A DNA stretch of 64,000 bases, from NCBI GenBank assembly GCA_014191975.1, contig BJHG01000003.1, forward strand, positions 1 to 64,000, written 5' to 3'. This DNA comes from Methylococcaceae bacterium. GTDB lineage: Bacteria; Pseudomonadota; Gammaproteobacteria; Methylococcales; Methylomonadaceae. How positions within the stretch are numbered: position 1 is the first letter of the stretch; the number at the start of each line of letters is the position of its first letter. The notes beneath the pieces are model-generated. The model was not told the DNA's origin. It saw only the letters and a list, made by a program, of their open reading frames with translations, and searched no databases. Positions 1 to 64,000 of the stretch are shown here, in pieces. A program made the position numbers and the translations under genes.

Positions 1-46
1 CGCTAATCTGAAATCGGTCTTTGTCTGTAATTTGTTTATGTCCCAT
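1..46 (-). mobile_element. IS30-family transposase, N-terminal fragment (runs off window)
   Basis: Minus-strand ATG at 46-44 gives MGHKQITDKDRFQIS..., which resembles the N-terminus of IS30-family transposases (MxxKQLTxxERYQI). Only 15 codons are visible. Confidence 0.6.
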
Positions 47-120
47 CAAATCCTACTTTTTATTCTATTTTTTTGATCACTTAGTTCTACCATTTTTCCG
101 CTGTTGCATTTCATATTTGA

Positions 121-309
121 ATTCAGCTTTTACAAAAACTCAAAGAAAACCCGTTTGATTCTTCATTAAAAATGCACAAATTGCACGGTGAATTAAGCGA
201 GTTTCACGCTTGCAGTTTGTCGCATGATTACCGAATTGCTTGTCTGTTTATAATTCAAAACGACATGATTTTTTTGGTTGATATTGGTAATCATGATGCG
301 GTTTATTGA
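121..309 (+). pseudogene. RelE/YafQ-like type II toxin, 5'-truncated
   Basis: Open frame right after TGA at 118-120: IQLLQKLKENPFDSSLKMHKLHGELSEFHACSLSHDYRIACLFIIQNDMIFLVDIGNHDAVY*. Typical RelE/YafQ C-terminal half, with no N-terminus or start codon. Confidence 0.6.
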
Positions 310-368
310 AAACTGGGGGCGGTTTTTTTGTTGTGTTATGATTTTTATTTTAAACTTTTGGAGGATTT

Positions 369-629
369 ATGATTTCTGTTCAAGCCATTGAGGATGCAAT
401 TCAACAATTACCAGAAACTGATTTAGCAGAATTACAACGTTGGTTTTCAGAATTTTATGGCAATATTTGGGACAAAAAAATTGAGCGCGATGCTGATGAT
501 AGAAAATTGAATGCGTTAGCGGCTGAAGCGTTAGCCGAATATCACAGTGGTTTATCGTGCATTGGGTGTCCCCGTTCCAGAAGGTGTGGTTTTGGAAGCC
601 ATGCGGCTTACGATAGATTAACTAGCTAA
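369..629 (+). CDS. Putative antitoxin (toxin-antitoxin module remnant) with aberrant C-terminus
   Basis: ISVQAIEDAIQQLPETDLAELQRWFSEFYGNIWDKKIERDADDRKLNALAAEALAEYHSG resembles small antitoxins paired with RelE/ParE toxins; the tail after LAEYHSG looks non-native. Confidence 0.5.
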   Translation: MISVQAIEDAIQQLPETDLAELQRWFSEFYGNIWDKKIERDADDRKLNALAAEALAEYHSGLSCIGCPRSRRCGFGSHAAYDRLTS

Positions 630-666
630 AAAACGCCTTCGATGAAAACTGGAGGCGTTTTTTTTG
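627..666 (+). terminator. Rho-independent terminator
   Basis: AAAAAACGCCT-loop-AGGCGTTTTTTTT hairpin with T-tract. Confidence 0.75.
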
Positions 667-673
667 TGGTAAA

Positions 674-1555
674 TTATTCGCGTTTCTTAATTGCCCACGC
701 AACATCCAACGCTTGCTTGTTTTCTTTCACATCGTGAACCCGAAATAACTGCACACCAGCCATAACACCTAACGCGGTTGTCACAGCGGTTGCAGTAATT
801 AATTCTGCTGGTTCACTAACATCACAAATCATTCCCATAAAACGTTTTCGACTTGTTCCCAATAAAACGGGAAAGCCTAACGCGACAAAATCTGCCAAAT
901 GTGCGAGTAAATCTAAATTATCTTGTTTGCGTTTACCAAAACCAATGCCAATATCTAGCACGATATTTTCTTTTTTAACGCCAGCCTTTATCGCTTCATT
1001 TGTGCGTTGCATTAACGCTGACATAACGTCTTGCACGACATTTTCATAATAAGGATTTTCCTGCATTGTTTTGGGCGTTCCTTGCGCGTGCATTAACACA
1101 ATAGGCACATTTTTTTGAGCCGCTAACGTGAACATTTTTGGATCATTTTTTCCCGCCGAAACATCGTTAATGATATTTGCGCCAGCATTTAATGCCGCTT
1201 CCGCGACAAGGCTTGACGTTGTATCGATGCTAATTAACACGTCGCTGTGTTGTCGAATCGCTTTGATAATGGGTAAAACACGTTCAATTTGCTCGTCAGA
1301 GGAAACAGAATCCGAATTCGGGCGCGTCGATTCGCCACCAATATCAATAATCGTTGCACCGTCTAAAAGCATACTTTGTGCGTGTTCTAGCGCATTTTCA
1401 AGGTGATTAAATTTTCCACCGTCTGAAAAACTGTCAGGGGTTACATTTAGAATGCCAATGATGAGAGGTTTTTTGAGTTCTGAAAACATAGTTTGAAATA
1501 CAAAGGGTCGGGGGAATAATTGGATAAAACTACGTTGAAAAATCAGTTTTGACAA
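674..1555 (-). CDS. folP: Dihydropteroate synthase (start probably internal, near 1489)
   Basis: IIGILNVTPDSFSDGG, GGESTRPNS and GTSRKRFMG motifs. Confidence 0.95.
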   Translation of the reverse strand: MSKLIFQRSFIQLFPRPFVFQTMFSELKKPLIIGILNVTPDSFSDGGKFNHLENALEHAQSMLLDGATIIDIGGESTRPNSDSVSSDEQIERVLPIIKAIRQHSDVLISIDTTSSLVAEAALNAGANIINDVSAGKNDPKMFTLAAQKNVPIVLMHAQGTPKTMQENPYYENVVQDVMSALMQRTNEAIKAGVKKENIVLDIGIGFGKRKQDNLDLLAHLADFVALGFPVLLGTSRKRFMGMICDVSEPAELITATAVTTALGVMAGVQLFRVHDVKENKQALDVAWAIKKRE

Positions 1556-1630
1556 TCAGTTTTAATCACCTGTTTTTTCTCTTATACTTACGCACTTAAC
1601 TTAACAGCCTTATTTAACAAAGGAATTTTC

Positions 1631-2548
1631 ATGGAAAAGCCATTTATTTTACATATGCTCACCACCGCTAAAAATCTTAGTCCATTTGATGTCAACATGG
1701 CAGTTGACGCAGGTTGGGTTTCTGCTATTCCTTACACAAATATCGAAGCAAGTGAAGTACAAGGTTTGGTGCAAGACGTTATTTTTTCGCGTAGTGCTAA
1801 AAACTTAAAGCGCACCAGTATTTTCATTGGTGGACGTGATACCAAACAAGCAATGGATATGTTGAGAATCGCAAAACATGCCATGATTCCGCCGTTTCAA
1901 GTATCCATTTTTGCAGATCCAAGTGGCGCATTCACTACAGCAGCAGCGATGGTTGCAGCGGTTGAACATGAATTAAAACAAAAATTCAACACGACGCTAG
2001 AAGGCAAAAATATTTTAGCCTTGGCGGGAACCGGTCCTGTTGGTCAAGCAGCGGCCGTCATTGCAGCAAAAGCAGGCGCAAATGTTCGTATCATCGGTCG
2101 TCAATTAGACAAAGCACAGCACATCGCCGATGTATGTAACTGTGAATTTGGTGAAGGAAAAATAACAATTCTCGCAGGTGCGGATGTCGACAAAGCCGAA
2201 TATATTAAAACGACTGATGTTGTTTTTGCGACTGGTGCTGCTGGGATTGAATTATTAAGTGCTGAATTGATTGCGTCTGCACAACAATTAAAAGTTGCCG
2301 CTGACGTAAATGCTGTACCACCTGCGGGGATTGCAGGGATTGATGCTATGTCCAATGGCACGCCTATTACAGATTCAATCAGTGGTGCGGTTGGCATTGG
2401 TGCGTTAGCCATCGGAAACGTGAAATATCAAACACAAAACCTATTGTTAAAACAAATGATTAACTGTGAAAAACCCCTTTATTTGCATTTCGAACACGCT
2501 TTTGAAGTAGCACGTGAATATATTAAATCAACTCAAAAATCGTCTTAA
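1631..2548 (+). CDS. mtdB: Methylene-tetrahydromethanopterin dehydrogenase, MtdB-like (copy 1)
   Basis: SPFDVNMAVDAGW, IFSRS, IFADPSGAFTTAAAMVA, DVNAVPPAGIAGID; about 305 aa. Confidence 0.85.
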   Translation: MEKPFILHMLTTAKNLSPFDVNMAVDAGWVSAIPYTNIEASEVQGLVQDVIFSRSAKNLKRTSIFIGGRDTKQAMDMLRIAKHAMIPPFQVSIFADPSGAFTTAAAMVAAVEHELKQKFNTTLEGKNILALAGTGPVGQAAAVIAAKAGANVRIIGRQLDKAQHIADVCNCEFGEGKITILAGADVDKAEYIKTTDVVFATGAAGIELLSAELIASAQQLKVAADVNAVPPAGIAGIDAMSNGTPITDSISGAVGIGALAIGNVKYQTQNLLLKQMINCEKPLYLHFEHAFEVAREYIKSTQKSS

Positions 2549-2560
2549 ATTGGGGATTTT

Positions 2561-3463
2561 ATGAAACGCAGTATTCTCCATATGCTAGACCCTATGCCAA
2601 ATAATAGTCCATTCGATATTAATATGGCGGTAGATGCAGGCTTCGATATTTTGATGCCCTATAACAATGTGAAATTAGAAGGCGTTCATGGTTTAACGCA
2701 AGATGCCATTTTTTCACGCAGTCCCGCAGGATTAAAACAGACTGGGCTATTTATTGGTGGACGACATTTAGGTTTGGCGATTGATATGTTCAATACCGCT
2801 AAACAAGCAATGATGGCACCGTTTGCAATTTCAGTCTTTGCAGATCCAAGTGGTGCATTTACAACATCGGCAGCACTAGTGGCGTGTGTTGAAAGAGAAT
2901 TACGAGAAAAACACGGTAAAGAATTAGCAGGGTGTAAAGCGGTTGTTTTTGGCGGCACAGGTCCTGTTGGGATTGCAACGGGGATTATTGCATCACTTGC
3001 AGGCGCCGATACGACTATTGTCGATCATTTATATTTAGACACGGCTGTTGATATCGCTACACTTTATAACCGTCGCTTTGGTTGTAATTTAAAAGCGGCA
3101 GTGGCGAGTTTCGATAGAGAAAAAATTGAGTTATTAAAAGATGTAGATGTGATATTTTGTACTGCAAAAGCGGGAATTCAAGTCTTAAATGCGACGATTT
3201 TACAAGAAGTTACACAGCTAAAAGTAGTGGGTGATGTCAATGCAGTACCCCCTGCAGGTGTTGAGGGTGTTGATCGGGGAGATTGTGGTGCACCGTTAAT
3301 TCATGCGACTCATTGTAATGCCCTAGCAGTGGGTGCGTTGGCAATTGGTGATGTAAAATACCAAGTTCAACACGCCATGCTGGCTTCAATGTTAGAAACC
3401 GAAAAACCTATTTTCTTAGATTTTCGTGATGCATTTATCAAAGCACAAGAAATTTTAAAATAA
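2561..3463 (+). CDS. mtdB: Methylene-tetrahydromethanopterin dehydrogenase, MtdB-like (copy 2)
   Basis: RSILHMLDPMPNNSPFDINMAVDAGFD...FADPSGAFTTSAALVA...DVNAVPPAGVEGVD; 12-bp gap to copy 1. Confidence 0.85.
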   Translation: MKRSILHMLDPMPNNSPFDINMAVDAGFDILMPYNNVKLEGVHGLTQDAIFSRSPAGLKQTGLFIGGRHLGLAIDMFNTAKQAMMAPFAISVFADPSGAFTTSAALVACVERELREKHGKELAGCKAVVFGGTGPVGIATGIIASLAGADTTIVDHLYLDTAVDIATLYNRRFGCNLKAAVASFDREKIELLKDVDVIFCTAKAGIQVLNATILQEVTQLKVVGDVNAVPPAGVEGVDRGDCGAPLIHATHCNALAVGALAIGDVKYQVQHAMLASMLETEKPIFLDFRDAFIKAQEILK

Positions 3464-3477
3464 GATTGGTTATTTGT

Positions 3478-3502
3478 CGGGTTACGTTAACAGCGTAATC
3501 CG
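3478..3502. terminator. Hairpin between convergent mtdB and pgaD
   Basis: CGGGTTACG...CGTAATCCG, 9-bp arms with one G-T wobble. Confidence 0.4.
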
Positions 3503-3511
3503 AATTTTGGG

Positions 3512-3943
3512 TTATTTCAAATCGACAATCTTTCCATTACTATCAAAAAAAACTGTCACATTTTGCTGGTCACGAAAATGATAAATGTGTTCTGTACTAA
3601 CATGATAAAATGCTGAAAGTTCATCATCTGTGACACATTTTCCTGCAGCGGGCAAAATTCGTTGGCAGCGAAGTTTTCGTAACAAAATCCACACAATCCA
3701 CACAGCGCCTAAAATAGCCAGCGTACCAACGTAAATTTCGAGTAAATCTAACAGGCTTTTATAACCGCCAAACCAACGCATTTCGTTAATGACGTTGTAA
3801 TCGCCTCGCAACCAATTAATAACGGTAATAATAGGATAAAGCAAATATCCCCACATCACCCAGCAAATCACAATGACCATAAAACCGTTCAGCCGTTTAG
3901 GCAAACTTTGTAAATTTGGTGCGTTAATGATGTACTGTTTCAT
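3512..3943 (-). CDS. pgaD: Poly-beta-1,6-GlcNAc biosynthesis protein PgaD
   Basis: Two TM segments, 143 aa, last gene of the pgaBC cluster, 4-bp overlap with pgaC. Confidence 0.8.
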   Translation of the reverse strand: MKQYIINAPNLQSLPKRLNGFMVIVICWVMWGYLLYPIITVINWLRGDYNVINEMRWFGGYKSLLDLLEIYVGTLAILGAVWIVWILLRKLRCQRILPAAGKCVTDDELSAFYHVSTEHIYHFRDQQNVTVFFDSNGKIVDLK

Positions 3944-5247
3944 TTGCGCAAGCCTCTATCAACAGTGACCCAAACGGCGCGTTGTCCACGTTTTTTTCTA
4001 ATAGCCCGAATTGCTCCAACAATCGTAGTACCAACATTCATTAACCAATAAACAATCGGATACCAAACCATCCAATAATAGTAACGTGCCACGCCGCCAG
4101 TTTGCGATTCATAGCGTGAATCAATTGCCAAACTCACGCCAAATTGCAACAAACACGTTACACTCAATAACATACTTGTCCAACTTGGACTCAAATCGTG
4201 CAACGATTCATTTGCAGTCGAAGTCAGAAATTCCATTGGTGCAAAAAGCAAATGACACAAAATCAAAAACGCCCATGTGACACTAATCAAACATTCCGCA
4301 TAAAGCAGCCACATTCCACGTGACGACCATCGAAATAAATCTCGAAAATATCGTAATAAAACTTCACTTCCACCTTGGGACCAACGTACGCGTTGTTTCC
4401 ATAAACCATTCAATGTTTCTGGCATTAAGACCCAACAAAGCGCGTTCGGTTCAAAACGAATCGTCCAACCTGCAAGTTGCAATTTCCAACTGATGTCAAT
4501 GTCTTCGGTAATCATGTCGTTGCTCCAATAACCAACATTGTGCAACGCGGATTTACGAAACGCCGCGATCACGCCTGAAATCGTAAATACTTTGCCATAA
4601 GAACGTTGTGCGCGTTTAATCATGCCGACAATTGCTGAAAATTCACCGACTTGAATTCGCCCAAGTAAAGTCGAACGATTGCGAATGCGTGGGTTTCCTG
4701 TCACAGCTCCGACATTTGGATTTTCAACAAAATGTCGTACCATCCATCCAACAGCATCTGGTGACAACAACGCATCCCCATCAATGCAAACCAAAATCTC
4801 ACTTTTAGCGAGCAATGCAGCTGTTCGCAAACCCATTGCTTTGCCTTGATTAATTGCTAAATTTACCACACGCAAATTTGCATATTGAGTGGTGAGTTCA
4901 TGCAAAATTTCGAGCGTACTATCTTTACTGCCATCGTTAATGGCGATAATTTCAAAATTTGGATAATCCTGTTTTTGTAAAATACCAATCGTTTCACGAA
5001 CGTTCTCACCTTCGTTGTAACAAGGAATTAAAATTGAGACGGCAGGTAAATTTTCAGTATTTGAAAAAGGGGACTTTGGTTGATGCCATTCATAACGCAA
5101 ACAAAAAATAATCGCGCCAAACATCCAAATATATGCCATAAAAAGCGGGTAATAATAAATGAATTCTTCAATAGATTTATCAATCGGCGACCACCACGCC
5201 ATAAAATCTTGCCAAGATTGAAAAATTTCAAAAAGGAAAAATGTCAT
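3940..5247 (-). CDS. pgaC: Poly-beta-1,6-N-acetyl-D-glucosamine synthase (GT2)
   Basis: SILIPCYNEGENV, DGDALL, TEDIDISWKLQ, QRVRWSQGG motifs. Confidence 0.92.
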   Translation of the reverse strand: MTFFLFEIFQSWQDFMAWWSPIDKSIEEFIYYYPLFMAYIWMFGAIIFCLRYEWHQPKSPFSNTENLPAVSILIPCYNEGENVRETIGILQKQDYPNFEIIAINDGSKDSTLEILHELTTQYANLRVVNLAINQGKAMGLRTAALLAKSEILVCIDGDALLSPDAVGWMVRHFVENPNVGAVTGNPRIRNRSTLLGRIQVGEFSAIVGMIKRAQRSYGKVFTISGVIAAFRKSALHNVGYWSNDMITEDIDISWKLQLAGWTIRFEPNALCWVLMPETLNGLWKQRVRWSQGGSEVLLRYFRDLFRWSSRGMWLLYAECLISVTWAFLILCHLLFAPMEFLTSTANESLHDLSPSWTSMLLSVTCLLQFGVSLAIDSRYESQTGGVARYYYWMVWYPIVYWLMNVGTTIVGAIRAIRKKRGQRAVWVTVDRGLRK

Positions 5248-5250
5248 AGC

Positions 5251-7170
5251 TTATTGCAACTCTGGCAAAGAAAAATGTTGTTGTAAATCTTCTAATCGTG
5301 GCTGATTTACATAGACATTATCGGGATAATAACCAATGTGTTTTACACCCAATGATTTCAGTAAATTTAGCTGTTCAACAAACACATTGCTCGGAATTTT
5401 TTGTTGATTCTTCCAATTTACAGCTTGCAATTCAAACACCGTTTTTTTCAAACCTTCAGGTTCTTTCGTGATGGCTTTCACTAAATTGGTTAGCCATTGA
5501 TTGGGATTTTTAGCTCCTTCCATAAATGGCATCGCTTCAATTGCAACGTAATCGTAATGATTCAAAAAGGATTTAAAGGATTGCGCGTACCATTCTTCAC
5601 TGTAAGGTTCGAGCAATGGCATTGCGTAAAAATTACGCGCCGTTTGAATATAAGGACGATAAACACGCACGCGATTTGTTAATTCATCGGTAAACTGCCC
5701 CATCAATTCGGTTTTATGTTTTGCCCATTCCAAACGACTTTTACTGGTAGCACGCAATTTAGTCATATCGTCTGAAATTCCCCACGCTTGTTTTCCATAA
5801 GCTAACGCCGCTGGTGATGCATCTTCAAAATCCGACAAAATACCATCGTCATGAAAAAGTACGCCATCGAAATTACAATATTTTCCTAAATCTTCATAAA
5901 TTTCAGCCACAAATTGACGGGCTTGGGGGTTAAACGGTGAAAGACGTGTGTAAATATGGCTTGAAGTTTGTGCTTTGCCATCTTTCCATTCTTGAACATA
6001 CCACGATTTATCAATGTCATCGCTTTGATACGCCATAATTGGCAACCACGCATACACTTTCACAGCGGCTTTCTTTTTCAAAAGCCAAGCTACACGGTTA
6101 AATAAATCTCGACGAACTGGTAAATGACGATTTGGGAAATAGAGTTCGTCGGCATTTCCATCGCCGTCAGGATCGGCATAAGCCTGTAAATAAGCGGTAC
6201 TGATGTGCATATCTTTGATACGTTGAATTAACAAGCCGATGTTTTTTTCAGTTTGTTCAGGGTCTTTATCGAACAAATAATCTAAATCAATATGCGCGAC
6301 TCGCAAAGATTGTTGTGACCGCAAACCTGTGACAAGTTCGGCAAATTTCCCAACTTTAGGGTCATCAACCATAATTGAACGATGCAGTACATCTAAATCC
6401 GCAAGCGTATTAAAACCATCAACTAACCCCATTGTGATTTGAAAACCGGCTTCTTTTGCCGCTGCAATTGAAGTCGCGTTATATTCGCCGTAAGGCCAAA
6501 CCATCACACGTGGACGAATTCCCGCGTGTTGGAAAATAAACTCCGCACTTTTAAACATTTCGGTACGAATTCGAGTGAGATATTGTTCATCATTTTCATA
6601 AATCAACATTGGATCATCGTATAGGCGTGTAACCGTTGCGGCTTGGGTATTCCCTTGAGGGTTGGCTATAATACCATTGTGAAAACTATAAGTATGCGAC
6701 GCAATTTCAACCAACCCAGAATTTGCTACTTCACGAACTTGATCCCAATTCATAATCGGTTTACCAGAATCATTTGTAGCGTCATCAGCCATCCATTTTC
6801 CAACTAACGCAACCGAAGCAGAATAATGATATTTTTTTAACAACGGAAAAACATGGGTATAAAAACTCAAATAACCATCATCAAATGTTAATAAAACCGC
6901 TTTTTCGGGTAATGTAGATTTTCCTGCCGCAGCGTCTAAAACCGCTTGCACACTCACGACGCTGTAACCATTTTTTTTAAGCCAAGCGAATTGGTCTTCT
7001 AAAAAATGTTTATTAACTTCCATTCGGTCAAACGGAGCAACAATATCTTCTTCGTCAATAATATCGTGATAATTTAAAACTAAAAAATGCCCATCTTTGC
7101 TATGCGCAAATGTGCTGAAAATAAACAAAAAAAATAAAACAGCTAATTTAAAAGGGTGCAACATATTCAT
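5251..7170 (-). CDS. pgaB: Poly-beta-1,6-N-acetyl-D-glucosamine N-deacetylase
   Basis: Polysaccharide deacetylase motifs (LLTFDDGY, ASHTYSFH) plus C-terminal glycosyl-hydrolase-like domain; 639 aa. Confidence 0.92.
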   Translation of the reverse strand: MNMLHPFKLAVLFFLFIFSTFAHSKDGHFLVLNYHDIIDEEDIVAPFDRMEVNKHFLEDQFAWLKKNGYSVVSVQAVLDAAAGKSTLPEKAVLLTFDDGYLSFYTHVFPLLKKYHYSASVALVGKWMADDATNDSGKPIMNWDQVREVANSGLVEIASHTYSFHNGIIANPQGNTQAATVTRLYDDPMLIYENDEQYLTRIRTEMFKSAEFIFQHAGIRPRVMVWPYGEYNATSIAAAKEAGFQITMGLVDGFNTLADLDVLHRSIMVDDPKVGKFAELVTGLRSQQSLRVAHIDLDYLFDKDPEQTEKNIGLLIQRIKDMHISTAYLQAYADPDGDGNADELYFPNRHLPVRRDLFNRVAWLLKKKAAVKVYAWLPIMAYQSDDIDKSWYVQEWKDGKAQTSSHIYTRLSPFNPQARQFVAEIYEDLGKYCNFDGVLFHDDGILSDFEDASPAALAYGKQAWGISDDMTKLRATSKSRLEWAKHKTELMGQFTDELTNRVRVYRPYIQTARNFYAMPLLEPYSEEWYAQSFKSFLNHYDYVAIEAMPFMEGAKNPNQWLTNLVKAITKEPEGLKKTVFELQAVNWKNQQKIPSNVFVEQLNLLKSLGVKHIGYYPDNVYVNQPRLEDLQQHFSLPELQ

Positions 7171-8048
7171 TTAGGTGCGCTCAATTCTAAGAAACGACGA
7201 GAATTATTTATGACAGGTGGTAAGCCCGTATTTTTTGGAGAAAACAGTTGGATATTTTGAATGGATGGTTTTTTAAGTGCCGGCGCAGAATAATTAGAAT
7301 CCTCATCAAGTAAATCAATATCGTCTTGGTTAGAAATATTTCCATCATGTAAAAGATATTCACGTCTTTGTTGATAAGCATTTTTGATGAAATTGTATTT
7401 GTCTGAAGCCGCTTCATTGATCATTTTTTCAGTGCCCATCAAAGTAGCTCGAGTATTAGTAACATCCAATGCATTAACTCCTCTACTTACTGCAGTTACT
7501 GCGACTCCGCCACCAAATAAAAATGTGTAACTGAATGGATTAAGCATTGCGTCACCTAGCATTCCTACCATTTCACGTGGTGAACTTGGACCAGCAAACG
7601 GTAGCATTAGAAAATTACCTGCTGGAACGCCCCAAAATCCTAGCGTTTGCCCAAAATCCTCGTTATGTTTTGGTAAATCCACCATCTGAGCCACATCGAC
7701 AACGCCTAATCCTCCGGCTGTCGTATTCACAATAAAACGACTTGCATCCATGCCACTTTGTGTCATTTTAAATTGCAATAAATCATTCACCGTTACGCCA
7801 ATATCATTAATATTGCTAAAAAAATTAGTGACACCTTTTTCAACAATATCTGGCGTTGCCCACATATAACCTTTCGCAATTGGCTTTAAAATCGCCTTAT
7901 CTAAATTTTCATTAAATGAATACATACCTCGATTAAAACTTTCAAAGGCATCTTTTTTAGGGGCGGGTGTTTCTTTGACTTGCTTTGCTGAACAAGCAGC
8001 GACGCTAAGAAATACAAAGCTTGTCGTGAAAATTTTCCATAAAGTCAT
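7167..8048 (-). CDS. mlaA: MlaA/VacJ family lipoprotein
   Basis: FESFNRGMYSFNENLDKAILKPIAKGY, FFSNINDIGVTVNDLLQ, GVPAGNFLMLPFAGPSSPRE; lipoprotein signal (SVAAC). Confidence 0.9.
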   Translation of the reverse strand: MTLWKIFTTSFVFLSVAACSAKQVKETPAPKKDAFESFNRGMYSFNENLDKAILKPIAKGYMWATPDIVEKGVTNFFSNINDIGVTVNDLLQFKMTQSGMDASRFIVNTTAGGLGVVDVAQMVDLPKHNEDFGQTLGFWGVPAGNFLMLPFAGPSSPREMVGMLGDAMLNPFSYTFLFGGGVAVTAVSRGVNALDVTNTRATLMGTEKMINEAASDKYNFIKNAYQQRREYLLHDGNISNQDDIDLLDEDSNYSAPALKKPSIQNIQLFSPKNTGLPPVINNSRRFLELSAPK

Positions 8049-8095
8049 AATTTTAGAGGGAGCAAGGGACGTTTTTCGTTATTGTGGCTATATTG

Positions 8096-9994
8096 TTAAT
8101 CCACGCTGTCTGCGTAAGCATCAACCTGTTCTTGTAAATCCAACCATATCATTTCTATTTCTTCCAACAATTTATCAATTTGTGTTTTACGCTCTAAAAC
8201 GGTTTTTAATCGTGATTTTTCACTATCAGCATAAAGTTCCATATCCGCTAATTGTGTTTCCAGTTCACGTTGTTCAACGTGGTATTTTTCCATTGTAGAT
8301 TCAGATTTTTTCAATGCATCAAGCAACGGCTTTTGTTTTTGACGGCGCTCAGCATCAAGTTTACGCTGATCTTTGCGCGACACATTTTCAGCTTTATCCG
8401 GCGAATTAGTCACGTCATTATTTCGTTTTTGCTCCGTTAACCAAGTACGATAATCGTCCAAATCACCATCAAACGGTACCACTTTTTCATTTGCTACTAA
8501 AAGTAACGTATCGGTTACGGAACGCAATAAATGTCTATCATGCGATACCACGACCATTGCACCTTGAAAATCCTGTAGCGCCACGCTTAACGCATGACAC
8601 ATATCTAAATCCAAATGGTTTGTTGGTTCATCAAGCAGCAATAAATTCGGATTCTTATAAACAATTAACGCCAAAACTAAACGTGCTTTTTCACCACCTG
8701 AAAACGGTTTAACTTTTTCAATAACCTTGTCACCACAAAAATCGAAACCACCTAAAAAATTACGAAATTCCTTTTCAGTTTCTTGTTTGTCGATTTGTTG
8801 AAAATGCCAGAGCGGGCTTTCATCAAGATGCAATTGTTCAATCTGATGTTGGGCGAAATAACCATTGGTTAGCGCGTCAGCTTCTAAACGTTTGCCCGAT
8901 AAAAGCGGCAACGTTCCCGCCATTGTTTTTAATAAACTGGATTTACCTGCGCCATTTGAACCAAGTAGTCCAATTCTATCACCTGCCGCAATCGTCAAAC
9001 TTATATTCGGCAAAATCACTTTTTGTTCATAGCCAATCGTCACGTCATCAAGCGTTAACAAAGGATTAGGCATTTTTTTCGGTGCAGGAAATGTGAAATT
9101 AAACGGCGAATCAACATGCGCCATCGAAATTAATTCCATTCGTTCCAACGCTTTAATTCGACTTTGCGCTTGACGAGCTTTCGTGGCTTGTGCTTTGAAG
9201 CGCGTTACGAAACTTTGAATGTGGGCAATTTCACGCTGTTGTTTTTGATAAGAGGATTGCTGTTGTGCTAATTTTTCTGCTCGCATTCGCTCAAATGCAG
9301 AATAATTTCCTGTATAAATTTCAGCTTGACCTTGTTCAATGTGAACAATGTGATCGGTAATCGTGTCGAGAAAATCACGATCATGCGAAATCAATAACAA
9401 TGTTCCGGCGTAATGTCCAAGCCAATCTTGCAACCATAACACAGCGTCTAAATCCAAATGATTTGTCGGCTCATCGAGTAGCAAAACATCGGAACGACAC
9501 ATTAACGCCTGTGCCAAATTCAAACGCATTCGCCAACCACCTGAAAAGGAACTTACGGAATTTTCCATTTTCGGTGCGGCAAAACCTAAACCATCAAGCA
9601 AACGAGCCGCCCGAGAATTTGCACTATAACCGCCAATCACATCTAATGCAGCGTGTAACTCAGCTTGTTTTAAGCCCTCGTGTGCTTGTTCTGCGATGTT
9701 TAATTTTTTTTGAAGTTGACGTAATTCAACGTCGCCGTCCATAACATAATCGAGCGCTGAATATTCGACTGCAGGCATTTCTTGTGCAACGTGAGCAATA
9801 GCTAAATTCGGCGGCATGGTGAAATCACCTTCGTCTACGTGAATTTCGTTTTTCACCATCGCAAACAAACTGGATTTACCCGCACCATTTGCGCCAGTGA
9901 AACCTACTTTTTGTCCATTGTGTAAGGTAAAAGAAGCATTTGAAAACAAAACCCGTGTACCACGTCGAAGCGTGATGTTTCTGAAATTAAGCAT
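8096..9994 (-). CDS. ABC-F family ATPase (YheS-like)
   Basis: Two Walker A sites (GANGAGKSS, GSNGAGKSS), two LLLDEPTNHLD. Confidence 0.93.
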   Translation of the reverse strand: MLNFRNITLRRGTRVLFSNASFTLHNGQKVGFTGANGAGKSSLFAMVKNEIHVDEGDFTMPPNLAIAHVAQEMPAVEYSALDYVMDGDVELRQLQKKLNIAEQAHEGLKQAELHAALDVIGGYSANSRAARLLDGLGFAAPKMENSVSSFSGGWRMRLNLAQALMCRSDVLLLDEPTNHLDLDAVLWLQDWLGHYAGTLLLISHDRDFLDTITDHIVHIEQGQAEIYTGNYSAFERMRAEKLAQQQSSYQKQQREIAHIQSFVTRFKAQATKARQAQSRIKALERMELISMAHVDSPFNFTFPAPKKMPNPLLTLDDVTIGYEQKVILPNISLTIAAGDRIGLLGSNGAGKSSLLKTMAGTLPLLSGKRLEADALTNGYFAQHQIEQLHLDESPLWHFQQIDKQETEKEFRNFLGGFDFCGDKVIEKVKPFSGGEKARLVLALIVYKNPNLLLLDEPTNHLDLDMCHALSVALQDFQGAMVVVSHDRHLLRSVTDTLLLVANEKVVPFDGDLDDYRTWLTEQKRNNDVTNSPDKAENVSRKDQRKLDAERRQKQKPLLDALKKSESTMEKYHVEQRELETQLADMELYADSEKSRLKTVLERKTQIDKLLEEIEMIWLDLQEQVDAYADSVD

Positions 9995-10000
9995 TTTTAA

Positions 10001-10531
10001 TTACGCAGCCCGCTCAATCATTTGCTCGGCTTGTTTAGCAAATGCTTTTAAATCGCCTTTTTTCAATGTTTCGATCGGAATCACTAACGCCGTTGCTAAG
10101 CTAATGTAAATGTAGACGTAATGTTTACTGTATTCAACTCTCACCAAATCTGACCACAACATTTTGTGTTTGCCACTGGGTGATTTTTCTAGCAAATACT
10201 GTGCTTGTTCTGGATCAATCGTCAAGGTGTAAGCACCAAACATTGCATTTTTTTCTTTGTAAGTGTAGTTATTAAGAATTTGGCGGCGTAAATCTAACAT
10301 CATAACTTTAGGCGATAACCAGCCCCAAAGTGCAGCAATAACTAAAATATAAGCAGCAGAGCTTTTATCACCATAATAAAAATAATAAAAACCACCAATC
10401 AAACCCATAACAGCTGGCACAATCCAACGGTTTTTACGGATATTACTTTGGATGTCTTCATTTCGAGTAAATTGCACTTCATTAAAGTGAATTAAGTCGT
10501 CTTCGCGGAATTCGTATTCAATTTCAAACAT
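10001..10531 (-). CDS. YcxB-like two-TM membrane protein
   Basis: N-terminal EYEFREDDLIHFNEVQF, two TM segments, PH-like C-terminus ending PIETLKKGDLKAFAK. Confidence 0.5.
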   Translation of the reverse strand: MFEIEYEFREDDLIHFNEVQFTRNEDIQSNIRKNRWIVPAVMGLIGGFYYFYYGDKSSAAYILVIAALWGWLSPKVMMLDLRRQILNNYTYKEKNAMFGAYTLTIDPEQAQYLLEKSPSGKHKMLWSDLVRVEYSKHYVYIYISLATALVIPIETLKKGDLKAFAKQAEQMIERAA

Positions 10532-10705
10532 TATTTTATTTAAGTAAAAGGTTCAAGGTGGAAAGCATTATAGCGAATCATTGTTGATTCGACTGATTTT
10601 GCATTGATTTAGAGATGTTATGTTTAGATTATCGCGCTTTCTTTTTTAAATTCGCCAATATGTTACAATTCAGACCTTTATAATTCACAAGAGAAAATTT
10701 ACAAA

Positions 10706-10924
10706 ATGGCTAAAGAAGATCAAATTGAAATGGATGGCAAGGTCATCGACACATTACCAAATACTATGTTTCGTGTTCAACTTGAAAATGGTCACATCGT
10801 TACGGCACATATTTCTGGAAAAATGCGTAAGCATTACATTCGTATTTTGACAGGGGATAGCGTTAAAGTTGAAATGACACCTTACGATTTAACCAAAGGT
10901 CGTATCACTTTCAGAGTGCGCTAA
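10706..10924 (+). CDS. infA: Translation initiation factor IF-1
   Basis: [69 protein letters not shown]. Confidence 0.98.
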
Positions 10925-10948
10925 TTGTACGCACTCATTGTCTGCTTA

Positions 10949-13210
10949 CTAATCTGTCAAAAGCATTTCATTAGCACTTTCAATCGTAAATGCTAATTCG
11001 TTATTTTTTACACTGATTTTGACATGTCCCCCGTGCGCGAGTTCTCCAAAAAGCAAATCATTAGCCAACGGCTTTTTAATGTTTTCTTGAATCAATCGCG
11101 CCATTGGACGTGCGCCCATTTTTGCATCACAACCATTTTCAGCGAGCCACAAACGGGCTTTCGTATCGAGTGTTAGCGTCACATTTTTATCAGCCAACAA
11201 CGCTTCCAATTCAAAAATAAACTTGTCTACAACATGTCGAGCAATGCTTATATCAAGAGGTTTGAATTGAATAATTGCATCTAACCGATTACGGAATTCA
11301 GGTGAAAATCCTTTTTCAACCATTTTCAAACTGTCACTGGCATGATTTTGCTGCGTAAAACCCATTGACGCGCGACTACCTTCTTCTGCGCCCGCATTCG
11401 TGGTCATTACTAAAATGATATTTCTAAAATCTGCTTTTCGTCCGTTATTATCGGTCAACGTGCCGTGATCCATGACTTGCAACAACAAATTGAACACATC
11501 TGGATGCGCTTTTTCCAATTCGTCCAACAATAAAACCGCGTGTGGATGTTTATTCACTTGTTCAGTCAACAAACCACCTTGATCAAAACCAACATAACCA
11601 GGTGGCGCACCGATTAATCGTGAAATTGTGTGGCGTTCCATGTATTCAGACATATCAAAACGAATTAACTCAATACCTAAAACTTTTGCCAATTGCCGCG
11701 TAACTTCGGTTTTACCAACACCGGTTGGTCCTGAGAATAAAAATGAACCAATTGTTTTTTGTGAATCTCGTAAACCTGCACGCGATAACTTAATCGCAGA
11801 TGCTAAAACTGAAATCGCTTCATCTTGTCCAAACACCAACATTTTCAGATTCTTTTCTAAATTTGCGAGTTTATCAATGTCATTACTCGACACTGATTTG
11901 GCAGGAATTCGTGCTATTTTCGCAACTATTTCTTCAATTTCAGCGGCTTCAATTAGCTCTTTTTTATCTTCAGCATTCGCCATGCGTTGTTTCGCCCCCG
12001 CTTCGTCAATTACATCAATTGCTTTATCGGGTAAATGCCGATCAGTAATGTAACGACTAGACAATTCTGCAGCTAAACGCAAGGCTTCTGGGGTATAACG
12101 TACGCCATGATGCTCTTCAAAACGTGATTTCAATCCTTTCAGAATCAATACTGTCTCTTCTACAGACGGCTCTAAAATATCGACTTTTTGAAAGCGTCGA
12201 GCCAGCCCATGGTCTTTTTCAAAGATACCACGATATTCCTGATAAGTTGTCGAACCAATACAACGTAACTGTCCCGCCGCGAGCATTGGTTTAATCAAAT
12301 TCGCAGCATCCATTACACCACCAGATGCTGAACCTGCACCAATAATTGTATGAATTTCGTCAATGAATAAAACCGCGTGCGCTTCTTTTTTCATTTGATT
12401 TAAAAGTGATTTCAAACGTTTTTCAAAATCACCGCGATATTTTGTTCCTGCCACCAAAGCACCTAAATCAAGTGAATAAATCACACAATCAAGTAAAACA
12501 TCTGGCACATCTTCTTCGACAATTCGCTTTGCTAAGCCTTCTGCAATAGCTGTTTTGCCTACACCCGCTTCGCCAACTAATAATGGATTATTTTTACGGC
12601 GACGACAAAGGGTTTGAATTGTTCGCTCGATTTCTGCCGCCCGTCCAATTAAAGGATCAATTCGTCCACGCGCTGCTTCTTCATTTAAGTTTAAAGCATA
12701 TTTTTCAAGCGGTTTACTGTTGTCATTTTCGGAATTTTTACGCCCACTTTCTGATTCACGTTCTTCGTAAGGATCATCAAATTTAGAAATACCATGTGCG
12801 ATAAAATTCACAACATCAATGCGCGAAATATCTTGTTGACTCAACAAATATACCGCATGTGATTCAGACTCACTGAAAAGTGCAACTAATAAATTTGCGC
12901 CCGTAACTTCAATTTTATCTGACGCCTGAGCGTTATGAACGGATCGTTGTAAAACCCGTTGAAATCCCAAAGTCGGCTGTGTATCACGTTTCGTACCATC
13001 TGGTAAGTAGGAAATTGTATCGTCAATAAAATGCGCCAATTTCCCACGTAACGCATTAATATCAGCATCACATGCCTTCATTACAGGAATAACATCAAGA
13101 TTATCAAGTAATCCAAATAATAAATGCTCAACAGTTATAAATTCGTGTCGCCGTTCACGAGCCGATTTAAAGGCTATATTTAATGTATTTTCTAATGATT
13201 TGCCTAACAT
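10949..13210 (-). CDS. clpA: ATP-dependent Clp protease ATP-binding subunit ClpA
   Basis: Two AAA modules ([32 protein letters not shown]), adjacent clpS. Confidence 0.97.
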
Positions 13211-13212
13211 AA

Positions 13213-13545
13213 TTAAATCTCCTCCATTTCACATTTCAAAGGATGATTATTTTCAAATGCGTAAGAATTAACGATATAAACTTTTGTTTCTGCAACATCT
13301 TTTGAATAAGTGCCACAAATACCAACGCCACGAGTATGAACTTGTAGCATCACTGCCGTTGCCTGCTCTTCGGACATTCCAAAAAAATTAACTAAAATTT
13401 CAATCACAAAATCCATCGGCGTGAAATCATCATTTAATAAAATCACTCGATACAACGAAGGTTTTTTTAATTTTGGTTGAGAATTTAAGACGACTAAATC
13501 GTCATCATGCTCGTGTTCATGAAAAAAAGGATGGAAATCTGACAT
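13213..13545 (-). CDS. clpS: Clp adaptor protein ClpS (start MSDFHPF; ORF track extends to 13647)
   Basis: YRVILLNDDFTPMDFVIEILVNFF...VHTRGVGICGTYSKDVAETKV. Confidence 0.95.
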   Translation of the reverse strand: MSDFHPFFHEHEHDDDLVVLNSQPKLKKPSLYRVILLNDDFTPMDFVIEILVNFFGMSEEQATAVMLQVHTRGVGICGTYSKDVAETKVYIVNSYAFENNHPLKCEMEEI

Positions 13546-13597
13546 AAAATCTAGAATATAAAAAATAAAGGTTAATGGTAATTGAAAGCTGTCCGTT

Positions 13598-14500
13598 TTA
13601 CTCGGTTCGTTCACTGGCTTGCGTGATAATACTACATGGAGGAACACTGTGCGTTAACCAAACATTCCCTCCAATAATAGAACCCTTGCCAATCGTTACA
13701 CGCCCTAAAATTGTCGCACCTGCATAAATAACCACGTCATCTTCGACAATTGGGTGCCGTAAATTACCTTTAATTAAAATGCCATTTTCGTCTTTTTGAA
13801 AACGTTTTGCACCCAATGTAACGGCTTGATATAACCGCACACGCTGTCCAATAATTGCTGTTTCACCAATAACCACACCTGTTCCGTGATCAATAAAAAA
13901 GCTTTCACCAATTTGCGCGCCAGGATGAATATCAATTCCTGTTGCCGAATGTGCCAGCTCAGCAATCATTCGGGCCACTAATGGTGTGCCATGTGTGTAT
14001 AAAATATGTGCAAGTCGATGATAAATCACCGCATTAATTCCAGGATAACAAACTAACACTTCATCTGGTGTTCGCGCGGCAGGATCACCTTCATAAGCCG
14101 CTTGAATATCACTGTCAATTAACGACCGAACAGTAGGTAATTGTGCGGTAAATAAACGTGTAATCGAAATAGCTAGTTGATGTGCAGCTTCGTCAATACC
14201 GTCGCTACCCGAAATAAATTGTAATTCACGGCGAATTTGTTTGAATAATTCATGCAGCACACGATCTAGCGTATAACCAACAAAATAATCAATACCTTCC
14301 TCAGTTAAATCAGGACGACCTAAACGATTCGGAAAAAGTACTGCCAGCAAACCGTCCAAAATTTCTTGTAGCTCTTTACTCGATGGTAATTTTGGCGGTT
14401 TATTTCGTCGTTTGCGCGTTTCTAAAGATGACACACGTAATTCTCGTAATTGCGCGACCGTCTCTTCTACACCCCAATGATATTGTATTATTTCATTCAT
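13598..14500 (-). CDS. Serine O-acetyltransferase (EpsC/CysE type)
   Basis: GIDIHPGAQIGESFFIDHGTGVVIGETAIIG left-handed beta-helix hexapeptide repeats. Confidence 0.9.
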   Translation of the reverse strand: MNEIIQYHWGVEETVAQLRELRVSSLETRKRRNKPPKLPSSKELQEILDGLLAVLFPNRLGRPDLTEEGIDYFVGYTLDRVLHELFKQIRRELQFISGSDGIDEAAHQLAISITRLFTAQLPTVRSLIDSDIQAAYEGDPAARTPDEVLVCYPGINAVIYHRLAHILYTHGTPLVARMIAELAHSATGIDIHPGAQIGESFFIDHGTGVVIGETAIIGQRVRLYQAVTLGAKRFQKDENGILIKGNLRHPIVEDDVVIYAGATILGRVTIGKGSIIGGNVWLTHSVPPCSIITQASERTE

Positions 14501-14527
14501 TTTTTAATTCGTATTGAAAAGTAACGT

Positions 14528-16090
14528 TTATAAAACAGAACAGAGATTACGCCCTTTATTTTTAGCTTCATGCAATGCTTTATCTGCCCGTTCAAAAGTA
14601 GTTTCTTCTGTATCATTTTCAATAAATTCAGTTAATCCAATCGAAATAGTAATCGGAACGACCGTGCCATTCATGTTGCATTCTGTTTTCGCAATCACCT
14701 CTCGCCACTGATCCACTAAAAATAATGCAGAGTTTTTATCTGTATTCGACAACAATATAACGAATTTTTCACCACTAAAACGAGCGATAAAATCTGTATC
14801 ACGAATGTTAGATTCCAACTGTTTAACCAATAAGATTAGAACCTTATCGCCTGATTGATGGCCGTAAGTGTCATTGACTTTTTTAAAATGATCGACATCT
14901 AAAATCGCCAATGTCAGTGGCAATTGGAATCGTTTGTAACGTGCAATTTCTTCTTTAAAGCGCACATTATAAGCATTTCGATTTGGAAGTCCCGTTAACG
15001 TATCATTCATTAATTGCGTGTGGACGACCTTCAATTCCATTTTTAAACTTTCAGATTCTAATTCGATTTTAATTATTTTATTTATCAATTCCGTCATATT
15101 ATTTTGAAATTGTGATTGTGCTTCTTTTTCATTTTGATAATTGGTTTTTATATCCGATGTAATTACTTTAAAACATTGATTTATATTTTCTTTCAGTGAA
15201 TCTAAAGACTCCATTTTAACTGCCTGAGTTTGTAAATCACGAATTTGCGTAAAAACAGATTGATCTAATTTATTACGATTTTTAGCTGAAGTTGCTGCTA
15301 ACAAATTAGTTTGTGTAACGATGGTATTTAATTCTGATAATTTCGTTGCAACATGGAATAAAAATTGATCAATATCTTTCTGTTCAACTTCACTAAACTC
15401 TTTAATTCTAAGCAAAATACTTACCAATTCAATCAATATTTTTTCAAAATCAGCCGCAGATTTTTGCGGGCTAGATAAGGTTTCTTTGATTAGATCAACT
15501 TCTCCCCCGAAAACTTCTGGAATACCTAAAATAGACAAATATTCTAAAATTTGTTCGCACACAATATTTACATCAATATAAATAATTTCTTCGTCTTCAG
15601 ATTCAACCCTTTCGGTCGGTAGTAACTCGGGCTCAGTAATTTTTAAAATTTCGATAAATAAATCAGTCGATTGTTCAATGGTACTTTCATCATTACCAAG
15701 TGATTTTTGAAGTTCGCGTAACGCATTTTTTTGACTGGGATCCATGTGTTGCTTGACTAAAAAATCAAACAATAAATCTGCCTTCAGTGTTTCCTTTTTT
15801 TGAGGCATATTTTTAATTGATTCAGTAAACATTTTTAACTCCGATTTCAGCGCAATCGGTTCAAGTTCGAGCTCATTTTTAACATGATTTCGAACATGCG
15901 TTAAAATAGGATCGAGATATTTATCCAATCCCTCATGTAAAATCGAAAGTTGAATAATAAATTGACGTAATACTTTTTCTTTTTCTTGTTGTGTATATTC
16001 GATTTTGTTCTGCTCGTCGAAAAGATCAAGGTATTTTTTGCGCCATTGTTCACCAGAATCTTCATTATTTTGTTTATTAAAAAAACTCAT
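14528..16090 (-). CDS. GGDEF-domain protein with degenerate active site (SGEKF)
   Basis: LTGLPNRNAYNVRF, LAILDVDHFKKVNDTYGHQSGDKVL, RDTDFIARFSGEKFVILL. Confidence 0.9.
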   Translation of the reverse strand: MSFFNKQNNEDSGEQWRKKYLDLFDEQNKIEYTQQEKEKVLRQFIIQLSILHEGLDKYLDPILTHVRNHVKNELELEPIALKSELKMFTESIKNMPQKKETLKADLLFDFLVKQHMDPSQKNALRELQKSLGNDESTIEQSTDLFIEILKITEPELLPTERVESEDEEIIYIDVNIVCEQILEYLSILGIPEVFGGEVDLIKETLSSPQKSAADFEKILIELVSILLRIKEFSEVEQKDIDQFLFHVATKLSELNTIVTQTNLLAATSAKNRNKLDQSVFTQIRDLQTQAVKMESLDSLKENINQCFKVITSDIKTNYQNEKEAQSQFQNNMTELINKIIKIELESESLKMELKVVHTQLMNDTLTGLPNRNAYNVRFKEEIARYKRFQLPLTLAILDVDHFKKVNDTYGHQSGDKVLILLVKQLESNIRDTDFIARFSGEKFVILLSNTDKNSALFLVDQWREVIAKTECNMNGTVVPITISIGLTEFIENDTEETTFERADKALHEAKNKGRNLCSVL

Positions 16091-16134
16091 AACGTCCTAT
16101 TTTTCCTTTCGACGATAAATCTAAAACAACAGTG

Positions 16135-16770
16135 TTATTTTTTCGTAGCACTTTCTTGTTCAATTAAACGATTCATAACCTCAATCATTTTTTCGTGTGA
16201 ACCTGCGACAGGACCACTCGTTTTGTATTTCCCATTAATAACAATCGCTGGAACACCAGAAACCCCATATTTTGCTGCTAATGAAGCGGCTTGACGTACT
16301 CTTGTATCCACTAAAAATGAACCATAAGCCGCTTTAAAATCAGCTGCACTCACACCATGCGCGACGAAAAAGTTTGTTAATTGTTCTTCCGTTTCCAAAT
16401 GCTCTTTTTTGGTTTGAATGGCATCAAAAAAGTCCCCATGAACGTTATCGATAACACCTAATGCTTCGGCAGTGTAATAAGCTTTTGCATGTTTGCTCCA
16501 TAAATCACTAAATACAGCGGGTTGTCGAATAAACTCAACATTTTTTGGCAACATTTTTACCCATTTCGCAAGCGTTGGCTCAAAATCAAAACAGTGCGGA
16601 CAGCCGTACCAAAAAAATTCAATAACCTCGACTTTCTTTACATCTTGTGTTGGCTGAACAGGCGTAACCAGTTCATAACCGAGGGTTTCAGAAGCAGCTT
16701 GAACGGAATTAAATGTTGCTGCAATAACTAATGACAACGCAAATAAAGTGTGTTTAATAAATTTTCTCAT
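16135..16770 (-). CDS. dsbA: Thiol:disulfide interchange protein DsbA
   Basis: EFFWYGCPHCFDFEP; signal peptide; GVSGVPAIVINGKY. Confidence 0.92.
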   Translation of the reverse strand: MRKFIKHTLFALSLVIAATFNSVQAASETLGYELVTPVQPTQDVKKVEVIEFFWYGCPHCFDFEPTLAKWVKMLPKNVEFIRQPAVFSDLWSKHAKAYYTAEALGVIDNVHGDFFDAIQTKKEHLETEEQLTNFFVAHGVSAADFKAAYGSFLVDTRVRQAASLAAKYGVSGVPAIVINGKYKTSGPVAGSHEKMIEVMNRLIEQESATKK

Positions 16771-16784
16771 CGTCTATTTCTCCC

Positions 16785-17432
16785 TTATTTCATGGTCGCA
16801 ATACGATTTGCAACCGCTTTAATTTCGTCTTCGGTCATTTTAACAGCAATCATGTGCATCATATTGTCATTATGATGTCCGCGTTGGTTGTTTTTGAAAT
16901 CGGTTAAGGCTTTGATTAAATAGGTTGTGTGTTGCGACTTTAAAGCCGGAAATCCAGCAGGTTTGTTACCTTCACCAAGTGGCCCATGGCAAGCAATACA
17001 AGCCGATACTTCACGTTTCAAGTCTCCATTACGATACAAATCACTACCTTGTGCAACTAATACGTCGTGTTCTGTGCGCTCTTCTGCATCGTCAAACGTT
17101 CCTTCAGGTTCAGCCACGATTTTTTGATCGGCATAATAATTCGCAATATCAACCATGTCATTTTCGGTTAAAGACATCGCAATGGTAGCCATCATGGGAT
17201 CTTTTCTCTCACCAGATTTAAAGGCTTTAAGTTGATTTACAATGTAAACTGAATTTTGTTGTGCGAGCTTTGGAAACATTGCCATCGTGCTATTTCCATG
17301 TTCTCCGTGACAACTAATACATGACATGATTTTAGTTTTACCCGCATTTACGCTATCGGCGTGTGCCATTTCAGCGTGAACATGACTACTCAAAAGAGCA
17401 ATGAAAGCAAAGGCAAGACTTTTTTTCTGCAT
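16785..17432 (-). CDS. Cytochrome c4-like diheme cytochrome (start near MQKKSLAF)
   Basis: Two CxxCH motifs (CISCH, CIACH), signal peptide. Confidence 0.92.
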   Translation of the reverse strand: MQKKSLAFAFIALLSSHVHAEMAHADSVNAGKTKIMSCISCHGEHGNSTMAMFPKLAQQNSVYIVNQLKAFKSGERKDPMMATIAMSLTENDMVDIANYYADQKIVAEPEGTFDDAEERTEHDVLVAQGSDLYRNGDLKREVSACIACHGPLGEGNKPAGFPALKSQHTTYLIKALTDFKNNQRGHHNDNMMHMIAVKMTEDEIKAVANRIATMK

Positions 17433-17533
17433 GGGGTTTTCCTTGAAAAGTGTGAACGAATGCGCGTTAAGTGTACACAAAGCCGCGTGTGTGCTTAAAT
17501 TCTACTCCAAATCACACTTTCAAGCGAGAGACC

Positions 17534-18142
17534 ATGAACCCACTTTATCACCAAGCCAAATTCATCAATAGTTCACCAGATTTAAAATTTACCCCCCCAG
17601 ATTTGGGCTTGGAAATTGCCTTTGCAGGGCGTTCAAATGCAGGAAAATCAAGTGCAATTAACACTTTGACACGTCAAACAGGTTTAGCAAGAACCAGTAA
17701 AACACCTGGCAGAACGCAAATGTTAAATTTTTTTGAAATTGCAGATCAGCAGCGTTTTGTAGATTTACCCGGTTATGGTTACGCAAAAGTTCCATTACCT
17801 GTGAAAAAACAATGGCATCAATTGATGGAAACATATTTAACAAAACGAAAATCATTGTGCGGTATGGTTTTAGTGATGGACGTTCGACATCCCTTGACAG
17901 AATTTGATTGGCAAATGGTGGAATGGTGTCAGCACACGAAATTGCCATTGCATATTATTTTGACGAAAGCGGATAAATTGAATTTCGGTGCGGCTAAAAA
18001 TGTCATGTTGCAAATTGAAAAAGAATTAAGTGATTTGCCAATGCCTCTGACATTACAATTATTTTCGTCGCTGAAAAAAACAGGTGTCGATGAAATTCAT
18101 GCCGCACTGAATAGATTGTTTGCAGCGCGGCAAAATCGGTGA
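17534..18142 (+). CDS. engB: Ribosome biogenesis GTPase EngB/YihA
   Basis: GRSNAGKSSAINTLT, DLPGYGYAKV, LTKADKL. Confidence 0.95.
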   Translation: MNPLYHQAKFINSSPDLKFTPPDLGLEIAFAGRSNAGKSSAINTLTRQTGLARTSKTPGRTQMLNFFEIADQQRFVDLPGYGYAKVPLPVKKQWHQLMETYLTKRKSLCGMVLVMDVRHPLTEFDWQMVEWCQHTKLPLHIILTKADKLNFGAAKNVMLQIEKELSDLPMPLTLQLFSSLKKTGVDEIHAALNRLFAARQNR

Positions 18143-18145
18143 TTT

Positions 18146-20170
18146 TTAGTTACGCACATCGAACTCGATTTTCCATTTTCCGTTATCTTTATTTGAAAAT
18201 GCGAGTAATTCTAGCGTACCGACTTCAGTCACAGCAGCTCCTAAATGAACAGAAACAACTTCGCCACTACGATGACCGTCTTGGTCAAGTGTGACTTCAA
18301 TTTCGTTTAATTCAGAAATTTCGTCGTCTTGCCAATAATCTAAACGTGTTCCAACTACATCTTCACGGCGTGTTGTTGAACTAAAGAAACGGAATCGCAC
18401 TTGTTCACCGATGATTAAACCAAAATCAGCATAAGGTAATTCAATTTGCGTACCTTCTTCCATACCAAATGGTGCAATGCACAAGGCTTGAACTTCGGGT
18501 GGCATTCCAGGAACAGCAGGCATTGCGCTTTCAATGCCAACGTAATAAGCTGCCGCTGTGCCACCTTTGATGCGAACGCCTTTTCCTTTACGAACAAATC
18601 CATAGTATGCCGCGCCGCGTGCTACAGCTAAATCTAAATCGGCACCTGCCAATAAACGGGCTTCGGGCGAATTCTCATTTTCCAACCAATCATTTAAAAC
18701 ATCCATTACACGCAGGCTTAACGCTTCTGCTTTGAAAACACCACCGTTAAATAAAACAGCCGTTGGATGTAAAAAAGTTGCCCCTTCGGGCAAATCAATC
18801 CCATCTAAATCATTCACCGCATTTTGTTGTTTAGCTAAAAACGCGGCTAAATGGCGTGTGATTCCAGCGTCTTGAGCATACGGCAAACCTTTAGTTTGCA
18901 AACCACCACGTGGGCGTGAAATAGGCCGTTCACTCACGGAGACTTTTGGCAAGAAACCTTCTACTAACACACTATTCACTTCATCGCGTGTCAATTCACT
19001 ACGCAATGCACCATCAATTAACGACGAACCGCGATTGGGGACGACAAGAGGCACACTGATTACGTCACTGGAAAATATCTTTTCTTTTGCATCGCGGCAA
19101 CTGTGAGTTAAAGCCTGAACTTGCCAAGGCTCTAAACGCTTACCGTCTTTCTCGATTTTCGCTTTGACGGTGTAAGCCAAGGCTAAATCCATATTGTCGC
19201 CACCGAGTAAAATATGTTCCCCAACAGCAACACGGGTTAAATCTAAAATACCGTCTTTTGCAGTCACGGCAATTAACGACAAATCGGTCGTACCGCCACC
19301 TACATCGATGACTAAAATCACATCACCCATTTTAGCGTGTTTGCGCCAATCACCTTTTGTTTGTTCAATCCAGCTGTATAAAGCAGCCTGGGGTTCTTCG
19401 AGCAGAATCGCGTGGTTTAAACCTACAGCCCGTGCCGCTTCAACCGTTAATTCACGTGCGGCAGGATCGAAGGATGCCGGTACAGTTAAAACCAAATCTT
19501 GTTCAGAAAGTGGTGCGTTTGGATGTAAATGTAACCACGCACTGCTCATGTGCTCTAAATAGGCTTTTGTCGCTTCAAATGGTGAAACACGTTCAACTTC
19601 ATCAGGTGCATCAGCAGGTAAAATCGGTGATTTACAATCGATTCCTGCGTGACATAGCCAACTTTTTGCGCTTGATACTAATCGAATTGGTGTTTTTGAG
19701 CCTAAACTACGTGCAATTTCACCAATAATAAAATCTGGTTTTTCACTCCAAGGCAGAACAATTGAATTAGCAGGTAATTCCGATTCGTGTGCTTGATATA
19801 AAAACGAAGGCAACTGTAATTTTGCTTCAATAATGCTCGGTGACGTTAATTGCGGAATGCCCATAACTTGCTGTGAAAATTCAGCCTCAATATCCGTAAT
19901 ATCAGCGTAAGACAATACACAATGCGTGGTGCCTAAATCAATGCCGACCGCAAAATGTTTGCCTATTGAATTGTCAATTTTTGAATCCGATTTAATAACT
20001 GGGGCTGCCTCGACTTCTAAAGGCATTTCTTTTAGCTCAAAAGTTTGCACTTTTTCAACTTCAGCGACAATTTCAACTTTCACTTCTGCTTTAGCTACAT
20101 GGTCTTCTTTTAGCTCATCCGTATTCCCCGCTTCAGCTGCTTTTTTTTTCATTTGGTCAAAAAAACTCAT
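18146..20170 (-). CDS. Hsp70-family protein with N-terminal extension
   Basis: AVGIDLGTTHCVLSY, VIDVGGGTTDLSL, VLFNGGVF; about 70-aa charged N-terminal extension before the ATPase domain. Confidence 0.88.
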   Translation of the reverse strand: MSFFDQMKKKAAEAGNTDELKEDHVAKAEVKVEIVAEVEKVQTFELKEMPLEVEAAPVIKSDSKIDNSIGKHFAVGIDLGTTHCVLSYADITDIEAEFSQQVMGIPQLTSPSIIEAKLQLPSFLYQAHESELPANSIVLPWSEKPDFIIGEIARSLGSKTPIRLVSSAKSWLCHAGIDCKSPILPADAPDEVERVSPFEATKAYLEHMSSAWLHLHPNAPLSEQDLVLTVPASFDPAARELTVEAARAVGLNHAILLEEPQAALYSWIEQTKGDWRKHAKMGDVILVIDVGGGTTDLSLIAVTAKDGILDLTRVAVGEHILLGGDNMDLALAYTVKAKIEKDGKRLEPWQVQALTHSCRDAKEKIFSSDVISVPLVVPNRGSSLIDGALRSELTRDEVNSVLVEGFLPKVSVSERPISRPRGGLQTKGLPYAQDAGITRHLAAFLAKQQNAVNDLDGIDLPEGATFLHPTAVLFNGGVFKAEALSLRVMDVLNDWLENENSPEARLLAGADLDLAVARGAAYYGFVRKGKGVRIKGGTAAAYYVGIESAMPAVPGMPPEVQALCIAPFGMEEGTQIELPYADFGLIIGEQVRFRFFSSTTRREDVVGTRLDYWQDDEISELNEIEVTLDQDGHRSGEVVSVHLGAAVTEVGTLELLAFSNKDNGKWKIEFDVRN

Positions 20171-20874
20171 AGTTCAACCTCTGCTGGTGCGATAACATTC
20201 GAATTGTAACCTTGAACGGTACTTGGTAAGCGTACATCAGTAATTTGCCAGCCTTTGTGAATTATCGTGCCTGTAAATGGTGGATTACCTACAATGTTTC
20301 CCGTCACACGCACTTTCGCTGCGTCAAAACCTTCCAATAACGTAATTTTGTCACCTTCATTTTCTTTCGCAATCGATATGAAAGTGAAATGTTCATCTAA
20401 GACTTTGTTACACCCTTCATGGATTACACGCGCCACTGCGCCGACGTCCTCGTCGCTGTATGCGTTCATATCTTCTTTGATAAAGTCGATAAAACGTGCA
20501 TCATTTTGCAATAAATACAGCAGTTGCAATGCAGCATCAGCATTCGCTTCTTTTAAAATAATGGGTGCAGGTGCAGGAATTTGTATGATTTTTTCAACTT
20601 CAACAATTCTCTCAACAATTTTTTCAACGGGTACTTCAACAATTTTTTCAACAATTTTTATAACCGGTTCAGATTGCACCATTTTTTCAACAATTTTGAT
20701 TTGTGGTTCCTTGTTCGTGGTATCTTTACGACTTACCAAGCAAATCAATAATGACATTAATGTGAAAATCAATGCCACCGCTAAAATTGCCGCTGTTCCC
20801 GCCAAACAAACGTGCCATAAATCGAACGTTGTTGGTTTGAGCGTTAAATCAATCATGTAATTTGTTATATCCAT
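20167..20874 (-). CDS. DUF2760-like membrane-anchored partner of Hsp70 protein
   Basis: N-terminal TM, VEKIVE-rich linker, C-terminal domain; 4-bp overlap with the Hsp70 gene. Confidence 0.65.
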   Translation of the reverse strand: MDITNYMIDLTLKPTTFDLWHVCLAGTAAILAVALIFTLMSLLICLVSRKDTTNKEPQIKIVEKMVQSEPVIKIVEKIVEVPVEKIVERIVEVEKIIQIPAPAPIILKEANADAALQLLYLLQNDARFIDFIKEDMNAYSDEDVGAVARVIHEGCNKVLDEHFTFISIAKENEGDKITLLEGFDAAKVRVTGNIVGNPPFTGTIIHKGWQITDVRLPSTVQGYNSNVIAPAEVEL

Positions 20875-20899
20875 TTTGAAACCTCATTTATAATTTTTA

Positions 20900-21277
20900 T
20901 TATTGAATTGAACGTGCAGCTTCGTTGTACATCATGTCTTGCAACACTAAGCGCGTAGTTTGCAAACGTATTTGTTTTAAATGTCGATCAGCAATCACTT
21001 CAGGTACTTTTTCAGTGATATAAACATCACGCATTTTACTTAAAACACTTTCGCACTGTTTAACGATTTCTTCTGTAGCGTGACGACTTTCTTGCTTTTG
21101 ATAAGCTGACTTTTTCATTTCATCCACTACACATTTTTTATACACGAAGCGTGAGGCTTGAATTTTGTCAATAGTTGAATCGCTGATAGAAGTATTTTGC
21201 CAATCGTCTTTAGACGGCTCTTCAGCAAAACTAGTTATTGAAATAAGTAACAATGGGATTAAAAACAATTTTTTCAT
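20900..21277 (-). CDS. Hypothetical secreted protein
   Basis: Signal peptide MKKLFLIPLLLISITSFA; same strand as the Hsp70 pair. Confidence 0.6.
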   Translation of the reverse strand: MKKLFLIPLLLISITSFAEEPSKDDWQNTSISDSTIDKIQASRFVYKKCVVDEMKKSAYQKQESRHATEEIVKQCESVLSKMRDVYITEKVPEVIADRHLKQIRLQTTRLVLQDMMYNEAARSIQ

Positions 21278-21412
21278 ATTATTCCTATAAGGTTTGAGCG
21301 TAATTTCGATTTGATTTTACGCGAATTGCCTAAAAACAAATAACATTTATCGAATTACCCAAGATTCGGTAAGATAGTGGCTATTTTTTTACTTACAAAT
21401 GTAGTTAATGTT

Positions 21413-22138
21413 ATGACGCAATCTTTTATTTCAACCAAACCCATTCCCACAAATGAACGATTAATTATGGCACTCGACGTGCCGAGCATCGAAGAAGCAA
21501 AAGCACTTGTCGAAAAATTAGGTGATTCAGTCATTTTTTATAAAGTTGGCATGGAATTATTCATGTGCGGTGATTATTTCGGTTTCATCGAATGGCTTAA
21601 GCAAGGCAACAAAAAAGTCTTTGTCGATTTAAAGTTTTTTGACGTACCAGCCACCGTTGGACGTGCAATTGCTGCGTTAAGCCAAAAAGGTGTGGATTTA
21701 GCGACAATTCACGGAAACGATGCAATTATGGAAGCGGCGACAGCAAACAAAGGTGATTTAAAAGTGTTAGCTGTTACAGCATTAACCAGTTTAGATCGTG
21801 GCGATTTAGATGATTTAGGTTTTCAATGTGATGTGCGTGAATTAGTTTTATCTCGAGCTAAGCGGGCTTTGGCGATTGGTTGCGATGGTATTGTGTCGTC
21901 AGGTTTGGAAGTCTCCATGTTACGTGAACAACTTGACAATAAATTACTCGTTATTACACCTGGTGTACGCCCTGTCGATAATCGCGAAGAGGATGATCAA
22001 AAACGGATCGTGACCGTTGAGGATGCATTTCAAAATGGTGCCGATTATATCGTTGTCGGTCGTCCGATTCGTGACGCGGTAAATCCCAAAACAATGGCAG
22101 AGAGCATACAAACTGAAATTGCAAGGCAGTTTGCATAA
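21413..22138 (+). CDS. pyrF: Orotidine 5'-phosphate decarboxylase
   Basis: LIMALDVPSIEEA, VFVDLKFFDVPATVGRA, YIVVGRPI. Confidence 0.96.
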   Translation: MTQSFISTKPIPTNERLIMALDVPSIEEAKALVEKLGDSVIFYKVGMELFMCGDYFGFIEWLKQGNKKVFVDLKFFDVPATVGRAIAALSQKGVDLATIHGNDAIMEAATANKGDLKVLAVTALTSLDRGDLDDLGFQCDVRELVLSRAKRALAIGCDGIVSSGLEVSMLREQLDNKLLVITPGVRPVDNREEDDQKRIVTVEDAFQNGADYIVVGRPIRDAVNPKTMAESIQTEIARQFA

Positions 22139-22869
22139 TGTTTGATCCCAATTTCACTTCGTCATTTTTAGTTGCATTGCTAATGGGTTTAGTCAGCAGT
22201 TTGCACTGCATTGGTATGTGTGGCTCAATTATCGGTTCGTTAACTTTTAGCCTCGCGCCAGAAATCCGTCAAAACAAAGAGCGATTATTCCCCTTCATTT
22301 TGAGCTACAACTTGGGACGTATTACAAGTTACGCGATTGCAGGAGCGTTAGCGGGTTTGTTAGAAGTGTTAGTCACTTTACCGTTTGGCGAAGCGCATGG
22401 GCATCGGTTATTGCAAATAATCTCTGCGTTAATTATGGCTGGTGCAGGTTTTTATATTGCAGGCTGGTTTCCACGCTTTGCTTATATTGAAAAATTAGGA
22501 ATATACATTTGGCAATATCTTGAACCGTATGGACGTAAACTCATCCCCGTGAAAACGTGCAAAAATGCCTATTTATTCGGCATGGTTTGGGGTTGGCTGC
22601 CTTGTGGATTGGTTTATTCAGCGCTAGCAATAACTGCGTCAACAGGCAGTATTTTCCAAAGCTCTCTCACGATGATTGCATTTGGTTTAGGGACATTGCC
22701 TGCGGTTATGGGTGTTGGCGTGATGATCAGTGTTTTAGCACGACTTGCTTCGAGTCAACGTTTTAAACAAATTGTCGGGCTATTTATGATTTCGTTGGCA
22801 TTATTAGCTGCATTTCCGAGTCTGAATCCGATGGCAATTACCTCGCACGCTAAACATCAATTGCAATGA
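22138..22869 (+). CDS. TauE/SafE-family transporter (UreH-like TM domain)
   Basis: SSLHCIGMCGSIIG, WGWLPCGLVYSAL; six TM segments. Confidence 0.8.
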   Translation: MFDPNFTSSFLVALLMGLVSSLHCIGMCGSIIGSLTFSLAPEIRQNKERLFPFILSYNLGRITSYAIAGALAGLLEVLVTLPFGEAHGHRLLQIISALIMAGAGFYIAGWFPRFAYIEKLGIYIWQYLEPYGRKLIPVKTCKNAYLFGMVWGWLPCGLVYSALAITASTGSIFQSSLTMIAFGLGTLPAVMGVGVMISVLARLASSQRFKQIVGLFMISLALLAAFPSLNPMAITSHAKHQLQ

Positions 22870-23825
22870 ATAGTTTTGAAGCCATTATTGGGCAATCACC
22901 CGCATTGGATTCCTTAATTCGAAGCGCAAAAATCGTCGCAGCAACTGATGTCACGGTTTTGTTAAAAGGCAATACAGGCACGGGCAAAGAAGTATTTGCT
23001 CACGCCATTAAAAATGCCAGTCCACGCGCAAAAAAAGAATTTTTAACATTGAATTGTGCTGCGTTACCCGAAAGCTTGATTGAATCTGAATTATTTGGAC
23101 ATAAAAAAGGTTCGTTCACAGGCGCAACGCATAACACACAAGGTTTATTGCAAGCGGCGCACGGCGGTACGTTGTTTTTAGACGAAATCAATTCGTTACC
23201 ACTGTCGATTCAAGCGAAATTATTACGTTTTTTAGATATGGGCGAATGTTTGGCGGTTGGCGATGTGCGACCTTATAAAGTCGATGTTCGCGTGATTGCG
23301 GCGACGAATGCAAATTTAATGACACTGATTGATGCGGGTACGTTTCGTTCGGATTTATATTTTCGTTTGAATGTGGTGCCGTTAGAGTTACCACCTTTAG
23401 CAGATCGCAGTGAAGATATTGAATTGTTAATTGCCCATTTTTTTGCGTTATTCGAAAAAAATCATGGCTCGAAATCACCTAAATTTAGCAAAGCCAGTTT
23501 GAAAATTTTGAAAAATTATAAATGGTCGGGCAACATTCGAGAATTACGGAATTTGTGCGAACGGCTTAGTATTTTGTTTTCAAATCAAGTGATTGAACCC
23601 GAACATTTGCCGCCTGAATTTCAAAACGAAACGAATCACGCGGAATTGCCGGATTTTGTGTTGCCCAGCACCGGAATTAAATTGGATACGCTCGAAGCAA
23701 ATTTAATTCACCAAGCCCTAGACCGCACGCAAGGTAATCGCAGTAAATCTGCGAAACTTTTGGGGATTACCCGCGACACCTTGCTTTATCGAATGCAAAA
23801 ACACGGATTTTTTAAGTCACTTTAA
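22866..23825 (+). CDS. Sigma-54-dependent transcriptional activator lacking receiver domain
   Basis: [36 protein letters not shown]-terminal Fis-type HTH. Confidence 0.92.
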
Positions 23826-24578
23826 CGCCCGAGCATTTTGCATCACCGTTTTTAACTCTGCTACCGTTTGTGCTAATCCTGAAAAAATCGCTTGCGCGAT
23901 AATCGCGTGACCAATGTTCAATTCGACAACTTCAGGAATCGCACAAATTGCTTGAACGTTATGAAAATTCAGCCCGTGACCGGCGTTCACTTGCAAACCC
24001 GCCGCGTGAGCATATTTCGCTGCGTGTTGAATTCGCGCCAATTCGTGCAATTGTTCAACACGATTTTTTGCGTCAGAATACGCGCCCGTGTGCAATTCAA
24101 TGACGGGTGCGCCTGATTTAACCGCTGCGTCAATTTGCGCTTTATCAGGATCAATAAACAGCGAAACTTCAATGCCTGCGTCCGCTAATTGAGCGCAAGC
24201 CGTTTGCAAACGAGGCAAATTTTTTGCCACATTCAAACCACCTTCCGTCGTTAATTCAGCTCGTTTTTCGGGAACTAAACAACAGGCAAACGGTTGAACT
24301 TTGCAGGCAATAGCCAACATTTCGTCCGTCACCGCCATTTCAAAATTCAAGCGCGTGTGGATATTTTCTTTTAATAAATAAATATCGCGGTCTTGGATGT
24401 GGCGGCGATCTTCACGCAAATGGGCGGTAATGCCATCTGCACCGGCTTGTTCAGCGATTAACGCCGCTTGCAAAATATCGGGATAACGTGTGCCTCGCGC
24501 TTGGCGAATCGTAGCGACGTGGTCAATGTTTACACCTAATAAAATGGGATTCATAAGCCCGCCAAGGTAAAAAACCAT
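23817..24578 (-). CDS. pdxJ: Pyridoxine 5'-phosphate synthase
   Basis: [40 protein letters not shown]-type motif. Confidence 0.96.
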
Positions 24579-25207
24579 TGTTCCAAAATGTATTTTGGGT
24601 AAGCCAAAACGACACTTAGTACATTAAAATAAAGCATCGCCAATAAAATAATAAAGCCAAAACGTTCCAATTTATTGAATTGCCACGCCCAATAACTCGG
24701 CAACATACCCGATAAAATTCGACTGCCATCAAGCGGTGGGATAGGCAATAAATTGAGCAACATTAAAATTAAGTTAATTGAAATTCCTGCTATGCCAGAA
24801 TAAATTAATGGCATTGCAATGGTTTCATTGTCCACGCCAAGCGTTACACCAATTCGCGCAATTAAAGCCCAACCAATCGCCATGAATAAATTCGACATAG
24901 GTCCCGCGAGCGCAACAATTGCCATATTTTTACGTGGATTTTTAAAATTACTAGAATCAACAGGAACAGGTTTTGCCCAACCAAAAATAAACCCCGTTCC
25001 TGTTATCAAAAGTAAACCAGGTAAAATTATCGTACCAATCAAATCCATATGCTTAAAAGGATTTAGTGTTAGGCGTCCTAAATTTGCGGCGGTGTTGTCA
25101 CCATATTTTTTAGCCACCCATCCGTGCGCAACTTCATGTACTGTAATCGCAAAAATGACAGGTAAAATCCAAACAACAATTCGTTGTATTAACGTGAGTT
25201 CATTCAT
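24551..25207 (-). CDS. Site-2 protease family protein (M50)
   Basis: [10 protein letters not shown] (HExxH), [14 protein letters not shown]. Confidence 0.92.
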
Positions 25208-25216
25208 TATAATTTT

Positions 25217-25837
25217 TTAACCTAAAGAGGGCGCAATGCCTTTGCCTTGACGAATAATTTCAAAAGTACTTCCGGTGCAATCAATAATTGTTGTGGGCTG
25301 ATATTCAATTTCACCCGCGTCAATAATTAAATCTACCAAATCATCCAAACGCTCACGAATGTCGTAAGGATCAGATAATGCTTCAGTGTCTGGCGGTAAG
25401 ATTAGCGTTGTCGTCATTAATGGTTCGCCGAATTCTTCAAGTAAAGCTTGGGCAATCACATTTTTAGGAATACAGATGCCAATCGTTTTTTTCTTTGGAT
25501 TTTGCAAACGGCGTGGCACTTCTTTTGTCGCTTCTAAAATAAATGTGAACGCATCTGGTGTTAGCGATTTAATCAAACGAAATGCGTCATTGTTGATTTT
25601 GCTGAAACTAGAGACTTGCTTTAAATCTTTGCAAACGAGTGTGAAATTATGATTTTCATCCAAACGACGAATTTGTCGAATACGATCTAACGCCTGTTTA
25701 TCATCTAAATTACACGCCAGCGCGTAAGCAGAATCCGTTGGGTAAACAATAATTCCACCACCACGAATAACCTCAATCGCGCGATGAATTAAACGAAGTT
25801 GCGGATTTTCGGAGTGAATTTCAAGATAATGAGTCAT
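25217..25837 (-). CDS. YciO/TsaC/Sua5-family protein
   Basis: GGGIIVYPTDSAYALACNLDD...HNFTLVCKDL. Confidence 0.9.
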   Translation of the reverse strand: MTHYLEIHSENPQLRLIHRAIEVIRGGGIIVYPTDSAYALACNLDDKQALDRIRQIRRLDENHNFTLVCKDLKQVSSFSKINNDAFRLIKSLTPDAFTFILEATKEVPRRLQNPKKKTIGICIPKNVIAQALLEEFGEPLMTTTLILPPDTEALSDPYDIRERLDDLVDLIIDAGEIEYQPTTIIDCTGSTFEIIRQGKGIAPSLG

Positions 25838-25891
25838 GAGATTTAAATGTAGGAAATCGAAAGTTTGGATTATAACGTATTTGGAACTTTT

Positions 25892-26626
25892 CTACGGAAG
25901 TCGGTAACAAAACAATACCGTTTTACGCCTATCATTTAAATAAAAAATATTTTCAGGCTGCCAATTAGTTACCGGAAAAGAAGATGAAATAAATAATGTA
26001 CCCGAACGCATTTCACGTTTTATTTTAGTACTTATTTCTGGCATAACTAATGGGGATAAAAAGGTAAAAACCACATCGTATTTTTCAAAGTTTGCAGTAA
26101 AAAAATTGCCTCGAGTTGTTTGGTAATTAGATAAAAATCGTCCGCGTAATTTACCTATTAACCAAGGGAACGGTGCACGCTCCCAAGCATCTACTTTTAT
26201 TTCTGATAAACAATTTGCAACCGGAATAGCAACCGTTCCAACACCAGCACCTAAATCGGCAAAAGTTTTTGCATTTTCTTTTTTTAGCAGTGAAATAACC
26301 ATTTCTGCAACCCCTGAAGAAGACAAAAATAATGGTACATCACCACGAATTGTTCCCCAAAAAACCAATGTGAATATCACAACTAACAACAAATAAAACC
26401 ACGCTGGAATTGCAAATGTAGAAAAAATAAAAATACTTGGTAAAAAGAGTAAATGAATTGGTATCCACCAATTTCGTTGGTGTAACAAAAATGAAAATGT
26501 CATTGCCAACCCGCTTTGCATCACTAAAAATACAATCGAATTATGAAAAATTGGTAACCAATTTGCGACTAGAAATGTAATGCAAACTGATAAAAATTGG
26601 CATAAAAAAGCAAGTAATAACGTCAT
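25892..26626 (-). CDS. Membrane-associated class I SAM-dependent methyltransferase
   Basis: TM segments followed by FADLGAGVGTVAIPVA. Confidence 0.7.
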   Translation of the reverse strand: MTLLLAFLCQFLSVCITFLVANWLPIFHNSIVFLVMQSGLAMTFSFLLHQRNWWIPIHLLFLPSIFIFSTFAIPAWFYLLLVVIFTLVFWGTIRGDVPLFLSSSGVAEMVISLLKKENAKTFADLGAGVGTVAIPVANCLSEIKVDAWERAPFPWLIGKLRGRFLSNYQTTRGNFFTANFEKYDVVFTFLSPLVMPEISTKIKREMRSGTLFISSSFPVTNWQPENIFYLNDRRKTVLFCYRLP

Positions 26627-26632
26627 AAATCA

Positions 26633-27049
26633 TTAAGCGTCTTTGTGAAATTCGCCTTCCAACACGTTTTCATCTTTCCGTACGGGTGGGATGGAATAAT
26701 ATTGTAGTGCAATCGTAATTAGTTTTTGGCGAAATGTTGGCAATAAACACGTTAAACCGACCGCATCGGTTATAAAACCTGGCGTGAGTAATAAAGCACC
26801 ACCCAATAAAATCAAAAATCCTTCCATCAACTCATAAGCAGGCGTTTCATGTCTTGCGATTGTCGCCTGTAAACGTTCCCATGTCGCTAAACCTTGTTGC
26901 CTAAGTAAAAATGAACCTAATCCTGCTGATGCAACGATTAAAAGAATAGTGGGAAACGCACCTAGAACACTACCTACAGCGATTAAAACATAAAGTTCTA
27001 AAAAAGAAATTACAACAATAACGATAAAAGATAAACGAAAAATATTCAT
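26633..27049 (-). CDS. fxsA: FxsA family protein
   Basis: LLGGALLLTPGFITDAVGLTCLLPTFR. Confidence 0.88.
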   Translation of the reverse strand: MNIFRLSFIVIVVISFLELYVLIAVGSVLGAFPTILLIVASAGLGSFLLRQQGLATWERLQATIARHETPAYELMEGFLILLGGALLLTPGFITDAVGLTCLLPTFRQKLITIALQYYSIPPVRKDENVLEGEFHKDA

Positions 27050-27120
27050 AAAATTTTAGTGATAAATGAAAGGTTAAAAAGTAATTTCCAACAATATAAA
27101 GGCAAATCGACCGTATTTCT

Positions 27121-27660
27121 ATGATAATGTTTTCAGAAAAACTATTTACCAAGGATTTATTTATGTTACGCCCTGCCCTTCTTTTTTTTGTAGCGACTTC
27201 TTTTTTTAGCTCACCAACATTTTCTGGGGATTCATTAGACCAATTAATTCGCAATGCGGGTGCTTTAAAATCAAATTTATTTGGTAAAAAATTATTACAA
27301 CCTGATCAAGCATTTAAATTTTCGGCAAGCGTTAAAAATAGCAACATACTTCATGTAAATTGGGAAATTGCACCGAATTATTATTTGTATCGAGAAAAAA
27401 TCAAACTCGAACTAGTGTATGTAAAGGGGGTAAGGTTAGGTACTTTTACCATTCCAAAAGGTAAGCCAAAACATGACGAAGCTTTTGGAAATGTGGAAAT
27501 TTTTTTGGGTGAATTAAATTTTACCTTGCCACTAATTCGTGAAAATAATGACATTCACACAGTAACTTTACAGGTCAACTTTCAAGGCTGTGCAGAACGC
27601 GGTGTTTGTTATGCCCCGATGAAAAAAGAAGTTATTTTAGAATTACCTACTCTAAAATAA
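27121..27660 (+). CDS. Stand-alone DsbD N-terminal (alpha) domain protein
   Basis: WEIAPNYYLYREKIKLELV...VNFQGCAERGVCYAPMKK; no TM beta domain or thioredoxin domain follows. Confidence 0.85.
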   Translation: MIMFSEKLFTKDLFMLRPALLFFVATSFFSSPTFSGDSLDQLIRNAGALKSNLFGKKLLQPDQAFKFSASVKNSNILHVNWEIAPNYYLYREKIKLELVYVKGVRLGTFTIPKGKPKHDEAFGNVEIFLGELNFTLPLIRENNDIHTVTLQVNFQGCAERGVCYAPMKKEVILELPTLK

Positions 27661-27663
27661 TAT

Positions 27664-28575
27664 TTACAATTCTATTTCCAATCCATCAAAAGCAACTTCA
27701 ATTCCAGCAGCATCGAGAATTTTACGTTCTGGCGAATCGTTATCTAAAATCGGATTCGTGTTATTGATGTGAATTAGAATTTTTCTGGCATTTTTGACGC
27801 TATTTAAAACTTCAATCATCCCGCCTTCCCCAGACTGTGGCAAATGTCCGATTTCACGCGCATGTTTATGGCTAATGCCTTGCGTGACCATTTCATCATC
27901 CGTCCAAAATGTTCCATCAACTAATAAACAATCAACACTTTGCAAAGCGTCCATAACATGCGACTCTATTTCGCCTAAACCTGGTGAATAAAATACTTTT
28001 TTTCCGGTGGAAATTTGTTCAATAATCACACCGATATTATCACCTTCGTGCGGGTCGTGACGATGTGGTGAATACGGTGGCGCTTTACTTTTCAAGGCTT
28101 GGGTATAAAAACGTAAATCGGCAATAGCAGGAATTTCAAAACTACTACCGTCAACAGGGATGTCGTGATGATTCACCGTGCAATAATCTTTCAGCATCGT
28201 GAACAATGGGAAACCTGTCGTTAAATCTTGTTTCACCATTTCAGAGCAATAAATATCAAGCGGCTTGCCTTCGCGTAACATCAACAAACCTGTCGTGTGG
28301 TCAATTTGGCTATCAATCAACATAATCGCTTTAATGCCTGTGTCGCGAATCCCATTTTGTGGTTGAATCGCTGGGAAGGCTTCGAGTTGAGTACGAATAT
28401 CTGGTGACGCATTAAATAATAGCCAGTTTTTATCGTCAGTGCTGATGGCAATCGAAGATTGCGTCCGAGCAGTACCGTTCATTTGACCACGTCGAATGCG
28501 ATGACAATTATGACAATTACAATTCCATTGCGGAAAACCACCACCAGCACCTGAACCTAAAACTCTAATTTTCAT
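27664..28575 (-). CDS. pqqB: PQQ biosynthesis protein PqqB
   Basis: [24 protein letters not shown]; metallo-beta-lactamase fold. Confidence 0.97.
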
Positions 28576-28601
28576 TTTTCAATCTCCTAAAATAAAACGC
28601 G

Positions 28602-28627
28602 AAAAAAAGGGGCGATCTGCCCCTTTT
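28602..28627 (-). terminator. Intrinsic terminator/attenuator between pqqA and pqqB
   Basis: Minus strand AAAAGGGGC-AGATC-GCCCCTTTTTTT: perfect 9-bp stem with T7. Confidence 0.8.
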
Positions 28628-28650
28628 CTTGATTTAAAACGCGTTAAAAA

Positions 28651-28731
28651 TTAACGGTTATAAATATACATTGTGACTTCAAAACCGAAACGTAAATCTG
28701 TGTAACGTGGAGTTTCCCATTTCATAATCAT
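28651..28731 (-). CDS. pqqA: PQQ precursor peptide PqqA (not in ORF track)
   Basis: MIMKWETPRYTDLRFGFEVTMYIYNR*: TDLRxGFEVTMY signature with crosslinked Glu/Tyr. Confidence 0.95.
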   Translation of the reverse strand: MIMKWETPRYTDLRFGFEVTMYIYNR

Positions 28732-28786
28732 GACCTTTTAAAGTTTTTATAATTGATGTTTAGCTCGTTAAACCTAAGCTGACGCA

Positions 28787-28815
28787 AGTATAAAAGGATT
28801 CCTTTTTTTACGCAA
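28787..28815 (-). promoter_or_regulatory. Candidate pqqA promoter
   Basis: Minus strand TTGCGT-17 bp-TATACT, with palindrome AAAAGGAATCCTTTT inside the spacer. Confidence 0.45.
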
Positions 28816-28835
28816 CATTCCACAAAACAAGCTCA

Positions 28836-30416
28836 TTACAACTCACGTGTAGAACTAAATTTAATATCAGGATAACGCTCTTCAGCAAGTTGTAAATTTA
28901 CACGGCTATTCGCCACATAAACTAAATAACCTCCACCATCTTCGGCTAAATTATCAAAGGCTTTCTTTTTGAACTCATCCATTTTCACTTGATTCTCAGA
29001 GCTTACCCAACGCACCGCCGAAATTGGAATCGCGTCATAAACACATTCGACGTTGTATTCCCCTTTTAAACGATATGCCGTTACATCAAACTGCAACACA
29101 CCAACCGCGCCTAAAATTAAATCGTTGTTTTTGAACGGACGAAATAACTGCGTCGCGCCTTCTTCTGTCAATTGAATCAGCCCTTTTTGTAACGCTTTTG
29201 CACGAAGGGGATCTTTCAAAACCACCCGACGGAATAATTCGGGTGCGAAATACGGAATACCGCCATATTTCAGCGTTTCACCTTGTGTAAAGGTGTCGCC
29301 GACTTGAATAGTGCCGTGATTATGTAAGCCAATAATATCGCCCGCATACGCCTCTTCAACTGCGTTTCGCGTTGCAGCTTGAAAAGTAATCGCATTCGCA
29401 ATCTGAATACTTTTGCCTAAACGGACATGATGAATTTTCATGCCTTTATCGAATTTACCTGAACAAACTCGTAAAAATGCCACGCGGTCACGGTGCGACG
29501 GGTCCATGTTTGCTTGAACTTTAAACACAAAACCAGTGAATTTTTCTTCACTCGGTAAAACTTCGCGTTGTACCGCTTTTCTTGGTAACGGCGAAGGTGC
29601 ATATTCAGCAAACGCATCCAGCAATTCTAAAATTCCAAAATTATTCACCGCCGAGCCAAAGAAAACAGGCGTTAATGTTCCTGCCAAATAATCAGGCAAA
29701 TTAAATTCGTGGCTCGCGCCTTTGACTAACTCAATTTCGTTGCGTAATTCTTGCGCTTGGTCACCGAGCAATTCGTCCAATTTTGGATTATTTAAGCCTT
29801 TAATAACTTCGGCTTCCGCGATTTTTCCGCCGTGTTGCGCGCTAAATAAATGGATTTCGTCTTTGTAAAGGTGATAAACACCTTTAAAACGTTTGCCCAT
29901 GCCGACAGGCCATGTCATTGGCGCACATTGGATTTTTAAAACATGTTCGACTTCATCCAATAATTCAATCGGTTCGCGTCCTTCGCGGTCTAATTTGTTG
30001 ATGAACGTCAAAATCGGCGTGGTGCGTAATCGACAGACCTCCATCAAGTTAATCGTGCGCTCTTCGACACCTTTGGCCACGTCGATAATCATTAACGCAG
30101 AATCGACAGCCGTTAACGTGCGATAAGTATCTTCCGAAAAATCTTCATGTCCAGGTGTATCGAGCAAGTTAATTACACAATTTTTGTGTTCGAACTGCAT
30201 CACTGATGTGGTCACAGAAATACCACGTTCTTTTTCCATTTCCATCCAATCGGAAATCGCATGTCGAGCAGCTTTGCGACCTTTTACAGAACCCGCTAAT
30301 TGAATCGCACCACCGAATAATAATAATTTTTCGGTAACGGTGGTTTTACCCGCATCGGGGTGGGAAATAATCGCAAACGTGCGACGGCGTTGTAATTCGC
30401 TAAAATTCTGGGGCAT
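28836..30416 (-). CDS. prfC: Peptide chain release factor 3
   Basis: [34 protein letters not shown]. Confidence 0.97.
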
Positions 30417-30438
30417 TTTGAAACTCTAAAAATGGGAA

Positions 30439-31185
30439 TTATTTATTTATATTAAACCGTTTCGCTTCAGCAGAAAGTCGGAATTTTGTCAAAAGTAACG
30501 TTTGATAATGTTTTGCCATACCTGCATTACCTGATGCACTTTCAATTTCAATGGCAATCAATAATGATTCGGGTGTATGGTCTGGAACTTGTGCGTAACG
30601 ATTTAAATAGACTTTCGCAACCGCAAAATTGCCTTGACGATAATTTACTTTCTGCATTTCGAGCAGCGCGGGTGCGTAATTTGAATTGAATTGCAAGGCT
30701 TGTGCAAAATAGGTTTCGGCTTCTGAATATTTTACTAACTGCATATAGCAACGCCCTAAATTGGTCATCGCCAACCATGGACGCTGATTTAATCCGTCTG
30801 CCGTCGCAGCTGTTAATAACGCAATACCTTTTTCTATTTCATTTTGCTCACACAAAAAACGCCCATAATTATTTTGCACACCTAAATCGTCAGGCGTTAA
30901 GCTAATCGCGGTTTGATAATGTAAGCGAGCGTCGTCAATTTTATTGAGTTTTTCATCCAAAAAAGCGAGTGCATTAAAGGCTTGTGTGTTTCTCGAATCT
31001 AGGTGAATCGCATGTTGTAGATTTTCTTTCGCAATTTCCAGCTTATTTAAATTTAAATAACGTACACCAAGCTGAAAATAAATATCAGCCGTATTGCTTT
31101 CGACAGTTTTTGCTTCATCTGTGGTTGCACAAGCCATTAAAACACATACAAAAATGCTAAAAAGGAATAATTTGAAAACTTGCAT
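30439..31185 (-). CDS. pilW: Type IV pilus biogenesis/stability TPR lipoprotein PilF/PilW
   Basis: Lipoprotein signal (LMAC), TPR repeats, adjacent to rlmN. Confidence 0.85.
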   Translation of the reverse strand: MQVFKLFLFSIFVCVLMACATTDEAKTVESNTADIYFQLGVRYLNLNKLEIAKENLQHAIHLDSRNTQAFNALAFLDEKLNKIDDARLHYQTAISLTPDDLGVQNNYGRFLCEQNEIEKGIALLTAATADGLNQRPWLAMTNLGRCYMQLVKYSEAETYFAQALQFNSNYAPALLEMQKVNYRQGNFAVAKVYLNRYAQVPDHTPESLLIAIEIESASGNAGMAKHYQTLLLTKFRLSAEAKRFNINK

Positions 31186-31188
31186 TGG

Positions 31189-32307
31189 TTACGCCATATT
31201 TTGAAGTTTTAAATGCCTACGGCTTTTATCAGCAACTTGACCAACTAATTGACCACACGCGGCATCAATATCTTCACCGCGCGTTTTGCGAACGGTCGTA
31301 ATAATTCCTGCATCGTTTAGCAGTGTTTTAAATTTCAAAATGGTTTCTTTGCTTGAGCAATTGTAAGGCGAATTCGGAAAGGGATTGAATGGAATTAAAT
31401 TGAGTTTGCATGGCACGGTTTTGAGTAATTTAATCAGCCCTTTTATGTCTTCCATTGTGTCATTGATACCGTCGAGCATCACATATTCAAACGTGATAAA
31501 CCGACGCGGCGCGATTTTGGCGTTTTCACGGCACGCTTCCATCAAAACATTTAAGGGGTATTTTTTGTTAATGGGTACAATTTCATCCCGCAATTCATCC
31601 CGCACGGCATGTAACGAAACAGCTAGACTCACGTCGCAAACCTGCGTCAAACGATCCATTGCAGGGACTACGCCCGACGTGCTAATCGTCACGCGACGTT
31701 TGGATAAACCGTAGGCGAAATCGTCCATCATCAAATTGACCGATGCGACCACGTTATCGAAATTCAACAACGGTTCGCCCATGCCCATCATCACCACGTT
31801 GGTGATTCGGTTGTCTTTGCCGACGCGATTTTGTGCGACAAATAATTGCCCGATAATTTCAGATGTAACAAGATTTCGATTAAAACCTTGTTGCGCGGTA
31901 GAACAAAATGTACACGCCAACGCACAACCGATTTGTGACGAAATACACAACGTGTTGCGACCTTCTTCGGGAATAAAAACGCTTTCAATCCGATTGCCGC
32001 AATGCGTTTGCATTGCCCATTTAATCGTGCCGTCGCTCGCGATTTGCTCCACCGCAATTTCAGGTGTGGCAATAACACAATTTTCGGTTAAATAGGCCCT
32101 AAGCGATTTGCTTATATTACTCATCGCGTCAAAATCGTACACGTTTTCTTGATAAATCCACTTCATCAATTGCGTGGCACGGAAAGGTTTTTCGCCTAAA
32201 CCAACAAAAAAGGCGGCTAAACCTTTTCTGTCGAAATCGAGCAAATTAACCTTTTTAGGATTAACAAGTTCTTGCACAGATTTCATCTGCTGTAAAAAAG
32301 TAAGCAA
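31189..32307 (-). CDS. rlmN: Dual-specificity RNA methyltransferase RlmN (start likely MKSVQELV)
   Basis: [19 protein letters not shown] radical-SAM motif, [12 protein letters not shown]. Confidence 0.96.
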
Positions 32308-32692
32308 TTTCGCGTGCTGCGGTTTCTACTGCATCCGAACCGTGAACGGCATTTTCGTCAATGCTTGCAGCGAAGTCAGCGCGGATTGTGCCAGCTGCAG
32401 CTTCTTTTGGATTCGTTGCGCCCAAGATGTCACGGTGTTTTAAAACAGCGTTTTCGCCTTCTAAAACTTGCATCATAACAGGACCCGAAATCATGAAAGA
32501 CATTAAATCACCGAAAAAACCGCGTTCGCTATGTTCAGCATAAAAACCTTCTGCTTGGTCTTTCGTCAAATGAACCATTTTCGCTGCAACGATTTTCAAA
32601 TCGTTTTTTTCAAAACGACTGTAAATTTCGCCGATAACATTTTTTGCTACTGCGTCAGGTTTGATTATAGAAAAAGTACGTTCGATTGCCAT
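32261..32692 (-). CDS. ndk: Nucleoside diphosphate kinase
   Basis: [14 protein letters not shown]...[20 protein letters not shown]. Confidence 0.97.
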
Positions 32693-32780
32693 GAATTTTA
32701 AACTCCTAAAAATTAAATTAAAAAATGAATGCGAATTATAGCGGATTTGAAGCCTATTGAGCTTGTATTTTCTGAATATT

Positions 32781-32819
32781 AAAAAGGCGCAAGCTACATT
32801 TTTGTAGCTTGCGCCTTTT
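32781..32819 (-). terminator. Strong hairpin downstream of fusA-like gene
   Basis: AAAAGGCGCAAGCTACA-TTT-TGTAGCTTGCGCCTTTT. Confidence 0.85.
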
Positions 32820-32838
32820 GCTTTAAAGCAATGAAAAA

Positions 32839-34935
32839 CTATTTTTTCTCTTTCGCTTTATTACGTTCTGCCACTTCTTTAATGACTTCGTCAGCGACAT
32901 TTTTAGGACAAGGTAAATAATGTGAGAATTCCATCGAGAATTGCCCACGACCTGAAGTCATCGTACGCAAATCACCGATATAACCGAACATTTCGCTCAA
33001 AGGCACTTCTGATTTGATACGAACGCCGGTTGCGCCAGCATCTTGTGATTTAATCATACCGCGACGACGATTTAAATCGCCGATTACGTCACCAACGTGA
33101 TCAGATGGCGTGAAAGTATCGACCGCCATAATGGGCTCAATCAATTGTGGCGCCGCTTTTGGAATAGATTGACGGAACGCTGCTTTGGCGGCGATTTCAA
33201 ATGCGATTGCTGATGAATCAACCGCGTGGAAACCACCATCCATCAACATAACTTTGAAATCTAAACAAGGGAAACCCGCCAAAACGCCTTTATCTAACAT
33301 CGATTTAAAGCCTTTTTCAACTGCAGGCCAGTATTCGCGTGGGACGTTACCGCCAGTCACTTTTGATTCAAAAACGAAACCTGAACCTGGCTCACCTGGT
33401 TCGATGATGTAGTTGATTTTGCCGTATTGACCTGAACCACCCGATTGTTTTTTGTGGGTGTATTCGTCTTCGACGGTGCGAGTAATGGTTTCGCGGTATG
33501 CCACTTGTGGTTTGCCAACGATAACGTCAACACCATGTGTACGACGCAAAATATCAACTTTGATATCTAAATGTAATTCGCCCATACCTTTCAAAATTGT
33601 TTCGCCGCTGTCTTCGTCGGTTTCAACGTGAAAAGATGGATCTTCTTGAATCATCTTGCCTAACGCAACGCCCATTTTTTCAGATGCACTTTTGTCTTTT
33701 GGCGAAATAGCTAATGAAATAACGGGATCTGGGAAAACCATTGGCTCTAAAGTCGCTGGGAATTTTGGATCACACAAAGTGTGACCTGTTTGTACGTTTT
33801 TCATACCCAAAACCGCAACAATGTCACCCGCTTGTGCTGACTCTAATTCAATACGATTGTCGGCGTGCATTTCAACGATACGACCAATACGTTCTGTTTT
33901 ACCTGTAAACGTATTTAAAACTGCAGTGCCTTTTTCTAATTTACCTGAGTAAATACGCAAGAAAGTCAATGCACCAAAACGATCATCCATAATTTTGAAT
34001 GCTAATGAACGCAAAGGTGCATCAACCGTAACCGTTGCAAATTTACCTGTTGGCTCACCATCTAAATCGACTTCTGGTTGTGGATTTACTTCGGTTGGAC
34101 AAGGTAAATAATCGATAACACCATCTAAAACTAATTGAACACCTTTGTTTTTAAATGATGAACCACAGAATGTCGGGAAGAAATCCATTTTAATTGTGCC
34201 TTTACGAAGGCAACGATTAAGGTCTTCAATGCTTGGCGAAACTTCATCGTCTAAATATTTTTCATAAATAGCGTCCTCTTGATCGATAACATCTTCAATC
34301 AATTTGATACGATATTCTTCTGCTTTTGCTTGCATATCTGCAGGCACGTCTTCAATGCTATATTTCAATGGATCGCCAGATTCATCCCAAATCCAGGCTT
34401 TCATAGTTAACAAATCTACAACACCACAGAATTTATCTTCTTCACCAATTGGCAATGTCATGATGACAGGTTTTGCTGCTAAAACATCTTCAACTTGTTT
34501 CACAACGCGATAAAAATCTGCGCCGATACGGTCTAATTTATTAACATAAATAATCCGTGAAACTTTTGAATCGTTCGCATAACGCCAGTTGGTTTCTGAT
34601 TGTGGTTCAACACCACCTGAACCACAGAATACACCTACACCACCGTCTAAAACTTTTAATGAACGGTATACTTCAATCGTAAAATCAACGTGACCAGGCG
34701 TGTCAATGATATTGAAACGGTGCTCTTTCCAGAAACAAGTCGTCGCTGCGGATTGAATAGTAATTCCACGTTCCTGCTCTTGTTCCATAAAATCTGTGGT
34801 TGCAGCGCCATCATGCACTTCGCCAATTTTGTGGATTTTGCCTGTTAATTTCAAAATACGTTCAGTTGTGGTGGTTTTGCCTGCGTCAACGTGGGCGAAA
34901 ATACCAATATTTCTGTAAAGCGATAAATCTGTCAT
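32839..34935 (-). CDS. fusA: Elongation factor G (EF-G 2-like paralog)
   Basis: [38 protein letters not shown]; not in a str operon context. Confidence 0.92.
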
Positions 34936-35021
34936 GGGGTTATTTACTCTGGATAATGGAGAAATGAGGATGGTTAAAAACGAGGCATTTTAACCTAAAA
35001 ATACCTGTAAAAGATAAAAAA

Positions 35022-35798
35022 CTATAGTGCATTATGATTCTGCTGTTTCATTGTGCCTTTGTGTCCTTGTGACAAACGCAAAATCCCACGTAAAATATCG
35101 ACTTCTTTACTACGTAATTCAGCACGGTTATACATACGGCGTAATCGACGCATAAGTGAATCTTCTTTTTCAGGGTGCATAAAACCAATGTCAGCTAATG
35201 CTTCAGAAAGATGGCTATAAAATAATTCCATTTGGTGATTTGTCGCTAAATCCTGCTCATCTTCGTCACCAACAATTTTTCGAGCGACTTCACCATTTAC
35301 ATTTTGTGCTGCAATAAATAATTCATAACAAACTACCTGCACTGCGGCGGCAATATTTAACGAACTGTAATTTGGATTGCATGGTATGTGTAACAAATAG
35401 CGGCATAAATCGAGCTCTTCATTTTTCAAACCCGAGTTTTCACGTCCAAACACAATCGCAATTTTTTCATGGGCTGATTCTAAAATAACTTTTTCAGCAC
35501 ATTCTCTGGGTGTAACTTCTGACCAACTAATTGTGCGACTTCTTGCACTTGCGCCAATTACCAATGTGCAATCGGAAATTGCCTCTTGCAAGGTTGCAAA
35601 AATTTGCGCGTTCGCCAAAATATCATCTGCACCTGCGGCTCTTGCAGTGGCATCAGCATGCGGAAAAATTTTCGGCGCGACCAAACATAAATTACTCATG
35701 GTCATGTTTTTCATCGCTCGCGCTACCGCACCAATATTTCCAGAATGTGAGGTTTCAACTAATACAATTTTAATGTGAGAGAGCACAGCAAACTCCAA
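35022..35798 (-). CDS. trmJ: tRNA (cytidine/uridine-2'-O-)-methyltransferase TrmJ
   Basis: SpoU motifs GNIGAVARAMKNM, VFGRENSGL, IPCNPNYSSLNIAAAVQ. Confidence 0.92.
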   Translation of the reverse strand: MEFAVLSHIKIVLVETSHSGNIGAVARAMKNMTMSNLCLVAPKIFPHADATARAAGADDILANAQIFATLQEAISDCTLVIGASARSRTISWSEVTPRECAEKVILESAHEKIAIVFGRENSGLKNEELDLCRYLLHIPCNPNYSSLNIAAAVQVVCYELFIAAQNVNGEVARKIVGDEDEQDLATNHQMELFYSHLSEALADIGFMHPEKEDSLMRRLRRMYNRAELRSKEVDILRGILRLSQGHKGTMKQQNHNAL

Positions 35799-35879
35799 TT
35801 GGCTAAAAAACCGCTAAGTTTAGCAAAAGATTTGGTAAACTTAACGCTTAATCCGTTCATTTAAAAAAAGAAAACTCCT

Positions 35880-36677
35880 ATGCAACAACCCATGCTCAAT
35901 ATCGCGGTTCGTGCGGCTCGTGCCGCTGGCGACATTTTAATTCGTTCTGCTGACAAAGCCTCACATTTAGAAATTGAAAACAAAGGTAAAAACGATTTTG
36001 CCACTGAAATCGACAGAATGGCAGAGCGTGAAATCATTTCAATTATTAAGTCTACTTATCCTGAACACAGTATTCTTGCTGAAGAAAGTGGTGAACACGC
36101 CGGTAATGAATACCAGTGGATTATTGACCCACTTGATGGTACGACCAATTTCATTCACGGTTTCCCACAATACGCAGTTTCAATAGCCTTAAAGCATAAA
36201 GGACGATTGGAAGTTGGTGTGGTTTATGATCCATTACGAGATGAATTATTTACCGCAAAACGGGGCGGTGGTGCAATGTTGAATAATCGTAGAATTCGAG
36301 TCACTAATTTAACCAAAATGCGGGGTGCATTAATCGGAACTGGCTTTCCCTTCAAAGTTCCCCAGCATTTAGATGCGTATTTAGGGATGTTTAAAGCGGT
36401 AACATTAGATTCTGCTGGTATTCGCCGTACTGGTTCAGCGGCATTAGATTTGGCTTATTTAGCAGCTGGACGATTAGACGCATTTTGGGAAATAGAATTG
36501 AAAGAATGGGACATGGCAGCCGGTATTTTACTTGTCAAGGAAGCGGGAGGTGTCGCCACTGATTTTTCTTTTAATGATAGTTATTTGGAATCAGGTAATG
36601 TAATTGCCGCAAGTCCTCGTATGCACCAATTAATGTATCAACTGATTGAGCCACACGTTACCAACGCATTGAAATAG
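35880..36677 (+). CDS. suhB: Inositol-1-monophosphatase family protein SuhB
   Basis: WIIDPLDGTTNFIHGFP, EWDMAAGILLVKEAGG. Confidence 0.95.
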   Translation: MQQPMLNIAVRAARAAGDILIRSADKASHLEIENKGKNDFATEIDRMAEREIISIIKSTYPEHSILAEESGEHAGNEYQWIIDPLDGTTNFIHGFPQYAVSIALKHKGRLEVGVVYDPLRDELFTAKRGGGAMLNNRRIRVTNLTKMRGALIGTGFPFKVPQHLDAYLGMFKAVTLDSAGIRRTGSAALDLAYLAAGRLDAFWEIELKEWDMAAGILLVKEAGGVATDFSFNDSYLESGNVIAASPRMHQLMYQLIEPHVTNALK

Positions 36678-36711
36678 TCTATTTTTAATTAGATTAAAAA
36701 GGGTCAAAATA

Positions 36712-37656
36712 ATGGTAAAAAATAATTCTTTAACTGTTCTATTTGTGTCAATCATTACTCTTTCTGGATTTGCTAATGCTCTTCCAGCTCAGCAAGATAT
36801 ACTTCGTATACAAACGAGCGATTCAAAAAGAGGCATGGATACGGGTTTTTCGACATTGACTTCTTGGCGCAAAGGGGATGCGAATTTACATCGTGTAAAT
36901 GGTTTGATTTTTGTGAACGGTTTTGAAACAAAAAATCCAACAATCGCCGCTGAAATTGCCCACAAAGCGGCAAATGCGCTTAATGCTGATATAAATTACG
37001 ATGCCCCAACTGAACGTGGAGCATTAGCTGAATTCACAAAAGATAAAGCAGAGTTTTTAATAAGTAATAAAGAAGGTTTTGATTTAGTTCACATCACAAC
37101 ACGTGATTACGCTAATCAAAAAATCCGTTACGATATACCAAATAAAACCTTTAGCTCAGCGTTTGTTAATGTTGCAATCGATCTTGTTTATTCTGCTGAA
37201 GTTGAATTCATTGAAGGATTTTCATCTAGTATTAATAAAAAAATGGCGGGTGGTTTTGTTTCTGTCACCATTGATGATGAGCCAATTATTGAAATTAAAA
37301 CAGATGGAAAATCTCCCGAACAATTAGAATAAAGAACTCGCACAACTTATAGGTTCTAAATCTCACTTTTCTGTAACGCCAATTTACCCAAATTATGAGG
37401 AAGACCGCTCGAGGAATTACAAACATTTTACGGCGGTGAAGTGCAACTTTTTAATCTAAACGCTAAATCTATCACAATCGATGTAGCTGATTCAGGTTTA
37501 GGCGTCTTAACAAAATTTAGTTTCCCAGACGTAAACAAACCCACTGATGTTGCTAATAAAGTACCTTATATTTTTGGTGTGTTGGTTACCATTTTTTTAA
37601 GCTACCTTTTTTATGTGATGAAAATAAAAATTAGAAAAGAGGACATTCAAGACTAA
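36712..37656 (+). pseudogene. Secreted/C-terminally anchored hypothetical protein, frameshifted
   Basis: Three frame segments join: MVKNN...SPEQLE (frame 1) / KELAQLIGSKSHFSVTPIYPNYEEDRS (frame 2) / LEELQTFYGGEVQLFNLNAKS...KEDIQD (frame 1, C-terminal TM). Confidence 0.7.
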
Positions 37657-37665
37657 AAATAACAA

Positions 37666-39186
37666 TCAATGCCCCTCTGCCCCATTTTTATCTGCGCCGA
37701 CTTTCTCCAAAAGCGGCGCAAGTAACAATGCAGAAAAAAAGATAAAGGCGATAATTTGAAATAAATTATTAAACGTCATCACTTCGGCTTCGCGCCACGC
37801 TAAATTCGTTAATTGTTTCAATTCAATTTGCGTTAAATGTTGTCCGATTTCATCTGTCGCGCTAATCGATTCCCGTAACACAGCATAATGACTTTTATTT
37901 AACGTCAACATCAACGTATTCGCCACCGCCAAACCCATCGCGCCACCTAAATTTCGCATTAAATTATACAAACCGCTGGCGTTTTTCACTTCGTCCATCG
38001 GCAATAAACCCAGCGTCAACGTGTTAATCGGTAAAAAACACAACATCAACGCGCTACCGCGAATCGCTTGCGGAATGAAAAATTCCCAATAACCCGATTC
38101 TGCGGTTAATTCACCGTTCAGCCACGACCCCAAACCAAATAAACTCATGCCTAAACACAGCATTAAACGCAAATCCATTTTCTTTTCGAGTGGTCCCGCG
38201 ACAAAGGCGGACACTAACTGAAACAATCCGACGACCATCAAATAATAGCCAATTTGTAAACTGTTCAAGCCTTTGACGCTGCCCAAATAAATCGGTGTTA
38301 AATAAATAATCGTGTAAAGCCCAATGCCTAAAACAAAACTGAACGCGCAACCAACCGCGAAATTTCGATTTTTAAACGCATACAAATCAATAATTGGGTG
38401 CGGATTAACCAGTTCCCACCAAAACATCGCCGCGCCGCTCAATACCGCCACAACCGTCAACATTAAAATCAAATCATCTTCAAACCATTGATCGCGTGCG
38501 CCTTCTTCCAACACCACTTGCATACTGCCCAAACAAATCGCAATCAACGCAATGCCGATAAAATCGATTTTTTTTAGTAACGCCCAATCGGGTTTATCGA
38601 TGTCGAGAAAACTAAACACCATAAAACAAACGACAAAACCAGGAATAATGTTGATTAAAAACAGTGTGTGCCAACTGTAAGAATCGGTCAAATAACCGCC
38701 CAAAACAGGGCCAATTGTCGGAGCCATCGTGACGATTAGCCCCAAAACAATACTCATCGTCGGTTGTAATCGCGGCGGGAACAAAATGAAAATAATCGTA
38801 AAAGTCATCGGAATCATCGCGCCACCGAAAAACCCTTGAATGCAGCGAAACACAATCATCGACGGTAAATTCCACGCAAACGCACACGCCAAACTCGCCA
38901 AGGTAAAACCACCCGCCGATAAAACGTACAAATAGCGCGTCGAAAATACCCGCCCGAGCCAACCCGATAACGGAATAACAATAACTTCGGCGATTAAATA
39001 CGACGTTTGTACCCACGCGATTTCGTCTTGTGTGGCGGACAAACCCGCTTGAATTTCTTGTAACGAACTGGCGACGATTTGAATGTCTAAAACCGCCATA
39101 AATACGCCAATCGCCATGCTGAAAAAGCCAATCCATTCGCCCGTCGTTAAAATCCGTTCACCTCTTTGATTGACGGCGGCGGTCAT
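37666..39186 (-). CDS. emrB: DHA2-family MFS efflux transporter EmrB
   Basis: 14-TM MFS; MAVLDIQIVASSLQEIQAGL, QTSYLIAEVIVIPLSGWL. Confidence 0.92.
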   Translation of the reverse strand: MTAAVNQRGERILTTGEWIGFFSMAIGVFMAVLDIQIVASSLQEIQAGLSATQDEIAWVQTSYLIAEVIVIPLSGWLGRVFSTRYLYVLSAGGFTLASLACAFAWNLPSMIVFRCIQGFFGGAMIPMTFTIIFILFPPRLQPTMSIVLGLIVTMAPTIGPVLGGYLTDSYSWHTLFLINIIPGFVVCFMVFSFLDIDKPDWALLKKIDFIGIALIAICLGSMQVVLEEGARDQWFEDDLILMLTVVAVLSGAAMFWWELVNPHPIIDLYAFKNRNFAVGCAFSFVLGIGLYTIIYLTPIYLGSVKGLNSLQIGYYLMVVGLFQLVSAFVAGPLEKKMDLRLMLCLGMSLFGLGSWLNGELTAESGYWEFFIPQAIRGSALMLCFLPINTLTLGLLPMDEVKNASGLYNLMRNLGGAMGLAVANTLMLTLNKSHYAVLRESISATDEIGQHLTQIELKQLTNLAWREAEVMTFNNLFQIIAFIFFSALLLAPLLEKVGADKNGAEGH

Positions 39187-40205
39187 AGCGGTTTCACTTG
39201 CACTTTCACGTTGACAGAAAAACCCGATTTTAATAATGCGGTATTTTCGTTGGCATCAAAAACGATTTTCACTGGAACACGGCGCACGATTTTGGTGAAA
39301 TTGCCCGTCGCATTTTCGGCGGGTAAAATACTAAATTCTGAACCACTCGCGGGTGCGAAACTGTCCACTTTTCCAGTGAAATTGGTGTTCGGATACGCAT
39401 CAACGTGAATTTTGACGGGCTGACCGACTTTCATATTTTCGATTTGCGTTTCTTTAAAATTCGCTTCCACCCAGATTTTTTGCGTTTCAAGCAAATACAC
39501 CAAATTTGTTCCCGCTTGCACAAACGCGCCAATTTGCACGCCACGATGTCCAATTACGCCATCAAACGGCGCACGAATTTTGGTGTTGTCCAAATCAATT
39601 TTTGCCAACGAAACTTGCACTTGCATTTGTTTGACCCTTGCTTCGGCTTCCGAAATTTCGCTGTCAAAACTGGTAAGTTGCTTTTGTTGCGCGGAAACGG
39701 CGGCTTGCGAACCGCGCAATTCGGCGGAGACTTGTTTCGATTCGGCTTGCATTTTATCGAGTATTTGTTGCGGGGCAGAACCGCGTTCGATTAACGCCGT
39801 GAAGCGTTCCAAATCTTGCGTAATGTGGTGGCGCTTGGCTTGCACCACTGAAACTGCTGCATCTGCGCTGGCGATGTTGGCGTGTTGCGTATTTTTAGTA
39901 GCGCTAACCCTTTGAATGTGCGCTTGTGCTTCAATCACTTGTGCCTGAGAAAATTCCAGTTTTGCTTGATAATCACGTTCATCAATGACGGCGACGACGT
40001 CACCTTTTTTAACAACTTGATTATCGTCAATTCGTAAATCAATAATGTAGCCCGACACTTTGGGCGTAATCAAAACGCTGTTGGTTTTTAAATAGGCGTT
40101 GTCAGTGCTTTCGTAATGTTGGCGTTCTTCAAACCACGAAAAACCTGCCCAACTTGCACCCGTAAAAATTGAAATTAAAATTAAATAAGTAAGAAAACGT
40201 TTCAT
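39183..40205 (-). CDS. emrA: HlyD-family efflux adaptor EmrA
   Basis: STDNAYLKTNSVLITPKVSGYI, RAPFDGVIGHRGVQIGAFV. Confidence 0.92.
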   Translation of the reverse strand: MKRFLTYLILISIFTGASWAGFSWFEERQHYESTDNAYLKTNSVLITPKVSGYIIDLRIDDNQVVKKGDVVAVIDERDYQAKLEFSQAQVIEAQAHIQRVSATKNTQHANIASADAAVSVVQAKRHHITQDLERFTALIERGSAPQQILDKMQAESKQVSAELRGSQAAVSAQQKQLTSFDSEISEAEARVKQMQVQVSLAKIDLDNTKIRAPFDGVIGHRGVQIGAFVQAGTNLVYLLETQKIWVEANFKETQIENMKVGQPVKIHVDAYPNTNFTGKVDSFAPASGSEFSILPAENATGNFTKIVRRVPVKIVFDANENTALLKSGFSVNVKVQVKPL

Positions 40206-40218
40206 TGAATGACCTTGA

Positions 40219-40239
40219 TAAACTAAACAGTTTAGTTTA
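40219..40239. promoter_or_regulatory. Candidate TetR operator (perfect 10-1-10 palindrome)
   Basis: TAAACTAAAC-A-GTTTAGTTTA in the emrA/TetR divergent intergenic region. Confidence 0.75.
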
Positions 40240-40241
40240 TT

Positions 40242-40263
40242 CTAAATTATCCGTTTAATTTAG
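40242..40263. promoter_or_regulatory. Second dyad in the same intergenic region
   Basis: CTAAATTA-TCCGTT-TAATTTAG, 8-bp perfect arms. Confidence 0.45.
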
Positions 40264-40280
40264 CAAGTGTTGGTTTAAAA

Positions 40281-40901
40281 ATGACTGAATTGGTTGAATC
40301 CATCGACCCAAAACGTGTAGCCATTGTGCAAGCGGCGACGCGCTTATTTTTAAATAATAATTATCGCAGTGTGAGCATGGATAAAATTGCACAGGCTGCG
40401 CCTGTTTCCAAAGCAACACTTTATAACCATTTTGACAGTAAAAATGCGTTACTGGCGGCGGTGGTTAGCGAATTGTGTGGCGCGTTATTGCATACCCTCA
40501 CGCAAACGTTATCAACCAAGGATAATGTCGCTCAAAATCTAAAAAAAATTGCCGAAGTATTTGTTGAATTGCTTTATTCAAGAGACGGATTGGCAATGTA
40601 TCGTTTAGTCATTGCTGAAAGTCATGAATTTCCAGAATTAGGGCAAATGGTTTATGACAACGGCGCAAAAATTGCCGTCGCGCAATTAGAATCCTATTTA
40701 CAGCAATTGCATGACGTTGAAATTTTATCTATTTCAAACGTACGTTTTGCTGCCGATGCGTTTTTTAGTTTATTAAAAGGTGAGTTACATTTTCGATGTT
40801 TATTAAGCGTGCAACCGCCACCAAATGAACAGGAAAAAACACACTTGATTGAATCGGCAACCGCACTTTTTTTACGAGGAATTGGCTATGCCACGAACTA
40901 A
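40281..40901 (+). CDS. TetR/AcrR-family regulator
   Basis: YRSVSMDKIAQAAPVSKATLYNHFDSKNALLAAVV. Confidence 0.93.
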   Translation: MTELVESIDPKRVAIVQAATRLFLNNNYRSVSMDKIAQAAPVSKATLYNHFDSKNALLAAVVSELCGALLHTLTQTLSTKDNVAQNLKKIAEVFVELLYSRDGLAMYRLVIAESHEFPELGQMVYDNGAKIAVAQLESYLQQLHDVEILSISNVRFAADAFFSLLKGELHFRCLLSVQPPPNEQEKTHLIESATALFLRGIGYATN

Positions 40902-42156
40902 TTTTTTATGGTTAAGTTTATTTTTTGTCGCCAATCTTCACGCTGAAAATTTAAACGATGCGTGGACAGTAGCATTAAATAGCAATCATCAAATCAAAGC
41001 CGCGCAAGCGAATATCGACGTTTCACAAGAACAATTGCAAGCGGCTGAAGGGCAGAATTTACCCGATTTAAATGTCGGAACGGGCTACACGCAATATAAT
41101 GAAACACCGTCTGCGAAAACAAGTATTGAAGGGAAGGCCACACAATTTTCGATGCAACAAATGGGCAGCGTGAAAGCGCAAGCGATGGCGACGTTGCCGA
41201 TTTATACCAGCGGAAAAATTACCCACAACATCAATGCCGCGCAAGCTACGTTGGATGCGACGCAGGCGAGTGAACAAGTTGCCGCATTGAATTTGAAAAT
41301 GCAGGTAGCGGACAGTTATATTGCCGTTTTGCGTTTGGAAGATGCGGTGCAAGTCGCGCAAAGTCATATTCACAGTTTAGAAAGTCATCAAAAAGACGTG
41401 AAAAATTTGTTTGACCAAGGCGTTGTGGCGAAAAACGATGTGTTGGCGGCGGACGTTGAATTATTAAACGCGAAACAACTTTTGTTACAAGCGGCGAATG
41501 TTTATGACAATGCCAAAGCGCGTTACAACCAATTGCTGACGCGCCCCTTGACGACAAAAGTGGAACTCGCCAAACACGTTCCTGAATTGCCCAAAACAAC
41601 GTTAGAAAATTTAAATCAAAGTGCGTTGAATCAACGTCCTGAATTGTTGGTTTTGAACGAACAAATCGAAAGTTTGCATGAACAAACGAAGGCAATGAAA
41701 GCGGGTTTGATGCCGCAAGTCGCCTTGAATGGCGGTTATCAATATCAACAAAATCGTTATCAGGCGTATGAAGGTTTGTGGCAAGCGAATGTGGGCGTGG
41801 ATTGGAAATTGTACGACGGTAGCACAAATCACAAAGGTGAGGCGTTGGAAAAACAAGCGTTAGTGTTAAAAGAACAACACGAAGAATTGTCAGGGCAAAT
41901 TTTGTTACAAATTCGACAAGCGTGGCTCGATAGCCAAGAAACACAACAACGTTTGCAGGTTGCGAAACAAACGATTCTGCAAGCCGACGAAAATTTAAAA
42001 GTCACGACAGACCGCTATCAACAAGGTTTAGCAACGCATACCGAAGTGATTCAAGCTGAAGATTTACGAACCATAACACATAATAATTTAAACAATGCGA
42101 ATTATGATTTTGCGCTAGCGGGTTTGCGAATAAAACGAGCGGTGGGTAATTTTTAA
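40888..42156 (+). CDS. TolC-family outer membrane efflux protein (start MPRTNFL)
   Basis: Signal peptide, TolC repeats (LNDAWTVALNSNHQIKAAQANIDVSQEQLQAAEGQNLPDLNVGTGY). Confidence 0.92.
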   Translation: MPRTNFLWLSLFFVANLHAENLNDAWTVALNSNHQIKAAQANIDVSQEQLQAAEGQNLPDLNVGTGYTQYNETPSAKTSIEGKATQFSMQQMGSVKAQAMATLPIYTSGKITHNINAAQATLDATQASEQVAALNLKMQVADSYIAVLRLEDAVQVAQSHIHSLESHQKDVKNLFDQGVVAKNDVLAADVELLNAKQLLLQAANVYDNAKARYNQLLTRPLTTKVELAKHVPELPKTTLENLNQSALNQRPELLVLNEQIESLHEQTKAMKAGLMPQVALNGGYQYQQNRYQAYEGLWQANVGVDWKLYDGSTNHKGEALEKQALVLKEQHEELSGQILLQIRQAWLDSQETQQRLQVAKQTILQADENLKVTTDRYQQGLATHTEVIQAEDLRTITHNNLNNANYDFALAGLRIKRAVGNF

Positions 42157-42303
42157 TTCACACTCAAACCTAAAGATGTGAAATACAGCAAATCTATTCC
42201 TGCAAAACTAATGTTGCATGGTAAAAATTCTGTACTAAATATTGAAAAAATTGTGAGTAGAAAATGGATACGTTAGAAAAATACGCACACTAATAGCGGG
42301 GAA

Positions 42304-42354
42304 AGTCAGATTAACGTAAAAATAAAAATTGAGATGACAAACGTTAATCTGACT
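42304..42354. repeat. Perfect inverted repeat, 14-bp arms, 23-nt loop
   Basis: AGTCAGATTAACGT (42304-42317) / ACGTTAATCTGACT (42341-42354). Confidence 0.85.
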
Positions 42355-42367
42355 AAGTCGGCGAAAA

Positions 42368-42523
42368 TTATTTAATTTTAGCTTCTTTGTAAATTACGTG
42401 CTTGCGAACCATAGGATCAAACTTTTTGATCTCCATTTTACCTGGCATCGTTTTTTTGTTTTTTGTAGTAGTGTAAAAATGACCTGTACCTTCAGTTGAG
42501 ATCAATTTAATTTTATCACGCAT
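42368..42523 (-). CDS. rpmG: 50S ribosomal protein L33 (not in ORF track)
   Basis: [51 protein letters not shown]. Confidence 0.97.
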
Positions 42524-42541
42524 GATTTTATCCTCAGAAAA

Positions 42542-42778
42542 TTAAACTTTTTGACCTGCTTTACGCATGTCAGCTAAAACGGCATCTATACCATTTTTGT
42601 CGATAATTCGCATTGCTTTAGTCGAAACTCGTAAACGAACCCAACGATTTTCGCTTTCAACCCAAAAACGGTGATGCTGTAAATTTGGCAAAAAACGTCT
42701 TCTAGTTCTGTTATTGGCGTGTGAAACATTGTTTCCAGTCATTGGGCCTTTGCCCGTAACTTGACATACTCTTGACAT
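42542..42778 (-). CDS. rpmB: 50S ribosomal protein L28
   Basis: [34 protein letters not shown]. Confidence 0.97.
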
Positions 42779-42950
42779 GAAGTCCTCTGTAGCTATGATT
42801 AAAAAATGAAAGTGTGTCATTATAATCGATGCACCAATATCATTAAATTGTTTTTTTCAAGAATATAAATGTAACACTAGGCTTTTGTTTGATATTTTTG
42901 CTGCCGAAATCGTTATAATCTCCCAATTTAAAATTCACCACAGATCACTC

Positions 42951-43898
42951 ATGTCTATTAAACTCGGCATGGTCATGGATTCCATTGACCACATTAACAT
43001 CAAAAAAGACACTAGTTTCGCTATGCTGCTCGAAGCGCAATCACGTGATTGGGAATTGCATTATATGAAATTAGGCGATTTATTCTTGCGTAATGGACGG
43101 GCTTACGCTCGAACCAGAACCCTAAAAGTAGAGCGTAATCCAGCGCAATGGTTTAAATTCATCCACGAACAGATAATTCCACTTGACGAATTAAATGTGA
43201 TTTTGATGCGTAAAGATCCACCTTTTGACAGCGAGTTTTTATACGCCACATATATTTTAGAACAAGCTGAAAATACAGGCGTTTATGTAGTCAATAAACC
43301 GCAATCACTGCGTGATGCCAATGAAAAGTTATTTACCGCATGGTTTCCGCAATGCTGTACTGAAACATTAGTTTCACGAAACTCACACCAAATTCGCAGT
43401 TTTTTAAATGAGCAACAAGATATTATTTTAAAGCCTCTAGACGGCATGGGAGGTACGTCTATTTTTCGATTGAAATTAGATGATCCAAATACCAGCGTAA
43501 TTTTAGAAACGATGACGAATTACAACCAACGATTAATTATGGCACAACGCTATTTGCCGGCAATTAAAAACGGGGACAAACGCATTTTAGTCGTAAATGG
43601 TGAAGCGATTCGATTTGCACTGGCACGAATTCCACAGCAAGGTGAAACTCGTGGTAATTTAGCCGCCGGTGGACGCGCAGAAGGACGCCCATTAACTGAG
43701 CGTGACTATTGGATTGTCGATCAAGTAGCGCCAACATTGAAAGCGAAAGGGCTTATTTTTGTAGGCTTAGATGTGATTGGTGACACGTTGACCGAAATCA
43801 ATGTCACTAGTCCAACATGCGTACAGGAATTAGATGCACAGTTTGGTTTAAATATTGCGGGGGTTTTAATGGATCACATCGCGGAAAAAATAGCATAA
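42951..43898 (+). CDS. gshB: Glutathione synthetase
   Basis: KPLDGMGGTSIFRL, ATP-grasp; NVTSPTCVQEL. Confidence 0.95.
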   Translation: MSIKLGMVMDSIDHINIKKDTSFAMLLEAQSRDWELHYMKLGDLFLRNGRAYARTRTLKVERNPAQWFKFIHEQIIPLDELNVILMRKDPPFDSEFLYATYILEQAENTGVYVVNKPQSLRDANEKLFTAWFPQCCTETLVSRNSHQIRSFLNEQQDIILKPLDGMGGTSIFRLKLDDPNTSVILETMTNYNQRLIMAQRYLPAIKNGDKRILVVNGEAIRFALARIPQQGETRGNLAAGGRAEGRPLTERDYWIVDQVAPTLKAKGLIFVGLDVIGDTLTEINVTSPTCVQELDAQFGLNIAGVLMDHIAEKIA

Positions 43899-44600
43899 AT
43901 GGTACTTTTTTGGGCATTGATAATTTCGATGATTTTACATTTTATTTTTTTTACGAGTGTGGATTCAGGTGATTCAGTGCATGAACAGCCACAGCAAACA
44001 TTCATTGAAATTTCACTTATAACAAAATCTGCGCCAATTAAATCAAAAAAAAATGATGGAGTAGTTACTAAAAGTCACCTATTAGCTACTGAAGTCCAGC
44101 CGCCACATTCAGAAGCCTCAATTAATCAAATTATTAAAGAAGTTTCTGTCAAAAATATTGGAAACACTGCCAAAATCCCAAAGTTTCAAAAAAAGGAAAA
44201 GCCAGTTGTCGAAAAGGTTGAAATAGAAGAAAAACCGCGTTTATCACTCGAGTCAATACAGCAACAAATATCGCAAATTGGTGACAATAGTAGCCAGCAA
44301 CAAGTTAACGTGCGCGATAAATATATTAATGATTTTGGTGTAAAAGTGAAGCGTATTGGACAAACCATTTATGATCGTGGCGTATTGCCAGCAGGAATAT
44401 TGGAAACAAAAATTGAAATTAACACTGACGGCTTACTTGTTAATTTTAAGATAACCCGTTCGTCTGGCAGTGCACAATTGGATAAAGCGGTCGAAAATAT
44501 GATTCGCTCAAGTGCACCATACCCCGATTTACCATTCCAGTTACTTAATGAATCAAATACGCTGAGTTTTACGCGCATTTGGGAATTTTATGGTGATTAG
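43899..44600 (+). CDS. TonB-family energy transducer (TonB C-terminal domain)
   Basis: N-terminal TM, GILETKIEINTDGLLVNFKITRSSGSAQLDKAV. Confidence 0.8.
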   Translation: MVLFWALIISMILHFIFFTSVDSGDSVHEQPQQTFIEISLITKSAPIKSKKNDGVVTKSHLLATEVQPPHSEASINQIIKEVSVKNIGNTAKIPKFQKKEKPVVEKVEIEEKPRLSLESIQQQISQIGDNSSQQQVNVRDKYINDFGVKVKRIGQTIYDRGVLPAGILETKIEINTDGLLVNFKITRSSGSAQLDKAVENMIRSSAPYPDLPFQLLNESNTLSFTRIWEFYGD

Positions 44601-44617
44601 ATGAACGGGCTTGGACG

Positions 44618-45100
44618 CTAGTTTTTTTGTTCAATGGCCACCATCAAACTTTCTTTTTTTACCACCCCTGCATAACGATAAATAATATTCTCAACTCGAT
44701 TTATCACAATTGTATAAGGTACCGTGTTGGAGTTGTTACCGAATTGTTGTGCCAAATTAAAACCCTCCCACTCACCACTAATTAAGATGGGATAATTTAT
44801 CGGTATAGTATTTTTATAGCGTATCACTGCGGGTAATTCATCAATCGCAATACCAATAAATTGTACATTTTTTTTCTCGTACTTAGTTTGTAACTGGATA
44901 AATTCAGGAATTTCTTTTAGGCACGGTTGACACCATGTTGCCCAGAAATTTATTACTAACGTTTTTCCCTGCCATTCTGAAATAGTATGCATTTTTCCAG
45001 AAGCATCTGGAAGGCTAAACAGTGGCATAGTATCATCTGAGACAGCATTAATATTGGTAAACAAAAGAAAAAGTAGTATGGTTATTTTTAGATTTTTCAT
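44618..45100 (-). CDS. TlpA-family thioredoxin-like protein
   Basis: VINFWATWCQPCLKEIPEF; signal peptide. Confidence 0.92.
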   Translation of the reverse strand: MKNLKITILLFLLFTNINAVSDDTMPLFSLPDASGKMHTISEWQGKTLVINFWATWCQPCLKEIPEFIQLQTKYEKKNVQFIGIAIDELPAVIRYKNTIPINYPILISGEWEGFNLAQQFGNNSNTVPYTIVINRVENIIYRYAGVVKKESLMVAIEQKN

Positions 45101-45174
45101 TGTGTTAAGGTTGCAGAGTTCAAAGTTTAACTGGGTTATAATACACTTCCTTTCAAATTCAAGTATTAGCTTTT

Positions 45175-45552
45175 ATGAAATTCAAATACAGCAGAGCTCT
45201 TTTTAAATCATTCGTTTTTACTGTGACTATTATGACGCCATTTTCTGTTTTAGCTCACGCAATTATGGTTAAATCACAACCTGAACAAAATGCCACAATT
45301 ACAATTTCCCCAAAACAAATTGATGTATGGTTTAACGACAAAGTTGGTGATGAATACAAAGCAGTTGCTGTCATTGATAGCAAAGGTAACCGTGTTGATA
45401 ACAAAGACGTCAAACAAGAAATTCTTGACGGATCCCATTTATATTGCACAGTACCTATGCTACCTGCGGATACTTACACTGTGCGTTATCGCGTAGTTTC
45501 AATTGATACACACATTGTTACTGGCAAATTTCAATTCACTATCAAACCATAA
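45175..45552 (+). CDS. copC: CopC-domain periplasmic copper-binding protein
   Basis: N-terminal AHAIMVKSQPEQNA and C-terminal DTHIVTGKFQF; about 100-aa mature beta-sandwich. Confidence 0.85.
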   Translation: MKFKYSRALFKSFVFTVTIMTPFSVLAHAIMVKSQPEQNATITISPKQIDVWFNDKVGDEYKAVAVIDSKGNRVDNKDVKQEILDGSHLYCTVPMLPADTYTVRYRVVSIDTHIVTGKFQFTIKP

Positions 45553-45555
45553 TTT

Positions 45556-46125
45556 ATGAAAAAAAAATTTATTTTAGGCATGTTATTCGCGAGCGCATTA
45601 ACTGGTTGTGATACATCTGAAAAACTCGGCACACCACCTCAAATCACTGATACAAATAGTGTTGGTTGCTTAGTTGCAAATGACTTTTATGCCGTTCATT
45701 TTAGTGCGTATTTAAAACCCCAAAAAGGAAATGACCGTGACGCTTTATTAACACCTTATTGTCAAGAATTGCCTAGTCCAGGAAAGGTATTTTTTGCAGC
45801 CGATCTGATTGATCGTGATATTCGCCAAACATCAATTGGAATTCGTATTATCGAAATTGAAAAAACAGGTGATAAACCAACTGATTTCAAAGAAATTCGA
45901 GTATTAAATAAGGTTGAACCAAAGATTTATTCAAAAGGTGTTGTTGAGGCTCAGGTTGATTTAGATAAAAACGGAGATTATGCTTTAATTTTAATGATTG
46001 GTGGTGAAGAGGCAATTTCAGATGAAGATAAATTAAAAATTACATTTCATGTTGGAAAAAGTCCTTTTTCATGGTTTAAAGAAAAACAAAAATGGATTGT
46101 TGACAGTGTTGTGAAATATTTTTAA
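45556..46125 (+). CDS. Hypothetical lipoprotein downstream of copC
   Basis: Lipobox LTGC; no recognised domain. Confidence 0.7.
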   Translation: MKKKFILGMLFASALTGCDTSEKLGTPPQITDTNSVGCLVANDFYAVHFSAYLKPQKGNDRDALLTPYCQELPSPGKVFFAADLIDRDIRQTSIGIRIIEIEKTGDKPTDFKEIRVLNKVEPKIYSKGVVEAQVDLDKNGDYALILMIGGEEAISDEDKLKITFHVGKSPFSWFKEKQKWIVDSVVKYF

Positions 46126-46150
46126 TTTCAATTTATTTTTCGGCAAATAA

Positions 46151-46180
46151 AAACCCCCGTTACTTTCGTAACAGGGGTTT
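46151..46180. terminator. Bidirectional terminator between lipoprotein gene and pmoB
   Basis: AAACCCCCGTTAC-TTTC-GTAACAGGGGTTT. Confidence 0.8.
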
Positions 46181-46209
46181 ATTCTTTTCAGGTAGCTTGC
46201 GCTAAACGA

Positions 46210-47458
46210 TTAGATGAATACAGGAATTAACGGAGCATCCACAGTAACCATTTGACGTTTGCCACTTTCATCAAAGAAGAATAACAAACCAGCGAAACGA
46301 CTATCTGGATCGTAAATCAAATCAGCTAAACGATAAACTTCCCAAGCCGCGTCAGACGCAGTAACTTGAACAGTTCTTGTTTGACCTGGTGCTAATGGGC
46401 TGTTATCGCTAACAGTTAAACCATCTTCAGCCAATAAGTCATCTGGGTAGCCAGTTGTATCTTCTAATACTGCTGAGTCTAAGAAACGAACAGAAGCTGT
46501 TTGAAATTCACCTAAACGAACAGATGTATCGCCGTTGTTAGTGATTTTCAAGGTCATCTGCATAGCACGACCTGGTACACGGTAAGTTGCGTCTTCAACT
46601 TTAACAGTAACTGTTTTAGCAGGCATTTCAAACGGTTTCATACCACGTAACAAACCAGCTTGTAGCGGTGTTGTAATTGGGTATTTTTCGTTTGTTGAAG
46701 TCATACCAAATGCAACTAATGCAATAGTACCAACTGTAAATGCAATACCAACTTGACGGTCAGTAGAAGTAATCAATGTGTTTGCTTTACCAGATTCAAT
46801 AGCAATTGAACGTGGAATAAACATTGGTTTACGAACCCAGTAGGCCAACCAAGCTAAACCAATTGCATACCACAAAGCATGCCAAAAGTAAGTGTTTTCC
46901 AAGTTATAAGTTTCAAGGTCAATTGTTTGACCTGTTAAAGTAGTAACAGGGTTAACGAAGTCTTTCATTGATCCAGTAATGGTTGTCCATTTACCTGGTC
47001 CAATGATTGGACCGCCGCCTTTAACGTTCATCATAGAATGAACGTGCCAGTCACCTGGACGACGTGCTTTCAATAATACTTTGAATTCATAGATTTCGCC
47101 TAATTCCAAAGATACTGAACGTGGAACTAATTGACCACCAATCCAAGAGCCAGCACGAATGAAAACAGGACCAGGAATACCTACGTTCAAGAACGCGATG
47201 TCTGGTTTGTCAACAGTTTCTGGCCATCCAGCGAAAACGTAGAATTTACCGGTAACAGTCATGGTGTCGTTAACTTTCACTTCTTCTTTTGACCAATTTA
47301 AGTCAAACCAGTGAATAGTACGCATACGCATGAACGCAGCCTGTGATTTTTCACCGTGAGCCGCAGCTGTTGGTGTGTAAAGCATTGCAGCTGAAGAAGC
47401 CGCTAACAATGCAACAAAGGACAATTTTGCAACTTTGTCTCTTAATAATAATTTCATA
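46210..47458 (-). CDS. pmoB: Particulate methane monooxygenase subunit B (start likely MKLLLRDK, near 47458)
   Basis: HGEKSQAAFMRMRTIHWFDLNWSK, GDWHVHSMMNVKGGGPIIGPGKW. Confidence 0.96.
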
Positions 47459-47488
47459 TATCCCCCTAAGTGGTAAATAATTCGTAGA

Positions 47489-48238
47489 TTAAACGGCTTC
47501 GCCACTGACGAATTCAGTTGAAGCGAACCATCTACCAAAGAAATGCCACAAGAAGTAAATGATGATGCTTACGAAACCAGAGAAGAACGCTGATACTGGA
47601 GCAACGTCTTTACCGAAAGTTCTTAAAGTACCTTTTTCAACCATACGGATGTATTCAGGTGTACCAGTTCTAACATAGTGATAACCTTGTAAGTCAGCTA
47701 AAGTCATCATCATGCCGTTGTATTCAACAGGAACATGTAATGGAGCCATAACTGGCCAGTTACCTGGGTAGAACAATAAACCGTAAGCCAAACCACCAAC
47801 TACAGCGGTTAATGTCATACTACCACCCAACAAAAGAACGGCGTCTAAAACGATCGCGCCAGGAATTAATTGTGATGGAAATACGAAGTTAACTGGGAAG
47901 TATGTCCAGCCCCAGAAGTTTAAGTAACGGTTAACCCATTCACCTAACAACAAACCTAAAATACAAACTACAGCACCAAATGGTAAACGGTAGCGATACC
48001 ATAAACATGCTTGAACAGCTGCTGGGAAAGTGATTGATACGATCGGCGCAACGGTTACCCATAAACGTCTATCTTTCCAGTCAGTCCAAAAATCCCAGTC
48101 ACCACCAGTCAACATATAATGAATGTGATAACCACCTAATACAACGAAGAACAACGTAAACAAAATCATCCAGTCAAATGTGCGAGATACTTTTACTGCT
48201 TCTGCACGTGACCGTACTGCTGATTGAGATGCGCTCAT
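47489..48238 (-). CDS. pmoA: Particulate methane monooxygenase subunit A
   Basis: GGDWDFWTDWKDRRLWVTV, NFWGWTYFPVNF, GTLRTFGKDVAPVSAFFSGF. Confidence 0.98.
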   Translation of the reverse strand: MSASQSAVRSRAEAVKVSRTFDWMILFTLFFVVLGGYHIHYMLTGGDWDFWTDWKDRRLWVTVAPIVSITFPAAVQACLWYRYRLPFGAVVCILGLLLGEWVNRYLNFWGWTYFPVNFVFPSQLIPGAIVLDAVLLLGGSMTLTAVVGGLAYGLLFYPGNWPVMAPLHVPVEYNGMMMTLADLQGYHYVRTGTPEYIRMVEKGTLRTFGKDVAPVSAFFSGFVSIIIYFLWHFFGRWFASTEFVSGEAV

Positions 48239-48347
48239 AGCTTACCTCCTAAAGGATTTAAATTATTTTTATTGATACTATCACTTGTTACTGCCCTACC
48301 AATAAATAGAGCAGCAGGAGATAGTAGTTACAACAAGAAGACCTAAA

Positions 48348-49100
48348 TTAAGCTAAGTCTTTTTTCAACAATTTTGAAATAGCACCAACTTCGATGTTTA
48401 CAACACCTAATACACCTAAAGCAGCCCATCCGAAGAATACGAAACCATAGTGTAAAGGAGCAACAAACAATTCTTCCATGAACCAGAAAGTGTGACCCCA
48501 TTCATTCAAACCTACGTTTGGAAGAATCATGAAAGGTCCAATAACTGATACCATATACTGTAAAGGCAAACCATTTTGATAGGTTGGCAATCTTGTTTTT
48601 GCATATAAGAATGCAGCAACACCAGTAATGATATAAATTGGGTAGCTCAAATAGAATTCAATAACATGACTAGGTGTAAAGTCAGTGTCACGAACGATTG
48701 TTTGATGCCATGTACCATCTTGTTCTGTGAAGTAAGAGGCACCGTAGTAAATAGCGATGCCGTACATTACCAACCAAATCCAATGTGTAAAATGTCTTCT
48801 CAACTCTTCACGAGGTGTGATTGACATTACTTTACGATCACGAGATTTCCAAATATAACCCCATAATATAGATGCTGTCATAACTTCAACAACCATCTCG
48901 ATGTACAGGAAGTTCATCCAATATGTTTCAAACTCAGGTGCAAATGAGTCTAAGCCAGCTGACCAGCCGTAAACTCCTTCATACCAACGAACCCAACCGT
49001 AGAACACAATATAAAGTGCTGCGCCTGCGAACATATTTTGTTTGTTTAAAAGCGGTGCTTCATGAGCATCAGCTTTAACTTGTTCAGTTGTAGCTGCCAT
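48348..49100 (-). CDS. pmoC: Particulate methane monooxygenase subunit C
   Basis: RWYEGVYGWSAGLDSFAPEFETYWM, DTDFTPSHVIEFYLSYPIYIITG. Confidence 0.97.
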   Translation of the reverse strand: MAATTEQVKADAHEAPLLNKQNMFAGAALYIVFYGWVRWYEGVYGWSAGLDSFAPEFETYWMNFLYIEMVVEVMTASILWGYIWKSRDRKVMSITPREELRRHFTHWIWLVMYGIAIYYGASYFTEQDGTWHQTIVRDTDFTPSHVIEFYLSYPIYIITGVAAFLYAKTRLPTYQNGLPLQYMVSVIGPFMILPNVGLNEWGHTFWFMEELFVAPLHYGFVFFGWAALGVLGVVNIEVGAISKLLKKDLA

Positions 49101-49223
49101 TTCTACCTCCTAGAAATTACTAAATTCCCGATTTTTCGAGAGTTAATTTTTTCAAAATCCGTTTCATGCAATTTAACTCAGCAACCCTGCGTCAAATTGT
49201 CGCAACTCCATTTAGCGTGAGCA

Positions 49224-49251
49224 AGTCTACCAGTTAGTTATTGGTTGTCAA
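49224..49251 (-). promoter_or_regulatory. Candidate sigma70 promoter of pmoCAB
   Basis: Minus strand TTGACA-16 bp-TAGACT, with dyad GTTGT-TG-ACAAC overlapping the -35; about 120 nt upstream of pmoC. Confidence 0.5.
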
Positions 49252-49324
49252 CAACAATGCTATAAATTATTTTCTAAATGACGCACAATTTTTTTTCGTG
49301 CCAAATCCAATGAATAAATCATCC

Positions 49325-49978
49325 TTATTTATTGAAATTTAAACATCGATTTAGTAGCCAGCGGCCACTAGAAAAAATCAGCACAATCACAATAAACATA
49401 AAGACTCCACCTAGCTTTAGCACTGACAAATCAAGCAAATAAGGATCGGGTTTTACTGGAGAACTAATTCCAGGGATACTCGGTAAATCACCATCACCAC
49501 CACCTACTTTTAGTTGAGCTTTCATGCCTTTTTCCGCATGCTGTGCTAACTCACAGTGAACCAAATACGTCTTTTTTTGGCTCGGCATAATCAAACTTGC
49601 ATGTAACTCTCCTTCACCATAAAGTTCTAAGTGCAACATGCCATCCGGATATAAATAACCTGGCAAGCCATGAATCATAAATTGATGGCGAATTTGGTCA
49701 TCGTTAATAAAAGTAATATTTATTTTGGCGCACGGTTTCACATCCCATTGTTGGATGTCAAATGCAAACATTTTACCGTTAAACTTCGATGCATATTCAT
49801 GCCCTGCATGAATTGTTAAATCGACCGTTTCAGAAATTTGTAGACAATCTTTTGGTAAATCATCTGGATTTGCATTCATCACCATGCCTTTTTCGTCCAT
49901 TTGCATCGTCGCAAAACTTGCTTGAGACATCACAAGTAAAATCGTAATTAAAAATTTATTCTTTTTCATAAATTTCAT
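49325..49978 (-). CDS. Membrane-anchored cupredoxin-domain protein
   Basis: Signal peptide, QIRHQFMIHGLPG and VHCELAQHAEKGMKAQL (His/Cys-His-Met type 1 Cu pattern), C-terminal TM. Confidence 0.8.
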   Translation of the reverse strand: MKFMKKNKFLITILLVMSQASFATMQMDEKGMVMNANPDDLPKDCLQISETVDLTIHAGHEYASKFNGKMFAFDIQQWDVKPCAKINITFINDDQIRHQFMIHGLPGYLYPDGMLHLELYGEGELHASLIMPSQKKTYLVHCELAQHAEKGMKAQLKVGGGDGDLPSIPGISSPVKPDPYLLDLSVLKLGGVFMFIVIVLIFSSGRWLLNRCLNFNK

Positions 49979-51626
49979 TTCGTAAATAAATGTACAGTAT
50001 CAAAATAAATGCGCCAATTAACAAACCAAGCAATGCACAAAAAGCAATCAATTCAACATAATTTGGCGAAACTTTTCCTGCATCACCGAAAAAATTTGCC
50101 CGATCACCATTGGCCCAAAGTGGTCGTTGTTTTGCGTAGTATTCTTTGTTAAAAACGTCGTTAAACAACTCATCGTACATTTTGGGCATTCCTTGCGCGT
50201 CCAAAAATGATTTATAAGCCAAAATCGTGATATTCCCACCAGGTTCCATGCCATCTGTTGTAGTTCCTGTCGGAACATGATCATGAAACATCCATAACCC
50301 GGGGCCGTAACTATTTAAACCGTCATTTTTTGTATTAAGTGACAAATCTAAACGTTGTGCAGGTGAAACATCAAAAACATCACGAGTTAATTGCAAACCT
50401 TGCGCCGCCTCAACACCATCATAAGCAATAATCGTCGCTTTATGCCCATGGAAATGCACGGCAACTGACGAACGCTGTAAATTTGCAAGATGCAATTTTA
50501 TGCGCTCATTTTCATTGGCAATAATCATTGCATCACGCAACGTATAAGGAAATGAATGCCCGTTAAGTAAAAAATAATTTTCATTCGATGTCGTCATATT
50601 GTAATCACGACTCATTTTTTGACTAATTAAACGTGGATCGTTAGCTTCTTGAGGAATTTTTGCGAGCTCTTTATCTATCGACTGATAATGTAAATCGTAT
50701 TCTTGGTCGTAATGTTTCTTAACATTAACAGCAGAATGACGGACCTGCCCTGCTCCAATATTAAAAGTTTGCACCCAATTATTTGGTGCATTTTCTTCGA
50801 CAATAAACATTCCATTCAATCCCATCATGAAATGTTGAGCTGTTTGAACATGGCAATGGTAAAGCATTGTGCCAGCGTGACGGGGTTGAATCTCATAAGT
50901 GTGTTGCTTTCCTGGAAAAACAGCGTGTTCTTCCATGCCATCATTATCCTGACCAGCAGCGGTTAAAAATGGATGATCAACACCATGCAAATGAATCGTG
51001 TGTGGCAAATAATGTGTATTTTCTAGTGTAATAAAAACTTTATCGCCCTGTTCAACACGAATAACAGGTGAAGGAGCACGCAATAAGGGATGGGCAACAC
51101 GAGAATTAAAATTCTTAACCGCCATACCGTGCATTTTCGGTGCAAATACCCATAAAGATGGCTGTACCCCTGGTGCGATGTTGTAAGTATTCATTAAATA
51201 ATCGCCATCTGGACTAAAACCATTTAATTCAACAACTTCTAATTTAATATGAATGACGTCTGGATCACCATCGTTATCTAAATCCTCACCCATCGTAACA
51301 GCATCTTGTGCAAGATTACTTTGCATTAATGTCAACATCGACACATTATTTGTGCCTTTAACTGCTGTCGCAATTGTATAAGGATTATCAGGTTCACAGA
51401 CAGGTGATGCAGCAATTCTCACACCTTCAATTTCTTGCTCTGAACGCCATTCAACATGATCATCCGTACAAGGTTTTTCAACATTCGCATTATCGGCATT
51501 GCTGAAAACAGTCGAGGGTGGATTTTCACGTGCATGCTTTTCAATAATAGGAAACCATTGTATAACCACGAAAAAAAGCGTGATCAATATAAATAATAAA
51601 CTAAAAATAAAGTATTTTTTAAACAT
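49956..51626 (-). CDS. Membrane-anchored multicopper oxidase
   Basis: TIHLHGVDH, MLYHCHVQTAQHFMMGL, AVHFHGHKA, MFHDHVPTGTTTDGM; TM at both ends. Confidence 0.88.
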   Translation of the reverse strand: MFKKYFIFSLLFILITLFFVVIQWFPIIEKHARENPPSTVFSNADNANVEKPCTDDHVEWRSEQEIEGVRIAASPVCEPDNPYTIATAVKGTNNVSMLTLMQSNLAQDAVTMGEDLDNDGDPDVIHIKLEVVELNGFSPDGDYLMNTYNIAPGVQPSLWVFAPKMHGMAVKNFNSRVAHPLLRAPSPVIRVEQGDKVFITLENTHYLPHTIHLHGVDHPFLTAAGQDNDGMEEHAVFPGKQHTYEIQPRHAGTMLYHCHVQTAQHFMMGLNGMFIVEENAPNNWVQTFNIGAGQVRHSAVNVKKHYDQEYDLHYQSIDKELAKIPQEANDPRLISQKMSRDYNMTTSNENYFLLNGHSFPYTLRDAMIIANENERIKLHLANLQRSSVAVHFHGHKATIIAYDGVEAAQGLQLTRDVFDVSPAQRLDLSLNTKNDGLNSYGPGLWMFHDHVPTGTTTDGMEPGGNITILAYKSFLDAQGMPKMYDELFNDVFNKEYYAKQRPLWANGDRANFFGDAGKVSPNYVELIAFCALLGLLIGAFILILYIYLRNEIYEKE

Positions 51627-51867
51627 AGTGATAGTTTAATAACAATAAAAGCAAAATTTAAGCGGTTCTAACTGTAACCGTTAATATGCAATAAGAAAAT
51701 AATTTTTAATGGATAATATCTTTTAAAACTAAAAAAACAACTTTTAAAAACAGTTGAAAATAACTTGTAAAAAGACAAATAAGACTAGAATTTAAGCCTG
51801 TCGCCAATGCACCACTTCTATTATAATTATGGAAAACTTATCTCTCCTATCTCTAAAAATAAAAATC

Positions 51868-52833
51868 ATGGATTTAAAATTTCTCGACTTTGAACAACCA
51901 ATTGCTGTTTTAGAAGCAAAAATCGCAGAACTCCGCCACGTCGAATTCGATAATAAAATTAATATCTCGGATGCGCTACATCAATTGGAAGAGCGTTCCC
52001 AAGCCTTAACAGAATCAATTTTTGCAAATTTATCAGATTGGCAGATTTCGCAAATTTCACGTCATCCAGGCAGACCTTACACACTTGATTACATAGATCT
52101 AATTTTTACAGATTTTCACGAACTACATGGAGACCGTGCTTATGCTGACGATCCCGCGATTATTTGTGGATTAGCTAAATTAGACAATCAACCAGTTGTC
52201 ATTATTGGTCACCAAAAAGGACGCGATACCAAAGAAAAAATTTATCGAAATTTCGGAATGCCAAGACCTGAAGGCTATCGAAAAGCTTTACGTGTAATGA
52301 AACTCGCTGAACGCTTTCAATTACCAATTATTTGCCTAATCGACACGCCTGGAGCTTATCCTGGCATTGACGCAGAAGAGCGTGGACAAAGCGAAGCGAT
52401 TGCACGAAATTTATTTGAAATGGCTAAGCTCAAAACCCCGATTATTTGCACAATTATTGGAGAAGGTGGATCAGGTGGCGCGTTGGCAATTGGTGTTGGT
52501 GATCGTTTAATTATGTTGGAATACAGCACTTATTCCGTAATTTCACCTGAAGGTTGCGCGGCAATTTTATGGAAAAGTGCCGATAAAGTACAACTCGCAG
52601 CTGAAGCAATGGGAATAACGTCTGACAGAGTTCGCGAACAAGGTTTTTTAGATGAGGTTGTTCGTGAACCATTAGGTGGAGCACACCGTGATTTCAAAAT
52701 AACTGCCACTAATTTAAAAGAAGCACTAGCTAACCATTTAAACGCACTGAAACATCAAGACTCACATTCGCTACTTGAAAAACGCTATCAGCGAATTATG
52801 AGTTTTGGTGTGTTTGAAGAAACTAATAAATAA
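51868..52833 (+). CDS. accA: Acetyl-CoA carboxylase carboxyltransferase subunit alpha
   Basis: [51 protein letters not shown]. Confidence 0.97.
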
Positions 52834-52849
52834 TTCGAGTAAGTTAAAC

Positions 52850-54445
52850 GTGAAAGCTGAATTTAATTTTGATGTTTTAGTGATTGGGAGTGGTGGGGCT
52901 GGTTTAACTCTTGCACTAAAACTTGCACAACAACAAACACGCATCGCAGTTTTATCTAAATTCGCATTAACCTCAGGCAGTACTTATTATGCACAAGGTG
53001 GAATTTCAGCTGTTTTTGATGCCGAGGATTCGGTGGAATCTCACACAGCAGACACGCTAGATTCAGGTGCGGGATTGTGCAACGAAGAAATTGTGAAATT
53101 AACCGTTAATCATGGAAAAAAATCTATCGATTGGTTGCGTGAACAAGGTGTTTTATTTACAGAAGAGCAATCTGTATCGGGTGAAAAAAAGCTCCATTTA
53201 AACCGTGAAGGTGGTCATTCTCATCGCCGTGTCGTGCATATGGACGACGCAACAGGAAAAGCAATTTCGTTATCACTCATTGAACGCGCCCAAGAAAATC
53301 GACATATCAAATTGTTCGAAAATTATAATATTATTGATTTAATCACCCAGAAAAATCGTTGTATTGGCGCATATGTATTCAATAGTTCACAGCAAAAAAT
53401 TGAAACATTTACCGCGAAAATCATTGTTTTAGCAACAGGCGGAGCAAGTAAAGCCTATTTATATAGCACAAACCCACAAAGTTCGACTGGCGATGGAATG
53501 GCTGTGGCATGGAGAGCGGGGTGTCGTGTCAGTAATTTGGAATTTATGCAGTTTCATCCGACCTGTCTTTATCATCCTGCTGGACATTCGTTTTTAATTA
53601 GCGAAGCGATTCGAGGGGAAGGTGGACGTTTGATTTTGCCAGACGGTTCTCCATTTATGCATCATTTTGATGATCGTGGTGAACTTGCACCACGTGATAT
53701 TGTCGCAAGAGCAATTGATCATGAAATCAAAAAACGTGGCATTGATTATGTATATTTAGATATTAGCCACAAACCCGCGTCATTTATTCGTGAACATTTC
53801 CCGAACATTTATCAACGGTGTTTAGAATTCGACTTTGATATTACTCAACAACCAATTCCAGTAGTTCCGGCAGCACATTATACTTGTGGCGGCATTTTAA
53901 CAGATAGTTTTGCACGAACTGATATTGAAAATTTGTATGCCGTTGGTGAGGTTGCTTGTACTGGATTACATGGTGCAAACCGAATGGCAAGCAATTCACT
54001 TTTAGAATGTTTAGTATTTGCTGAGCGCGCTAGTGAAGATATTCAACGGAAATTACCTCAATTGTCGATGCCTAAAAACTTACCTTTGTGGGATGAATCA
54101 CAGGTAAGTAATTCGGACGAAGAGGTTGTTGTATCTCACAATTGGAATGAATTACGGCATTTTATGTGGGATTACGTTGGCATTGTACGAACTGATAAAC
54201 GCTTAAATCGCGCTATGAATCGTGTGGCATTATTGAAAAAAGAAATTGCTGAGTATTACCAAAATTTTCGTGTCACAAGCGATTTATTAGAATTGCGGAA
54301 TTTAGTTGTCGTTGCTGAGCTCATTATTCGATGCGCCCAAGAACGCAAAGAAAGTCGCGGGTTGCATTACACGTTAGATTATCCTGAAATCGATAATTCA
54401 CAACCCGCTAAAAACACAATACTTACACCAACTAATTTCAATTAA
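52850..54445 (+). CDS. nadB: L-aspartate oxidase (GTG start)
   Basis: [42 protein letters not shown]. Confidence 0.96.
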
Positions 54446-56681
54446 CCTCATGACCTTCTAACGAATCAACACGTTGAAAACCTCTCGGCAAAAGAGTTCC
54501 ACGCTTTGCACGAGCTCCGATGTAAATTTGTAAATCACTCGATTTCAACGTTAAGGTTCTCTTACCAGACGTTACAGTCAAAGATGTTTCAGGTTTTAAA
54601 ATTGTAAAAGCAACAATAAAATCGGCTGTTTTTTGCAAATCTCCTACCGGAATTTGAATTAATTTATTTCCCTTTCCTTTTGACAAGGTAGGAATTTCCA
54701 TCAACGGAAAAATTAACAATCTCCCTTGATTCGTGGCAACAGCAAATAAACTTCCTTCATTATTTGTCAATAATGGGGGCAATAATTTTTCATCGTTGGA
54801 CATTATCACCAAAGACTTCCCAGCTTTATTTTTACTCGCTAAATCATTAAGTGGTGTTTTAAAACCATAGCCCCAAGAATTCACTAATATAACAAAATCA
54901 CCTGAATCCCCGGCGATTAAATGCGTAAAAGTGGCATTTTCGGGGGGATTAAAACGCCCTGTTAATGGCTCACCTTGCGCTCTTGCAGACGGTAAGTCAT
55001 GTGTTGTAGAACTATAAACACGTCCAGTTGAATCAAATAAATAAATCGTGTGTGTCGAGCGCGTTTTAACGGCAGATTGAAAGCTATCGCCAGAACGATA
55101 ACTCAAATTTTCAACATCCACATCGTGACCTTTTGCCGCACGAATCCAACCTTTTTCAGACACAATTACCGTAAGTGGTTCATTGGAAATTAACATAGAC
55201 TCATTTAAGGCTTGCGCGGCTTGACGTGAAACTAAAGGCGAACGACGTGCATCACCATAAACATTAGCATCTTGCTGTAATTCTTTTTTGATTAATCTTT
55301 TCAATAACACTTCAGAACCGAGCGTTTTTTCAAGTCCATCACGTTCTGTTGCAAGCGAATCGAGTTCGCCACGAATTTTAATTTCTTCGAGTTTAATCAA
55401 TTGACGCAATTTCAATTCTAAAATTGCTTCTGCTTGAAGTTCACTTAAATTAAAACGTGCAATTAAAACAAGTTTTGGCGTGTCTTCAGTTCGAATAATT
55501 GCAATGACTTCGTCGATATTCAAATACGCAATTAACAAGCCTTCTAAAATGTGCAGCCGCGATAACACTTTATTCAATCTATGTTGCAACCGACGGCGTA
55601 CTGTTTCAATTCTAAAAACAAGCCATTCACTTAAAATTTCGTGCAAATTTTTGACTTGTGGACGACCGTTTAAACCAATCATATTCATATTGACACGATA
55701 ACTTTTTTCCAAATCAGTCGTTGCGAATAAATGTGACATTATTTCTTCTGCGTTAATGCGCTTTGCTTTGGGAATAATTAATAATCTGCACGGATTTTCA
55801 TGATCTGACTCATCGCGTAAATCTTCAATCATGGGCAATTTTTTCGCCAGCATTTGTGCGGCAATTTGCTCCATCAATTTTGAACCTGAAACTTGATGTG
55901 GCAACGCAGTAACTATAATTACGCCATCTTCGAGTTCATAAGTAGCCCGCATTTTTAACGAACCACCACCTGTGCGATAAATTTTCTGCAAATCTTCACG
56001 GCTGGTAATAATTTCAGCTTCTGTTGGATAATCAGGCGCATGAACAAAGGTTAAAAGCTTCTCTAAATCTGTTTCAGGTGAATCCAATAATTGCACACAT
56101 GCCGCAACAACTTCACGCAAATTATGCGGTGGAATATCGGTTGCCATGCCAACCGCAATACCCATTGTGCCGTTGAGTAAAATATTCGGCAAGCGTGCGG
56201 GCAAGCGTTCAGGTTCTTTCATTGACGCATCAAAATTGTCTGTCCATTCAACAGTCCCCTGTTCAATTTCATTTAACAATGTATTGGCATAGGGCGTTAA
56301 ACGTGATTCGGTATAACGCATCGCAGCAAAGGATTTTGGATCATCTGGTGAGCCCCAATTTCCTTGACCATCAACCAATGTGTAACGATACGAAAATGGT
56401 TGCGCCATTAAAACCATAGCTTCATAACAAGCGGAATCACCATGCGGATGATATTTTCCTAACACGTCACCAACGGTTCGCGCAGACTTTTTATATTTCG
56501 CCATAGCATTTAAGCCAAGTTCTGACATCGCATAAATAATGCGTCTTTGAACCGGTTTTAAACCATCCGAAATATGTGGCAAAGCACGATCTAAAATTAC
56601 ATACATCGAATAATCGAGATAGGCTTTTTCGGCAAAATCTTTTAATTGTTGTTGTTCAAATGTGTCCGCGAAGCTGACCAT
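54438..56681 (-). CDS. parC: DNA topoisomerase IV subunit A
   Basis: [29 protein letters not shown], 747 aa. Confidence 0.96.
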
Positions 56682-56724
56682 TAAAATACTATCCTTGCGT
56701 TAAAAATTTAAATACAGATTTGAA

Positions 56725-57972
56725 TTAAGGTAATAAATGCTCGCCTTGCCACAGTTGCACTAATGTTTCTCGCTCACGGACAACGTGAATTTGATCACCA
56801 TCAACCATGATTTCAGAGATGCGTGGACGAGAGTTGTAATTCGAACTCATAGCGAAGCCATAAGCACCTGACGAACGTACAGCAAGTAAATCCCCTGCAC
56901 TTAATTTCAACACACGCTCTTTACCTAAAAAGTCACCTGTTTCACACACAGGACCTACAATATCCCATGTTATTTCGGGTGCAGAACTTTCTAAATTCAC
57001 AGGTACAATCTCTTGCCATGCACCATACAATGCGGGGCGTACTAAATCATTCATTGCGGCATCGACAATCGCAAAATTCTTATGCTCAGTAGGTTTCAAG
57101 TATTCCACTCGAGTCACCAAAACCCCTGCATTTCCAACAATTGCACGTCCCGGTTCGAGCATTATTTCTAAATCTGTTTTCCCTAATCGCTCCAAAATCG
57201 CCGCAATGTATTCAGCAGGTTCAGGCGGCTGTTCATCACGGTATTGAATTCCCAAGCCACCACCTAAATCTAAATGTTTAAGTGTAATTCCTACTGTGTC
57301 TAATTTTTTGATCAACGCTAGGACTTTGTCGAGTGCGTCTAAAAATGGACGTGTTTCGATCAATTGTGAACCAATGTGGCAATCAATTCCCACGACTTCA
57401 ATATTCGGCAATTCAGCAGCATGTTGATAAGCGGCTAACGCATCTTCAATCGCAATACCGAATTTATTTTCTTTTAAACCCGTTGAAATATAGGGATGTG
57501 TTTTTGCGTCTACGTCAGGATTCACACGGAATGAAACTGGCGCAAGGACATTTAATTCGCCCGCAATTTTATTAATACGTTCAAGTTCATCGAAAACTTC
57601 AATGTTAAAACAGCGGATTCCAAGCGTTAACGCGGCTCTAATTTCATCTTCTCGTTTGCCCACACCGGAGAAAACAATTTTTTTTGCATCGCCACCAGCG
57701 TGTAAAACACGTTGTAATTCGCCAATCGATACGATATCAAAACCCGAACCTAATCGTACCAATACATTCAAAACGCCTAAATTAGAATTTGCTTTGACAG
57801 CGTAACAAATCAAATGCGCTTTCGTACCGAAAGCATCATTGAAAGCATGCCAATGACGTTCTAATGTGGCGCGAGAATAGATATAGCAAGGGCTTCCATG
57901 TTTTTCAACGACAGTTTCAATAGCTACATTTTCAGCAAAAAGTTGGTTGTCACGATAATTAAAATGATTCAT
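56725..57972 (-). CDS. lysA: Diaminopimelate decarboxylase
   Basis: YAVKANSNLGVL, DLGGGLGI, EPGRAIVGNAG. Confidence 0.97.
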   Translation of the reverse strand: MNHFNYRDNQLFAENVAIETVVEKHGSPCYIYSRATLERHWHAFNDAFGTKAHLICYAVKANSNLGVLNVLVRLGSGFDIVSIGELQRVLHAGGDAKKIVFSGVGKREDEIRAALTLGIRCFNIEVFDELERINKIAGELNVLAPVSFRVNPDVDAKTHPYISTGLKENKFGIAIEDALAAYQHAAELPNIEVVGIDCHIGSQLIETRPFLDALDKVLALIKKLDTVGITLKHLDLGGGLGIQYRDEQPPEPAEYIAAILERLGKTDLEIMLEPGRAIVGNAGVLVTRVEYLKPTEHKNFAIVDAAMNDLVRPALYGAWQEIVPVNLESSAPEITWDIVGPVCETGDFLGKERVLKLSAGDLLAVRSSGAYGFAMSSNYNSRPRISEIMVDGDQIHVVRERETLVQLWQGEHLLP

Positions 57973-57988
57973 AAACGAGTTTTATTGT

Positions 57989-58099
57989 TTAAGGATGGAC
58001 GGCTGTTGGAAACGTTTTTTCGGGCAAAACGAGCTTCCCCGTTTGTCCACATGCCGAGAGCAATAAAGCCATAATGGCAGTGAAAATTATTCTTTTCAT
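57989..58099 (-). CDS. lptM: LptM/YifL-like small lipoprotein (not in ORF track)
   Basis: MKRIIFTAIMALLLSACGQTGKLVLPEKTFPTAVHP*; lipobox LSAC followed by GQTGKLVLPE; upstream of lysA, which is conserved synteny. Confidence 0.85.
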   Translation of the reverse strand: MKRIIFTAIMALLLSACGQTGKLVLPEKTFPTAVHP

Positions 58100-60495
58100 G
58101 ATTCGATTAAAACTGATTTTTTAGCGGTTTTATTTCTTCTGCGACGTTTTTTCTTCGCAGGTGCTGGCATATCACCATCAACTTTTACAGATTCAGGTTC
58201 TGGTTTTTTCACCGCAGAATTTTTTACAGATTTACGTTTCGATTTTGGCTTGGAATCACCTTGTTTGAAAGCGTTTTCTGAACTCTTTTTTGATTTAGCT
58301 GTTACACCAACCAACGTAAAATCCATTTTCTTTTCATCCAAATCGACTCGTCCCACTTTCACTTTTACAGTGTCGCCCAAACGGTAACGTGTATTGCTGT
58401 GTTCGCCTTTAAGCTGGTGACTGAGCGGGTCGAAATGAAAATAATCCTGTCCCAAACTGCTAATGTGAACCAAACCCTCAACGTAAATATCGTTTAATTC
58501 AACAAAGAAACCAAACGACGTGACCGCTGAAATAACGCCCGTAAAATCGTCACCAATTTTGTCCATCATGTATTCACATTTAAGCCAACTTGTGACATCA
58601 CGAGTCGCATCGTCGGCACGGCGTTCATTGGCTGAACAATGTTCTCCGAGAATGACCATATCAGGAATGCCATAAACAAAACTGTCTGCTTTCTTACCTA
58701 TCAAAACGTGACGAATCGCGCGATGAATCAGCAAATCTGGATAGCGACGAATAGGTGACGTGAAATGTGCGTAAGCCTCCAATGCTAGTCCAAAATGCCC
58801 TTTTTCTTCCGCGCTATAAACGGCTTGCGACATGGACCGTAACAACACCGTTTGAATTAAATGTGCGTCCGGACGGTCCTTGATACTTTCGATTAAATTC
58901 ATGTAATCAATGGGTGTGGGTTGACTTTCACCCGTCATTTTCAAGCCCATTTCGCCCAAAAATGTCCGTAAATTGACTAACTTTTCTTCGCTCGGGGCTT
59001 CGTGAACCCGCAGCAATTTCGGCATTTTTTTACTGTTTAAATACCGTGCGGCTGAACCATTTGCTGCAATCATGAATTCTTCAATTAACTTGTGTGCGTC
59101 GTTCCGAACAACAGGGATGATTTTTTCAATTTTACGATTTTCGCCAAACACGATTTTGGTTTCTTGCGTGTCAAAATCCATCGCGCCACGTTTTTCACGC
59201 GCTACACGCATTGCCTGATAAAGTGCGTACAATTCGCGTAAATCAGGCATCAACCTCGCGTGTTTTTCAGCTAAAACGGTATCGCCTTCGACCAACATTT
59301 TTGCTACATCATTGTAAGTTAAACGTGCGTGCGATTGCATGACAGCATCACAAAATTTAGCGCGTGTGACTTCCCCATCCCCATCAATCAACATTTCGCA
59401 AACCATGCACAAACGGTCAACGTGCGGATTAAGTGAACATAAACCGTTCGACAAAATTTCTGGCAACATTGGAATAACTTGCTCAGGGAAATAAACCGAC
59501 GTACTACGTTTATGTGCTTCGTTATCCAATTCGCTACCGAGCGTCACATAATGCGAAACATCTGCAATTGCCACGAGTAACTTCCAACCTTTTGCTGTTT
59601 TTTTGCAATAAACTGCGTCGTCAAAATCGCGGGCATCTTCACCATCAATTGTCACTAAAGGTGTGGCCCGTAAATCAGTACGCCCTTCTTTTGCGGACTC
59701 TGGAACTTCGGCGGTGAGTGGTGCAATCTCAGCGAGCAATTCAGCTGACCAAATGTTAGGCAATTCATGGGTACGAATCGCCATTTCTATTTCCATACCT
59801 GGAGCAAGATGATTGCCAAGAACTTCAACGATTTTTCCGATTGGTTGATGTAATTTCGTCGGTTGCTGGGTAATTTCTGCGACGACAATTTGCCCCTGTT
59901 CCGCATTCCCCGTTTTACCCGTTTCAATGAGAACGGTTTGAGCGATATTTTTATTATCAGGAATCACGTAAGTGAAGCCATCTTCGCTGTACAAACGTCC
60001 AACGATTTGGTGGGTATTGCGCTCTAAAACCTCAACGATTGCAGCTTCACGGCGATTTTTTCTATCTATACCCACGACACGAACCATTGCACGGTCATTG
60101 TGTAAAAGTAGATTCATTTCACGTGGTGACAAATACAAATCATCTGAGCCATCGTCAGGTCGAACAAAACCAAATCCATCAACATGACCAATAATGCGCC
60201 CAACAATTAAATCCTTGTTGTTCACTAAACAATAACGGCTACCACGATTGAATAACAATTGCCCGTCACGCTCCATGGCGCGTAATCGTCGGCGCAAGGC
60301 TTCTAAACGTTCTTCATCGTTAATTGTAAATGCTATTGCTATTTCAGCTCGCCCTAGAGGTTTCCCAACTTCTTCGAGCAGTTCTAAAATCAATTCGCGA
60401 CTAGGAATAGGATTTTCGTATTTTTCAGCTTCACGTTCAGCGAAAGGGTCGTTTTTTGAGGCGAAATCAGCGGGATTTTTAGGTTTTGAAGGCAT
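58096..60495 (-). CDS. rnr: Ribonuclease R
   Basis: ATPLVTIDGEDARDFDDAVYC, AHFTSPIRRYPDLLIHRAIR, S1 domain, basic tail. Confidence 0.97.
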   Translation of the reverse strand: MPSKPKNPADFASKNDPFAEREAEKYENPIPSRELILELLEEVGKPLGRAEIAIAFTINDEERLEALRRRLRAMERDGQLLFNRGSRYCLVNNKDLIVGRIIGHVDGFGFVRPDDGSDDLYLSPREMNLLLHNDRAMVRVVGIDRKNRREAAIVEVLERNTHQIVGRLYSEDGFTYVIPDNKNIAQTVLIETGKTGNAEQGQIVVAEITQQPTKLHQPIGKIVEVLGNHLAPGMEIEMAIRTHELPNIWSAELLAEIAPLTAEVPESAKEGRTDLRATPLVTIDGEDARDFDDAVYCKKTAKGWKLLVAIADVSHYVTLGSELDNEAHKRSTSVYFPEQVIPMLPEILSNGLCSLNPHVDRLCMVCEMLIDGDGEVTRAKFCDAVMQSHARLTYNDVAKMLVEGDTVLAEKHARLMPDLRELYALYQAMRVAREKRGAMDFDTQETKIVFGENRKIEKIIPVVRNDAHKLIEEFMIAANGSAARYLNSKKMPKLLRVHEAPSEEKLVNLRTFLGEMGLKMTGESQPTPIDYMNLIESIKDRPDAHLIQTVLLRSMSQAVYSAEEKGHFGLALEAYAHFTSPIRRYPDLLIHRAIRHVLIGKKADSFVYGIPDMVILGEHCSANERRADDATRDVTSWLKCEYMMDKIGDDFTGVISAVTSFGFFVELNDIYVEGLVHISSLGQDYFHFDPLSHQLKGEHSNTRYRLGDTVKVKVGRVDLDEKKMDFTLVGVTAKSKKSSENAFKQGDSKPKSKRKSVKNSAVKKPEPESVKVDGDMPAPAKKKRRRRNKTAKKSVLIES

Positions 60496-60591
60496 CTATT
60501 TTCAATCAAATAAGCAGTAATAATTAGTGTTTATCATACAGGGTTAAGACCCGAGGTAAAAGCTACATGGTTGAAAGCTTTTTGCTTGGAA

Positions 60592-60620
60592 TTGACAAGG
60601 CAATCCTTGCCAATTATAGT
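60592..60620 (+). promoter_or_regulatory. Near-consensus promoter of tRNA-Leu with dyad in spacer
   Basis: TTGACA-17 bp-TATAGT; spacer contains GGCAA-TCC-TTGCC. Confidence 0.7.
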
Positions 60621-60633
60621 TTAACTGCGTTTA

Positions 60634-60716
60634 GCCGAGGTGGTGGAATGTTAGACACGCTAGCTTCAGGTGCTAGTGGGCGTAAGCCCGTGAAAGTTCA
60701 AATCTTTTTCTCGGTA
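60634..60716 (+). tRNA. tRNA-Leu(CAG), structurally atypical, no encoded CCA
   Basis: GCCGAGG/TCTCGGT acceptor stem, CTAGC-TTCAGGT-GCTAG anticodon arm, GGGC-GTAA-GCCC variable arm, TTCAAAT T-loop; D-loop shortened. Confidence 0.75.
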
Positions 60717-60733
60717 GAAACGAAATCAATAAA

Positions 60734-61603
60734 TTAAAACTGTGGAAATGTATAATTTTGCAATCCAAGTGACTTTAACCATTTTTCACCTTCTTTTTCT
60801 TTCAGTATTGCAATCGTCGCGGCACTTCCAGCAACCACACATAAATCAGCCACTACACTAACAGCCGCTAAATGCCGAACTGGGTAACCTGTTTTGGGAT
60901 TCAAAATATGTCCATAACGCACACCATCAATCACCATGCAGCGTTCATAATCACCGCTACTCGCCAACGCACCACGTTTTAATTTCACTACTTTCCAGAT
61001 TTTAGTTTTATCGCGTGGATGCTGAATACCAACACGCCAAGGCTTACCGTCGGGATGTGCACCAATGATTTTTATGTCACCACCTAAATTGATAATCCCA
61101 TGTAAAATTCCTGCATTCAAACATAAGATTGACGCTCTGTCAGCCGCGTATTCTTTGACTATACCGCCAAAATCAAGTTCCATTTCTGCTTGTAAAAATG
61201 ACAGTATTGAATTTTCAACCTGTAATTTTTGCCACCCGATTTTTTTTAATAACGATTGAATAATTTTATCGTCAGGCAAAACAAGCGTATCGAATTGCCA
61301 TGCTTGCCGCAAAATACCTGACGTAATATCAAATAAACCGTCGCTCAACGCGTAACAGGTTTGAGCATAATTTAATAAGCCAGCCGTTTCCTCGTCAATC
61401 GAAAGTGAACCCCCTAAGGCAGCAACTTGATTTATTTTGGAAAGAAAACTGTCTGACCGATAACGTGAATATTTACATTCTAACCGTTTAATATCACTGA
61501 TAATTTTCTGGGCTACTTTTTGAGCAACGACCTCATTTTCGGCGTAAAACTGCAATTCACACGGCGAACCCATCGCCGAAAAAGGGTAATGACTAAAACG
61601 CAT
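60734..61603 (-). CDS. apbE: FAD:protein FMN transferase ApbE
   Basis: AMGSPCELQFY, GGIVKEYAADRA, INLGGDIKIIG, HILNPKTGYPV. Confidence 0.92.
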   Translation of the reverse strand: MRFSHYPFSAMGSPCELQFYAENEVVAQKVAQKIISDIKRLECKYSRYRSDSFLSKINQVAALGGSLSIDEETAGLLNYAQTCYALSDGLFDITSGILRQAWQFDTLVLPDDKIIQSLLKKIGWQKLQVENSILSFLQAEMELDFGGIVKEYAADRASILCLNAGILHGIINLGGDIKIIGAHPDGKPWRVGIQHPRDKTKIWKVVKLKRGALASSGDYERCMVIDGVRYGHILNPKTGYPVRHLAAVSVVADLCVVAGSAATIAILKEKEGEKWLKSLGLQNYTFPQF

Positions 61604-64000
61604 AACTCCACGTCGCCGATAATGCCCCTTCACGCGGTAATTGGTAGCCATTCACGTCGTCAGAAACAGGTTGCAACCATTCAAAACTCAAACGATTGCC
61701 TTGTAAACTGCCGTTTGGCATCGAAGCGTTAATCCCAAAACCCACATCAACAAATCGTCCGCCATAATTACGCCCATAATCCATCGCGCCAATTTGATGA
61801 TAAGTGCCTCGATACGCGCCTTGTAGCGAACCCTGTAACGTATAAACTCCCCGCACCGAAGTCGCCAACCAATTTGTCCAACTGTAACTGCCCCACGTTG
61901 TCGCCTGAAAAATATCACCCAACGCAAAACCGGCTTTATTGTGCGATTCCAACCGTTTCGTGCCGTTTAATTGTGCGCCAAATGACCAATCGTCGATATT
62001 GCCTGTGTAAGTCACTGCTGGTTTGAAATCCCACGTTCCGCTACCCAGCTGCATTCCGTAATGAATAAAACCTAAATCTTGCCGATGCGTGTCGCGCAAC
62101 TGAATTTCAGCATCGCCCGTCGGTGCCGTGCCGCCTAAACTGACGTTGATTTGTTGGGAATCTGTTTTGAACACATTGAACAGCGCGTATATTCCGGTAT
62201 CGCCCAAACCGCCTGTCGTGTGTTCGTGTCGTCCAGCGTGAATAATTGCCGAACCCAAAGCGGTCGTCATGGCTGGTGTGGCAGGCGCACCGTCGAGCGG
62301 GCGCATCGTCATGTGCATATCCATAAATTGCGGCATCAACATCAACGTCAACCAATCTGTCGGCGCGAACATCAAATCCAACATGTGCATATTCATGCTC
62401 ATTTCGCTGGGCGTAACGTAGCATTTTTGCGGCGCACAGGCTTGATTCACCAAAGCTGAATTCGTAACAGTATTCGAACCATTTTGCGTATTGCCCGCCT
62501 GATTCGCATACATATAACGATAACCGACCATCACATCGCCCGCATTCGGCAAAACATGGTCAAACATAACACCCGCTGGAACACCTGCGCCGTGATGATG
62601 CGCGTGTTGTGAATGTTGCGAATGTTCACGGTGATTTGAATTGGCGGTCGATAACGCCGCTAAATCCACTTTCAACGCCGCATTAACCAAATAACCATCA
62701 AAATCTGTGTAATTTCCTTCGCCACCGCCACCCAATTTCAAACTTCCCGCGTGCGTGTAATACTCGGCGCCCGCTTGAATTTCCAAACCTTTGGCGAATT
62801 TTTTAGTCACCGTTAAACCGCCACTCAACGCGCCATAACCCGATAATCGATAATCACTGGAATAATTTTGTGGCAATAATTTCGGATTGTAATCAGTTTT
62901 AACGGGATTTCCGCCAGCATCAAAAGTGACTTTATTAGCCGCTTGTTTTGAAACCAAATAAGGCGCGTAAAAATCTGCCGCATTTTGCGAATAATAACGC
63001 ACGCGCGGTGTCATCGACCAGCCATCGCCCAGCGGTTGAATCCAATCGCCCGAAATCGTGTGCGCCTGAATGCCCCAATCGTCGTGATAAAAACGATAAT
63101 CCAAATGCAGCGCCGCATCCAGCGCGTCGATGTGCTGAACGTAACGCAAATTTTCTGTCCATTGCTGACGTTCTTCGGGTCGTTGCTCTAAAAACGCCAA
63201 CATACTTCCGTTCAATTGTCCGTCTTTGCCCGCTTTTTGCGTCGGATCTACAAATAAAACCGCCATCGTTTTATACGGATTCGCCATGTAACCATTGCTC
63301 GTGGTGTAACTAACGCTGCCTTCCATGAGCGCAGATTTATTCAAAACCTGCGTCAATCCTAAACTGCCCGCCCAATCTTGTTTTGAACCCGTCAACAATT
63401 TCACGCCATTTGGCAACGAAGTGACTTTTGTGCCGAAGGTGCTTTTTTCGATATACGGCGCGGCATCGTGATCGAGCATAGATTCATTTTCGCTGGCGGT
63501 ATAACTCGCACCAAAATTGACGCTGGTGAGTTTTTGATTAAAATCCAATCGTCCGCTGACATTGCCAAAACTCGAATTGTAATCATTTTCTGCCGACGTT
63601 CCCGCGCCAACATCTAAACTCGCTTCGTCCCAATCGTAACCAAAACGTAAATCCCCTTGTTTGCGTGTTTCGGGGGAAGCCGAAGAAAGTGTATGAACGA
63701 GTTGCTTGTTTTTCGTGTATTTGCTTGTTTTCGCGTTTTGTTGCAACAGATTGAATTGGCTATCAACAAACACGTTTTTATTTTGTAAATACGGCGACGC
63801 GCCACTGAGAACATTGGCTGAAATTTGTCGTTGACGATTACCGCCGAACGCCAACGGAGCGGTGGTAATCGGTGTCGCGCCACTCCAAGTATCTTGCGTG
63901 TAATTAAACGCTAAACGCACCCGATCTGAAAGTTTGAGTTTGGTACTGGTTTGAATGCTATCGACTTGAATGGGTTTTAAACCGCTTTGCGCGTTGAATA
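61593..64000 (-). CDS. DUF3570-like beta-barrel fused to a second outer-membrane transporter-like domain; 5' end beyond window
   Basis: Frame is open to the window end. N-part: ALHLDYRFYHDDWGIQAHTISGDWIQPLGDGWSMTPRVRYYSQNAADFY. C-part: MLDLMFAPTDWLTLMLMPQF...GLGDTGIYALFNVF. Confidence 0.7.
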   Translation of the reverse strand, partial: FNAQSGLKPIQVDSIQTSTKLKLSDRVRLAFNYTQDTWSGATPITTAPLAFGGNRQRQISANVLSGASPYLQNKNVFVDSQFNLLQQNAKTSKYTKNKQLVHTLSSASPETRKQGDLRFGYDWDEASLDVGAGTSAENDYNSSFGNVSGRLDFNQKLTSVNFGASYTASENESMLDHDAAPYIEKSTFGTKVTSLPNGVKLLTGSKQDWAGSLGLTQVLNKSALMEGSVSYTTSNGYMANPYKTMAVLFVDPTQKAGKDGQLNGSMLAFLEQRPEERQQWTENLRYVQHIDALDAALHLDYRFYHDDWGIQAHTISGDWIQPLGDGWSMTPRVRYYSQNAADFYAPYLVSKQAANKVTFDAGGNPVKTDYNPKLLPQNYSSDYRLSGYGALSGGLTVTKKFAKGLEIQAGAEYYTHAGSLKLGGGGEGNYTDFDGYLVNAALKVDLAALSTANSNHREHSQHSQHAHHHGAGVPAGVMFDHVLPNAGDVMVGYRYMYANQAGNTQNGSNTVTNSALVNQACAPQKCYVTPSEMSMNMHMLDLMFAPTDWLTLMLMPQFMDMHMTMRPLDGAPATPAMTTALGSAIIHAGRHEHTTGGLGDTGIYALFNVFKTDSQQINVSLGGTAPTGDAEIQLRDTHRQDLGFIHYGMQLGSGTWDFKPAVTYTGNIDDWSFGAQLNGTKRLESHNKAGFALGDIFQATTWGSYSWTNWLATSVRGVYTLQGSLQGAYRGTYHQIGAMDYGRNYGGRFVDVGFGINASMPNGSLQGNRLSFEWLQPVSDDVNGYQLPREGALSATWSYAF

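Follow-up and report, generated by a model that had tools for sequence, protein, structure and literature searches.

The fusion gene lies at the end of the window (the whole 64,000-nt stretch analysed, from contig C3, which extends to 73254) and runs past its edge (Table 1). Reading the contig beyond the window recovered the 5′ end: the fusion is a single 861-codon frame, open from 64178 (the first possible GTG) to 61593 on the minus strand, with a likely start at a GTG near 64133, within the final codons of an upstream DUF4266 gene. Because 74 genes, found in many assemblies, share this open frame, a sequencing or frame artefact was rejected. As a prior reading of the sequence alone (the sequence-only reading) had noted, apbE overlaps the 3′ end of the fusion, by 59 nt from its first ATG or by 11 nt from a possible internal ATG at 61603. 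Upstream of the fusion on the same strand, beyond the window, are genes for a DUF4266 protein, a TlpA-like thioredoxin and the secreted proteins P0004, P0005 and P0006. The source genome is that of a methanotroph, with pmoB, pmoA and pmoC at 46210–49100 in the window.

Table 1 Features of the fusion gene and its neighbours (window coordinates unless a locus or contig is given).
Feature	Position	Strand	Evidence or remark
apbE, FAD:protein FMN transferase	60734..61651 (possible start 61603)	-	PF02424, E 1.5e-73
Fusion gene (DUF3570 barrel, His linker, Met barrel)	61593..64000 in window	-	continues beyond edge
Second barrel, predicted 12 strands, COG4313/PF13557-like	61596..62582	-	AlphaFold pLDDT 96, Foldseek 4rl8
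Met/His hairpin (strands 2-3), conserved Met positions and His598	62304..62402	-	
Cysteine pair C581/C586, first long loop of second barrel	62421..62438	-	each at least 95% conserved
His-rich linker NSNHREHSQHSQHAHHHGAG	62583..62642	-	predicted disordered; periplasmic side by topology
DUF3570 part, predicted 16-strand barrel	62664..64000, begins ~64046 outside window	-	PF12094, AlphaFold
Flavinylation motif 2, SGAS (residues 125-128)	63795..63806	-	
Flavinylation motif 1, DTWSGATP (SGAT, residues 99-102)	63873..63884	-	motif class PMC8238504
P0004, P0005	L002:4838-5257 and 5273-6121		
P0006	L002:6215-7306 (contig C3 66215-67306, beyond window)		

Two predicted barrels joined by a histidine-rich linker

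PF12094 (DUF3570) covers residues 26–494 of the fusion (E = 1.9e-110), scoring 370 bits against a cut-off of 25; the last ~340 residues, searched alone, gave no Pfam match. With the quoted linker and Met tract also present in the frame, this bears out the earlier description of a DUF3570-like N-terminal part joined by a His-rich linker to a Met-rich second part. In an AlphaFold model based on 68 aligned homologues (pLDDT 87), the strands form two separate sets. The first, of 16 strands, ends near residue 505; the other 12 strands fall within the last ~315 residues, and a short helix and the disordered His stretch connect the two. The second barrel modelled alone reached pLDDT 96. Two barrel-like domains are therefore predicted, as had been proposed, and a single-barrel reading was rejected on the basis of this model and of standalone relatives equal to the C-terminal part alone. 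Counting strands from a periplasmic N-terminus, the linker is predicted to lie on the periplasmic side.

Among solved structures, Foldseek matched the second barrel to the COG4313 channel Pput2725 (4rl8; E = 3.4e-15), with FapF also among the closest, and a profile match to 4rl8 gave E 0.0025. The predicted 12-strand fold is that of COG4313/PF13557 channels (PMC4493636); the PF13557 profile itself matches 2/59 fusion C domains (best 8.5e-9; the source-genome domain is unmatched) and 9/13 standalone relatives. A search of a viral fold library returned generic porins only. The lumen of Pput2725 holds the segment that precedes strand 1, as well as bound detergent (PMC4493636), and the His-rich segment of the fusion may therefore likewise lie inside the second barrel. 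Unlike COG4313 channels, the second barrel carries a conserved Met/His hairpin and a His-rich lead segment, and its relatives have copper-type neighbours.

Conservation was counted in 74 non-redundant full-length fusion homologues. Ten of the twelve hairpin Met positions (593–625, including 593, 595, 597, 599, 603, 613, 615, 621 and 623) are Met in 70–74 of these, with Met619 kept in 46/74, Met625 in 49/74 and His598 in 71/74; at most Met positions this amounts to about 99% of copies. On strands 2 and 3 of the second barrel every other residue tends to be one of these Met, which places them on one face; together with this alternation, hydrophobic residues on the opposite face of the lower strand halves suggest that the Met stripe faces the lumen. 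Met makes up 6.1% of the C-terminal part of the homologues versus 0.9% of the N-terminal part. The linker averages 25% His (median 7 residues) versus 2.7% elsewhere, and its His richness, but not its sequence, is kept in nearly all homologues; the single exception, a divergent fusion (L090), lacks this His richness and has also lost the Met stripe. Conserved to this extent, the Met and His tracts are not a product of chance, and the lack of conservation that the sequence-only reading had named as a refutation is not observed.

Operon partners and putative flavinylation

DUF4266 is found upstream at 67/72 fusion loci and ApbE is adjacent at 38/72. CXC is present in all 75 DUF4266 proteins (that of the source genome ends in it) and WCxxC in all 64 thioredoxins. 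The first flavinylation motif, as Dxx[STG]GA[ST], occurs in 73/74 homologues and the second in 44/74 as [ST]GA[ST] or 67/74 as xGA[ST]; the source fusion has SGAT99 and SGAS125. The same gene set and the same [S/T]GA[S/T] motifs occur in published DUF3570-DUF4266-thioredoxin-ApbE clusters, which include a thioredoxin and a CXC protein and also DsbD-type systems (PMC8238504), and a DUF3570 protein is flavinylated by ApbE in Chlorobium luteolum (Meheust 2021, PMC8238504). The first barrel thus appears to be a DUF3570 family member of the kind flavinylated by ApbE, with a putative covalent FMN, and the proposed link to flavinylated extracytoplasmic redox proteins holds on both gene content and motifs. 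In the published clusters, however, DUF3570 is a domain of ~420 aa (PMC8238504), here fused via the His linker to a Met-bearing barrel, and the fusion operon has extra N-terminal-His secreted proteins and lacks DsbD. The source genome also holds a canonical thioredoxin-DUF4266-DUF3570-DsbD operon. A DCC1-like thiol-disulfide oxidoreductase domain occurs in a congeneric genome, within a frame of 674 aa that lies upstream of its operon (L196:12997-15021).

No signal peptide or lipobox is recognisable in any of 48 operon ApbEs, which have no hydrophobic N-terminus, while the presumed substrate is exported, so that flavinylation of an exported protein needs explanation. Either flavinylation precedes export, or the source genome's second ApbE, which has a lipobox-like start like that of a lipoprotein, takes on the task, or the cytosolic enzyme acts on a different target. 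Under the published cluster rule a signal in a single target gene suffices (PMC8238504), and the fusion itself appears to have an export signal; we therefore take the operon to be a variant working like the ApbE-flavinylated DUF3570 system.

In both the P0004 and the P0006 family the predicted mature protein begins with an invariant His, and a second His is also invariant. P0006 members also have conserved Cys and Trp, P0004 members an invariant HC pair, and P0005 is apparently a two-repeat relative of P0004. This pair of His residues recalls histidine-brace copper proteins, a resemblance and not membership, and P0006 looks like an N-terminal-His copper protein. P0004 had no Pfam or PDB match, P0006 likewise had none in Pfam, and a search of solved structures with P0006 and P0004 found nothing. 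Identity of P0006 with YcnI/DUF1775 was rejected: only the N-terminal His and a Trp are alike, and PF07987 matched nothing in 24 members or 14 genomes.

Relatives of the second barrel and their copper context

Standalone relatives of the second barrel, mostly 340–400 aa, occur in alpha- and gammaproteobacteria, on Ruegeria plasmids and in an Opitutaceae MAG; they keep the Met stripe at about 30–50% identity and often have a His-rich N-terminal segment. A CruR-like leader ORF (CXXC + RAPP) lies directly upstream of 14/41 standalone Met barrels versus 0/344 other genes (p = 2.5e-15, an optimistic value given non-independent loci and a pattern first noticed in part of the set). In a later alphaproteobacterial set the strict leader was found at 12/25 new loci with enough upstream sequence, and a weaker form at three more. 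Across 1.43 Mb scanned, such leaders stand upstream of Met barrels only, and none was found at Methylococcales fusion operons; this absence rests on the scan, the pooled leader count including only 11 fusions above the barrel threshold.

Immediately downstream of one Met barrel is a gene for the copper chaperone PCuAC, and another, standalone barrel (L147:3836-6914) comes directly after arsenic-type genes (by eye ArsR-like, arsenate reductase-like and ACR3-like). An independent fusion on plasmid pMSC49c of Methylosinus sp. C49 (L113:6783-8999) links a small OMP_b-brl barrel to a Met barrel through a linker rich in His and Gly; a CruR-like leader lies upstream of this fusion and feoB follows it.

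In Bordetella, CruR-controlled genes are repressed by copper and the transporter concerned, CrtA, imports it (PMC9426467, PMC12914433); a leader class that shuts down downstream genes when copper is present fits uptake. Standalone Met barrels resemble CruR-CrtA loci in having a similar leader directly upstream, but CrtA, a transporter that depends on TonB, has 22 strands and a plug (PMC9426467, PMC12914433) whereas the Met barrel has 12 strands, and the Methylococcales fusion operon, unlike these loci, lacks the leader. The copper link of the Methylococcales operons is therefore one of second-barrel homology, and any copper response they have must use another regulator. Given this homology, and the leader ORFs and PCuAC gene beside standalone relatives, the fusion probably handles copper, which independently supports the metal (Cu?) binding suggested by the sequence-only reading.

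Candidate copper handling and its alternatives

The fusion is real and conserved and the main points of the sequence-only reading stand; mechanism and direction we infer. The best explanation, held with middling confidence, is that in gammaproteobacterial methanotrophs the fusion handles copper at the outer membrane and most likely serves its uptake. In this scheme thioredoxin would donate electrons, by way of the cysteines of DUF4266, to the FMN of the first barrel, where Cu(II) would be reduced. The resulting Cu(I) would follow the Met stripe of the second barrel inward, be captured in the periplasm by the His linker together with the N-terminal-His proteins, and so supply particulate methane monooxygenase. 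The inward direction is suggested by the leader class, which is seen in relatives only. More tentatively, a flavin-driven cupric reductase (the FMN barrel) may be fused to its own TonB-free inward Cu(I) channel (the Met barrel), and standalone Met barrels with CruR-like leaders may be widespread, hitherto undescribed outer-membrane copper channels of Proteobacteria. Counting against copper uptake are feoB beside the Methylosinus relative, the arsenic-type operon at one standalone relative, the uptake of hydrophobic molecules ascribed to COG4313, the signal-less ApbEs and the missing leader in Methylococcales.

Copper efflux or detoxification, with the His segment collecting periplasmic copper and the 12-strand barrel releasing it, is unlikely. 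PcoB/CopB proteins share both the copper theme and the general plan, a periplasmic-side His/Met-rich disordered segment before a 12-strand barrel, and a PcoB-type segment is required for copper resistance in Caulobacter (PMC12509749). However, PF05275 matched none of 59 fusion C domains and 13 standalone relatives, and membership of CopB/PcoB was rejected; these proteins are not among the 50 top Foldseek matches listed, their gene neighbours differ, and their regulation is probably opposite to that expected of the CruR leader class, which switches off downstream genes under copper.

Reduction of iron or of extracellular metals in general, in which the flavinylated barrel would pass electrons to Fe(III) or a different acceptor, with the second barrel as an accessory channel, is improbable: a VIT1 iron transporter is present in 25 DUF3570 clusters (PMC8238504) and the Methylosinus C49 relative precedes feoB, but the Met stripe and the CruR and PCuAC neighbours indicate copper. 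Slightly more doubtful is the reading in which a redox barrel is attached to a COG4313 channel that takes up hydrophobic molecules, with Met as a flexible hydrophobic lining or as oxidant scavengers. Such uptake is what COG4313 barrels are thought to perform, the closest solved structures are Pput2725 and FapF, and detergent occupies the former (PMC4493636); fixed alternating Met/His across ~30%-identical proteins and copper-leader ORFs would nevertheless be unexpected in a lipid channel, and among members lacking all eight key Met positions, of which just four were seen, none had a leader. Least probable is envelope thiol or oxidation repair by a relay of thioredoxin, CXC protein and flavoprotein with metal-independent Met/His parts, which would suit these partners, the DsbD-type systems (PMC8238504) and the second DUF3570 operon with DsbD in the source genome, but leaves the Met barrel, the His linker and the copper-leader association unexplained.

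The fusion is a conserved candidate for the means by which many methanotrophs collect copper for their methane-oxidising enzyme, and it is present in the cultured strains Methylobacter luteus, Methylomonas koyamae and Methylovulum miyakonense. Copper controls methane oxidation and, to our knowledge, its entry across the outer membrane of gammaproteobacterial methanotrophs without methanobactin is poorly known. The fusion also connects the DUF3570 flavoproteins, so far unexplained, with a probable substrate, and it draws attention to a broader group of Met-lined barrels that copper leaders likely control. The papers searched yielded no description of the fusion or of a Met-bearing COG4313 branch, and no work joining ApbE, copper, methanotroph and outer membrane; DUF3570 and DUF4266 appear in one of these papers.

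Nearly all named loci of the fusion homologues are from Methylococcales, with a few from other gammaproteobacterial MAGs. Among 399 sampled Pseudomonadota genomes, 29 have DUF3570, and a frame near 900 aa was found only in the source genome and one other (G182), both of which carry PF02461 monooxygenase genes; the remaining DUF3570 proteins of the 29 genomes are of single-barrel size, and several sampled genomes of the family have no fusion. One methanotroph genome (G034:C92:84000-103999, L197) carries many fusion paralogues, with 22 matching pieces, several of them in tandem.
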